A stretch of 64,000 bases of DNA, from the NCBI GenBank assembly GCA_963920765.1, contig OY987242.1:38429264-38493263 (forward strand), read 5' to 3'. Below are positions 1-64,000 of the stretch, one piece after another (the stretch's first letter is position 1; each line of letters opens with the position of its first letter). The stretch comes from Ulota crispa (taxonomy: Eukaryota; Streptophyta; Bryopsida; Orthotrichales; Orthotrichaceae). Both the position numbers and the translations under genes were made by a program. Below the pieces are notes generated by a model. It was given only the letters and a program-made list of their open reading frames with translations. It was not told where the DNA came from and ran no database searches.

Positions 1-192
1 TTTTAGAAGATCTCCTAAAATTGAGCTCAGCTTTTCTTTTGGGTACAGGTGTCCTCACTTGAGAGGAGGAATTTGCAAGGGAAAAAAATCTTATTGGCTC
101 AGACTAAATCTGATACCTTGGAATATGGTTTAAGGTAACTTTTTGGGTTTAAGGTGGAGTACAAAATGGTACCTCCGTTTTTCCCAAATTAA

Positions 193-840
193 CGAATATG
201 GTATTCAAGGCGGTTTTTGAGTTTCTATGAATTTTTTCTAAGTTGAACAAAAAGCCAAATTTTTGATAAATTTTATTAGTTTTTTCAAAATTGTAACTAT
301 ACAAAATCCAACTACATATGTTAGAAATCACATAGGAAAAGAAAACACAACAATATCATTTATGGATTGAAAGATTATAATGTTTGATCATTCAAGAGGG
401 TGTTAAAACTATGAAAATGACTTGAAGTTTTTCAATCCTCTTTCCACATGTCAAATAAAAAAAAGGGTCACATGAAAAATATGGAGTTAAAAGACATAAC
501 ATATATAAATCCAATCAATTTAGGGCTTTTCAAAATCTCCTCTACAATTTTTTTAAATGAATATCTAGTGTAAATTTTTCTCCAAGGTCTAGTGTATTTG
601 GGGCTCATTTCCAAGTGCTCTTGACACTAACAAGTCAAGCTTGCAATGGACAGCCTTGCACAACATCTTAAATAGAAAAATTGTGGTCTATCATTTACAA
701 AATTTATTTTTTGATACGAAAACTAGACTTTAAAAAGAATAGTTAAAAAATAAAATCTACTAAAAATAGCAACTTTATTAGGTTACATAAAAGTTCAAAG
801 TATTGTTAACACTATAATGTGGTACTTATGCATTTAGGGG
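193..840. mobile_element. TTAA-flanked non-autonomous element, copy B1
   Basis: This is a non-coding repeat closely resembling the copy at 44953-45576. The shared stretch starts at CTAAGTTGAACAAAAAGCC (about 238 here, 44998 there) and runs to the right end. The left end is decayed but still preceded by TTAA (189-192). The right end reads CATTTAGGGG followed by TTAT, one base off TTAA. The inner sequence carries the AAGATTATAATGTTT core seen in other TTAA elements. No transposase is encoded. I infer a MITE of the same group as the elements at 34253, 41768 and 62889. Confidence 0.65.
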
Positions 841-844
841 TTAT

Positions 845-3800
845 GAATTCCTTTACCAAAGAAATTGCAACTCACTTCAACTTTTTAATTTTGAAGTTTT
901 ATTATGAATCAAAAAATTCATTGTCTTTTTGTGACTTTCATGTGTGAGTTGGTCACATAGTTTAAGATTTGCAAGGATTAAACATTACTAATACATTATT
1001 AGGGATTTTAAAAGAGATTTAGGTCATGTAAGCAACAAGTTGGTTTAGATAAAGATGAGAATGAGTATTATTTGGTCATACATATATTTGTCCTTACTTC
1101 TTTAGGGCATTGCATAAAAACATTTTTTGTATAGAGTAATGCCTTTGTGGGTTCATTGTATGGTCACTATAATATGTTTTTGTTATGGAAGATTGATGTC
1201 TAGGATGCCTAGCAATAGTTTTATATGTTTGTTTTCACTTTCCCTAGCAGATTTTCAAGAGGTTCTTTTACAATAACCATTCTTCATCAACGAGCGCTCA
1301 TCATGCATGCTTATGCCATCTCAATCAAATTTTGTAAATTTTAAGTTTCAAAAATCCTGAAAATTCCATTCACACATCGGGATGAGTTTTTTCGTATATG
1401 GTAGCATATACATGTATAAAACATCAATGTGCATTTGTTTATGTTTGTTTTAGAATAAATATCAAAACGAAATGTAGAATTTTCCAAAAAAATTTCAAAT
1501 ATGCCACTATGTGCAATAATGTCACTTGCCTAAGCATTTGAATTTATTGGTGTTTCAAAAAATTAGGCAAGTTTTGGAAACCAATAGCATATGCATGCTC
1601 TGAGATAGAAAATGAATCTTCTTGAAAAATTCAACAATTTAAGGGTTACCTAGGTAAAGTTATGAAATATCCATATTTTACAACTCAAGTAATGCACATA
1701 ATTGCTTATTTGGGGAATTCTTCAACTTGTTTTGAGATTTCTTCTAATAATATGTGCAAAGTGATGTTTTTTGGGTATCCTTGTAATTAGAATCAGAGGA
1801 AATTATTATAAATATTTTTATTATAAATGTTTTTCTTATAATTTATTTATAAAAACCTTTTCATAAAATAATGAAAAATTAATGTAAAACTTCAACATAA
1901 ACATAAATTTGGTTTTTGAAAAGTAAAACTTAACAAGATTGATTGAGATTCCATTACAAGCATACAACAATGAGTGTGCACTAATTAAAGAATGCTTATT
2001 GTAAAGGGAAACGTTGGGAATTTTGTGAAAGAGAGAAAGTGAAGAAATGTATGGTTAGTGTTGAGTAGTGTTGTAGACAAGTATACTTTTATTTTTAGTC
2101 TGTTTGGTCTTCTAAGTGTAAATAGTTGTCCCTATTTTCATTAGATTAAGTCCAATTGGAAACTTTGCAAGTTAAAGGTTAAATAGCTCAATTAGATTGA
2201 AAAAGACTCACTGAAGACATTTAAAAAAGGCCAATCAAAGTAAACTCTTTTCAAGTTGAAAAACTGTTCCTTTTCAAACTTTTATAAATATAATTCCAGG
2301 TCTGATTCTTTTGTCTATCGTCCTTGGTTCAGGCTAGTTGAATATGTGCTTCATGCAATTTTTTTAAATTTCTATTAGATTCTAATACCTAAGTATATGC
2401 TTTCTGATTGTGTGACTGCAATTTGTGTGTGGTTCTATGATTCTAGGCTGCGGGTAGCAGTTGGTTTAGAGGTTCAAGAAATCAAGTGTTTGACCCATGT
2501 GTTGAAAATTCTGGACAAGTGATTTGGATTGTTAGGTGTGTTGGAAGCAATAAGTGCATTTATTGCAATGTAAATGAGTTGAGCAAATCAAGTGAAGATC
2601 CCATTTAAATATATCTGCCAAACTTAGTATTTTGCAACAAATTTGCAAGAGGGTACACTAGAATTGTTAAACTTGGGTTTGCTGATGGCAACCTCATGAA
2701 GTATGTGGTTCTATTTCTTTTGTTGTCAAGGCTTGATTGTGTTTTAAACAACAAAGATTGGAATTATTGAAGATTGAGGACCCCTCCAATTGTACATATT
2801 CAAAAAAAATCTTGTACCAGTCTAGAGCACATTGTCAAGCATTGGTTGCAACCTACAGATTTTTTCTCCCAATTTGAGTGGGAATCATAGATTTTGCAAT
2901 CAAGAAATATTGTCAACAGACATAGCAGCTTGTGATGTTGCAATAATTTTCCATGTGTACAAGGGGTGTTGTGTGTCCTTGTTGAGAACTATTGTACGAT
3001 TCTTTACCTTGTCTGCTTTTGATTATTTGTCGATTAATTCAACACATTGTGGTTGTTCATTCAATTCTTAGTAAGTTGTCTCTTGGTTGATCTTTTTGGC
3101 TCTTTTAGGAGTAAATAACAATTTGGCACAATACATAGCGCCAAACCCAATTAATCCATTTTAGAATTCCAAGATCAAGGTCAAAGAATTTGACTATAAA
3201 TACTTTAATGCGAAAAGAAGAAAAACTTGATTTCTAAGGATATGAAGAACAATGGAAGTGAACTCAACGTCATTTTAATTTCTATATGAAATTTTTCTTA
3301 AGGCAATATTAAGTGAATATTGAAGGTTATAACCGGATGAGTTGAGAGAAGTGGAGACAATTCTTATGAAAAATAACTTGTCAGTACAAACCGGATTTGT
3401 AACCCAAGTGGATACTACCAAATTGAATACAATTGTTGAGCATGTTTTAGAGCTAGATGATAGAATTTTTGGAAGTAAGTTTTGACTCAAGAAAATTAAC
3501 CGCTACTTGAAAAGGCAAATTTCACTAGAATCACCTGTTGGATTAAGGAAAAATGTAAAATTTCCCGAAGTGGAATGTGAGTCAAATCAGCCTTTGCAGG
3601 TTGCAAAAGCAAGAATTGTGTGATGAGGCAAACATTTTTTTTGGCAAATTGACTGAGTGTGTGACTATACCAAAAAGTAAAGGGACAAACAAATTGCAAA
3701 GTGCCTATGGATACAAATGAGTGAAATTTTAGTGGCAGAATAAAATATTAACCAAGTGATCAAAATATCAACCAGCAGTTTTGTAGGAAGACATTCTTCC

Positions 3801-5930
3801 AAACCACATCTTTGCATCTAGTTAAAAGGAATTTGATAGAAGTTATTGATTTGAATTAGCATGCTAATTTTATAATTAGGCTAGCTAACTAGGTTCCTAA
3901 ACAATTTGCCAAACGGTCAGAAATAAAACAAAATAAATGAAGCAAGTAACGAACTTAGAAGCAAATTTTACGTATATATGCACAATGTGTCTAGCATTTT
4001 CATTTTGTGTTAGATCATTTGCATTAACAAATTGCAATCTTACTTTGTCAAATTGCCTGAAACCAATTTCTTGCTAGGCAAAATTGTGATTGTATTCATT
4101 TGTTTGTAGCATTTGGGATAAACTTTGGGACTGTAAATAAGAGTGAATTTATTGTGTAATTGTATAAAATTGTATATCCAAATTCTAAAAGAGATCCAAT
4201 CTACAAAACAAGTAAGTTTTGTTACAAAACAATAAACTGATTAAAACCTTCTCAATCTACAAATTTTTGCATTAATGGTCCTTGGTTTTTTTTACTAAAG
4301 CATCATTCTAAACATAATTGAACAATTTTGTAAATGCAAGGGTTAGGGTATATGAAACAAAATGAGCATATTTGTAAATGGGCAAGATAGCCAAGTGTAA
4401 TAAATGTTTAAAAGGCATGTACCATGTCATAAGTAACCTACTAATGAGGTAACAATGAGCACTTTAATCTAAACTCTAACTTAAGAATCTTTTAATAGAT
4501 ATGTAACTCTCTTAAGTATCACATATGGTCCTAAGGGAAAAAAAGCTTACAATTATAACATTACATGAAAATGAATTTTGATACCTAATTATGTTTTTTT
4601 CACCAAGTTGGTTACACATATATATTCATCAACAATATTTTAACCATGAAGCACCACAACACTTTCCACCTTTAGTGGATCACCCACAAGGTTTAAATGA
4701 CTTTATGAATATTTAGCATTTTTGAGTGGATCACGACTGAAAATGGATTTAAATGGTTTTTTAGCATTTATTAGTGGAACAAATGTGGACTTCTTTTAAT
4801 TCAATCTATGTTTATCATTTGACCAATACATATACTCCCTCTAAAGAAACCCGTATTTGAGAGTTTGTGAGGACTTAAGGATTATTAACAACAAAATGTA
4901 ATTAAAGGTTGTTGGATATTAGGCTTAAACTATTCCAAATCCAATTTTAGTTTTTTCTAGAATTAAGGTTTTTTAAAAAGGAGAGGAAATTAGTACCAAA
5001 GTTTTGAAATTTCAAGTATTTTTTTATTATCACAAATAGTTAGAAAAATGATTAATATGAAGTGTGTCAATGCACTTGTAAGCAAAGAACAAGTTAACCT
5101 AATTGCCCAAGTAGTCCCATCTATCAAAAAATCAAATCTTAATGTTGATATTATTGATGATTTTAGCTTAATGATAAGGACAATTTGCAAACAAAAATCA
5201 CTAAATCAAGTTTGCATAGCTAACATTAGCCATTGATGAGCACAAAATGTTTAAAAATATCATCAAACATGCCAAGATATTTACTTTATTTTAGAAATAA
5301 GCATAGATTTTGATTTTTACAAAAATCAAGTCAATAAATAAACACAATTTTTCTTTTTTAAACCAAAAAAACATAAATCCGAGTTTCTTTCAAAAACAAG
5401 GGGAGTAATATTTTGCACAAACTTTAGTGATATCAAATTTTTAATCTTGTCTAAATCACATCATTTATAATATAATCTACCATATTAGTCATTTTGAAAG
5501 TATTAAATCTTGATCTTACTAAAATAAAATACCGAAATTCTCAAATCCACAATCTCTTGTTTAGTATATTTCAAATTTGAGTTAAAAATATCAACATCCA
5601 CAAGTGTTTAGTACGATCCAATTTATGAGGTGAAGACGAGAGTGAAGCGACTTCATAACTACTACGTACTTCCATTCTCTTGAATGCCCCACATTATTTG
5701 TAAAAACATCACTAAGGTAGGAGATCCATAAACCAACCATTTAAGCTTATCTAGCTCATCAATGATAGAAATAAATATTTGAAGGAACATGTCACTTAGT
5801 TCCTAGACTGCTAATGCAATTAGAACCAAAGCAGATTTCAAGCCTCCTTCCTTACCGCATATCATTTGTAAAATCATCATCACAACCTCATATCATATGT
5901 AGAATCATCATTGCCTCATATTATTTGTAA
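845..5930. other. AT-rich gene-free stretch
   Basis: About 5 kb with no open frame that I recognise and no convincing exon series. Short open frames here (for example around 2832-3071 and 3275-3490) have no family resemblance, no splice context and no codon signal. The sequence between 2280 and 3560 is somewhat less AT-rich and may be an old retroelement or gene remnant, but I could not identify it. Confidence 0.5.
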
Positions 5931-6045
5931 AATCATCACTAAAATAGCAGCACCCATAAGCGCCAGTGTCCTCATAACCATCACCTTTAAAATCTTGGAG
6001 AATTTGTGGAAGTGAATAGATGTAATTACAAGGATGTTCAATACC

Positions 6046-7130
6046 CTTACATAATGATACGTACATGCATACTTTGCCAATCAAAAAACTTTGCATAATC
6101 CATACTAAAATTGGGATTTTGTTGTTTTGAATCATAGGTATTGATTCTTATGCATTCCCAACCAAGCGTACCAAATTTTGATTACTAAAAACCAAAATCC
6201 CATTTTTGGTGAATTATTTTGTACAAAATTCATGGTTTTTTATGCAAATTGATTGAAGAAAATTGGTGATGAATTTTTGAGATTTGATTGCATGGATATG
6301 TAGGAACATCCATATGCACAATTTTCCTTCTAAAAAGAACCCCTTTAAGTGACAAAATTATGATCAACAAAGACTTCAATGTGGGGTGTGGCATGACCAA
6401 AATTTGTAAAGTAGTGATATTTCTATTTTTTGACTAGTTTTTGGCTAAGTAAACATATTGACATGTTCAAAGGTACAAATTGAGTCATAGTGCATGAATC
6501 AATTAACAAAAATTGATTATCATAAAGAAATATTTATTTTACAAATTTTGATCCTACCACACCCCAAATTGAAGTCTTTGTCAATCATAACTTTGTTACT
6601 TAACTCTTAAACTTCCCATGGGCATAGTAGATAAGTTGCCATATATTTGGCATTTGCTACCAGCAAGAAATTCTAACTTGGGATCTCAAATAGCTCACTA
6701 GAACTTTGTATATCTATATTCCAACTTCTTTGTTGATCTCAAATGTAGTAGAGGTGTGGATCCATTCCAAATACAAGAAAAATACCCCATATTATACTGG
6801 TCGCAAAGGGCCTTTCTAACATTTAAGGGTTAAGGGGGTTCTTTTAGAAGCAAAATTGTGCATATGGATGTTCCTACATATCCATGCAATCAAATCTCAA
6901 AAATTCATCACCAATTTTCTTCAATCAATTTGCATAAAAAACCATGAATTTTGTTCAAAATAATTCACCAACAATGGGATTTGGTTTTTAGGAATCAAAA
7001 TTTGGTACGCTTGGTTGGGATTGCGTAAGAATCAATTCCTACAATTCAAAATAACAAAATCCTAGTTTTACTATGAAATATGCAAAGTTTTTTGAATGGC
7101 AAAATAGGCATGTACGTATCATTATGTAAG
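6046..7130. repeat. Long inverted-repeat (foldback or Mutator-like) element
   Basis: Two arms of about 300 bp (roughly 6046-6355 and 6830-7130) are near-perfect reverse complements. The outer ends read CTTACATAATGATACGTAC and GTACGTATCATTATGTAAG. The long terminal arms resemble Mutator-like or foldback elements, but no clean 9-bp target duplication is visible, so the class is an inference. Its centre carries another small inverted repeat (6352-6607) and sequence matching, in reverse, 40980-41180. Confidence 0.65.
6352..6607. mobile_element. Small MITE nested in the palindrome
   Basis: Inverted repeat arms of about 55 bp lie at 6352-6410 and 6541-6607, each containing a form of ACAAAGACTTCAAT and GGGGTGTGG. 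It sits at the centre of the larger palindrome, giving three nested layers. No coding content. Confidence 0.5.
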
Positions 7131-7489
7131 AGTACTGTACACCATGTGAACATGAAACCTTAGTGTTGATATTAAGTGCAATTGCAATGGGCTCTTTAAA
7201 AATTCACAACTTATTCTCACAACATCCAAATAATACATTTAAAAGTGCAAATTCATCATTTTTCTCTTGCTAGTAGGATCCTGTCATTTTTTTCTTGCCA
7301 ATAGGATCCTATAATTTGCTAAATGTTTATCAATAATCATCATATTCAAAACCCTTAATTTGATGGTTATGGGTGCTGCTACCTTACCAAAACTACCCAT
7401 GTTCCACAAAAATTAACACTCTTCCTAGATTTGAGGACATTTATCTTATCTTTTTCCAAGTCATGTAGTAACTCAAAAATCTCAAAAAT

Positions 7490-7557
7490 GTTTAGATAAA
7501 TTAACAACTCTGTTTAGAAAAATTAACAACTCCGTTTAGATAAATTAACAACTCCCT
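7490..7557. repeat. Short tandem repeat
   Basis: Three tandem copies of a unit of about 24 bp containing AAATTAACAACTC and CGTTTAGA. No coding meaning is seen. Confidence 0.6.
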
Positions 7558-7631
7558 ACTGTTAAACATATCAAGAAAGTTTATCAAAAAAATCCCCTTA
7601 CATGTTACATATCTCTATCCAATTTATTTAG

Positions 7632-8092
7632 GGAGCGACTAGGCGGACACTCCCTAGTTGTAGCCAAACTTATTAAATTTGAGATGAAATAAAATCAAAG
7701 CTATACTTTAGCATACATTTGCATTTAAGGTAGGAGCACCCATAACCATCAATGTCCCCATAACCGTCACTTCTAAAATCTTGAAAAATCTGTGAAAGTT
7801 ATCTGTGAAAGTTAGTAGATGTAATGACAAGAATGTACAACATGTGAACATGAATTCTTAAAAGTGGTTATGGGTGCAATGGCAATTTGCTTTTTAAAAA
7901 TTCATAACTTATTCTCACAATATCCAAATAATACATTTGAAAGTGCAAACTCATTTTTTTTCTATTCTTAATACGATCTTATAATTTGCTAGTTGTTTAT
8001 TAATAGTCATCATGTTCAAAACCCTTCAAATTTAATAGAATTGGCTATGGGGGTGTCCACATAGCAACTGGGGGTATCCACCTAGTTGCTCC
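7632..8092. mobile_element. MITE with GGAGCGACTAGG ends and an AAGGTAG MITE inside
   Basis: Terminal inverted repeats of about 30 bp: left GGAGCGACTAGGCGGACAC, right (reverse complement) GGAGCAACTAGGTGGATAC. Inside, from 7727, is a copy of the AAGGTAG MITE family (AAGGTAGGAGCACCCATAAC), resembling the complete copy at 51249 and truncated on its right side. No coding content. Confidence 0.6.
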
Positions 8093-8762
8093 GTTAATTG
8101 ATTCATTATTATTTATGGCTTTTATGGCTTTTGAAAATCCATCCTTAGTTAAATAATATTTAGTTAAATGATATTGACAATTTCACATAGTTTTTCATAA
8201 GTGAGGGAGAAATCACATGAGTGCATGAGCTACTGAAACAGATGAGTTAAAAGTAGTACATGAAATAAATGCTTGTTTTCAAAAATTACAGAAGATTTGG
8301 TCCAATCAACTATGCAATTGATTTGGACAAGCAACAAAAACGACAAAGACTGCACCTGTGAAAAAGGTACTGTATAATTTTAAAAATGCGTCTATGCATG
8401 CTTCCTGTCCTTGGTTCTACTAGCTAGAGAGCATTGCATGCATGCTCAACACACGCACCAGCTGTCACCACAAAAGAATTGAAAAGAAAATAAAAGGAAA
8501 GTAGAGAAGAGAAGAAAGTTACTTGCTCCTGGCGTGTCAACTAGACTGACAGACAGTAGCCTTCAATACAAACCGCTAATGTGGGTTCAGGAGTGTTATT
8601 TCGTCTATGACAGATGAATGACCATGGATCATACAAGACGCCGACCATGATACAACACTCCAACTCCAAATCGAATTTGTCGTGACATAAAATTAAAAAA
8701 TTGGCTTAGGATAGTCTTGGGAGGGCAATTCAGTTCGAGTTTAGAGAGGAGGGAGCAGTTTC
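8093..8762. other. Intergenic DNA downstream of the DNMT3-like gene
   Basis: No gene is seen. The last few hundred bases are less AT-rich and probably hold the 3' untranslated region of the minus-strand gene that ends at 8763. No polyadenylation site was assigned. Confidence 0.4.
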
Positions 8763-11700
8763 TTATCCTGAGACCACTGTATCTGGAGACTCTTCATCAT
8801 TGGCAGCACATGCTTCATCAGGAAGAATGATCAGATCTTCATTCATGGCTTGAATAGCTTCATCTCCAGCCAATATGTTCGCTTCGGCAACATCGTCGTC
8901 AACATCATCATCGATAACGTCGTCATCGTCGTCGTCATCGTCTTCATCCGATGCTTGACCCTTCTTCCTTCTCCCTCTGTATCCTGGAGTCGTCTCCCTG
9001 TCTGCTCCCATACTTTTTCGACTCTTGACACCTGATACCTCCACCTTCAGCATATTCGCCTCGTATTTGAGGTGAAATGGCACTCGGAACTCAAACGGTT
9101 TCATGTCAGTAAACTCCAACATCGTGGGGGTTTTTCTGGCCACGTCACATTGAGATCGGCATGCCGAGGTTAGTGAACTATGCATTATCACAATGTTAAA
9201 TTTGAAAATTTAGCACTTTTTTTTAGAATGATTGTTATCACTGCTCTCCACTATGCTAAAGTAGAATAAGAGCATATTGTATCAGGCTTCAGCAGTTAAT
9301 ACAACAAGTACTATAGGTATTTGCTCCACGAGAGCAAGCTCAGGAAGGTATGTGTGAATCAGGACAATTTTGTTTCCACGAAGAGATGAATAACAGAGAC
9401 AGGATACCATACCGGAAAATCTCATGTTCTGTTGTTTTCTGCAAAAGAAAACAGCGTGCAAAAAATCCTTCCTGTCCAGGTTTGTCTGCCTCCAGTTTTT
9501 CGCAGCTAATTGTGCTCTCTTCCACGTACTGCCCACAAACGCCACATCATTTTGGTCAAAGTCTGACGACGCACTGGAACATCAGCCAAAACCATATGAA
9601 GGAAAAAACAGCCCTGAAATGAAAATCACTAGTAACGGAGCCCCGATATGATGCAAACTCCTGCAAGAGTCGCTGCAAAGTGTCTACAAGCATCGTGGTC
9701 GTAAGTTGACGATGCCAACTACAAATGGTCCACCCAAAACAGAGCAAGTACGGTACAAAAAATGCTCAAATATCCAAGGTAAGACAGTCTAGGTACATAT
9801 AATGAACTCACCACAAAATAACGACACGATGTTTCAGCATTACAGATCGCCCACACCTCGTTGTTTCCTGGGTACACAAAATAAGAGTTTTCAAACTTGA
9901 CAAAACTTGTCACCCTGTTTCAACAACCCAACTTCAGGTCAGAAACGTCAAAAAACAAGGTAAACTCAGCCATAGCATACGGTCTCCATCAACGTACGAC
10001 CTCACGTCTCCATCAACGTACGAACTCACATCTCCATCAGCGTACGAACTCAACGCACAAACTTAGGTCTCCATCACATTTCATTATGGACACTCTGTTC
10101 CCCCCAACCTTACAAATTTGTTCAGATCAGAAATAAACTGTCATTTTAAGCATAAACATACAATTTGCAAGGTACGCCTAGAATAATCACGTTAATATAG
10201 AGCAATGGAGACATTTCGTTCTATGCATCGGATCAATCTTGCAGAAAATCAAGCACATAGCTAAAGGCTGATCAAATAGGAAAAATGTGGACTCAGATTT
10301 GTGCACCTGTGGGAGAACGCAAGCCATGAGTCCTGAATGTCTGCTACCTGGCGTAGCTTCAACAAACCAACCCCTCGGCGCGGATTCCACTCATCCACTT
10401 CACCTTTAATGTAGTTAGGCGTCATTTCCAGATAGTGCCTGCAATTTGCAGATAGGTTAGAGCACTACCCTAAAATCAAATCGATCAAACAGAGAGCACA
10501 ACAGGTGGTGAAGAAAACAGGATATTCACACAAAGCTAGATTGCTAAAGAGCTCATGGCTAGCATCGTAACTCACAACATTCTTGTAGCAGACACCACAC
10601 AATTACGTTCTACTCAATAAAAGTTGCAAAAATGTCATCAACAGAGTACACAATGGCTAGACATTTGTTGGTAGTGAAAAATGTGATGGTCTATGAGCTT
10701 CAAGAAACGAAGCTAACAAAGAGGCGGTAATGAACAAGGGGTTCACATTTCAATTTTCAAAGGAAGCTTCGTAAGGTTGCGTTTATTTTTAGGTCCCGTA
10801 ATTGGAGAGAATCTGTCCCCAGTTCTCGATTTGATGACAGCATACCAATTTGGTCTCCCATTTTCATTGAACAAAGCCCATACCTGCCAATCAGCAATTA
10901 GTACCACACTATTAGGTCGGGAACGGTATCATTACTATGAGATTATCCAAAAACCAAGCATGCATGTTGCTGCGCCTCGCCAAACATGACACAGGTCATA
11001 ATAAGAGTGAAAAAGTGCATACATCACCGGGTTCCATAGCTGATAACTCCTCCTCCTTCACCGAGCCAGTAAATTTTACTGGTTTTCCTTGGGAACGAAC
11101 TGAACGTTTCAGGAAGGGACTAGTGAGGTATGCAATGACTTTCACCTGAAACCTCCACAAAGGCATTTGTCAGACATTCATAGATTTGTTCTAACGAATT
11201 TAATAAGACCGGGATTGATGAGCAAATATTTTTGAACTGAAATAACAATCCCAATGTGATGTTGCAAGCAGTTGCATGGTGACACGTTATCTGATAATTG
11301 AACGGTTTCCAAGTCTGTTAGTTAGCATATTAGTGCAGGAGGTAACCTTTGAAACCTTTTCAGCTGAAAAGATAAGAAGATGAATCATACCGAAAAGGTA
11401 TTGCCGAGTAAAGACCACCGATCAAAGTCTCTCATGCTCTCCTGGCGGATTATCGTTGTATCCCAAACTTCTGGTTCAAAAAACTCACGTGACGCCCTGC
11501 TCTTACGCAGCTCTCTTGTGGAAGACCGTTGTACAGGGCTCGGCTTAGGCACCTTCGTTTTCCTAGAAAGACAAACCCAACATTCCAAATAAGCCCAGAA
11601 TGTGAAGGCGCCGTCAGTTTCCTCCTGCCAATCCAAGACCATTCAAAACTTTGAAAGGACATTGTTAGGACCAGCAAACAAAATATAGCTAACGCAAACG

Positions 11701-14275
11701 CAAGCCTTATTCAAATTATTTAGAATGGAATAATTCAGATCTTCCGATAGGCCAGTCCTAACATGTCAGTCAGATGGCAGAAAATATAATAGCACCTACT
11801 CAAGATATTTTCAACTAGAACCATATCGCAATAAAAAACTCGGATTCTTCTTCATTAGCTTACACTGGTGACTTCACGACTTGCTTCATGGCTTCTCGTA
11901 CCACAATATTCGTGTAATCTCGAGGATAGCCCATGAGCACCTCAATTTCTGTCGGTTTCATATAACGCGGTATGTTGGTTTTATTGTCCAGAACGAGTTC
12001 CAGTCTCACAGTACTACCCTTGTACATGTTGCTGCAAAGAATGACCTGAGCACTCCGTGAATGTTAGGAAACAAGTTCAGCAGAGACGTAACATGCTCAC
12101 TAGAGATGAAGAAATTTTAGTCTAAATGTCAAGCCCTTACTCCACATTTCTGCTCCGGTGCAAGTGCATCCTCAAGGCAGCTTTGAAGAGACGTGGATGG
12201 GTGATCTCGTAAACGAGGCAGCCGTGGAGGAGGAGGAATGTTCGACCAGTACAAACGGCGGCGCCTACCAGGTGTGATCTCTTGAGAGTCTAACTCCAGG
12301 GGGGGCAACTTCAGATGCCTACTGATCTCATCTCGGTCTACCCAAGACATTGATGCAACATTCTCCACGAGGAACCTGGGAAACGAATGGTGATAAACAT
12401 CGAGGTCAAAATACGTAAACAAGATGAAGACATGATCCCTCCAACTCCTGAATAATAGCTGGCTTCTCCGTCTCAACTACTGAACGTGAACTCTCTGCTG
12501 AACCATGGAATTCCCGATGAGAACACGGCCCGTGCCTAAAGAAAAAAAATGCACACTTTCAAACGTCACACGATAGAATATTGCACGAGTGTTGTTACCA
12601 TTTAGGTTTGAAAATCTGTAATACACGAAGAAGGTCGAAGAAGAGTTTACTTCTGCTTCCGTGAAGCCTGGTAGAAAAAAACTACAAATGATCACACCAG
12701 CAGCCAAACACAGCCATCGCCAGCATTCCATTATTAGTCATATTTCAAATTAATCGTGACGTGCACATCTTAGGAAACAGACACTGCTTCAGCGAAATTC
12801 ATTCTGGAACTCAAATGTCAATTCGGCTGCAGCACCACCCTTCAATAAGCACAGCAGTCCTTCAACTGTATTCCTTCGACTGCCAGGCACATCTGGATAA
12901 TAACAATACATTATGCATAAATAAAAAGCAAATACAAAATTAAGCAACCACAAGTTGTGAGCCTCACCCTTCCTTTTTACCCATGATGGTTAGATCCTGA
13001 CATGGAAAGCCACCAACCACGAGGTCCACCTTCTCAGGTATGGCGGAAAGCTCCAGCTTCATTACATCACCCACATGTTTAACAGTAGGATGTCGGACTT
13101 TTAGCACTTGTATTGCTGTCTTCTCCTGCAACGAAACACCCAAGCGATAACTAACATAAGGAACTTACAATATCACATACGATTGCAATGATGAAGGATT
13201 AGCACAGTGTGTTAAAATGTCTGAACCCTAGGTGCCCAAACAAAAAATAGTAAGTTGAACTTTCAAAGCTATGGTAATTGATCAAGTATTTTCCAGAGCA
13301 TATATCAATCATTCAAAAACGTTGGACTTATTTCTTCTTTCTATTGGGGCGCTATTTTCCCTTCTTTGATTCTTCTTAAATGATTTATTTCACCTCATAT
13401 ACATACTGGAGCATGTTTGGCCACCGAGGGGTCAATTTATTAATGCGTTGGCACAAAACTTGGATTGCTACAAACATTCCCTAGTTTCTAAGAAAGAAGC
13501 AAACGTAGTGAGAAAGGACTAGACCAAGCACCATTTCATTGCTTTGGAAGCAGGAAGTTCCCAGTTCCGTTCGTGATCTTTCTATAACTTTTTGGATCCT
13601 TCTCAGAGTGTTCCGGGCATAAAGGAGCAGACTTTTTTGTCCCGAATTTCTGGCTTCTCTCGGTTTGCATAATGTTTAAACCAACTTTGAATCAATATTA
13701 AATTGAGGTAGAAATGACTGAAAGAGCTGGAAGGTGGACTTTTTCTCTCACTTACCACTTCAGAGCTATAGCCACTGAACGGGATGCCAAGGTTTGTGAG
13801 CGCTTGCCAGATTCCACCGAGTCCATCAAATAGACTGAGCACTACCAGCGGGGCACCTGTCCATGGCTCACCCTCTGCCTTGAATGCAGACAACCAATCC
13901 CCGTCTTCTGCACATTCAAAGTCCATCTGCTCCGAGTTTACCAGTCAGGCTTGGAACAGGTACTGAGCAGGAGGAGCCTCTCTTCTCCGGCTGTACGTTG
14001 ATATACCATACTTTATATTTTATGAATGGAAAGCAAAGAATTAAACAGTGTGATATAAGTTTGTTAAGATAGACGAGGACCTTGCAGCCCTGAAGGATGG
14101 AGAAGGTGTCGTTCGGCATCGGGCCTCCAGGGGTGGCCAGGAGGCCAATCGAACGACCCCTTACTCTTTTGGTAACCGGGATTGGGTCGTCATTCTTAAT
14201 TCCACACCGACACGTCCGCTTCAAACGTTCAGCATCCTTCTTCAGATCCTCAATTTTCTCAAGGATGTTGTCCAT
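8763..14275 (-). CDS. DNMT3: DNMT3-type DNA (cytosine-5) methyltransferase with DUF3444-like C-terminal region
   Basis: Predicted nuclear de novo cytosine-5 DNA methyltransferase. My 12-exon model (14275-14081, 13926-13756, 13125-12968, 12471-12141, 12045-11864, 11562-11391, 11145-11023, 10883-10747, 10438-10307, 9914-9812, 9528-9413, 9177-8763) keeps phase throughout and gives about 744 aa. Motifs run in the normal, unrearranged order: I (VLSLFDGLGG, about residue 94), SEV and VRH as in DNMT3, IV (GGFPCQDL, catalytic Cys about 164), VI (ENVASM, about 211), a GYP block, then IX/X (LLGNTFSVKVIAYL, about 397-410). That order excludes DRM. No PWWP or ADD domain is seen; the N-terminus has a short coiled-coil-like start with CRCG. 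Residues about 441-570 resemble DUF3444 (VWALFNENG, FSHRV, YPGNNEVWAIC). The tail has a run of eight Asp. Least certain: the 5' edge of exon 4 (12471) and exon 11. Confidence 0.88.
9981..10076. repeat. Tandem repeat within an intron of the DNMT3-like gene
   Basis: About three and a half tandem copies of a 25-bp unit containing GTCTCCATCAACGTACGA, with unit-to-unit changes, lie in the intron between exons 9 (10307) and 10 (9914). The open frame across it only reflects the repeat. Confidence 0.7.
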
Positions 14276-15560
14276 CGCGAATCTTGGCCCTCCAACAGCG
14301 TTACGTCAACTGCATATTCACCAGAAAGCTATCAAACTAGAGAGTAAGTTACAGGCAGTTCGTGGCAACATAATAATCGATGATTTTCCTAGCGTCCTCA
14401 GCCCAACGCTTAGCTTCAGTCAAAAGCTGCAGAAAGTATTGCGAAAGGCTGGCTAACACGACCATATGATCTCGCTATTCAGAATTCCCTCGCCATGACT
14501 TACTCAAATCAGCCTTCTCCTCCACACAAAATGAAGAACATCTAAAATTCGGAGGATGCACGGGAGACTTTAGCAACGCAGAGTGAGGGACAGGAAATTC
14601 TGGATGAACACACTCTTGTAAATTTATATACGCATTGAATACGATTTCAAAAAATGAAAATAAAAAAGGCGCCAATTCAAAAAACATTAAAAGAGAGAAC
14701 AAACAGAATACAAAACACTATCACTCACATTCCCCGGAAGAGAAAACAAAGCCTAGCAAGGCGTAGTCTAACAAGAAACCGGAAGCATAAACCTGGAGAA
14801 CACCTCTCGAAGTCGTAATTAACAAAGAGAGGGCCGATGCCAGGAAAAGCCAATACTCTGGCAACAAGCTGAGGCAATGCAGCAGGCACGAGAAATTAAA
14901 GAGCCACGCGCATATCAAATTCTCGCACCTACTCAATCCTCATGGCGCATACAGGGCATGAACTACAACCACAATCGCGCTCTCTCCCAATCCGATCACT
15001 TACTCTCAGCATGTCCATCGTCACAATAAGAGCACGAAGCTCACACGAGGCAAAGAACAATAGGAAAGTACAAGTGAAGGTAAGTTAGCAATGGAAGGGA
15101 ACGAAAGCAGGCATAACGTGCATAAACTTACCAGCAGTGAGAAGAGAGACGCGGCAGGTAGCAGAAGGGAAGAAGGTATGGCGCGCCCGATTCAAACGCA
15201 TATTTCATCAAGGATATCGGGGAACGATTGACCAAAGAGCATCGGACACAGAAACTCAAACTAACTAATCAGACTCTTCCGGAGAGCGCGTGGTAAAGTT
15301 TGTCTGCGAAAAAACGGAAACAAAGTAGAGCGGAGGGTGAGAGCGGCACTAAGTTATCGGCAGGTCGATTGGTATTAAGCTTACGTTCAGCTGCGACGGG
15401 TGACGCAACGCAGCCTCGCGCGCTCGCCCTGCAACCACGCGATGACCAAGGCATAAGCTTAAGCATACAGGGGAGAAGGGCCACAAGGGGCGAGAGTGCG
15501 AGACCCCTCCCGACTCCCGCGAGAGTGCCGGAGTACCCGATACCTTGACTTCCGCTCTTA
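14276..15560 (-). promoter_or_regulatory. 5' leader, leader intron and GC-richer promoter of the DNMT3-like gene
   Basis: On the minus strand a strong donor, CTG followed by GTAAGTTTATG, lies at 15131, with the start codon about 850 bases further on at 14275. This fits an untranslated first exon ending at 15132 and a leader intron. Upstream, 15280-15560 is clearly more GC- and CpG-rich than its surroundings and is the likely promoter. The transcription start is not resolved. Confidence 0.5.
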
Positions 15561-17593
15561 CCCCGCCTTTCTCCTGCTAAGCTTTACCTCACCTCTCACT
15601 CGCTTGTTGTCCCGTCTCTTGCAATCCTGTCACTCTCCTTGCCATACGGCGCTTTGCCAACGGAGAAGTAGGTGCCTAGAGCATCATCATTCCTCAATGT
15701 ACCATTCCAAACGACTCCCTACACATGTATACATATTACTAATTTTGCTTGGTGCAAAATTAGAACTTGTGATTACTATGACTTGAAATCAGGGTTTAGT
15801 TCTTGTTTTTGTAGGATAGAGCGACCTGCACCCTAGAATGCAGGCACGTAAGGAAAATTTGGCTAAAATTGGAATAAATGAATGATCAATGATCAGTAGA
15901 AGATCATCCAAAAAACTATTAATATGAGCTATTTTCATTCAAAATATGGTTAATTGAGTTTCAGCTCAAGTAGGGATGTGGCAATTTCTTCCATTTTTTT
16001 ACTGGAATCTTTTAGTGTAGTGGTATTCATCTCACTTTCGAGATAAGATTTAAGCAAAAATTTGCCAAGAAATTAAATGCTAATTGGAAGTGCATGAATT
16101 TTTTTATAGGTGAATACAAATTTTTTGGATTTGAAAATTGGAAAATAAAAATACAACCCACTCAAAGCAAGCCAGAAAGCAAAAAAACATGAGAGTGAAA
16201 CAACAAATCACGTTTTAATCCCTAATGGACCAAAGTCCCTACATGCATGGGTCAAAATGGATTTTGGGTATACGTATACTATTGGAGATTTTCACTGATA
16301 ATTTTGAATTATTTACTTTTAAGAGTTTGCAAGGGCTAAGCAAAGTATTATTTTCATTAAAATTGGATTATTGATTTAAAAGTTATGGGGATTCTAAATT
16401 TTAGTTGGAGGGACATCCACAACAATAGTGTACTAAATAAATACATTGACTTTTGACTAGCAATAGAGTCACAAACAAAAAGTCATAGTCTTCACTCAAA
16501 CCCCTCCCACGCACTTGAATCTTCATCAAATCTAAAAGTGATTACAAATTTGAAAAGCTTGGTAAAGCAAACCAAATGATTCAAACTTTGAAGAGTAGAT
16601 TATTCCTAATCCATGGTATTAGTCCATGTCATATACAATTTTGCACAAATGAGGAAGCTATACTCATCAACTTTTATCAACACCACCAACATCTTTTGTG
16701 GTTTTTAACCACCCTTTAGAGCTTGGAATTGTCCAACTCAAGCAAGCTTGTTGTGTCTTGTGATTAGATTGAGAAAATATTGGTAATACATTGTTGGTGA
16801 ACTTGTAGTGATTTCAAAAGCATTTAAAACATGGCTTGATGTTTTTTCAAAAAAAAATCTAGATATATGTCAAATCTTAGCACAATTTGTCCCTTTTTCT
16901 AAGGTTTCAAATATGAAGTTAGTTTTAGATTTGGTAAAATATTAATTGCTTGAGAGAGTTATAGGAAAAGGACTATGACTTTTTGTCCAAGATTCTAGCT
17001 AATAGAGATTTTATTTTATTTTTTCTATTTTTTTGTGTGGTTGTCAATGAAACAAAAATCTTCTACTTCATTGCTTGAGTTTTTATTTCTTCAAAAAATG
17101 TCCCTTGAAATTTTTGTTTGCTAAAAACATCAGTGCAATTTGAATTTCAAACAAATGATGTTTACAATGCAAGGCCATGTAGGGTATGCTCAATGTTTCA
17201 GTTGACCATGAAAACTTGTTAAGATATGTCTAACATGATTTAAGCATGTAACACTATATTTGTTAAAAGGGGAAAATTGTAGGTCCCATTTGTTTTTCAC
17301 CTAAATCCAAAAAGTCCCTCTAAATTTAATTAAGTAGGTCACCTGAAACCTGCTTAATGGAACTTCTATCCAAATTTTAGACTTTCTGTCCAAAAAGAGC
17401 GTATTTCTGGATGATATACATCTCATTTCATTGAAAAATAGTCAACGGATTCCCAATTCGATGATTATGATGTTCTCAGAAAAAAAAAGCCAAAAGTTCC
17501 AATTTGTAAGAATGGTACCCTTTTAACGAATATAGTGTTATGTTGAGCAAATCTCTTTTGCACTCATAGTGCAAAAGAGTTCAAGGGACTTAA
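15561..17593. repeat. Gene-free DNA with a dispersed repeat copy (about 15805-16090)
   Basis: From about 15805 the sequence (GCACCCTAGAATGCAGGCA onward, about 280 bp) matches 53965-54260 by eye. A TTAA followed by TCCCTAATGGACCAAAG at 16215 looks like the left end of a TTAA element related to 52135 and 63739, since GGATTTTGGGTAT follows in all. Its right end was not found. No gene seen. Confidence 0.5.
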
Positions 17594-18378
17594 CCCTTGA
17601 GTGCCCTAGCAACCAAAATATGGTCGCTCAAAATCAATTTTTTTGCAAAACCAAGTCCATATCAAAAGTGTGCTTTCTGGAAAATTGTACTTGGGTACGG
17701 TACTACTCTCAAGTCACATAGTGGGCAACAGGGGTTTCACCACTTGTACAAGCTGGATTGTGCAAGTCAAGTATGACAATAATACGCAAGAACTTCATTT
17801 TGTGCAGTTTAGGGTTTAGGTGCAAGGATAGAAACCACCGGCTATGGTCAATTCCATACCGTTAGGGGTGTTTTAGCACGTATACCTCATACTAGAGAAG
17901 GGTTTTGCATATGTACCACTAGGATCTGTGCCCTTGTGGAGGTCAAAGCCGTAACTATATCCCATCTATCGTCCACCATGTTGCAATAACCATGGAACTT
18001 CAGGCTTCTAAAAAAGCACCTTGCAAATATCAAAACATCACCAAATTTGGCAACAAGCAAGATACTTGTAAGTTGCACCTCCTACCTAAATTTCATCAAA
18101 AGTAGCCTCCTCTAAGGCATGAATTTTTGCATCCATAGCCACAAACCCCCCCCCAAATTGGCCGGTTGCCACATAGTCAACTATACTTTGACTATTATAA
18201 TCTCTAAAATGGTGCAGTTAAAAGTTTTGCAAATTTTTGGTCAAGTGCCACAAACACCGTTTTTGCTATTTTAGCGGTGAATCCTCTCCGATCTAAGTTC
18301 CCAACTTGAGATGTACAATGTTCTCAAGCATAGTCCCCTTGGCTCATTTTCTCCATTTTCAGTGTGGGAGCTCAAGGA
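17594..18378. mobile_element. TTAA-flanked element K
   Basis: Left end TTAA then CCCTTGAGTGCCC (17590 on). Right end GGGAGCTCAAGGA then TTAA (379-382 of the 18 kb block). The ends are imperfect inverted repeats 13 bp long. About 785 bp, no transposase. The left part contains ACCAAAATATGGTCGCT, which resembles the left part of the element at 59921. Confidence 0.55.
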
Positions 18379-19123
18379 TTAAAAAATTTGGGCATAGGTC
18401 AAAAAAATGTTTAAATTAACTTCAAATTATCACATCTCCCAATTTGTATAGTCAAACCTCACAATGCTTTCACTATGTCCTCTTGCACAAATCTTGAGGG
18501 GTCACTCTATGTATATTTTGAGTACCCCCTGTTGCGAGAGGTTTTTGGGGGGGGTATTTATCTTGTAGGCAACAATTAAAGGATCCTTATAATTACTTAT
18601 AATTGGCAAAATAGCTTATTTGATGGAACTCTATCATTACTTATACTTTCTATTTCAATGCAATTTATTCTAGGCTATATTCTTTATAAAAAAAGAAAGA
18701 ATTGAAAAACAAGTTGAAAGGAGAAAAATTAGACAAAGAAGTACACAACCCTTTTTTTTCTTCTTAAAGCCTTGAAGCTACCCATTTTAATTTGAAGAAA
18801 TTGGGCATTTAATTGCCAAAAAAAATATTTGACCCAAATGTGCACGCAATTGTACACACATGCTGTAGTAGATTTAGTCTAGAGGATCCAATATATGACA
18901 GACTAAATTATATGTACAAAATACTAATGACCCTCATTTGAAGGATACTTAAATTACTTATGAATGATTTTTGACTTTTAATGGCCACTATCTTATATTT
19001 AAGCTTTTTATAAATTTTATCCAAAAGGAATAGTAGGCTATCTATATTCTGTTGCACATAGCTTCTAAAATTTGGTAAGTTACCTCCCCAAGGCACAAAT
19101 CCAATGTAAAATCCTATGGTTAA
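18379..19123. other. Gene-free AT-rich DNA
   Basis: No gene or clear element ends seen. A run of nine or more G lies near 18545. Open frames are short and without resemblance. Confidence 0.45.
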
Positions 19124-19347
19124 CCCTTGAAGGGCCCTTGGGCTCTGGAGATACAGTACTAAATACGGTTGCAACTAATAGTTAGAAGTTTGAATTAGTT
19201 AGAAATTAAGTGTTACAACCATACATATTGAAGGGTTGTATGATGATGGGTGCATAATTTTCTTTGGAAAACCCTAAGAGCAACTCAAATATGTCTGTAC
19301 ATACAACCGTACATATTGCCGCAAAAGGCTTTCATGCCGTTTAGGGG
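19124..19347. mobile_element. Short TTAA-flanked element L
   Basis: TTAA precedes CCCTTGAAGGGCCC at 19124, and GCCGTTTAGGGG is followed by TTAA at 19348. At 224 bp it is one of the shorter members of the TTAA group. The inverted repeats match only in their first few bases plus scattered positions, so it could also be two unrelated ends. Confidence 0.4.
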
Positions 19348-19351
19348 TTAA

Positions 19352-22100
19352 GTTTGAACACAATAGAAAAACCTTGTACTCAAGATGTAATGATTAAAAA
19401 TAGCAATTTTGAGGTATTTTTGAAGGAAAAATTGGTTTGCCTTTAGGGGTCAACAAAGAAAATTCATAGTAATTTCATGGCAAACTCTGAAAATTTGGCT
19501 TGACATCACCATGACTTTTCTTCCTTAAGCACGAGCTTAAGCATGATTTGTTGTGGCACGTTGTGGTTTTTTTTATTTAACTTTTTTCCAATAAGCTCAA
19601 ATTTTGTTATCTAATTCCAAATCTAAATGTTAATGTGTTTATTTCAAGAATGGTTCTGCTGGCTCTAAAGGTACTCACAATTTCTAATTTTACACCAAAC
19701 AAAAAGAAATCAGATGTTTAGTAAGTCGTTTAGGTATTGCATTGATGATGCATTGAAGATGCTCTTAGAGGGAGAGTCCCATTGTTTCCACACTTTGAAA
19801 GAGATTCCACACTTTGAAAGAGACAAGGGATGAAGATCTCTAGATTGAATGAAAATTTTCATCCAATAATATATTTTAATTCCTTTGCTCTTATTTGTTA
19901 TATATTGATGAGGGTAATAATCTTTACATTTAGTGTATATTATTACGTTTTTAATCCTCTAACGCTTGTGCTTTTAGATGTACAAATGGCAACATTTTAA
20001 ACTTTTTTGGGTGAATAATTTCAAATGGATTCATTGGATTGGTCATTTTTAGTTATCAAATATTGAGACTCATTTAATATCCACATTTAGGGACTCTTTG
20101 GTTTGCAAAACAAACTTCCTTTTAGTTAAGTTACGTATAAATGTAAAGTGACTCAAATGTGGAGTGTGGACCATTAAGGGTCAAGTTATACAATCATCTA
20201 CCACCTCAAAATTTTGTTTATAAGCAAAATCATTATGTCCAATCAATTGAGTGACTATTGATGTTCTCATGACTCTTCATCTACTCCCTTCCTTAATGAC
20301 ATTGAAGTTGAAACATCTAAGGTATGCTCAAAGAATTAAATGATTTGTTGTTCTTATTGTTCATCATTGACTCTCTATTTATAACTTACCGTTATGTTAA
20401 CCTTGAAGTATGAGAATCCTAAATTGATAAGATGGTAAAAAACTACTTGAATGTATGTTCACTTGATATTTGGGCCCTTGATAATTTATAGCATATTTGC
20501 TAGAAAGAAGATATTATGGAACCTCCTAATGAAAAAGTAGTATTAAGTGATCTCAAATTTTGGCTTGTTAATTGTATAAAAATAATAATTTTTGTCACAC
20601 TAAACTATTTATGAAAGTTTCATAAGTGAATGTGATGTTCATGTAAGTCAAGTTGAGTTCAACCACACTTACAACAAATTTGGTTGTTTGCATGCAAGGT
20701 TTTCCATTGTTTGTACCCATGGATAGCCTTTAGTATTGTCATGGTTGTAAGTCATAATGCGCTTTTCATTTGTCACGGGCAAATTTTGACTTAATTTGTT
20801 TGAATTTACAAAATTTGTCACTTTTGACTATTTTACATGTCATGTGATGTTTTCATGAATAGCAATGCATTGTGATGATTTTTTTTGTTTTTCCTTAATA
20901 ATGACATTTTAAATTAATATCTTATACAAGCCATTGACTAGTCAAAAAGTCAGAAATTGCATCTTGTATATAGTAACACATGTAAAGTGTTTCAAACTAG
21001 AATGGAAAAAATGAAGCTTCTAACAACAAATCTAAATTCTCTAAACAAACCAAAAGTGAAATACAATGCAAATTGTTCTAAAAAACATATAACATAACTT
21101 TTGTGATTTCTAAATACATGCATTGAAGATACACGTAATATACTAGATGTCTAACATATAATTGAACACCTGATCACCAATTAAATTTGCAACCTTGATT
21201 ATCACTACCTTAGTGGATTTTAGAATACCATAAGAAAGTATGAGTTATTTTATGCAACAATAATTACTAGAGGGAAAATGTGTCCTAAATGGTTGGTTCA
21301 TAACAATTACAAATGTCCTAAACAACTATACAATGACTCAATTACAGTTGTTTAGGACATTTACAATTATTGTGGACTAGTTGTTTGAGACACGTTTCTC
21401 TTTTGATGATTTTTATAGATTTTGCCTAAAAACTATGTGACTTATGTTATTTTCCATAAAAAAATCACTTTATTCAAAATCGACTCTACCCATTTATACC
21501 AGAAAGGTAATTAATTGCATGCATGAAACTAACTTTTTGCCGAACTTTCATTTGTATGTAAATTTATTGTGTATATATGGACAGTGTACTAATCGCAACA
21601 CTAGTAAAGCACTTTTCTATTATTGTGCATCATTTTCTGTAGTAACATCGAAATATTAAGAATTTTGAGTGTCACGAACACATTTAGCCACAATTTGCCT
21701 CAACTAAGATTTATTGGAAGTTTTTTTTTTGAACATTACACCATTGTGTGGATTTAGTTTACATGAAACTAGGCATTGTTTCTATGTGACTTATTTTACA
21801 GCAAAATATTTATTTATACTAGTTCTGTTTCAAAATTTAAAGAAAGTTTTCTGTATCTGTTCTTACTATGGTTGTACTATCAAGTTTCAAAAATATTGGA
21901 GGCAGACATGGTAAAAAATATTTCGTATGCAAGCATTCTCATAGAACAATTATCTTTAACAATTGGACTTAAACTTTCCTGTCTATTTTTTCCTAAAGTG
22001 AGTTTATGAAAATTGATCCAACACAACATAGAATATGCCCACCCATTCTTTTGATATGAAACTTGCTCTCGAAAAATGGGAAAAGAAACTGGAAGGAAAG
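19352..22100. other. Gene-free AT-rich DNA with one decayed MITE
   Basis: No gene recognised. A 19-bp direct duplication (TTCCACACTTTGAAAGAGA) lies at about 19788-19825. At 21265-21410 is an inverted-repeat element with inner arms GTCCTAAACAACT and AGTTGTTTAGGAC. It resembles the CACTA-ended MITE at 38389 but has lost clear ends. Confidence 0.45.
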
Positions 22101-22561
22101 CATGCCATTCATATTATAATGCATTAATTATTCGACGAGGTCATTGTTGAACACTATATAGTGGTAACAGTAATTTAGTGATGTCGCTGCATGGAAAGGT
22201 GACCGATCGCTCGTAGAGCAGGAGCTCCGACAGAGAGAGAGAGTGGGGGTTGTAGCCCTAATGTATGTCTCGATCGATTGTGCATTTCTCTCGCTCTTTG
22301 ATGCAAATTCGTTAGGGTTCTCAGCGATTCCCCGTCTCGCGATCGTTCCGCGCGTTATTGCCGCGTTCAATTTGAGCTTAATTTCACCTATTTTCGTGTT
22401 TTCTTGGTTTTTCGCTGGGGTTGGAGGTTTGTCGTAGGAGCGCGTAACTCTTCCTCACCGATTCGGCTATTACGCAAACCCTATCGTCTGGTTTATTCTT
22501 TCTGGAGGTCTCTACCTCGCCCGATTCCGAGATGACGAGTTGGACGAAAATCTAACCAGCC
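22101..22561 (+). promoter_or_regulatory. Promoter and 5' leader of the SPT20-like gene
   Basis: Base composition changes sharply to GC-richer, CpG-containing DNA at about 22190. A telo-box-like TTAGGGTT lies at 22312, within GTTAGGGTTCTC; such boxes are common near plant housekeeping promoters. A GA-rich run (AGAGAGAGAGAG) lies at about 22235. No TATA box was assigned. Confidence 0.5.
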
Positions 22562-25500
22562 ATGGTGGGAATATCTTTTAAAATTTCCAAGAGTGGCACT
22601 CGGTACATACCAAAGCTCTCTTCCAATGTGAAGGTTTCGAGACATGACGTCGCAGCTGACGAGAATGGAGGCCATGTCAATGGGATCAAGCAGCAGGCGG
22701 GGTTTCCTAACCCGAAGCGGCCACTGTCCGATGGATTGGACAGTCCTGCAAAGAAAATTCGTGGAGAGGTGTGTCAATGACTTTATCGTTTTTGTTGTGA
22801 ATTCGTTTTTGAGAATTCCAGGTGCACTGACTTCTATCACGTTTACCGTCAGCCACCTTCCTGAACATTCTGAGTCTTGTAATCTGAAAGATTTGCTGAA
22901 TTGCTCGAATTTTCGTAGGAGTAGAATGGTACTCAAAAGTGGATTTTAAAGTTAAGCATCCGTTTATCGCTGGTATTTACCACACAGTGTCTCGGGTGAG
23001 AGGAACAGACCTGCCTTGGCTCGATAAAGACATAGTTCTACATATCTTAGTCTCTTGTACGATGGTTGTTTTGTAATTTTATTATGTTCAATCAAAGCTT
23101 TAACACAGCTTTGATATAAATGTTCTATGTTGGAGCTTTCTTGTAGTTATGCACTCTTTTTGACTCCTGATCTTCTTTACCCATGTTCATTGCTGTTCTA
23201 GACATTTCCATACAGTTGGCAAGCTCTGCTAACAAATTTCAATTTTGACTGGATGGTGGACACATTGTAGGTTTCTGTTCGGAGTGCTAATGGCGATTTT
23301 CGGACGCGATACCTGGATCCTCTGGGGCGCAATGTTCCGAAAGGTAAGTTTAGTCTTCTCTTGCATGACGTATATAACACGTCTACTAATTGAGTTTTCT
23401 ATGCAACGACCGCCGACTTTTTAGTTCTTGCATGATTCAAGGAGGTTTGTCGATCAGTTTATGATGTTACCGTCTGGTATTATTCACGTCGTTTAATTTT
23501 TTTTGCCTCGTTCTGTTGCTGATTTCCAGATGCCAAGGCTTCATTTGCGATCAATCTGTTTCCTGATGGTTTTTCAATCGATAAACCTACGGAGGTACGT
23601 TCTCGCAGCCGACGTGTAGTTTGACAGCTTAGGGTTCTGAATTGTGTTATGAGAAGTGCAGTCTCTTCTTGCATATACGCATGGGGATAATCCGTTCAAA
23701 CTTTCTTAAGTTTTAACTTTCTTCCAATCTTTTTTGACAGAAGGGGATGCTGCCACCTTCCGCCTTAGAAGTGTCTGAGTTGCACCTGTTACCCTATGAC
23801 CGCAATACTGGTGACTTCTTAAGGGTGCAATACTCACCATTGTTCTCTGCCCCCACAGAAGTTATAGATTTCGTTAACGCAAGTCATTATCCTGTTGGTA
23901 TTGAAAGAATACTTGTGAGTTAATGAGAAATGAACCCCAAGTTTTGGCTTCATAACCTCCTACTTCTGCTGCTTGACGTGCTTGCTGAGAATTGTTATGT
24001 TGCTTGGGAGCAGGCCATTGACGGTGGATGGATTCCCAGTACATTGCTCCAGGACATACCGTGCAAGTACATTGATGGTTGTGTTGTTTGCGAGGTTAGT
24101 CTTCCACTTGTGGTGGCCTTCTAAGTTTATGTACTTCGAAGTGATCTCTGACAGAGTCAGAAGAGTTAGGACTTTGAGGATCGGGTATTTTACTTTATCA
24201 TTGCCTAGTTACTGATAGCCTTGCGTCATGCAAAGTCTAAAAGGACAGCACTGTTGGTGCGTTTTATCTCCCAGCTTCGTGACTACAGAAATAGTCTTCA
24301 CGCTCCAGTTGGAGAAACTCTTCAAGTATTGCCTCAGCTCGGAAGAGATGCAGATTGGATGCCCACTGTACAACGCGTGCTGCTGCAACGAAACAGCGGG
24401 AACATTTTTAAAGACCTGAAATCCATGGATTTTGACGGTTGGTCTTATCGAGAGTGTCTGGTGGGTCTCCTTCCTGCATCATCGTGCATGTTGTTTGTGA
24501 TAGAAGTTTGACTCTGCTTTGTAAGGTCGAACATGCTATCGAAGATTCATGTGACGCATTGAAGGATTTCTCCTCATGTCGGTAACTGAGAGCTTGGGAT
24601 TATGTATGTTTACAGGAGTTGGAAGCTAGACTAATCAACACTGTGCAACCTCCACTTTGTTTGGACCCAACTCCGGATGTTGCCAAAGAAGCCTACATAA
24701 CTAACTACAATAAGGTTCGATTGTAGTTCCGATATGTTGTTTTTCCATGCTGCTTCTGAATATGTTATCATGTTTGTAGTTCAATGCTTGGTTCTATTAC
24801 CCAATACGTACTTGATGGGCTTCCTCTTAGTGTTTCGAGGGATTTGCATTGCGCTACACCAAAATGAGCAGAATCTGGATGTGATGGTGTGTTTTGCTTC
24901 ACTTGCATATATTGCAGTCAAAATATAACATTATTTACGGGAGGTATCGGAAAACCTCTGGTTCCTTACGAGAACGAAGACTGCATATTGCTGCCGCTGC
25001 CAAAGTTTTGTCGAGAGCCGATGGATTGGCTAAGCGCCGGAGATCAAGTGCTGAGGGAGGGCTGGCAGGTGGTCCAGTCTTTATTAACGATCTTGTTCCT
25101 GGTGTTCATCATTCTGCGGTGGTATCTCCAGGTATGTCATGTTTCTTGATGATATCCTCTCTCTTATAGTCGTCACATCTAATCCAGAATTTGTCACGTT
25201 GGATGTCCGTATTTAATTCGGTGATGGGTTTTTGTGACATTGCAGGCGGACTACTCAAAAGTCAAGAGGCTGCGAAGTTTTCTCAAGCAAGTCCCGGCCT
25301 TTATATGCAGCAACCAAGTGCTTCACAAGGCTCGCTTGGACAGCAAACATCAATGGCTCGTGGAGGAGGACTGGCACATTCAATATCTGTTCTCTCAGTT
25401 CCTTCTGGTCCTATGTCTCCTTCTTTAAGCACGCCCGCAACTCCTGCAACTCCTGCCGGTGGATATGAAGTAACAAGTAGTTTGGGGGGTGCATCATCCA

Positions 25501-28500
25501 TGCTTGGAAGAAGGGAAAGTAAAGAATCAGCAGCTGCAGCTCGGGCTGAGGCGAAGCAGATGAAGGCTAAACAGGTCGAACTTTTATAACTTTTATAGCC
25601 CTTCGTAGTCTTCTTTGCAGTTTCTGGTGCAACTAAGCTATTGTTTGTGGTATATTATGAGATTCATTCTGCATGCTTTTCTGAGAAGGTTCGATGTTCG
25701 TTCATGCAGCAACCAGGTGAAATATGTGTAATGGGATATTCTAGTATGTACTAAGTTTGTCAATTTGATGTGTGGGACGCAGGCACTGCAAGAAAGAGCG
25801 CAGTTTCAACAACGGAAGCTTCAAGAAAAACAGGATGCAAAAGAGTTGAGGGAAAAGCAGAGGAAGGAAAAATTGCAGCAGCAGCAGCAACTCAAAATAG
25901 AGAAGCAGCAACTTTCACGAAGCAACAGTCACTTGTCGTTGTTGTCTCAGCACTCAGGTTCCATCTCTATGGGTGACGGTTCTACAACTCCGCGTTCAGA
26001 GAACAGATCATCAATGGGAGACCAGAGGGAAGGAGCTGATATGGTAATTAAGATGGAACCGCAGGTAATAAATCGCCATTACATCTTTGATCCTTTCATC
26101 GTAGTTAACAACGATTGCTTTGTTTCAATGAGAATAACGATAGGATGAGCAGCAGATAAAATATCTTGCCATGTGCGAAAAATATTTTGCGGTTTGAATT
26201 TGTTGCTGACTTAGTTTTTGGAGGCACATTCCGCAGCATTGAAGCAATTCGTACCGATCATCATTTGACAGAGTTTGTATCATCTGTATTAATTTTGTTT
26301 GCTTTTTTCACAATTTTGGGTTCTTTTGCAGTTGTCTTTATTGGTGAGTTGTAAAATTAGTTGGAAATGGCCCAAAGACAGGAATTTATCTTTTAGCTCT
26401 GTTGCGGCTGTTTCTGCTCTAAGTTCTTAGTTATTTAAGCTCATTCAACCCATAAAATGCTTTGAACAAAACTTAAACTTGCTATGATACATGACTTCCT
26501 CAACTTTTTTGAAGTTTGTGTTAAAAGAAAATATTTTGCACATTGTTTACAGAAATAATTCACGTGGTTTATTTTGGAATTTTTCTTAAAGACTTTTGCC
26601 AAATTAATTTAGAGCATTTAATTTAAAAAACTACCCAAAATTAGAATTTGCATTTTTAGCAATTAAATCTCGGTGTGATAGGCTAATAATCTGAAGGTAT
26701 TAGACTGTATAATATGAACGTTAAATTTCTTGTTGTATGTGTTCAAATTATCAAAAAATTATATGCTAGTTTACTATCAAAGGAAAAATTTGGACCTTTG
26801 GTTGATTTTTGTTTTTAGTGCTCGTCCTTAAGAAATCATCCACATTTTGTGATAGGTAACTTCTTATTGCATTTAGCAGTGTCCATCAGCACCTTAAATG
26901 AAAACATGACCTGAAAGAGAATGAATGTTCCATATATGTAGCATATGTAATAAGCGGTGAGTCTCAAACAAAATTTTATGTGTTGGAATGAGTATAAATT
27001 GGTTGTTTATTATTGTCATGTAGTCTGTACTTTATCAAATAATGTCTATCTCATTCACTGTTTGTCTTCGTCAGATTAGGCTGTTATGAAAGTTGTGGTA
27101 TAAGAATGTAGCGTTCTAGCATCAGGTCGATTCTTTTGGTAAGCCTGATGTTAGAATCGATGATTGGTTGATTGAGATATGAATGAGGACTTGAATTTGT
27201 TTGCTTTTCTTTCTTCTTTCTTAATCTTTCTTGTCAGATTCTTTTACAGGAGGTTGCAAGGCCGAAGCAAGAGTTCGATACCCAAAGCCTCGAGGATGTT
27301 GAGAAAGGAAGGCAAGAGCTGCAAGTGGTGGATGCAAGAAAACAACTCGGTATGTCAAATTTATAACAGCTTCTTCCAGTTTATGGACTAGTTACTCGGC
27401 AGTCACCATGGATCCTTCCATGCCCTTGCAACCTCAGTTGCAGAACATGGTTTTTTTGGAACTGCATATGGATGTCATGCCTGATAATAATTTTGTAATG
27501 GATCGATGCTCTCGTGAGGACTAACACAATGTGAAGTGCTACAATCAGGTCAACCGATGCAGCATATGGGAATGGTGCAACAGCCTCTCCCCGTGACTCC
27601 TTTGCTGTCTCAGACTTCGGTGCCAATCTCTGGAGTGAGTTTCGGTTCAGGAATCGGGGTACAAGACCTTCGCATGGGGCCCAATCACAACTTAGGCCCT
27701 CCCGTCGGTGCAATGGCGCAAGCGCAAGCTCACGCATTGGCTTCTAATCTTGTTCCGGCTGGAGGTCCAAGCCACATGGATCAGGTACTTGTGCTCCTTT
27801 CATGTCTGTTTCATGGTAGTGGTTTAAGTAGTGTTGCCCGTTCAGTCGTTGTGTTTGCGAAGAGACAATTATGTTGAAATTTGCGAGGGTCTAGATCTTG
27901 AACAGAGTGCAAATTTGCGGGTTTCATGTGGAGAATGTACAAATGTGAATTGCTTCTGTCTGAACCCATCTGATTTACAAGCATTTACTGTTTGCTCTCT
28001 TCAGTATTCTCTGCTCGGAACGCCTCGTTTGAGTGTGCCCACTCTCGATGCGATGCTTAATAGTTGTATTATTGAGCGACGCTAATGTGATTGATAAGTG
28101 AGAAAGAGTTCAAATAACAACTTGTGACTGAAAGATATCATATCCCTCAGATGCCTTTATGTTTACTTATAAATGTGAAACTCATTCACTGTATGAACCA
28201 CTCCAGATGCAGCACTCTCTAGCACAATCTCGACAAAGGCAAAATTCCTTACCTAAACCTACAACAAGTGCAATGCAAAGTCCTGGAGTGAACGGTTCCT
28301 TCATGGTGCCTGGAAATGGCGCATTTCCTATACCTGGTGTGAAGGTAGAACCAGCAACTGGCGGACAACGTGTTACGGCAAATGGAGCTTCAGAAGATCA
28401 GGAACAAAACAAAGAAATGGAATCAATGCATAAATTAGTAGCTGCCATTCAACGGTATGCATATTCAATTATGTTGAAACGTAACTCTCTGTGTTGTTCT

Positions 28501-31489
28501 ATTGATCCGTTTGGTTAGATGTATGTTCTTAATACCAGGTCTCAAGTTATGTTTTACCGATAGGGTGCGTTCATTTAGAAGATGATTGAATAATACCCTG
28601 TTTCATGCATTCCGTAGTTGTTAGTCATTGACAATGTAGACTTTATTGTTCTTGACAGGCATGGGTTACACAACAGAAAGAAGCCTGTCGACAATGTAAT
28701 ACTTCCAAACAAATCTTCCTCGTCGTTTCACGAGTTATCAGTAGCCTTATCTGAGACTAATGATGAAGTCAAGGAGCCGATGGGCCAGCGAAGCATGGCC
28801 AATTCTCTTGTGGGTGGAAACATCAACTCTCGCAAGACCCGCTCCTTACTTTTTGTGAAAACTGAACCGAAGCCGGATCAAGCATTTCAAGGCAAGCCCT
28901 ACCGCTTTTTTCCTCATTTGATGTGCAAAGCACAAGTGTCATTCTTTCTTTTTTTCCTTGTATTTTGACATGTGAGCTTTGAACTTGTTGATGAGAATCG
29001 TGGGGTAGTTCTTTGGTAGCTAGGATAATGTTCTCCTTGGCTATGGTAGTCATGTAAGTGCAAGTGCAAATCCAAATTTACGCTTTTTAGCTTTCTAATG
29101 CATAGAGGGACAATGAATGGATTGACAAGTTATACTACTTAATTTTTATTACGAGTTCTCTGATTGGGATCAAAACCTTTAGCTGCCTCCTGAGCGAATT
29201 TTCAAGAGAACTTCAGAGTTGGGGAATGTCTGGGTGAATCATGTTTGCGGGTGTCGGCTTTTCCGTAGGAAGGCGGAGGGGCAACCTCATGGCCATTTTG
29301 TGAACGCCATCTTCCTGCCTCCTGGGTAGGAAGTTGCCACTTCCTGCAGAATGTCAAGATGGCTACTTCTCCACCTTCTTAGGGAAAACCTTACCTATTC
29401 TCAACCGTTGTCATTGTCCATTTGTACTTACCCCTTCTGAATCATGTTATGCTGGGATTCTTTAATTGGCGATATTTCTCCATCCAAATGCATCTCTCGG
29501 GTACATGATATGAGGCCGGTGACCGCATTATTTTTCCGTGTCTGTAAATGTATGTATCTTCAAATTTGTGAGGATGAATCGTACTTTATGCCGATTGTTT
29601 AGTATTATTGAATTTGAGATTAACATGCGTGGGTGAAAACAGGAGGAATGAACTTCCCACCTGCTTATCATCGTTCACGAAAACGGCTTGTCTTATGTGG
29701 TCGCGCCAAAGATAGCCTGGTGGAGGCTATTATCCAAGTTGGAGACGATCAAGAAGAAGAAGCAGTACCTCCTCATCACGTCTTGCCAACTATGTCTAAC
29801 GTTGTAAGTATTTAGTCTCTAAGTTGCGCTGAGTTTTTTCTTCTCTTACGCTGCGCATATGCATGTACACTTGGCGAATCAGCCAGTCATTTAGAAGCCG
29901 AATTTCTGTGCAGGAATGCGTAATTAATCCTTAAAACTTCATAGCTTTCTCAGAAATACTGAGATTGGTTTGGATCGTAGCCTTTCAATACTCATAACTT
30001 CTTTTAGTTGAAAGAAGAGTTACAAGTCAAACAAAGCTAACATCTGTGTGGTTAATATATCATTTTGAAGTAACGATGTCTTTTAAATCAATTTTGGAAA
30101 AAGCTGGTTAAAATTATATTTAAGAGCTCATTTTTTTCTTCTTAGCATAGCATGAGACTTATTTATTTATCTTCAAATTGGTCTTGTTAGAGCATATCAA
30201 TTTTATAGGAATCAACAGAGGCATGCAAATGTAACATATTATTCTCGGCCCCACAAACTCCCTTTCGTTTATGCTCCTATCTTACGCCAGTGTTCTTTAG
30301 TGGGATGGAATTGTTTGTTGATGAATCTTGAGGAGGGTCTCTTTTCAGAAATTGTAAATCAAACTTTGTCTTCTGATAGAATTAGCTTAAGTCGATTCTC
30401 AGGCCTAGAATGAGCTTTCTGGGTGCCTAAAGGGTTAAATATTAGGGTTCTCTTAACCCATTATGGAATGTGTCTTGATAATCAAACTATCACTTATTTG
30501 TGGCATACATTGTTGTTATTGTTCGTTGTGTCCTTCAGTTTGAATTAATGTACTTCGTCTGTGACGACCATATCAAAAGGTTTTTGAGTTTTGGCTTATT
30601 TTGCAAATGAGCGAAGCGCTAATTGTCATGATCTGTTGTTTGTATGCAGCATGTGGCAGACCGATTTGCAAAGCAGTACTGCGCTCTGGTATGTCTGCAC
30701 TGTTCATTGGTTCTCTTGTGTCTTATTTCTCATGTGTATGTTTCCAGCATTTTCCATGCCACCATTAGGACGGTCATTTTCTTTCAGTCGCATACTTCTC
30801 TTGAAACATGAGTTCTTGTATGGTTGTCATTAGTTTAACTTTTGCAGTTAATGTAAGATAGACGAGGGGGTTGAATAGAGTATGGTTGACTAAAAGATTG
30901 TGCGGACCTTTGTCTAATCATTCATCAGTTGAGGTTTGAGTTTCTTTTATTTGTATAGCTCTTTGAAGCTCTCGTAATTCGTTTTATTCTACTCGTATCA
31001 CGCCTCAGCATTCTCATATCTCACACATCGCTTCTGTGGCAGTTGAAAAAGGAGAATTATGAGCTGGTGTCAGACGAAGTTCAACAAAGCGCTCCTCGAA
31101 ACCCTGTAGTCAATGCAGCTTCAAGTGCTCGAGCCTTGCCTGCTGGTGCCTCTACTTTAGGCAACCCCCAAGCTGGCCACTTGGCAACCACGCAAAGGTC
31201 TGGAATGAATCCCCAGTTGATGCAGGGTGCTATACCAGGCAACGTAATATCTACTCATAATCCAATGCAGCCATCATCTCCTAGCCAGCTGGCTGCTACC
31301 CGGATGCCGCCCCCTTCCAATGCTCCGAGCCGGCAACAGATCATGAACACTCATTTAGGGCAACAAGCTGTTGCTCAAGGTGCAAAATCTACACAACTTG
31401 ACCCTGCTCAAGCATCTCAGATAGCCGTGCAACAACAGCATCATCAGTTGCAGCAGGTACAGATGCAGCGGCAACCCCAGCAGCAACAA

Positions 31490-31521
<32 letters not shown>

Positions 31522-32922
31522 ACATCAGATGGTGGCTGCTTCACAGTTGGCCCAGTTGACGGGTCAGGTAAGTCTTCGTCCACGTGTCCAGATTCCGATC
31601 GCTCCACTTTTCTGATTCCTGCTTGCACTTGCTCTTTAGGTGAATTTGAAATCTAAGTTGGTTTTACCACGGTTTGATGTGGGCAGGGTCAAAACTCGGT
31701 TGTCCAGTCAAACCAGCTCACGCAGCTGCAGTATATGCAGCATCAGCAGCAGCAGCAGCAACAACAACAGGCACGTCAACACCAACATCATCAGCTTCTT
31801 AATCAGCGGAAGCTCATGCTACCAGGAGCTATGGGAAACACGCTCCCAGGCATGAATAATATGAACGGAGTAGGCATGCAAGCAAATGCAGGTGGGCAAG
31901 CAAACCTAGCTAACATGGTTAACCTTGGAGGCATGAACAACGTTGGCATGGGTGGAATGAATGCAATGACATCCATGTCTGCAATGTCATCTCTTGGAGG
32001 AATGTCACCTCTTGGAAATATGGGTCAATTGGGTGCCATGAACGCGATAGGACAACAAGCAAATTTGCTTAGACCCGGAACTATGAACCAGGCTGCTGCT
32101 TTACAAGCCTCTAAAGTGCAACAACTAGCGGCTGCTGGAAGGGGAGGGAGAGGTACTGGTGTGCTTCCGAACTCTGCCGGTGTGGTTCGAAACCAGGTGG
32201 ATGCGCTCTCTGCGTTAGGAGGTGCAAACCAGGTGCATGGAGGAGCTGGCGTTTCTGCAATGGGACAGGGTATGAACCGAGGCACTAATCTTGGTTCTTT
32301 GCAACGAGCTCAAGTGGCTGGGCTTGCGTCTTCAAGGGTCCCATCCGCAAATCAGAGCTATTACTTGAATTCCCCGCAGCTTAATGCTCAGCAGCAACAA
32401 CTGAAGTCACAGAATGCTCAGCAGCTGAATTCGCAGCAACAGCAGCAGCAACTGCTCAATTCGCAGCAACAACAACAACAACAACTTCTCAATTCGCAGC
32501 AGCTGAACCCTCAACAACTCAACACGCAACAACTTAGCACCCAGCAGCTCAACCCTCAATTGAACACACAGCAGCTCAACTCTCAACAACTCAACACCCA
32601 GCAGCTCAACCCTCAACTAAACACGCAGCAGCTCAACTCTCAACAAGTAAACACGCAGCAGCTGAATCCACAACAACAGTTGAGTGGGGGTGGCAGCCTG
32701 AATACACGTGTTGGTAATCCTGCAAGTCCGCAATTGAGCGGTGGTCAAAGTTTAGGTGCGGTGGGGAACATGAGTGTAAGCTCGTCTTCTGTTGAGCTTC
32801 AGAATGCTACTCGTGCAGCAGCTGCTGCGGCTGGCCGAACTCCTGTATTGCCACCAAGGAGGCCGACTATGCCACAGCCAGGCCAACCACCACAACCGGG
32901 ACAGCCTGCGCAATCTCAGTAA
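22562..32922 (+). CDS. SPT20: Plant SPT20-like (PHL-type) SAGA-associated protein
   Basis: Predicted nuclear transcription co-regulator related to the SAGA subunit Spt20; the Arabidopsis relative is PHYTOCHROME-DEPENDENT LATE-FLOWERING. My model has 18 phase-consistent exons: 22562-22768, 23271-23343, 23530-23594, 23741-23824, 24014-24094, 24275-24460, 24616-24714, 24918-25131, 25246-25574, 25783-26064, 27250-27349, 27549-27784, 28207-28454, 28659-28891, 29643-29803, 30650-30688, 31043-31567, 31687-32922; about 1465 aa. The N-terminus has the family signature (GISFKISKSGTRY). Exons 3-5 carry the Spt20 core: INLFPDGFSIDKP, LLPYDR, then AIDGGWIPSTLLQDIPCKYI. LCLDPTP is in exon 7. Exon 10 is a Gln/Lys/Glu-rich coiled coil. 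Exons 17-18 are Gln-, Met- and Gly-rich with an LN-QQ repeat. The intron after 28891 uses a GC donor. Confidence 0.93.
31478..31530 (+). repeat. Polyglutamine CAG/CAA tract in exon 17 of the SPT20-like gene
   Basis: A mixed CAG/CAA run encodes an almost pure Gln stretch of about 15 residues (Gln with a few His). A second such run lies in exon 18 at about 31744-31770. Mixed codons make such tracts less prone to slippage than pure CAG. Confidence 0.85.
32391..32680 (+). repeat. Coding minisatellite with LN-QQ units
   Basis: Tandem in-frame units of about 15 bp encode Gln-Gln-Leu-Asn-(Ser/Thr/Pro), repeated well over a dozen times in exon 18, with interspersed pure Gln runs. Neighbouring units differ at single bases, as expected of an expanding and contracting minisatellite. 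Reading frame is kept throughout. Confidence 0.9.
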
Positions 32923-34252
32923 GTGCTTCTGAGATCGTTGCTCCAGTGTCGCTTGTATATTTGATTGTAGGTCAGAATATTAGTCCAATGAATTTTTGTA
33001 GGTAAAATCTGGTGATTAAACTTCACCTTGTCAACTGCTGTCAAGCTTGTCTTGAACTTGCTATGGAGTTTTAGTGCTCTATACTGGGCCTTCTGCGGGT
33101 CGTGTGCATTGGGATGAGCTTTGCTGTAAATCTGGGACTTCACCTGGGACTGGGTCCTATGAAAAGTGAGCCCTTGCACTGAAAACATATTGATAATGAG
33201 CTTACGATTCAGCATTTTGAACTTCTGCTCTCTGGTGTCCATTATCTATTTTAAATATCATGAAATGTAGACAAGGTGGGACTTCTGAGTTTGATTCAGA
33301 TCTACTCAATTCAGACTGACATGATTATTTACAGATACCTGTCTTCTACTATTGAAAAGCTACAAACTAAAAAAGGTTGGGGAAGAATGTAATAAACAGC
33401 TGACTGTCCATGTTGATCAAGGCAAAGCGTGCCAAGTTCGAAAGAGACTGTAGTTCATGAGAAGGCACTTTATCATTTATCACATTCAGTCCGTATTACT
33501 CTTTTGTGAATTTAACTCTAATAAATTTGTTTGCATAATGAAAGGTAATAAATTTTCTTTAAGTCCATTTATAGATGTCATCATATGTGTTCTGCTTTTA
33601 CTTACTAGAAATAGCACTTTATCCTACTAATTGAACTTTAGCTTCTTCTTCAGTTTTTTTTTATTTTTTTTTATTTTTTTTTATTTTTTTTATTTATTTA
33701 TATCAAATTCAATCATTAGGGGTGTATAATAAGACATGCAGTTGATTATAGTTTTATTTAGGTTCTTAAGTTCTTTTGAATGTAAACTCTTAGTATACCA
33801 ATTGCAATCTTGCAAACTAAACCCTTGTTCAATTTGAATCCTGTGTGAAGTTAACGTAGCGTTTTCCAACATGTTATGTGACCTAAAACGAAGCTGAATC
33901 GAACATAGAATGAAACTTGATTTAGCTTATTTCTTAAGTTAAGGACTTTAGTATTTTAGAGGATAAACTTCTCACTATAATCATGATTTACCTTACAAGG
34001 ATGATTTTGAAAGCTCAACAAGCACATTACCCTTTGAAACCAACTATTGGATATTTTAACACAAATAATAATGGGCATATGAATTTGATGTTTTTGTACT
34101 AGAAATAGCTTGGATTCCTTATGTTTGTCAAGTCGTTCAAACTTAAAAATTTAGTACTATATGCCAATTATCAATGTTTGTAAAATGCAAGTCAAGTGGA
34201 GAATCAAACCCCGCCAAAGGCACACCATTTTTTTCTACTGTTGTTGGGTTAA
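32923..34252. other. 3' region of the SPT20-like gene and gene-free DNA
   Basis: The first few hundred bases are probably the 3' untranslated region. A simple T-rich repeat of period about 11 (TTTTTTTTTA) lies at 33653-33700. No further gene is seen. Confidence 0.5.
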
Positions 34253-35230
34253 CCCCTCATCGCCTAAGGCCCAAAGAGGGTTTAGGGCATCCTTGCTTTT
34301 CAAGTGTTGTAAGTTTCAATGTTAGTGGAGTATGAAAATTTCAATCGTGCAATCTTGTAGTATGCATGTTGTAGATGATGTGGATCAAATTTGGGGTCAT
34401 TTGACCACATGGATTGGAAGATTATAATGTTTTAGTGATAATAAAAGATGCTGAAATTTTCCTAAAAATACATTTGGAGGTGAAATTTCATATCTAAACC
34501 TACTCAAATGAAAAATAAATAAACTATAAAGTGATTCAAACCAATATACACACATTGGTGAAAGAAATTATCAATTAATATACTCATTTTGTGTGTGCAA
34601 AATTGTTTTGAAATGTCAAAAAACAATGAAAAAAGTAGCCAAAAATCACATCTATGGCTAAACCTCCCTCTACTAAAATGCTTCTCATTCATTCATATCT
34701 TCTTGGATTGATATGAAATTTTAACCACAGCTACTAGACTAGTATGCGCAACTTTTCCAATAAAAATTATTGATAAAAAAAGTTTCTATATAGAAGTTAT
34801 AAGCCACCAAAGTTCACTATATTGCGATAATGTGTGGATTTAGAACTTTGAGTTGCTCCTACAAATTCAAGAAAACTTGGACTAATGTGAAAATTCTACT
34901 ACATTTACTAGACTTTAAGGGGAACAAAATGCAACTGTTTTTTTTTATTGAAAACAAGCATTTGATGAAAAAGATACAAGCCCTCAAAGTTGCAGCCATC
35001 ATAATGCCGTATGGTAAACTCAAATTGACCCTGTGAACTTTGAATGGCTTTCACAAACTCAATATGTATCAAATTGATCTAAAAATTCTATCATAGAAAA
35101 TTAGACTAGTATGTGCAATTTTGTCAACAAATTTTACTAAATTTGGAAAATCAATGCAAAAGTTATAGCACTTCTAATTGCAAAGATGGATTGCTAGAGG
35201 ACAAAAATTGTCCCCTTAAGCAATGAGGGG
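34253..35230. mobile_element. TTAA-flanked element F
   Basis: TTAA at 34249-34252 precedes CCCCTCATCGCCTAAGG. At the other end CCTTAAGCAATGAGGGG precedes TTAA at 35231-35234. The inverted ends match at 15 of 17 positions, and the TTAA flank is perfect on both sides. At 978 bp it encodes no transposase. The core GATTGGAAGATTATAATG lies near 34410-34430, shared with copies A1, A2, B1 and B2. Confidence 0.75.
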
Positions 35231-35234
35231 TTAA

Positions 35235-36280
35235 CATCTCAATAATGGACTATAGTGCTAAAATAAAAGTAGAAGAATTTTCTTGGGTGCACATTTAGTG
35301 CCACAAATTTTGTTGTTATTCATGTTTCATCTCCATTTTGTTTATAATTCCATCTTTAGATCTCAAAATTTGAATGAAGTTGTACCTTCTTCCAAGTATT
35401 TCAACAAAAAGATCTCTAGCAACTAGATTTCAAAAAAAAAGTTGTAAAGGAGTTATACAAGGTTGGCTAAAAATAGATCTTAGATGCACTACCAATGAGG
35501 TTGAGGAGTTGGTAAACAATACACACATGAGGTTCTCTTCTAGACCCACTTCATAGCCACTTGTTTGGATAAATGCCCATAAGAGCGTTTGCATGTTGGA
35601 CTAGGTCAAATCATGGTCTTTCCGACTTGAATAGCAATCCTATTGCACCATGTTTCCAAATACTACGTTGGTCTATTACAGAGATGAAATGTAAGTCAAA
35701 AACAAATTGCAATGCAACAAGCCTTGGCCATGTCCTCAAAGTTTGAAATCCCATGAGTAATTTGTACCTTTTTGCATTATATTTTGCTTGATTCTTGGGT
35801 GCTTGCACTAGGATTCAAGAAACTTTGAACTAGTACACAAACAAATATTGAATCTTACAATCGTAAATTGAAGGACTATTCCTTGTATTGATTTTTGCCA
35901 CAACTTGGCATGGTGTGGCAATCACCAAGTCCCTTTGTGAGGCCATGGTATAGATTAATTTGATGAGAGTCAATGGAGCCCATAGTGATGGAATTCAAAA
36001 GTTGAAAGTTAGCCAAATTTGAGGACATCTCTCCTTGAACTCAACAATTCCATCACTAAGTAATACGATGTTTCTTGTTTCCTATATTGATCATATTTTA
36101 CCAACACTTGTCCAACTTAGTACATTGACCCTTTAATGACCACACGACTAGCCGATGGTCAATCTGCGTGTATTTCACTTACATCTAGTTGTTAATGGGT
36201 TAACATTCAAACAATGATAAGTCTTTTTGTTTGTAAATGCATATAGATTCTTCATTATTAATTATTCAACATAATCAATA
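35235..36280. other. Gene-free AT-rich DNA
   Basis: No gene seen. Two partial TTAA-element ends occur (TTGACCCTTTAATG at about 36125 and AATGGGTTAAC at about 36190), too close together and too weak to call an element. Confidence 0.4.
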
Positions 36281-36640
36281 CCTTAAATGAGGTTGTTTGT
36301 TTGTTTGTTTGTTGCATTGAGATCTTCCAAACCATGTGTTGTCTGATTGCATGCTTGGTACTATCAGAAAGCTCTTGGCAAGGAGGGGTGCACAAATTTG
36401 ATTCTGTGACATTTGGGCCTACAATAGGAAAGTTAATGAATTTTGAAAAAAAATTATGGATTAAAAATTTAGAAATTTACTTTTCCTTTTATTTTGGTGG
36501 CATTCTTGATATTATCAAAAAGCTCTTGCCAAGGAGGGGTGCACGGGCTAGGTTTTGTGGCATTTTGAATTACTTTCACCTTTTCACTTTTACTTTTACT
36601 TTTACTTTATTCAAAAAAAGAAAAAGAAAAGGGAAAACAT
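36281..36640. repeat. Dispersed repeat with a (TTTG)n run
   Basis: Contains GTTTGTTTGTTTGTTTG, then AAGCTCTTGGCAAGGAGGGG, which occurs twice here (about 36369 and 36522), and a CTTTTA simple run at 36586-36610. Related copies in reverse orientation lie at about 43600-43940 and 48690-48895. The (TTTG)n run is reminiscent of a retroposon tail, but no Pol III promoter boxes were identified. Confidence 0.55.
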
Positions 36641-37622
36641 GATTAAATCATGATGAAAATTGGGCTAACAGTTCAAGGCCGCACTAGTAATTGTGAAGAA
36701 GAGAAAAGGAGCATGTGAAAGAATTGCCATGAACAAGATAATTGCAAATTTTGCCATGCCAAAAATATCCTTTTGACAAATCCATGCAGAGCATCTCCAC
36801 CTGCCCTGCAAAACACCATGTTAAAGACAATTTTGTATGAAAAGAGAGCAATCAAGACTTGGATATGCCTAAATATTCTCTCTTGCATTGCAAAATTTGC
36901 ATTTTTGTAGTACACAACTTACCTCAAACACTACTTTTCTTTGATCAATTAGTAGGTAGAGTAAGCAACTATGGAAAATTCATCAACTTTTGCAAACAAG
37001 AAGATTTGTTATTAGTTGAGCACTATTCTATCTTGTTGAATGGGTGGGAAAAATTTCAATTCAACGTGAGAAACAAGAAGCACGGTATGACCTTGGGATG
37101 AAATCATAGAAGTTTGGTGGAGATGCTCTTAATTGCATCATTTGCATCCAAAAGTCTTCCCAACTCGTTGTTTTCCATACAAGTGGAGGTGCCTTGACTT
37201 CATCCAGGTTTAGGCCAGTAGCCTGGACGGCCAAACCTCAAGTTTGGTAAGGCTTACCAAACCTTTACATTGAAGGCCCACTAGGGGCAATGAACGGGGA
37301 GAGCCAAAAAACAATTGAAAGTTAGCCGAATGAAATGTGCAAAAAGTCGATTGAAATTTAAATAAATTGGCTAAAACTCAACTAAGTTTTTGGAAAATTT
37401 CCAATTATAGTGTAGGTATATGGTGAATAGTCGGTGCATCCATTGAAAAAATTGGTTGAAATTGAGAAATGTAGGCTTTTAGTCAAAAAAGTTCAAAATC
37501 TCTCCGCACATTGGCTAGGGGTGCCTAATTCCTATGAAGGGGGTGTCAAACCCTAATCAAGATCTCTCTTTGGAGTTTCGGCCATTGTGCCATCTAGTCT
37601 TGCGGCAAAGCTTTGGACCTTT
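36641..37622. other. Gene-free DNA
   Basis: No gene or clear transposon ends found. Open frames here lack family resemblance. Confidence 0.4.
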
Positions 37623-37902
37623 TACACCAAATAGTGCATTTAGGTTGCCCCATACTAATTTCTTGACATTCTACACTATTTAAATACTTACTGTTACTGT
37701 TATTAATAATTATTGTGATAAATAATTTTTAAAATATTTGACAATTATTACAAACCTACAAGAACACACACTAACAACATCCAAGTTGTAAACCAAGTGA
37801 AATTTTAATATATGAAGAGTTACATGCACTTTCAAGTAGGCAAGTGATGGGTCATGAGGTAACTTTCCAAGGTAAGGCAACCTAAATGCACTATTTGGTG
37901 TA
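37623..37902. mobile_element. 280-bp MITE with 25-bp perfect inverted repeats
   Basis: The left end starts TACACCAAATAGTGCATTTA and the right end is its exact reverse complement, giving about 25 matching bases. No coding content. A related end (TTGCATTTAGGTTGCC) occurs near 44897. Superfamily not assigned. Confidence 0.65.
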
Positions 37903-38388
37903 GAGTTCTAGCCATGGTGGAACACAAAAGATCAAGAGCGCGTCAGGTTTTTCCGTTTTCCCCTGCGTTTCTTTTCTCTACACTTCGTGACCGTCATAGG
38001 ACACTTGCAAATCATGCAATAGGCCGGAGGTCTTCATGAAGAGACTCTCAGGGTTGGACCGATTTCCTTGCGTGCATTGGTGCTCTTATTTCTCTCATTG
38101 AAATTCCCGCACGTTTTGAATACATATGATTGTCTTTACACCATTTGTGAGCTTATTCAGGTAGTCTCGCTCTAAACCATAGAGAAAAAAACGAAAACAA
38201 AAAATCCCCTTTTGACATAGCTCTCAGTGCTTACATTCATGCTGTTGTGACAGGCTACGTTTGAGGGACCATCCTCAGGTATAAGAGGTAATTTGTTATC
38301 CGAGGTCTTTCACAGTGACGTGGCCCTGTTTGAAGTAATTGGGAAGTACTTAATGTGTTGAGAGACACGTAAGTCCCTTGTATTGCAA

Positions 38389-38514
38389 CACTAGAAGAAA
38401 TCCTGCAATAAACGGCTAGTTCACAACAACAATAAATGTCTTAAATGACTGTAACTGATAGGATATTTGCAGTTGTCATGAACCAATTGTTTAGGATAAA
38501 TTTTCCTTCTAGTA
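38389..38514. mobile_element. CACTA-type MITE in intron 1 of the eL33 pseudogene
   Basis: Ends CACTAGAAGAAA and TTTTCCTTCTAGTA, flanked by the 3-bp direct repeat CAA on each side. CACTA (En/Spm) elements have CACTA ends and make 3-bp target duplications. 126 bp, non-coding. Inner sequence resembles the decayed copy at 21265-21410. Confidence 0.75.
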
Positions 38515-39125
38515 CAATTATTGGAATGGCGACGTATGTGTGTTCTTGCAATTCTTTCTAATAGAAACCTTGGAACAGTTATTGGCTACTTCAATACAAT
38601 ATTGGTAATTTGAGAATTGAAGTGATGTTCATTCAGGTCAAAGTTGGACCAGTACCCTAGCGTTACCCTTTTTCACTTTGAAAGGATGAACACTTTTGAT
38701 GAAGTAAACAGGTACCTTGGAAAGAGATTGGCTTATGTTTACAGGCCAAGTCCAAGAAAAATGGATCCCAATTTTGGTGCGTGTGGGGCAAGGTGGTCCA
38801 ATTCACATGGTAGTAGTGGAGTTGTTGGCGCCAGATTCAAGAGCAACCTTCCCCCTTCTTCTCTAGTATGTTGGACAATATCTTTCATGACTTGTCCTTA
38901 TTACCGTGGCAATTGATTTTTGCTTTTGCGTTTGGATACATGTAGGATTTAGTTCAATTGAACATCACGCTGATTATGACCTGCTATGGAGGTGTTTCCT
39001 CTCAAGGATGTGCAGATTATTAAAATATCTTATATATCACAGAGGTAATGACAACATTAGTTAGTTTCAAAATCCTGAGAGTGCTCTTTTCTTTTTACTT
39101 GTTGTTTGCTGATAGCAAGCTTCAT

Positions 39126-39494
39126 ATTCATTAAAATGAGAGAATGGGGACCTCTTAAAATAACCATATTGATTTAGGTCAAGGTTCACCAATTTTTATT
39201 AAAACAAGAGTATGAATTTGACTATTTAGCCCAAATCAATCTGAATTGACTTAAAGTCTTTCAACTTTAGGTCAAAAACCTTTCCAAATTGACCTAAAAC
39301 CTTTCACAACCTCAAATTAAAAGGTTTTTGGGTCAATTATTAGGTTAATTCAACTCAAATTGAGTTGATTTGACCTAAAACCTTTTGGTAAATCAACCTA
39401 AAACCTTTCCATTTTAGGTTGTGAATCTCTCAAAAAATTTAAAAAGAAGTACTAGGACCTCTCATTTTCTTGCAATTCTCTCATTTTAATGAAT
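39126..39494. mobile_element. MITE in intron 2 of the eL33 pseudogene
   Basis: Outer inverted repeats ATTCATTAAAATGAGAGAA and its reverse complement, with multiple internal inverted copies of GACCTAAAACCTTT. 369 bp, no coding content. The class is not assigned because no clear target duplication is seen. Confidence 0.6.
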
Positions 39495-39646
39495 ATAGGG
39501 TTAGTAGTGTTATATGGTTTGATTTACTCTGTAGTTGGTGCTGTTGGAGTTAACTTGTACTATTGATTGATTGTTTGTGTTTCTAGGGTGTGAGAGTTAA
39601 AGTTTTTATGTACCCCAACCGGACCACTGGATCTAATAAGGCTTAT

Positions 39647-39763
39647 CACTACAAGAAACTGTATCCGAGTTGACTAAATGTGTCCAAAATGACAAAAAAT
39701 TGTCCAAATCAACATGTCCAAATCTATAGAATATGTCCAATTCGATAGTGTTTCCTTGTAGTG
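39647..39763. mobile_element. CACTA-type MITE at the 3' end of the eL33 pseudogene
   Basis: Perfect ends CACTACAAGAAAC and GTTTCCTTGTAGTG (one mismatch inside), flanked by the 3-bp direct repeat TAT. 117 bp, non-coding, with internal TGTCCAAAT repeats. It interrupts the reading frame downstream of the MYP motif of the pseudogene. Confidence 0.8.
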
Positions 39764-40665
39764 TATTTTCTTCTTTTTGTGAGTGGCATTTCTATTTGTT
39801 TGTTGTGTCTAGCTTTTGGCTTACTTAAGAATCATTTATGGTGTTGAAAATATCGTAATGCTCCTGTACTAGAGTTGACACCCTCAATGGTGATCTAAGA
39901 TACATCCTTGTTTGTTGGCAACATGCTTTGCAAAATTTGGGAACACTTTGAGATCTCATTAATTTAGTTTGTTTTCCATACAACCAAGATTTTGATATTT
40001 ATTCCATTTTACTCCTTGATCTTTTCTTTTTATTTACCATTTTTTAACCGACTTACCCAAGATATTTGTAGTGTCTAATTGTTGAAGATAATATGACATT
40101 AATGATGATAGGGGTTGTACTGTCTTCACCCTTCTTTGGAATATTTACTTCAGCCAATTTCTTTTCTTTTAACTTTCTCTTGAGTTTGTTATCTGTTCAA
40201 TTGAGGTGCTTGGAGATGATCGTTAATTGTTTGGATTTTTGTCAATTTCTTGAGGATGTGCTCTAGCCACATTAGCAAACAATGACCTCTCATGCGCGTG
40301 TTTCACGTTTTTGAAGGTTCCAATTTTTGACCAAGTTTTTCATTTAACGCTTCATAGTTTGCAAAGACTCTTAGACACAATGCTACTGAGAGCAGCCATA
40401 AAACGCATTAACATAATACATCTTTTATTTTTTAGCAAATTGTTTTGCTTCACGTTTGCAACCAACGCTTTTGTGCCATGTTATAACCCTGAACCAAGAG
40501 TTGCTGGCTGGAGATAACTCTTATCAATAACCTCACAAGTATTTTTGGCACCTGATATCAATTTAGTAATAGACTATTGTAGCACTCCATCAACTTTTGC
40601 AATTGTAGCATGAATGGAAAGCAAAAGCATAGACATCACAACAGTTTAACCTTAAACATCAAACA
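39764..40665. other. Gene-free DNA
   Basis: Nothing recognised. The open frame at 40311-40517 has no family resemblance. Confidence 0.4.
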
Positions 40666-40972
40666 TTAGGAAAAGTATGGGGCCTTCAGAAGGCCTTTAA
40701 AAACAAATTGGCAGCCCCCCATTCTTTTGGTTCCCAATGTGGGGAACTAGCCTATTGATGGCTGGAAAAATTGAATCGCAAAAATTTGAAAAATCAAAAA
40801 TTATATATATCTTTAAAAAAAAGAAATTTTTTTAATATAAAAAAATCAAAAAAGCTGAGGTGGCATCAATGATGCCACCTCAGCTTGCGCATGATTTTAT
40901 TGGGAATTGGGTTCCCATGACTAAGGACCCTCCCAAACTCAGGGCCTTATTAGGGCCCCATATTTTTCCTAA
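40666..40972. mobile_element. MITE with a central perfect hairpin
   Basis: Ends ATTAGGAAAAGTATGGGGCC and, inverted, ATTAGGAAAAATATGGGGCC. At 40852-40886 is a 35-base palindrome with 17-bp perfect arms (AAGCTGAGGTGGCATCA). No coding content. The hairpin could be a fold-back centre or a remnant of another insertion. Confidence 0.6.
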
Positions 40973-40979
40973 TGAAGGC

Positions 40980-41180
40980 CTTTTGCGACCACTATAATAC
41001 ATGATATTTCTCTTGTATTTGGAATGAATCCACACCTCTACTACATTTGAGATTGACAAAAAAGTTGGAATATAGATAAACGCAATTCTAATGAACTATT
41101 TGAGATCCCAAGTTCAAATTTCTTGTTGGTAGCAATTTCCAGGTATACAACAAGGTACCTACTATGCCCCCTAATGTTCA
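40980..41180. repeat. Dispersed repeat, reverse copy of 6600-6800
   Basis: Contains CCACACCTCTACTACATTTGA and GGGATCTCAAATAGCTC-type sequence in reverse relative to 6600-6800. It ends near CCCCCTAATGTTCAGGG, which resembles a TTAA-element end. No gene. Confidence 0.5.
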
Positions 41181-41767
41181 GGGTTAAGGAGGGAAAAAGA
41201 CAAGTCTATTTGGCGCTTCTTGATATTTTTAAATTTTACTAGTTTACCTTGGTGCACTCTAGACAGAAGTATGGTAAGTCAATAATATGGTAGCATTGCA
41301 GAGAACAAATGTCTCACAAGTAAGTATGCTATATTTGGTTTTGGTGTTGAAATCCTTGCGTAAATTGCCTTTTAGTAACTTGCACTTGGATTGTAGTTAT
41401 CAAATTAAATGCCCTCTAGTCCTTTGATCTATTGCATTCACATACACCAATCTAGAGTTAATGCATATTAATTAGTACTTTAAAGTTGTTCACAAGATTT
41501 GTAGATTTGCTTCCACTCTCTTCCTAGATTAAATTTGCCTTCATTTATTTCTATTGTTTTGAAACCTTGGTTGTGAATATGGATCATGCAAGTAAAGACA
41601 TAAGTTATCTTGCAATGCATGTTTTCTACAAAAGTTTTCACAAGGTGAGTGGAAAATGATAAATACTGCTTATATCTATGATTGAAGTTCTATAAAAGTT
41701 TTATCACCTTCCTCAAAAGTAAAACAAATATCAATTCCACTCCACAAAATCCACATAGCACTATTAA

Positions 41768-42720
41768 CCCCTAAAGGACCAAGAGTGTTTTTGAGAAAAA
41801 ATTTCAAAAACTGTCAACTTTTATTGCATTGCCCAAAATTGAAATTAAAAATCTTTTTTCTCAATTTCGACCATACAAAGGTGTGCAAAACAGATAAAAT
41901 AATCTGAGCAAAAACATTCAGCCCATTTGACCGCACTGATTGTAAGATTATAATGTTTGAAGTAAGAAAAACTACTTTTTTTTATTCTAGCAAAACAAGA
42001 TCAGTAGACTTTGACCCTTCCTAGAGTAAAATTTTTGCTCTACACAAATTTGAGCTTTTTGACCATTCACAAGTATATGATGTTAGGTTCACTCACAAAA
42101 AAATTCAGATGCAAAAGTTCAATCTAGCTTGTTCTAAATCATCCTCCAAAGCAAAGAGGTTAAGCTAATTGGCAATACATTAGTCATTCTTTCATGATTT
42201 CTTGTGCAATGAGGAAGTCTTTTATTTGAAATCTGAACAACAGAAAGTTAGAGACAAACATTTGAAACATATGAAAAAAAGTTTCAAGAGCTTTGGATTT
42301 ATAGATTGAAAGATAACAGGGCTTGAAGTTAGAGGATTCTTTTTTTCTTGAAACTGCCCAAACATAGTTAACAAAATTTGACTCCCTTCAAAATGTGATG
42401 TGAGAGCTCAAGTTTTTTTTTTTTTTTTTTTTTGACAATTGTACATTATGTTATTTTAGTAACATACTTGCCAAATTTCAAAAGTGGATGAAAGTTTTAG
42501 CATAAGATTCTCCAAAGATTCCCAAACTGCCCAAGTTGCCCAATTTCTTTTAGCAATATAACTTTTGAACCAAGCATCCGATTGGGGAAAAATTTACATT
42601 TCCACAATACTTATTTGCATCTTGTGTAACAATTTTGAGAAAATCAAATAAAAATTGAATCCATATGACCCTACTCGAGTTCTCAAGCAGCTGTTGAACA
42701 GCCACTTGGTCCTTTAGGGG
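41768..42720. mobile_element. TTAA-flanked element A1 (best-preserved copy)
   Basis: TTAA (41764-41767) precedes CCCCTAAAGGACCAAG. At the right, CTTGGTCCTTTAGGGG precedes TTAA (42721-42724). The terminal inverted repeats are perfect over 16 bp and the TTAA flanks are identical. 953 bp with no transposase frame. It carries GATTGTAAGATTATAATG (about 41938) and a poly-T run at 42413-42434. A diverged copy is at 54408-55331. Ends beginning CCC and a TTAA target match piggyBac-type elements; Sola3 elements also use TTAA. Confidence 0.8.
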
Positions 42721-42724
42721 TTAA

Positions 42725-44952
42725 GTGATACCAGTTCTCTTCACAAAATATCTAGATGTTATTTTTAATTTACTTTATTGGTTGTTATTCATCCAAGATT
42801 GATTGTTGACTACATTGTTCCTCAAAGACATCCCACTTGCACATGTTGGTATTTAGGCTAGTATTACCTTCAGAAATTCAAATTTTCGTAACATTCACAA
42901 ACATTCACAAACATCCACTTTTTGTTAGAATCAATATTCTTAAAGATGGTTCAACAAATTTATTGCTTCTACCAAGATAAACTAAATATAGATGAAAAGA
43001 AACTGAAAATCATCAACCAACTAGTAGAGGCCCCTTTCCATGAAGGTCCTAGATAACTAGAAGCCAGAGGGAGGTTGGAGGCTCTAGGTAGGCCTAGACC
43101 CTCCAAGAGTGTTCCATGGGGAAACATGGAGGAGAGCAATTTTAAATGTATGAGTTTCTCATAAATTTATTGCCTTTAAAATTTCTTGTTTTTCCAAGAA
43201 AAATCGGATTTGATGTAAATAACAAACTGAATAAGTTGTTTAAATCAAAGTTATACAGAAAAACGTTGATTTTTCATAAATAAAAATTTCAAATTTTTTT
43301 GACTCCCGATATTTATCTATTTGAATTTCAATATTTAAATTTTCATTTCTTGTTGTATAGAAAAATATTCAATGTTTATTGGACTTGAATTAGAATAATA
43401 CAAAAGTTTAATAATTTTAATGCATCCAACTTTCGGAATTTTGAGAGTTTGATAAAATTTCATCGAAGTTTTTTTTCAAATTTTTAGTTCTCTTTACAAA
43501 ATTAGTGAGAAAATAATGCTCTTAAAAAAAGTTATGCAAATTTCATTATTACTGGTATAACCTATGTCGTATGGACACAATTTGAATTTATGAAACCAAG
43601 CCCATGCACCCCTTTTTGTCTAGAGTTTTTTGACAATACCAAGAGCGCAACGAGGGGACACACAGTCCATAAAGTTAAAGTAAAGTAAAAGTAACATGTA
43701 AAAAGTGAAAGTGATTCCAACTGTCACAAAACCAAGCCCGTTCACCCCTCCTCAGCTAGAGCTTTTCAATACCAAGAACGCCACCAAAATAAAAATAAAA
43801 GTAAATTTCTAAATTTTCAATCCATAAAAAACTTCCAAATTCAATCACTTTCCCAATGTAGGCCCCATGCCACAAATCCAAGCCCACGCATTCCTCCTTG
43901 CCAAGAGATAGTACCAAGCAAGCAACAAGGGAACACATGGTCTAGTGTCATGATGTAAATCACGGCATGTAGTAAATATGTTAAATTTTATTAGATTATA
44001 ATTTTTGTGAGGTGTTGTACCCTTTTCCCTTTACCTACGGTTTTACCCTTGATTAACAAGGTTTTCCTAGATAAGGTTTTGATGAGGCAACAACCGTTTA
44101 GAAGTATTAGTTAATTGGAGTCACTAGAGTTTATTTTAGTGAAGGGGTTCATAAACCAATAGTCAAGAAGGACTTTTACTTTGGAGTTGATTTTAGGTAA
44201 AGTATTTCATAGATCAATGGTAAAGGACAATTTTTACTTTATATCTTCTCTCTTTCATATATATATGAAACCCTATTTGGAAGAGGGTGTCTTGTCTTTT
44301 TTTTGAGACCAATTCTTATTTGATATTTGATATACAATTATGTTCCTTGAAACCAAATTTTATTTTCTATACCTTGGTATATATTTCATTTTGTTTTGTT
44401 CTCTTATGTTTTGATCATCTTGGAGTGTTATTTTGAAAGAGATTGAGTGCATACTGTTTTTCATTTGATTCTCTGAGACAGTTGCAGCTAGACACCTTGC
44501 GTGTTCCCAAAGCGCGCTCCTCTCTACTCAACACTAGGAGATCTCAATGTGACAAACAAAAAAACATCCAAACAAACATTCTAATTTAAGGTATTGATTT
44601 ATGTCATTAATACACATAATAAAATTTTGATAATTGTATCTTTGCAAAACAAAAAAGAGTATTTATATTTTTAATAAATATTGAATATAATTTTTTTAAC
44701 AAAATTTATTTATTTAAAAGGACTTTCTAACTTTTTATTTATTTTGATGCTATTTAATATTTTTTATGCCACATGGTGCTTTGGAGCCCCCATTCAATCA
44801 AGGGTTGAGGCCCTCTAACCGTTGCAAAGCCTAAATACAAGGGTTGGAGACTAGAGGCCAAATCAAAAAAGAACCTAAACCCCTACATTGAATATTGCAT
44901 TTAGGTTGCCTTCAGAAAACAAAGGATTGCCTTATCTTGATAAGTTACTCAA
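42725..44952. repeat. Gene-free DNA with copies of the dispersed repeat
   Basis: Copies of the repeat seen at 36281 lie, reversed, at about 43590-43640 and 43733-43940. The stretch 44470-44600 contains GATCTCAATGTGACAAAC, shared with 48810-48895. No gene seen. Confidence 0.5.
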
Positions 44953-45576
44953 CCCCTAAATGCTCAAGGCACTTTTTGAGCTTCTAGGAATGTGTTCTAA
45001 GTTGAACAAAAAGCCAAAATTTTGATAAGTTGTATTAGTTTTTTTAAAATTGTAACCATACAAAATCAAACTACATATGTTAGAGATCACATAGGAAAAG
45101 AAAATACACCAATATCATTTATGGATTGAAAGATTATAATGTTTGATCATTCAAGAGGGTGTTAAAATTGTGAAATGACTTGAAGCTTTTCAATCCTCTT
45201 CCCACATGTCAAAACTAAAAAAAAGGTCACATGAAAAATATGGGGTTAAAGGACATAACATACACAACTCCAATCAATTTACGGCTTTTCAAAATCTCCT
45301 TTACAATTTTTTTAAATGAATAACTTGTATATATGAAGCTCATTTTCAAGAGCTCTCAACACTAAAAAAGTCAAGATTGCAATGAACACCCTTGCACAAA
45401 TTCCTGAATAGAAAAATCATTGCCAATCATTTACAAAATGAGTTTTTTGATACTAAAACTATATTTTAGAAAGAATAGTTTTAAAAAAAATCTATTAAAA
45501 ATAGCAACTTAGTTAGGTTTTATAGAAGTTCAAAGTATTGTCAACACCATAATGTGGTGCCTTGGACATTTAGGGG
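44953..45576. mobile_element. TTAA-type element, copy B2
   Basis: TCAA (a one-base change from TTAA) precedes CCCCTAAATGCTCAAGGCAC. At the right, GTGCCTTGGACATTTAGGGG precedes TTAA (45577-45580). Inverted repeats match over about 18 of 20 bases. 624 bp, non-coding, with the ATTGAAAGATTATAATGTTT core at about 45125. Closely related to 193-840. Confidence 0.75.
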
Positions 45577-46137
45577 TTAATGACTCATCACTTGCAACTT
45601 GGAGGCGCATGCAACTCTCTAGACACTTGAATTTCACATGGTTTATGACTTGGAAGCTACTAGCTTGTTTTTCCTCCTCTTTGTTGTTGCCAAACCTTTT
45701 AAAAACTGTTCATTGGAAAAAAAATTGATGAGAGTTACTGTAGCAACAATAAACACTTATGTAGTGTAAAATATCAGGAAATTAGTGCGGGGGCAACCAA
45801 AACGCAATATTCAGTCTAGGTGCCTATGGAAATGACCAGAGGGGTCCAACATCTTCTCGGATTTGGAGTATGACAATATGCCCTAACTGTGAGATCCAGC
45901 CAAATATAGAAATGTAAAATTTTCTAAATATAAAAGTATAAGTAAAAGTTCATAATACTATATATATACAAACAATCAGTGGTGCATATACATAATATCT
46001 TCTTCAAATTAAGACGTGCTGGGGACGCATTCTTTGTGTCTGTCAAAGGTAATACTTTTCCGTTAATCTCCTTTTCCACGTATTTTCCTTTTCCATGTAT
46101 CTCAGCTGAAACACTTTTAGCATCTCTCACCTTTTAA

Positions 46138-46278
46138 CCCGTGAATGACCCTTGGGAGCTGAGCTACAGGACCGTATTTTTTGAAAATAGCCTCAAAATC
46201 AAATTGCTGAACAACGCGTTTTGCCATATAATATACGGTGGACATACAGCCACAGAAGGCGTTCGAGATGTTTAAGGG
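46138..46278. mobile_element. Short TTAA-flanked element J just upstream of the MADS-box gene
   Basis: TTAA (46134-46137) precedes CCCGTGAATGACC, and TGTTTAAGGG precedes TTAA (46279-46282). Only the outermost bases match as inverted repeats, so the call rests on the paired TTAA-CCC ends. 141 bp. It ends 88 bases before the MADS start codon and so lies in the proximal promoter or 5' leader. Confidence 0.45.
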
Positions 46279-46366
46279 TTAATTACACTCTGAATTTCAA
46301 TTTCTAACCACCCGCCTGAAATTTTGAATATGCAGGGCTTGTTTTTAATTTAATTGATGTGACAAG

Positions 46367-46963
46367 ATGGGGCGTAAGAAGATCCAAATTGAACCTTTAC
46401 CTGAGTCACAAATCAGGGCCAAATTCAAAAAGCGCAAGGAGGGGCTTAAAAACAAGGCATATGAGCTGGGTACCCTGTGTGGAGCGCAAGTAGCCCTTCT
46501 GGTATTTTCCAAAGATGGAGAGGAAATGATTGATGAGTCAGTCAATGGCTCTGTTGTTGAAATATTTGAAAGATACTTGCGATACCTTGAAAGGGGCTCC
46601 GTGGGCCAACAATGTCCAAGCCGTGCTCGACTAATGCTCCCAGCTCCCCAGGCAGGGGAACCCCATGTACCACTATACCAAGGCAATGGTATGGGTCAGC
46701 AGCAGGAGATGGAAACCAATATGAATATGCCCTCCACCAATACTTCTGATATGCACTATGAGCATGGCGTAGGCATGCCATATATTGATGCTAATAGTGG
46801 TGCTCATTATGGGGTTTTTCAAGGTCAAGACATGAGTAATTATATGCCACATGTTGCTCAAGGGGGTCCCCAGAAATTTGTGCCAGTGGCACCAAGTAAT
46901 GTTCCGTGTGAGACCTGTGGGTTTGAGTTTACATGTCCCCCTTCTGGCTCTGTGCCTTTGTAA
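46367..46963 (+). CDS. Type I (M-type) MADS-box transcription factor, single exon
   Basis: A 198-residue protein beginning with a MADS domain: MGRKKIQIEPLPESQ, then FKKRKEGLKNKAYEL, GTLCGAQVALLVFS. MADS proteins bind CArG-like DNA as dimers in the nucleus. There is no keratin-like K domain, so it is not MIKC. The FKKRK-GL and TLCG patterns are closest to the M-gamma/M-beta style of type I proteins as I know them. Residues about 60-80 form a short helix (VVEIFERYLRYLERG). The remainder is Met-, Gln- and Gly-rich and ends in a Cys-x2-Cys-x5-Cys motif (CETCGFEFTC). The start is the first ATG after an in-frame TGA 9 bases upstream. No introns in the coding part. No close relative can be named. 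Confidence 0.9.
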   Translation: MGRKKIQIEPLPESQIRAKFKKRKEGLKNKAYELGTLCGAQVALLVFSKDGEEMIDESVNGSVVEIFERYLRYLERGSVGQQCPSRARLMLPAPQAGEPHVPLYQGNGMGQQQEMETNMNMPSTNTSDMHYEHGVGMPYIDANSGAHYGVFQGQDMSNYMPHVAQGGPQKFVPVAPSNVPCETCGFEFTCPPSGSVPL

Positions 46964-48689
46964 AACTTAATGGAACATTACTATGTACATAGATTTAGTA
47001 GTCTATTACTTGGTTTACTAACTTGAATTGTATGGAGCTAGCCCTGCCTGAGGCTGGAAATCAGGTAGAAGCCTTGCAGGGGACCTCTTGTACTTGTTGT
47101 TCAATTGCAAATTAAAGACTGGAAGATGAGGGTCTGGTGGATTTTTTCGGAAAGGAGCTTTTGTTCCAAGTGCAATCTTTAAACTGGTTGAATTTCACAC
47201 AATTTATACCAAAATAATTTACAGTTAAAAATCGTGTGCACTGTATGTGTTAAGTTTGAAAATTTTAGCTTTTGAGTAGTGTTTTTAGCCACTTGAGCTA
47301 AAAGGGAAAATCATATTCGGGATCACTGCTGCACAGCAGAATCTAAATCTAATTTGAACTTTTCGTCTGGTGGCTTTGTTAATCAAGAACAGTCAAGCTG
47401 AATTTAGCTACCACGTTTTGAATTGCTTTTCTATCCAACGAATTGCAAGTTGTCAAAATGTAAGTAGTATTTAATTTGCACCTATCAATCATGTAGAAAC
47501 ATCACAAATAAGAAGATTTGATTAGATTTTGTAAAATTTGGTGTCACCAGCTTAAAAGTGGGTCTTCCGTTCTTCGATTCCTTGAGACGATGCAATGCTC
47601 CAATGGTAATTGTTCAATAAGTTAATAATGCAGGCCAGATTGTGGAATAACAAATCTCACTGTAAGCGACATTGAGAGAAGGTGGCTTGCATAAGAAAAG
47701 AAATGTTGTTGTTGGCCTTGTAAGATTTTGAATGTTATCACAAAATTAACTAATTAATTTTTGAAATGTTAGATTGAGCACTATGATGTATTGATTGTTG
47801 AGCAATGAGGAAAAAGGTTAGATTGTGGTAGTGCTAGAGGATGGCATGAAATGTCAGGACCTTGAAATAGTTATTTGGAATTGGTAAGAAATCAAAGTAG
47901 ATTAGTGCGTGGCAATATTCTACAAGGAAAATGCATAGGATTGTATATTTGTATAGCAATAATCGTCAAGTTTGGTTGTTGTTTGTTGATGGTTTAGGGT
48001 GCTTGCAAAATTTCCTCATGTTTTTATACCTCTGGACAAAATATATCAAGCACTTTTGTGACTACTATTTATGACGGAACACAAAGAATTTTTTATTTCT
48101 TTATTTCTTTTTCACAATCACCCTAAGCAATTAAGAGTTATGGAATGTTACAAACCTCCCACAACTAGTAACCTCAAAGGACAGAAGACCCCAGTTAAAT
48201 ATCAATTAGGATTTTTTGGACAATAATACAAAAAGCTCATATATACCTCCCAAAAAGAGAGGTCAATTCTCAAAAAAGGTGACCTCCTCACTTTCCAAGC
48301 TCCATCTTATATCATCAAAATTATCACTCAAAGACTATTAATCCTTTAGATTGATTAGGAATTATTTTTCAATCAAGAGCTTTCTAATTCCATCTAGAAT
48401 TATTTGCAAAGTAATAGTATTAATCATATGTAGAAGTAATTTAAGTATGACTTCATATCATACTAGTGTGGCCATGTGCTGTTGATTCAATTTTCACCCC
48501 CTCCATGCCCCCATGCCATCTCCTCATGCCATTTGTGGTTAAACTTATACTTTATTTCAACTAAACTTGTACTCTACTTTACTTTTAACTCAACATCCAA
48601 ATTTTACTTTAAAGTTAAACTTGTACTCTACCTTATTTTTACACAAAACTTGTCTTTGGCCAATCAGTAATTTCTAAAATTTTAATCCA
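46964..48689. other. 3' region of the MADS gene and gene-free DNA
   Basis: The first 200-300 bases are likely 3' untranslated sequence. No gene or element ends recognised beyond that. Confidence 0.4.
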
Positions 48690-48895
48690 TAAAAAGTTTG
48701 AAATTCAATAATTTTCTTGCCATACACCCAAATGCCACAAAACCAAGCATGTGCACCCCTCCTTGCCAAGAGCTTTCCTATGGTACCAAGCATGCAACAA
48801 GGGGGCACAAGGTCCGGGAGATCTCAATGTGACAAACATCCAAAAATACAAACAAATAAACAAATAAACAAAAAAGCAACCTGATTTAAGGTATT
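48690..48895. repeat. Dispersed repeat, reverse copy of 36281-36560
   Basis: Contains CCCCTCCTTGCCAAGAGCTT and an (AAAC/AAAT)n run at about 48855-48880, the reverse complement of the arrangement at 36281. Open frames crossing it on the minus strand are repeat-derived. Confidence 0.55.
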
Positions 48896-48902
48896 GAATC
48901 AA

Positions 48903-50257
48903 GGGAAAATACCAAAAAATAGATTTGACAATTGGCCGTATTTTGAAAATAGTCTTGACAATTTAGAAGTATTGAAAATAGGCCTCCTTTGGGTCTTGAG
49001 TTTTTGCGGTTTATTTCTTTCAATTCTTGAATTGGTTAGTCAAGGAACTTTTTTTGTTATTTTCTCCTTATCATATTATAAATATTGGAAAATCAGATTT
49101 TCAACCAACTTTTCAGCCAATGTTTACAATTTGCAAATGGTTTTTTCTCATTTCAACCGGCTAGCTTTGAACTAGTTGTTTGTTCTTCCCAAACGGCGTC
49201 ATCATATATAAAAAGTAGGCCTTGCGACTAAGGTGACCAAAATTTTGCGCACGTTTATGTATGGGAATTGATATGAGTACACCCAAGGCTTGATATATGC
49301 ACATAAGGAGAGGGGTAAATTTTAGATATTTACCATCAACAAGCTGAATTTGGAAAGTTCAAATTTAGATTTGGATTTAGAGACCTTGATTTAGTCTAGA
49401 ATCACAATGGAAATTACAGTTGAACTACGCCCAATAGAAAAGCTTAGCTAGGGGGCAAATCATTACTTTTGCCCTTGTTTGTAAAAAAACTTAAGCTTTT
49501 CCATTGGGCATAGAGTGCGTGACACTTATAACCAACAACTCCCAATTCAAGTGATTAGCCTAAGGCTTTGTCAAAAAAAAGTTTTCAGAACTTCAAATCC
49601 ACCAAAATGAGGATGAAGCTTAGGATTTGTCCCGCTTGGTGGTAGAATTACTTTTGAGCTAATGAGAATTTGTGTTGTGCCTTAGTATTTCTTGATTGGC
49701 CAGTAATTGTTGGTTATAAGTGTCATGCACTATACTTCAATTGTAACCTCCATTGTGGTTCTAGACTAAATCAAGGTCTCTAAATCCAAATCTAAATTTG
49801 AACTTTCCAAATTCAGCTTGTTGATGGTAAATATCTAAAATTTACCCCTCTCCTTATGTGCATATATCAAGCCTCGGGTGTACTCATATCAATTCCCATA
49901 CATAAACGTGCGCAAAATTTTGGTCACCTTAGTCGCAAGGCCTACTTTTTATATATGATGACGCCGTTTGGGAAGAACAAACAACTAGTTCAAAGCTAGC
50001 CGGTTGAAATGAGAAAAAACCATTTGCAAATTGTAAACATTGGCTGAAAAGTTGGTTGAAAATCTGATTTTCCAATATTTATAATATGATAAGGAGAAAA
50101 TAACAAAAAAAGTTCCTTGACTAACCAATTCAAGAATTGAAAGAAATAAACCGCAAAAACTCAAGACCCAAAGGAGGCCTATTTTCAATACTTCTAAATT
50201 GTCAAGACTATTTTCAAAATATGGCCAATTATCAAATCTATTTTTTGATATTTTCCC
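48903..50257. repeat. 1.36-kb near-perfect palindrome (Mutator-like or foldback element)
   Basis: Left end GGGAAAATACCAAAAAATAG; right end its near reverse complement ending TTTTCCC. Arms of about 530 bp (48903-49435 and 49725-50257) differ at only a handful of positions. The same 67-codon open frame therefore appears on both arms in opposite strands (49176 leftward and 49985 rightward ends); I treat it as non-coding. The GGGAAAAT start and long arms resemble Mutator-like termini. Flanks TTGAATCAA and TTAATACAA match at 6 of 9 positions, so a 9-bp target duplication is possible but unproven. Confidence 0.75.
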
Positions 50258-50641
50258 TTAATACAATCTTAATCTTCTACTTAAAAACATCTAATTCTAA
50301 ATTCTAACACCTTTTTTTTAATCTGAAAGCTCTCTAACTCTAGTGCACTTCCACTACACTTATCATTCAAGTGTAGTTGTTTAACTCTATTGCACAAGTT
50401 TACCATCTAAAGATACATCTTCATTCAATCTCTGTTTATTCACTACTCTGTAGTTCACAATTCATCATGAATCAGTCCATAAATCAATGCATTCATCCAT
50501 CGAAGATCTTAACAAAGGTCAGGACAAATTCAATATCAAATTTTTCATTGATTTATGCACTCATCTATCAAAGGTTGTGACAAAAGTCACGACATGGAAG
50601 TTGGCACTCTAGTTCAAGGTAGTTTACTTCCAATGCAAGCA

Positions 50642-51083
50642 TTAGCAAAGTTTTGAGCCCTCCAAGACCCCCCTACAAAGTCTAGATCTAAAGGGGTCTT
50701 ATAACATTTACTTACTACAACAAATAAATCACTAAATTTCCTATTTCTGTTCAATCTTTGAATTTAATGTCATCATGAAAATTATATTATTATGTTATCC
50801 CTCTTGGACAAAAAATATGTGTATAAATGTACAATATGATCATAAATTCTACTTAACTCTATTTGAATAGATGAGTGAAGTATTTGGATAGTGGGTAGTG
50901 AGTATATTTACATATTTTATGAGGAAAATGCCTTTTTTATTGTTTTGGGTTGTGCATGTGACTTAGGTCTTTCATGGAAGGTAGCAATGGGTGTGAGTGC
51001 CCTTTTCTTGTACTCACGCTAGCCAATTAATAATTCGGTTTGTCAAACCTTAGGGGCTCTTGGAGGGCTCAAAACTTTGCTAA
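50642..51083. mobile_element. MITE with TTAGCAAAGTTTTGAGCCC ends
   Basis: Terminal inverted repeats of about 26 bp: TTAGCAAAGTTTTGAGCCCT at the left and its reverse complement at the right. About 442 bp, no coding content. Confidence 0.65.
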
Positions 51084-51248
51084 AGGGAGAGTTGCCCATG
51101 ATGCAACAAAAATTTATTTGGCCTCTATGTTCTTTGGACTTGAACTTTGTAGAGAAACTATAGAGGATTATCAAAGATTTTTTGCTTCATAACCATAAAC
51201 TAAGAGCCAAAGAAGAAATGAAGCAATATATTGATTATTATAAGATAT

Positions 51249-51564
51249 AAGGTAGGAACACCCATAAGCATTAGTGTCCCCATAACTGTCACCTCTAAAA
51301 TCTAAAAAAATATGTGAAAATAAATAGATGTAATTACAAGAATGTACAACATGTGAACATGAAACCTTAATAGTGGTTATGGGTGCAATGGCAGTTTGCT
51401 CTTTAAAAATTCACAACTTATTCTCACAGTATCCAAATAATACATTTGAAAGTGCAAACTCATTATGTTTCTGTTGCTAAGATGATCCTATAATTTGCTA
51501 GATATTTATTACTAGTCATCATGTTCAAAACCCTTAAACTAACGCTTACGGGTGTTCCTACCTT
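51249..51564. mobile_element. Complete AAGGTAG-ended MITE
   Basis: Left end AAGGTAGGAACACCCATAAG; right end CTTACGGGTGTTCCTACCTT. 316 bp, non-coding. Other copies: 5941-7385 (split by insertion) and from 7727. It shows the state of the family before the nested insertions in those copies. Confidence 0.75.
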
Positions 51565-52134
51565 AGTACCTCTAGAGCAACTCCATACGCAAACGAGTGA
51601 TAAGGGTGAAAATGCAATTAGTTGTCTCAACAAAATGTTGTAGCACTAGATAGTAGATATATTGTGTTATGATTTTTTGTTTGTTGACGACTTGATAAAT
51701 TTTTATTCAAACTTGTTGTGATGACAAACTAGAATTTCTCATATTTTCAATGTGCTTTACAGCTTGTGGATCGATGAATTTGAAGTTTACAAAAGCTTCT
51801 ACTCAAGGTTTCACATTTTGATTCAATTTGCAAAAGAAAATTCAAATTTTTTTGGATCTTGTTATAGATTGAATGATTTTGATGCTAAGTTTAATTATTG
51901 TGATACAACATTTTGAAAGAATACTAGCATTGAATTGTTTGTAATATAGATAGCACCAATATTTAGGCTGGATGGTGATGCAAGATACTGCTTCATTGAT
52001 CTTATTAATTAATTGATCTTCATGAATTTCTGTTTATAGTTAACATACCAGGCACCTCAAATATACACTTATCAAGTTCTTCAAATTTAATTTGTGAATT
52101 GTGCATAACGTTTCAAAAGAAGGGACAATCTTAA
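51565..52134. other. Gene-free AT-rich DNA
   Basis: Nothing recognised. Confidence 0.4.
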
Positions 52135-53065
52135 CCCCTGAAAGCCCGAGTGTCTCCTTGGGGGACAAATGGGATTTTGGGCATGTATTTATAACTAAAC
52201 TACTTTGTGTGATTTTCTGAAACTTTTATGGAAGATAGGGATTTCAAAGATTTATGTGGGTATCTGATTTTTTCTTCATTTTGATATTTATTGAAGAAGT
52301 TATGCATGAATTTCTGAAAAACAAGGGAGGGCAAGCAACCCAAAAAGTTCTATAAATATTGCAGATTTTTAAAATAAAAATATGAATATGGTTCTTTAGA
52401 TTTACACATATGTGGGAAGCTTTGAATCATTCAACTTTGATTGATGAGATGAAAGTTATGATAAATTTTAGTTTGCAGGTAGGTATGGAACTCCCAAACC
52501 TCCATTCCTTTTGCACCTTGTAAAATTTGGTGCTTTACTTTTTTGAGCTCTTTGTGTTTGTTTTTTTTTTTTTTGGACCTTTTTTTTTTCCATTGGATCA
52601 AAGTAATTCAGATTTCTGAATTTTACATAAATCCTCGAGTTTTGCTTTAGTGTATATGCAAATTTCATGGTTTACAGCATTGCAAGATTTTAAGAAGTAT
52701 GTTTGATACCTCCAATTCATTTGAGAATTCTCCGACACTTACCAAACTTGGTCTTCTACATGGAAAAAATAAACCTCAACTTGGCATAGAGCAATTTTTT
52801 TGATATAGGGGAGGTTAAAGGCTTCTGAGACTTTTGGGCAATAGGATTTTTATTTTTATTTTTTACTTTAGATGTTAATATCTCACTCTTCTACATATGA
52901 AATGAGCTGATTTTTTTTCCACAAGTACCTCCCATAGTTTAGAACAAGATCCTATGGTTGGATTTTTTTTTAAATCTTTTTTTCCTACCTTTCTACTCAT
53001 TCTCCAAAAAGTGGCAATTTTCAGTGACTTTCACATAAGAATTAAAGGGCTTGGGTCTTGAGGGG
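52135..53065. mobile_element. TTAA-flanked element C
   Basis: TTAA (52131-52134) precedes CCCCTGAAAGCCCGAG; at the right, GGGTCTTGAGGGG precedes TTAA (53066-53069). The inverted ends are imperfect. The left part contains GGGGGACAAATGGGATTTTG, shared with the element starting at 63739. 931 bp, no transposase. Confidence 0.65.
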
Positions 53066-53262
53066 TTAACTAGTGTACCTTGCTCACCAATCTCCAATTT
53101 CTCCACTGAAAACTAGGTCCTGCACGGAATCTTCAACTCCAAATAAGTCTAGGCTAGCTTTTCTTCATCAAATTTAGAATCAGCACAGATCTAGGTATAC
53201 GTGGAGTTGTCAAGTGGCTTTTGGCGGCCATGAAACGCTGCCATTTGTCCATTCTCTTTTAA

Positions 53263-53349
53263 CCCTTAAGCGTTGACGGGGACAAAAATCGTCCTTAGGT
53301 ATGTGCGGGGCCCTATGTACCCATGGTGACCCACCCCAGCACTTAAGGG
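53263..53349. mobile_element. 87-bp TTAA-flanked mini-element
   Basis: TTAA then CCCTTAAGCGTTGACGGGG; right end CCCCAGCACTTAAGGG then TTAA. This is among the smallest members of the TTAA group, essentially two ends and a short GC-richer loop. Confidence 0.6.
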
Positions 53350-53353
53350 TTAA

Positions 53354-54403
53354 TTCCTATTTTGGAGGATTGAATTAGTCCGCCTTGTTTACGATTAGAG
53401 TTTTTTTTTTTTGGTTTTGGGACGGCAGCTTCTCAGGCCATATGGTAAATTATATTGGTGCAAACATGGCCAAACAAATTTTTTTTAAGTGCAAAATTAG
53501 GCTGCAAGTGTTTACACTTTGAGCTTGTTGATATTGACCAATTTTTTCTAAAATCAAATATTGGTTTTGCAAGAATGAATTTTTTGAAAACTTGGGTTAC
53601 TAAACCCAATTTCTTTTAACAAAAGATACATTATCTTAAAGAAACTTAAGGACGGCCTGATTTTCCAATAATACAACTCCACTCGGTGTGAAGATCACTT
53701 TGTTTTCTACCTAAGTTCCTAATTGACTGGCTACAAACAACAACATATTCTTTTTATTGATGCGTAGCAGACTTCTAGATTTGGAATGTTGAATGACATT
53801 TGGCACCAAGACGCTATTTTTTCTTCATTTTTTTGTATAGACTTGAAGTTTGAATTATTTTTTTTGTAGCTTTCTAGCTTTTAAAGCCAAAAAAAAAATC
53901 ATGTTTACAATGTGTGACTTTTGAATAGAATATTGCAAGCGGACCTTTTTATCAAGATTTAATTTTTGTTTTTGGTAGAGTAGAGCAACCCGCACCCCAG
54001 AATGCAAGGCATGTAAGGAAAATTTAGATAAAATTGGAACAAATGAATGATCTACAAAAGTTCATCCAAAAAACTGCTAATAAAAGCTACTTTCATCCAA
54101 AGTTTGACAAATTGGATCTTACTCCAAGAAGAATCTGACAATTTCATCCAACTTTTCCCACAAAAATCTTAGCGTATTGATTGCTAGCTGATATTCGAGG
54201 GAAGATTTAGGCAGAAATTTGCCAACAAGTTAAACGCTGCTCTTTATCATGTCCAGCGGCCTCAACTCCCAAATGTTAATTCGATAAACAGCTCAAATCT
54301 ATGCTAAATTTGCTAATAATCTAACGCACTCAATTGGTTCAAGCCTCTTTTCTTACGTATCAATGGAACAGTCACATATTTGAACATGCTTGAACATTCT
54401 GAG
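53354..54403. repeat. Gene-free DNA with second copy of the 15805 repeat
   Basis: From about 53965 to 54260 the sequence (GCACCCCAGAATGCAAGGCA onward) resembles 15805-16090 in the same orientation. No gene seen. Confidence 0.55.
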
Positions 54404-54407
54404 TTAT

Positions 54408-55331
54408 CTCCAAAAGAACCCAGGGTGTTTTTTGAGAAAAAACCTCAGAAATTGCCAACTTTTAGTGCATGGCCCTAAATTGAAAATAAAAGCATTTTTT
54501 CTCAATTTCAACCACACAAGAGTGTGTAAAACAAATAAATTAATGTGTGCAAAAAAATTTGGCCTATTTGACTGCACGGGTTGTAAGATTATAACATTTG
54601 AAGTGAGAATAACAACTTTTTTTCATTCCTGTAAAACAAAGTCAGCAGACTTTGAACCTTCTTAGAGTAAATTTTTTCTCTACACAAAAATGAACTTTTT
54701 GACCTTTCACAATAGATGTAAGGTTCACTCATGAAATTTTTCAAAAGCAAATATAGAATCTATCTTATCTAAATCACCCTGCAATGCAAGGAGGTTTAGT
54801 GAATAAGCAATACACTAGTCATTCTTTCATGATTTCTTGTGCAATGAGGAAGTCTTTTATTTGAAATCTAAATGGTGAAAAGTTAGAGACAAACATTTGG
54901 AACATGTGAAAAAAAATTCAAGAGCTTTGGATTTATAGATTGAAAGATAATAGGGCTTGAAGTTAGAGGAATTTTTTTCTTGAAATTGCCTAAACATAGT
55001 TAACAAAGTTTGACTCCCTTCAAAATGTGATGTGATTTTTGTCAATTGTACACCATGTTTTTTTTAGTTACGTACTTTCCAAATTTCAAAAGTGGATGAG
55101 AGTTTTAGCATAAGATTCTCCAAAGATGCCCAAACTGCCCAAGTAGCCCAATTTCTTTTTGGGCAACATAATTTTTGAACCAGGCATTTGATTGGGGAGA
55201 AAATTACATTTCCACTTGGGGAATACAGATTTGCGCCTTATGTAAGAATTTAAAAACATCCAATACAAAACAACTCCATATGACCCTACCCATGTTCTCA
55301 AGTGGCCATTGAACAACAACTTGATCCTTTA
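54408..55331. mobile_element. TTAA-type element, diverged copy A2
   Basis: Resembles 41768-42720 along most of its length, for example TGTAAGATTATAACATTTGAA at about 54582 and CAAGAGCTTTGGATTTATAG at about 54920. The ends are decayed: left TTAT then CTCCAAAAGAACCC, right TTGATCCTTTAG. It lacks the long poly-T run of copy A1. Confidence 0.7.
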
Positions 55332-55333
55332 GC

Positions 55334-55403
55334 CCCCAATGCCCCAACAACAAAAATTTGGCTCCCTTTTCCATGTACTTTGTGATACCTGGAGCATTGA
55401 GGC
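55334..55403. mobile_element. Possible TTAA mini-element at the end of copy A2
   Basis: TTAG then CCCCCAATGCCCC at the left, and GGAGCATTGAGGCG then TTAA at the right, about 70 bp. It appears to have landed at the right terminus of A2. Weak call because one flank is TTAG. Confidence 0.4.
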
Positions 55404-55409
55404 GTTAAG

Positions 55410-56140
55410 AGTTAATATCATTATAGTAGTTCATTTGTGTTCTAACTTATCCAATCCAATGATCATTGTTCATTTAGTACCAAATTAATTCTTATCTTTG
55501 TACTACATGATTTATTTAACTTTTCCTTGCTTTCTGAGTAGAATCTCGTTTCAATTTGGTCTACCAAATTGTATGGACATTACAAGCAACAAGCTCGGCT
55601 TGAAAATCTTACACCAAATACTGTTGAGAGAACGTTTCTGAGATGCTATTTCATGAGGCGTTTTTTTTTTGAATTCTTTCTTTTGTACAAATTCTTTGCG
55701 AAGAATTTTTTGCAACAAATTTTTTATATTTATTTAAATTGTTGTTGGTTGTTAGTGGTGTTTCTTTGCACTTGTGGAGATGCTCTTGTGGGTTAATTCC
55801 TAAGCGCCCAGCCAACGAGATCCTGTCATTAGAGATCAGAAATAAATTGCTTATACGTTTTCTATTGGTATGGTGGAATCTGTCAAGGCTGGTCCCCATC
55901 AGCAACTAAGGTCGTATTCTTTCCAATCCTACAGTCACTTTTTCTTGAATGTACTTTTACAAGCTCCGGTGCTTATTAAACTCCCCATCTGGTCCCCAAT
56001 TCTAAACACTCTCTGTTTATCAAACTCTCGCAGGATGAAGAAGTCTGGGGAGGGGGGATCGCCATGAGAGCGTGGCCCAGCCTGCGAACCAATCAAACAA
56101 GAGCACGGAACACGCGGGGGCAACACGTAATGACGGATGG
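55410..56140. other. Gene-free DNA upstream of the SPX-RING gene
   Basis: No gene seen. Composition becomes more GC-rich from about 56030 toward the next gene's promoter. Confidence 0.4.
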
Positions 56141-57260
56141 ATGTGAAAGCGACGGATCTTCAAACCCTAATTCATCCGTAGCTTGCTCTGCACGTAAGTT
56201 AAAGTCTACGGAGTATCCAGCACCGATCAGCAAAGAAGCCTAAGCTCGCCAGGTTAAAATTCACATCGCCATACAAAACTCCCGCCTGCTCACGAGTGCA
56301 GATTGTTTTGTTTCTTCTTCTCTTTGAAACGCTTGCACAAACAAATCTGCACAGTGTCCTTGGAATCTCCGCAACATTGCTGCACAACTTCTGCAGTCAA
56401 CAAACGCAAGTGAGGAGCAGGGGTGACGATAAAATCATGGACTCTTCTTGCCCGATTCCTGAAAACGAGCTCGATTTTCATATTCGTCAACAGGAAGAAT
56501 TCTCAAAGGCAGAGGAGGACCAATACCGGATGGACACCGATTCCCAGGATTCGGACTTTGCGGTGTGGTGGACTGGCTTAAATTAGCATTGCGGTTGTTT
56601 GTAGTGGCGGAGATGTTGTTTCGGAGAAAGTCATTTGCGGCATTGGCGGTGGAACGAAGTAGCTTCGAAGCACCTCCAGAGTGCCTTACAGGCTATTCGG
56701 TCGGTCGTCGCCACTCCTTTACTGTATCATGCTCGCCCTCATTTTCTTGGTTCTTTGAAAGCCTTCTTCGACGTTTCGTGGCGTCCATTCGCTCGGTGAC
56801 GTTTTACTTTGAGGACGTTGAGTGCTTGGTTTCGTTTTTTGTGCCGATTGTTGATTTCTTTGTTATCGTCGGTCGGTTTCGGGATTCAAATCTTGCGGTT
56901 GTTCAACCCTCGGCCTTCACGGGAGCGGAGGGTTTAAATGATCAGTCGTTGAAATCGAGGTTGTTTGGGACTGTATTGGTGTTTTAAGCATTGTCGTGGA
57001 TATGTCCTTTTTATAAGAGAATGTCTTTACTTACCGAAGACAACGAACGAGGAAATTGTAGGTTGGAGAGTTGGAATCCCACTGGAGTTTACTTGAGATG
57101 AGCTAACAAAATTGTATTGTTTGAGTTAAATAATAGAAGTGCACACCATAATTGCTAGAGGTGGACATGTGTGTGAGAGTATTGGTTCAACCGATTTCGT
57201 AGTGAAGAGGACAGGTGGTTTGAGTGATTCAAAACAGTTGGTTAATGCAAGTGAACGAGC
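56141..57260 (+). promoter_or_regulatory. Promoter and long 5' leader of the SPX-RING gene, with a candidate upstream ORF
   Basis: A telo-box-like AAACCCTAAT lies at 56163. From 56200 the sequence is CpG-containing. An ATG at 56437 opens a 49-codon acidic frame (begins MDSSCPIPENE, stops at 56586) that could be an upstream ORF or a separate leader exon. Splice-like signals are present, so the leader may be spliced. No miR827-like site was seen by eye; that site regulates NLA in flowering plants. Confidence 0.4.
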
Positions 57261-59188
57261 ATGAAGTTCGGCAAGACTTATTCGGAGTTCATTGAGAAGG
57301 AAGCCAATGTGCAATTAGCAGGCTGTTCTTACGTGAAGTTTAAGAAGTTGAAAAAAGTGTTGAAGAAATGTACAATGCATGACGCTTCCATCACCGGCGA
57401 GGATGTCGACGTGAAGATGTCAATTCCATCAGCGCTCTCTCGCTCTGGGGATTCACAAGCTTGTGCAACAGCAGGCTTGCTGGTCAAGTCATCCATTCTA
57501 GCGAAGAAGAAGAAGCAGAGAAAAGGGTCGCCTGTCTGTTTATTAACGAGGGGAGCATGCCCGACGTCATGCCCTGGTATGTGGAATTGTCAATTCACCA
57601 TTTGAAGGATGCGAAGTCTATTGCAAGAATTTATAACCTCACTCTTATAATGAATTTCCAACATCTGGTAAGGGTTCTGAGTAAGTTAGTGTACATTCCC
57701 ACCCTCATGAAACATTCATGGTTTTTAGGTTGCGATGCCAAGTTCTTTGGGGAGCTTATGGAGGAGCTGTCAGAAGTGGTGGGATGCTTCAACACCCGTG
57801 CAGAGCAACTAGTGAAGCTGCATATGGCGACAGGATTGCGGAAGTATTTTTTGGGGCGAAAACGCAACAATCGCGAAGCTATGATTCAGGAGGGTCAGCT
57901 TCTCGTCAACTACGCCTCAATGAATGCAATCGCCGTTCGGAAAATCCTGAAGAAATACGACAAGGTATTTTTTTCTGCTTTTTCGGTATGCACTGACGCA
58001 TGGCGGTGATGGCGTGTGTTAGAGAATGTCGATGGTGAAGTAAATGTGGTCTACCTTCCATCGGCTATGACGAGGTTTTTAGATACATTACTTAATGTAG
58101 GAATGTGGAAATTGTGTCTTTGCATTGAAAGTTTTTTGGATGTGCAGGTTCATAGATCGAAAGAAGGGGGTATGTTCAAAAGTCGTTTGTTAGCCATGCG
58201 TGGTGAGCTCTTGAAGTCACCGTATTTGGTTGAATTGGGAGCGCTGCATCTGAACCTTGCTAATGGTAGAGATCATACCGTGTCAGAGACGGACTTGATC
58301 GGGGAATTTTCTTGCGACTTTGAAAGCTCATCGCCGACCCTCACCTGCACTTTGGTGGATTCTGCAACTCTGGAGTTTGACCTTTCATGCTCTATATGCC
58401 TGGTACCTTTCAGTTTCCATTTTCATTTTTCATGTAATGAATTTGTGAGTTTCATCTTGGCACTTTTTCCCTAAAACCTCTCCTGAATTGCGCTCATTAC
58501 AGGATACACTGTTTGAACCAGTAGCCTTAGGGTGTGGGCATTTATTCTGCAATAACTGCGCATGTTCTGCTGCTAATGTCTTGGGGCACGAGGGTCCCAA
58601 GGCAGCTCGTTGTGGTGCACAATGCGCTATTTGCCGCCAGGTACGTTTGGTTGCGTTGTTGTTCTTATTGTTTCGTTATCTGCTTGTGGACTTGCACTTT
58701 AATGACCTAGAGCTATTGTAGACTAATCAGAATTTTTTTCTTAAACTTTACCTCTTGCAAATACTCCGGTTCACCTTTCTGGATCTCACCTTGGTTATGG
58801 CTGTACAGACTGGAGTTTATGCCGACGCGGTGAAACTGAAGGAGCTTTCTTCCTTAGTCAAGAACAGGTAGGTTATTGCATTTTGTGTGTTGTTGTATAC
58901 CAGCTGTCATTTGTGATGTTATACAAGTTTCGTGTAATGGCTATGCATCTTTTTTTTAGTTTGTGTAGAATCAGGATCCAGGAGTCGGAACCATGATATC
59001 ATGCATTTGAGAGATTACACCTGATTTAGCGAGCTTAACAAAATTCCTGGCAAAACTGTGGCAGGTGTCCTGAATATTACCAAGAACGTTTTCTACAGGA
59101 ACGAAAACAACAGCTAAAGCTTACCAAGGAATTTTATGATCAGCAAATGGAAGCACTTTTAGGCTTGCGGGATGGGATGTTTACTTAG
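57261..59188 (+). CDS. NLA: SPX-RING E3 ubiquitin ligase, NLA/BAH1 type
   Basis: Predicted E3 ubiquitin ligase; in Arabidopsis NLA (BAH1) links nitrogen and phosphate status and drives turnover of PHT1 phosphate transporters. Six phase-consistent exons (57261-57576, 57729-57964, 58148-58402, 58503-58640, 58809-58867, 59065-59188) give 375 aa, close to the family length. The SPX domain starts at Met1 (MKFGKTYSEF), with the basic KFKKLKKVLKK helix and AVRKILKKYDK closing it; these Lys residues bind inositol pyrophosphates in the family. The CPGCDAKFF junction across exons 1-2 matches the NLA CP-CD-FF block. The C3HC4 RING has CSIC, LGCGHLFC, NNCAC and CAIC, split between exons 3 and 4. A Lys-rich insert (KKKKQRK, about residue 91) lies inside SPX and is longer than in Arabidopsis as I recall it. 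Confidence 0.95.
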
Positions 59189-59920
59189 CGAATTCGGCAG
59201 TTTCACCGGAGGTGGAGAATGATACGATACGAGGAATGTCCCAATCCCTTTTTCTAACCAAGTCTTTCGCCCTTTTTTTCAATTGTAGGCTCCTTCAAAG
59301 AATCCTGGATGCACAAAATTGACTGTGGTAGGGTTCTCTGCTACAGGTGCGAATGTGAGTACATGTTTGTAGCTAGTATCATTTTACTTCGCACATTACA
59401 CAAGTGTACATGATCCCACGTTACCAGGGGACCGGATACTGTAGGCGATTGGCAGGGATTGCTGAGGTAATGTTACAAATGAGTGACATTCCATTGTTTC
59501 TCAGCTTTCCTGGCTAGTGAGTCACAAACTTGAAATCAAAGCTTGTTCAAAATATTATGATGGTACGCACGGATTAGGAATCAGGAGTGTGGGGAATATG
59601 ATGATGCAGCTTTGTTTTCACTACAGAAGGGCTTGGCAAGCTGGTTTCGAGAGTACATCTCAAACCTGTGCATGCCTTTACTGATTACATGCTATTCAAC
59701 ACGTGTATTATTCTCACATTCGCATTGTGCAGCAGATGGCTTGCTTTTAACATAATATTATTTAAATTAGATACAGTAATATAATCCACGAAAGCTGACA
59801 ACGAATCAGAATCGAGAAGTTTGCCGGCACCGACGCAGCAGATTCCGTTGCCGAAGGTCGTGATTTTGTATTCAACCTTGGTTGTCTTCACGCTTTTGCG
59901 GTTTGTTTGGGATAACTTAA
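59189..59920. other. 3' region of the SPX-RING gene
   Basis: Probably 3' untranslated sequence in part (a possible acceptor TTCAATTGTAG lies at 59289). No separate gene seen. Confidence 0.4.
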
Positions 59921-60808
59921 CCCTTTAAGCACCACACGACCATATTTTGGTCGCTGGGAGTGGTTTTTGGCCGGTAAGTTGAAATCACTCAATAATTTGG
60001 AATTTGGTCTTCAAGTACGCATGTGACCACAAGAATTTTGCATCCATCTAAAAAATAACGTGAGTTGACAAATAACTATGTTTATATGGCATGGCTTCAA
60101 AATACATATTCAATTTTTGTCAAAGATGGATCAAAGTAACAACACAATACATCAAGTATGCAAGAAGAATGTCAAATTTTAATTGCACAATTCTAAAAAA
60201 ATTCAAATTGCTTAAGAAATACGCTTGTATTGTTTTCCTATATGGTAGTAGTATAATTGTAGTATTTGAAGATCTACTGAAATGTTGTTGTCATTATGGC
60301 TTTAAAATATGTCATCCTACATTTAAGACCAATTTTTGATTGTTTTCACCAATTGGATTTTCCAAAATAATTATCAAATTTCTTGTAGAACCGTTTTAGG
60401 GTAGCAAAAAAAGTGGGTTTTTTGACCCTTTTTGTCCACTAAGCTACACCTTGTGATTGCTATTTTTGTCTATTTTGTGTGAAACTAGTCTTGTTGGAAA
60501 GGTGGGAAATCCTGCTTTCTAAAAATGTAAGGCTCTTCTCAATCAAAGCCTGCATGAAAGGTTAACATTCAAAACTATACAAGAATGAAACACAAGAGAT
60601 TTTCCATATATGGCTCACTCAATCATTATAATATTTCACCTCCAACAACAGATCTAGCTGAAATCTTGGTACTTTACAATAAACAAGATGTACTTCCCAT
60701 TCATACTGGATTATTGAAAATGGGTCCATATTTGAGTCAATTCCAAATCTAAGCTAACAGACCCTGTTTTCAGTGAATTTTGTGAAAATGGGTGTGTTCG
60801 TTAAAGGG
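59921..60808. mobile_element. TTAA-flanked element E
   Basis: TTAA (59917-59920) precedes CCCTTTAAGCACCACACG; at the right GTGTTCGTTAAAGGG precedes TTAA (60809-60812). The outer 8 bp match exactly, then partly. 888 bp, no transposase. Near the left end it has CCATATTTTGGTCGCT, resembling element K at 17594. Confidence 0.65.
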
Positions 60809-60812
60809 TTAA

Positions 60813-61558
60813 CTTACTTCCTGTTGATATTCTGTCAGGGCGTCCTAACTTACTTCATATGGGAAGGTTTTTTTTTTTTTTTTTTTTTCTCATTTTCATC
60901 TACATACGTGTTTTGAGAGGATTCCATGGTGATGCTGCTGTTGCAGATTATTGTAGGCAGTTGCTTGGTCATCATTTTTATGTTGCTGTTTTATTGGGCT
61001 CTGGACAGAACAGGAAAAAAGGTTTTGTATTTACAATAAGGGTTTTAAACTTTGACATGCCAGACGTCTTGAGTTTCGTGTATGGTTTCAGACGTTGGAG
61101 TAACTAAGGTAAGAGGCTCATAAATCGACCATCTAAAGGCTGAAACTGAATTTTGGGAGGTGGAACTTCCTGAAATAGTTTTCAGTAAGTTTTACTTGAA
61201 AGACAAGAGGAATTGGCATCTAATCCAAGTTATTTCAAATTTTTTGGAGCTCTATGGAATTAATTATGAAATTTTGAAGTGGAAAGGCCATAGGGTTCTA
61301 AAACTGCCCACCTCCTCAAATGTATATTCACTGTACATTACTAAAAGGCTATAATTAAGACATGTATTGGCAAAGTTCATTTAGGGAGGTGAGCGGCTTT
61401 AATGCCCTAATGGAGTTTGAACCTTGTGACTTATACTAACTTTGGTCAAAATGGGCATGTCTTGAATGTCAAAACCCCTTTTTTTTGTTATTTTAAATGA
61501 GCTATTAAATGGTCATCAGTTAATATGTGTTAAGTCTGTTTTTGATGGTTTTTGCGTA
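60813..61558. other. Gene-free AT-rich DNA
   Basis: A poly-T run of more than 20 lies at about 60866-60888. Open frames at 60859-61107 and 61160-61354 have no family resemblance. Confidence 0.4.
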
Positions 61559-61794
61559 AGGTAGAAGGCTCTAATTTGGTTTAGGGCTCTAACTTGGTTC
61601 ACTTCTAGGAAGGACTGACATGTTACTTCAAATATCTATTACTGTCATTGATGAGTTGAGTGGGTTTAGCAAGTTAACCTAATTTGCCAAGCCCACCTAA
61701 CTCATCAATGACAATAGATATTTGAAATAAGTAGTCAATCCTTCCTAGAACTGAACCGATATAAGCCCTGGACAGAATTAGAGCCTCCTACCTT
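61559..61794. mobile_element. 236-bp palindromic MITE
   Basis: Nearly the whole element folds on itself: left AAGGTAGAAGGCTCTAATT, right AATTAGAGCCTCCTACCTT, arms about 110 bp. The AAGGTAG start is shared with the MITE family at 51249, suggesting the same transposase recognises both. Confidence 0.7.
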
Positions 61795-62888
61795 AATGTT
61801 TTATTCTATGTTTTTTCAAGGTATGGTTTTGAGTTCTTGATGTTCTACAGCGTGGAACATAGTGATTTTGTTAATTGAAGAGCACTATCGGTAGTTAGGC
61901 TCAAATAGTTGACTGCCATAGATAACATGAAAAAAAGAAAACTCATCCAAAACTTTAGATGGAATCATGTAAGTGCTTATAAGGTCATACATGTGTTTCT
62001 TTCCCAAATCATACAAGTATTTTTATTGAAAAAGGATAAATAAAAACAAATTGTTTAAACACGACCTGTTAATGTTAGTGTATTGTAGAAATTGCTCAAA
62101 AATTAAATCTAAGAATTCTATGAGTGGGGTTCTTAACCTTTGAATGTCTAGTTGATCCTTGTGACTATTCCACTAGTTACTCTATAGTGTTCTATAGTGG
62201 TGTGGCATGTGTCCACACAATATAATATTGTTTTTGAAAGCTGCAAAAATCAATAATGCATGTTGCTCTCGTGAAAATTGCAATTAGGGCATCATGGGAC
62301 CTAACATTGTGCTTGTGAATCTTCTCACAAGTTGAAGCTTTAAAAATATGGGGGCATTCAATGAGACTATTTTTGGCATTCTATGATGGAGCACATCTCC
62401 ATGACCACTTCTAAAGAAATATTGGATGAAAAAGACTTTTCCCATCTTGCAAGGTATTTTTTGGGCAATGATGAGATGAGTTTTGTCCCCTTGAGAGTTT
62501 AGGGGTTAATTGAAGAATGCCAAGTTATTTTTTTTTTTCTGTATTTAAGGTCACTTTTAAAATAGAAAAGAAGTTTGTTTTGATGTTTGAGGAAGTAAAG
62601 TTTATTTTTATAAATATCATGGGAAAATGAAGTATCAATCATTTATCTTGCTGTAGTAGTCTATTCAACTTAATTGAATGCATATTTGTGAATGCAATCC
62701 TAGTTTAATTCTACATTCTAAGATCCTAATGTCAATTTGTCTAACTAGTTAGTTTGTCAAGTAGCTGTGCACAATTTGTCATGTAGCCAATGTATGCATA
62801 TCTATCTATCCATATTATAAAGGAATAAGATATCATGATAAAAGTGTTTCATTATATAATAATGTGTTCCACTATAATTCTCTATTAA
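61795..62888. other. Gene-free AT-rich DNA
   Basis: No gene seen. A solitary TTAA-element-like end (GAGAGTTTAGGGGTTAATT) lies at about 62495. Confidence 0.4.
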
Positions 62889-63734
62889 CCCCTAAAGGAC
62901 TTGATCCATTTTGAAACGGCCAAACTTCATGTCAAAGCTCAATTTTGCCTTTTAAAGTGTGTTCAAACAACAATTTTGTATTTTCATTGCTTGAAACTAT
63001 GAATGATATATCACTACAAGAAATATTAATTTGTTTCATGAAAATTTGTAATTGTTATCATTTTTTTTCTAAAAATGAACATAAATAAGTTAAAATAGCA
63101 AAAAAAATCCTAATTACTTGATTTTTTTTCAAGAGGTACAAGTAGCATTAAAAACAAGTTAGAAAAAATTTCAACTTGTTATTTTATTTTTTACACCCAA
63201 ACGGTCACAACAAAGTATCTAAAGTCAAATTTGACTATCAAACCAAGTTTATCCTTATATTTAATTACATTACAAAATTTTGATATTTTTTGCTGGAAGA
63301 CACATTCATTTTCTATTTATGTTATTTTTTCAATAAGCTTGATGGAAAGTTTGAATTATTATATTCTTTTAAAGCTAAATGTAGAAATAAAATCATGTCA
63401 ATTAGAATATATATTAAAAAATATCTACTATAAATGAATGGTAGAATGTGATGCATAGTTTTGTAGTTTAAATTTTAAATGCATTTGAAGAGTATAAAAT
63501 ATGAATGAAAAACACACCAAATTGTGTTATTTGAATTTTGACACTTGGAGCTTTCAATGGCAATAACTCTTTTGATTTTTGGCATTTTTCAAAACAATTA
63601 AATGGAATAGAAAGGAAATTTGTCAAGCTTCATTTTTTTTAGTTTGAACCACATACCAAAAATTGATATTTTGAAAGTTACAATCACGGTTGACCAAGGC
63701 GCATCCACTTTTTGGATGCACGTACCTTTAAGGG
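62889..63734. mobile_element. TTAA-flanked element G
   Basis: TTAA (62885-62888) precedes CCCCTAAAGGACTTGATCCA; at the right TGGATGCACGTACCTTTAAGGG ends before TTAA (63735-63738). The inverted ends match over most of the first 10 bases and again at ATCCA. 846 bp, no transposase. Its right TTAA is shared with the next element. Confidence 0.65.
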
Positions 63735-63738
63735 TTAA

Positions 63739-64000
63739 CCCCTAAAGGACCACTAGTTCCTATGGGGGACAAATGGGATTTTGGGTATGGTTAAGCTACT
63801 ATAGCTCTTCACCAAATTCAATAATTTTTTCTTTGGAGGTAGAGTTTTGCAAGGGCTACGTGGGAGAACAAATTTTAATAACCCCTAAAGGACCACTTGT
63901 CCCTCTGGAGGACACATGGGGTTTTGGGCAAGGTCAAGCTACTACATTTTTTCACCAAATTCTATAATTTTTTCCTTGGAGGTAGAATTCTGAAAGGGCT
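63739..64000. mobile_element. Tandem left ends of TTAA elements H, running off the window
   Basis: Two directly repeated left ends: CCCCTAAAGGACCACTAG at 63739 and CCCCTAAAGGACCACTTG at 63882. Each is followed by about 120 bp of similar sequence with GGGATTTTGGG and TTCACCAAATTC. The second is nested in or joined to the first. Right ends lie outside the window. Confidence 0.6.

Follow-up and report, generated by a model that had tools for sequence, protein, structure and literature searches.

According to Yaari et al. (2019; PMC6453930), non-flowering streptophytes generally, and both DNMT3 proteins of Physcomitrium, combine DNMT3 with DUF3444 in one architecture. The same authors attribute to PpDNMT3b heterochromatic CHH methylation and, independently of RdDM and small-RNA guidance, de novo methylation in the CG and CHH contexts, describe no global effect of PpDNMT3a, and regard the link of DNMT3 to H3K9me2 as likely indirect (PMC6453930). 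According to a second source, the PWWP and ADD domains of animal DNMT3 are replaced in land-plant DNMT3s by a domain whose function is unknown (PMC12344493). Such genes bear on the question of how a DNA methylase of non-flowering plants finds heterochromatin without PWWP, ADD, or chromodomain. In this study, we describe a DNMT3-DUF3444 gene in the window, i.e., the whole 64,000-nucleotide stretch of Ulota crispa DNA that was analysed. The pairing proposed in the initial reading is genuine and has been published; it is not new, because PMC6453930 reports the same protein organisation.

Materials and methods

Exons 1 to 11 of the window gene were joined from splice sites, and the 3' end was set by homology with three paralogs (L043, L044, and L045). 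The spliced protein was scanned against Pfam at E values up to 0.1. Genome searches covered 274.8 Mb in 157 contigs. dN/dS ratios were calculated by the Nei-Gojobori method, pairwise among paralogs and by region.

Results

Gene structure

A gene was predicted on the minus strand (14275-8763). Its 13 in-phase exons encode approximately 721 residues, laid out as a DNMT3-type methyltransferase, a DUF3444 region, and an acidic tail. Every intron is GT-AG and every phase closes. The exons are as follows:

Exon 1, 14081..14275, minus strand: ATG start and N-terminal segment MDNILEKIEDLKKDAERLK; like the first exon (MD..I.KI..L) of L043 and L044, not recognised in L045
Exon 2, 13756..13926, minus strand: methyltransferase motif I (VVLSLFDGLGG) to SSEV; 171 nt in the window gene, L043, and L044
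Exon 3, 12968..13125, minus strand: VRH and motif IV with GGFPCQ; 158 nt in the window gene and three paralogs
Exon 4, 12599..12667, minus strand: LHGSRSKLFFDLLRVLQIFKPK; 69 nt in the window gene and three paralogs
Exon 5, 12141..12375, minus strand: motif VI (FLVENVASM) and motif VIII (RRRRLYW); 235 nt in the window gene and three paralogs
Exon 6, 11864..12045, minus strand: motif IX region to YPRDYTNIV, where the variable insert begins; paralog lengths differ
Exon 7, 11391..11562, minus strand: poorly conserved insert, then the start of motif X (LLGNTFS)
Exon 8 (bridge), 11023..11145, minus strand: rest of motif X (VKVIAYLTSPF), linker, and DUF3444 start (EPGD); 123 nt in the window gene and three paralogs
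Exon 9, 10747..10883, minus strand: first half of DUF3444, VWALFNENGRPNWYAVI
Exon 10, 10307..10438, minus strand: first half of DUF3444 to FSHR; 132 nt in the window gene and three paralogs
Exon 11, 9812..9914, minus strand: second half of DUF3444 begins, VYPGNNEVWAICNAE; 103 nt in the window gene and three paralogs
Exon 12, 9413..9528, minus strand: YVEESTISCEKLEADKPGQEGFFARCFLLQKTTEHEIF, replacing a reading in another frame; 116 nt in the window gene and three paralogs
Exon 13, 8763..9135, minus strand: end of the second half of DUF3444 (FEFRVPFHLKYEANMLKVEV), basic patch, acidic tail, and stop; alternative acceptor at 9177

The initial annotation had set the start codon at 14275 and the stop codon at 8765-8763, with 12 exons joined in phase. 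Both codons and the in-phase joining were retained, and the exon count was corrected to 13. Its course at the 3' end was not kept: 9812 is followed by an exon at 9528-9413 that is read in the YVEESTISCEKL frame. The window frames at about 9528-9413 and at 9135-8763 match the corresponding frames in the three paralogs, and a phase-2 junction can be identified in each. In a blastn comparison with L043, the closest paralog, the similarity blocks coincide with the exons, including exons 12 and 13.

From these alignments, the most likely start of the last exon is 9135. The acceptor at 9177, used in an earlier 13-exon model of 735 residues (14 more), was provisionally set aside in favour of 9135, the position matching the paralogs. 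A model similar to the 12-exon one, in which the tail follows the ASSDFDQNDVAFVG frame, was rejected because no splice phases that close on it were found and the three paralogs conserve the other frame. The Pfam score slightly favours that tail, which extends the DUF3444 match to profile position 205 (36.9 bits versus 36.7 without the tail). The adopted full-length model reaches 31.3 bits against 36.7 for the short piece, with no contribution from its second half to the Pfam match.

Methyltransferase domain

The Pfam scan of the 721-residue protein returned two families only, both above cut-off: DNA_methylase (PF00145; E = 1.1e-28, 101.1 bits, cut-off 22) and DUF3444 (PF11926; E = 1.9e-7, cut-off 26.1 bits, profile positions 17-128 of 211). 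The presence of DUF3444, proposed initially from a residue pattern, is thus supported by a significant profile match. The motifs on which the initial reading was built (SEV, VRH, ENVASM, EPGDVWALFNENG, FSHRV, and YPGNNEVWAIC) all occur in the spliced protein. Neither PWWP nor ADD was found in the scan, in agreement with that reading, and chromodomain, BAH, and UBA were likewise not reported in the 721 residues at E up to 0.1.

The C5 methyltransferase motifs follow the canonical order: I in exon 2, IV in exon 3, VI and VIII in exon 5, the IX region in exon 6, and X across exons 7-8. In a search of solved structures, DNMT3A, DNMT3B, and DNMT3C fill the first 29 of the 60 rows listed (63 distinct sequences matched), with E values from 1.5e-27 to 8.8e-20. 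The next matches were HhaI (2.1e-15), 4onj (2.4e-11; listed as "DNA methyltransferase" and presumably a plant DRM), HaeIII (9.1e-11), DRM2 (1e-7), DNMT2 (3.4e-6), and DNMT1 (1.7e-4). By search rank, DNMT3 is the nearest relative of the window enzyme, ahead of DNMT1, DNMT2, DRM, and bacterial enzymes. The DNMT3-type identity claimed at the outset is therefore borne out by the best solved relatives, DNMT3A and DNMT3B, and by the motif order. Approximately 54 extra residues precede motif X relative to DNMT3A, and the paralogs share 11-37% identity over the aligned positions of this insert.

A six-frame genome search, which split domains can escape, gave no PWWP match near the window gene and three elsewhere in the genome. 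The corresponding search for ADD gave no match, and neither did its control. A dispersed family of LTR-type elements, in which a PHD finger accompanies a C5-methyltransferase-like frame, was also observed.

One protein with two domains

Exon 8 (11145-11023) reads VKVIAYLTSPFLKRSVRSQGKPVKFTGSVKEEELSAMEPGD, so that motif X is completed and DUF3444 begins within a single open frame. Paralogs were found on C4 (L043), on C1 near 1.11 Mb (L044), and on C7 (L045), each with an exon 8 of the same 123 bases in the same place. The methyltransferase and DUF3444 therefore belong to one protein, as had been claimed from the letters alone. Exons 3, 4, 5, 10, 11, and 12 also have equal lengths in all four genes, the paralog lengths coming from an aligner that was guided by the window protein and favours like boundaries. 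Pfam detected both domains in all four genes, PF11926 scoring above cut-off with the first part of the profile only. L045 is the weakest paralog model, with an unrecognised first exon and one GC donor; its exon 6-7 boundary lies inside the variable insert, alignment there required a frame break, and the boundary adopted is one of several that keep the frame open.

A further, truncated copy (L046) lies 0.68 Mb from the window gene on the opposite strand. Two blocks are 90.7% and 90.5% identical to the window gene, introns included; the part corresponding to window positions 11499-12436 is missing and the frame is broken. Over exons 8-9, six substitutions and the deletion of one residue separate the two copies. 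DRM-type genes are also present in this genome besides the DNMT3-type genes.

DUF3444 region and its other carriers

The second half of DUF3444 in the window protein is supported by alignment with other DUF3444 proteins of the same genome, not by Pfam. When the four DNMT3 and four other DUF3444 regions were aligned, 19 columns were invariant over both halves, including WA, P..Y, LE, FSH, and P...E.W. A six-frame genome search with PF11926 gave seven matches in five places and missed all four DNMT3 genes, in which the domain is split over exons; the miss does not mean absence.

An internal repeat was searched for with hhalign. The nine-sequence set scored 30.4 over 15 aligned columns only, and the five non-DNMT3 sequences scored 30.2 over 77 columns; in each case, none of 60 column-shuffled controls scored as high. 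The four DNMT3 sequences alone did not support the repeat (17.6; 2 of 60 controls as high). DUF3444 is probably built from a pair of similar units, both of which have a WA(L/I/V)-type strand and end in an F(S/E)(H/F)RV-type stretch. No significant relative of DUF3444 was found among solved structures, a four-sequence profile giving nothing up to E = 10. YTH domains of Mmi1, which appeared with an eight-sequence profile (eight rows, E 0.23-0.34), were treated as chance. In viral contigs, none of 21 DUF3444 pattern matches was confirmed.

Several other carriers of the domain were seen. On C4, XRCC4 (E = 8.2e-15) and DUF3444 (E = 2.1e-54) share one open frame. On C7, DUF3444 is closely preceded on the same strand by another open frame with an XRCC4 match (E = 7.5e-10), the joint being putative. 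A DUF3444 protein on C6 has Zn_ribbon_20 (E = 1.1e-10), with no DnaJ domain within the scanned frame.

Selection on the two domains

Between the window gene and L043, dN/dS was 0.18 for the enzyme (234 codons), 0.12 for the first half of DUF3444 (122 codons), and 0.22 for the second half (105 codons). Between L044 and L045, it was 0.08 for the enzyme and 0.11 for the first half of DUF3444, with dS near 2. Ten of the 18 pair-by-region comparisons were saturated in dS and gave no ratio; the remaining three, all of the second half, gave 0.26, 0.37, and 0.49. By these region-wise ratios, constraint on the first half of DUF3444 is similar to that on the enzyme, and the second half is under looser constraint. 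Selection acts on both the enzyme and DUF3444.

Discussion

The locus is very probably an intact-looking plant DNMT3 gene, and ortholog-like methylation and targeting by DUF3444 form part of the same explanation. By analogy with PpDNMT3b, the window protein would perform heterochromatic CHH methylation and would methylate CG and CHH sites de novo with no need of guidance by small RNAs. DUF3444 would bring the enzyme to chromatin or to partner proteins, perhaps CMT or H3K9me2-bearing chromatin. The window copy may be a minor one, because the genome has four DNMT3-DUF3444 genes.

DUF3444 is best known from J-proteins. An intact enzyme whose DUF3444 has no targeting role, and serves as a folding or stability element or as a J-protein-like, chaperone-linked module, would fit that background, as well as the Zn_ribbon_20 protein, in whose scanned frame DnaJ was not seen. 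On the other side, DUF3444 also accompanies two XRCC4-like N-termini, a DNA-repair context, and such nuclear company suggests chromatin work through guilt by association. We consider a DUF3444 without targeting role unlikely, if a serious alternative.

Copies of this gene do decay in the genome, because L046 is truncated and frame-broken, and the window locus could be a decaying copy as well. Against this, it has 13 open exons with GT-AG sites and dN/dS of 0.12-0.22 relative to L043, and when the differences from L046 in exons 8-9 were assigned by eye with L043 as the outgroup, the deletion and all but one of the six substitutions fell on the L046 side. A pseudogene in the window is very improbable. 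That over-eager exon chaining wrongly joined two adjacent genes, one for a methyltransferase and one for a DUF3444 protein, as the modest Pfam score of DUF3444 (31.3 bits) might suggest, is scarcely credible in view of the single open frame of exon 8, the recurrence of the order and of the 123-nt exon in the three paralogs at other genomic loci, and the same organisation in the 2019 paper (PMC6453930).

Beyond the reading as an intact DNMT3 gene, a wider proposal is possible and rather doubtful. DUF3444 might be a chromatin-docking module of two units that spread in early land plants from one nuclear protein to another (DNMT3, XRCC4-like repair proteins, and J-type chaperones) and in DNMT3 took over the job of the animal PWWP and ADD domains; loss of DNMT3 in flowering plants would then have removed an entire targeting route free of small RNAs. 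The initial reading had likewise suggested that DUF3444 may replace the animal chromatin readers.

As a gene find alone, the locus is ordinary. Its conserved and selected C-terminal DUF3444 is an obvious candidate for heterochromatin targeting, and four DNMT3-DUF3444 genes, together with XRCC4 proteins carrying the same domain, provide material in one genome to test such targeting.

Comparison with known systems

Within the genome, the landmarks of both DUF3444 halves are common to the DNMT3 genes and the other DUF3444 proteins, whether these have an XRCC4 N-terminus, Zn_ribbon_20, or no named partner. The DNMT3 version differs in lacking an ELDPASTP-like end, in having an extra loop in the first half, and in being split over six exons, whereas the domain lies in a single open frame in three of the other proteins.

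Plant DRMs share a DNMT3-related catalytic domain with the window protein. DRMs are rearranged, with motif X before motif I, as in L024 and L027 of the same genome, whereas the window gene is canonical and without UBA. Unlike CMT, the window protein has no chromodomain or BAH detected by Pfam. Animal DNMT3A and DNMT3B have in common with it the catalytic domain, the motif order, and the ENV motif; the window protein differs in having PCQ where they have PCN, a variable stretch about 54 residues longer ahead of motif X, and DUF3444 behind the enzyme, with no PWWP or ADD detected. PpDNMT3a and PpDNMT3b have the same N-terminal DNMT3 methyltransferase and C-terminal DUF3444 without a chromodomain. 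In place of the two genes of Physcomitrium patens, this genome has four, one of which may be the counterpart of PpDNMT3b.

A methyltransferase-like frame in a dispersed repeat family

A cytosine methyltransferase-like frame of a dispersed repeat family was found in a slice of the Ulota crispa genome (G000):

L049:3946-5097, + strand, C5-methyltransferase-like frame, PF00145 (E 1.7e-8)

The repeat family is carried at about 90 further places in the genome. The own-genome search yielded 151 candidates, of which 107 were scored, and 109 match rows, a number exceeding the copy number as some copies gave two or three rows. By our count, three of the rows from this search are free of internal stops. 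The structure of the family was worked out from slices L049 and L056-L061. Pfam was over the cut-off in five of eight unmodified frames taken from other copies, and the family's matches over the cut-off were as follows:

RVT_1, 8e-21
RNase H and Integrase_H2C2 in one frame, 4e-22 and 2e-7
Integrase_H2C2, 2.5e-16
PHD finger in two frames, 1.4e-11 and 6.6e-9

A third PHD match (2.9e-4) fell short of the cut-off. For the frames resembling gag and protease, Pfam gave no match above that limit. Direct repeats of 297 bases, 92% alike and 9.3 kb apart, were present in one of the seven slices (L056). We read the family as an old Ty3/Gypsy-type LTR element with the methyltransferase ahead of the reverse transcriptase and a terminal PHD finger. 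Two results count against a methyltransferase-bearing LTR element: solved relatives of the methyltransferase frame were absent at E 0.01, and a 221-aa frame from another copy had no DNA_methylase match in Pfam. Such elements occur in a charophyte, according to PMC5890265, and are lacking in land plants, according to PMC6338049. A literature search, judged from titles, abstract openings and passages, returned no land-plant report of one.

Other DUF3444 and methyltransferase genes

L001, G000:C4:24536711-24537331 and upstream, XRCC4 N-terminal domain and DUF3444 in a single open frame
L004/L006, G000:C7:18476986-18478081, the same two domains in neighbouring frames of one strand
L005/L007, G000:C8:20568902-20569575, DUF3444 gene
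L024, G000:C6:9702947, DRM-type methyltransferase (DNA_methylase E 5e-13)
L027, G000:C11:6183260, DRM-type methyltransferase (motif order)

No paper naming both XRCC4 and DUF3444 was found by a literature word search. The frame upstream of the L005/L007 gene contains GRRGRPPGSKG, which we take to be an AT-hook-like stretch, and had no Pfam match. In both DRM-type genes, motif X (KALGNSFS) precedes motif I within one frame.

Copies and paralogs of the DNMT3-DUF3444 gene

L046, G000:C1:37756000-37763500, strand opposite to the window gene, truncated and internally deleted copy

This copy lies 0.68 Mb from the window DNMT3 gene and shares 90.5-90.7% identity with it, introns included. In the paralog L043, the first-exon sequence MDPVIEKIEELKRETELVRQ occurs a second time near 7811 (minus strand), some 600 bases upstream of that exon. 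Besides the window gene, three DNMT3-DUF3444 genes were identified (L043, L044 and L045, the last with an unrecognised first exon and an uncertain middle). The genome thus holds four, whereas two are reported for P. patens in PMC6453930.
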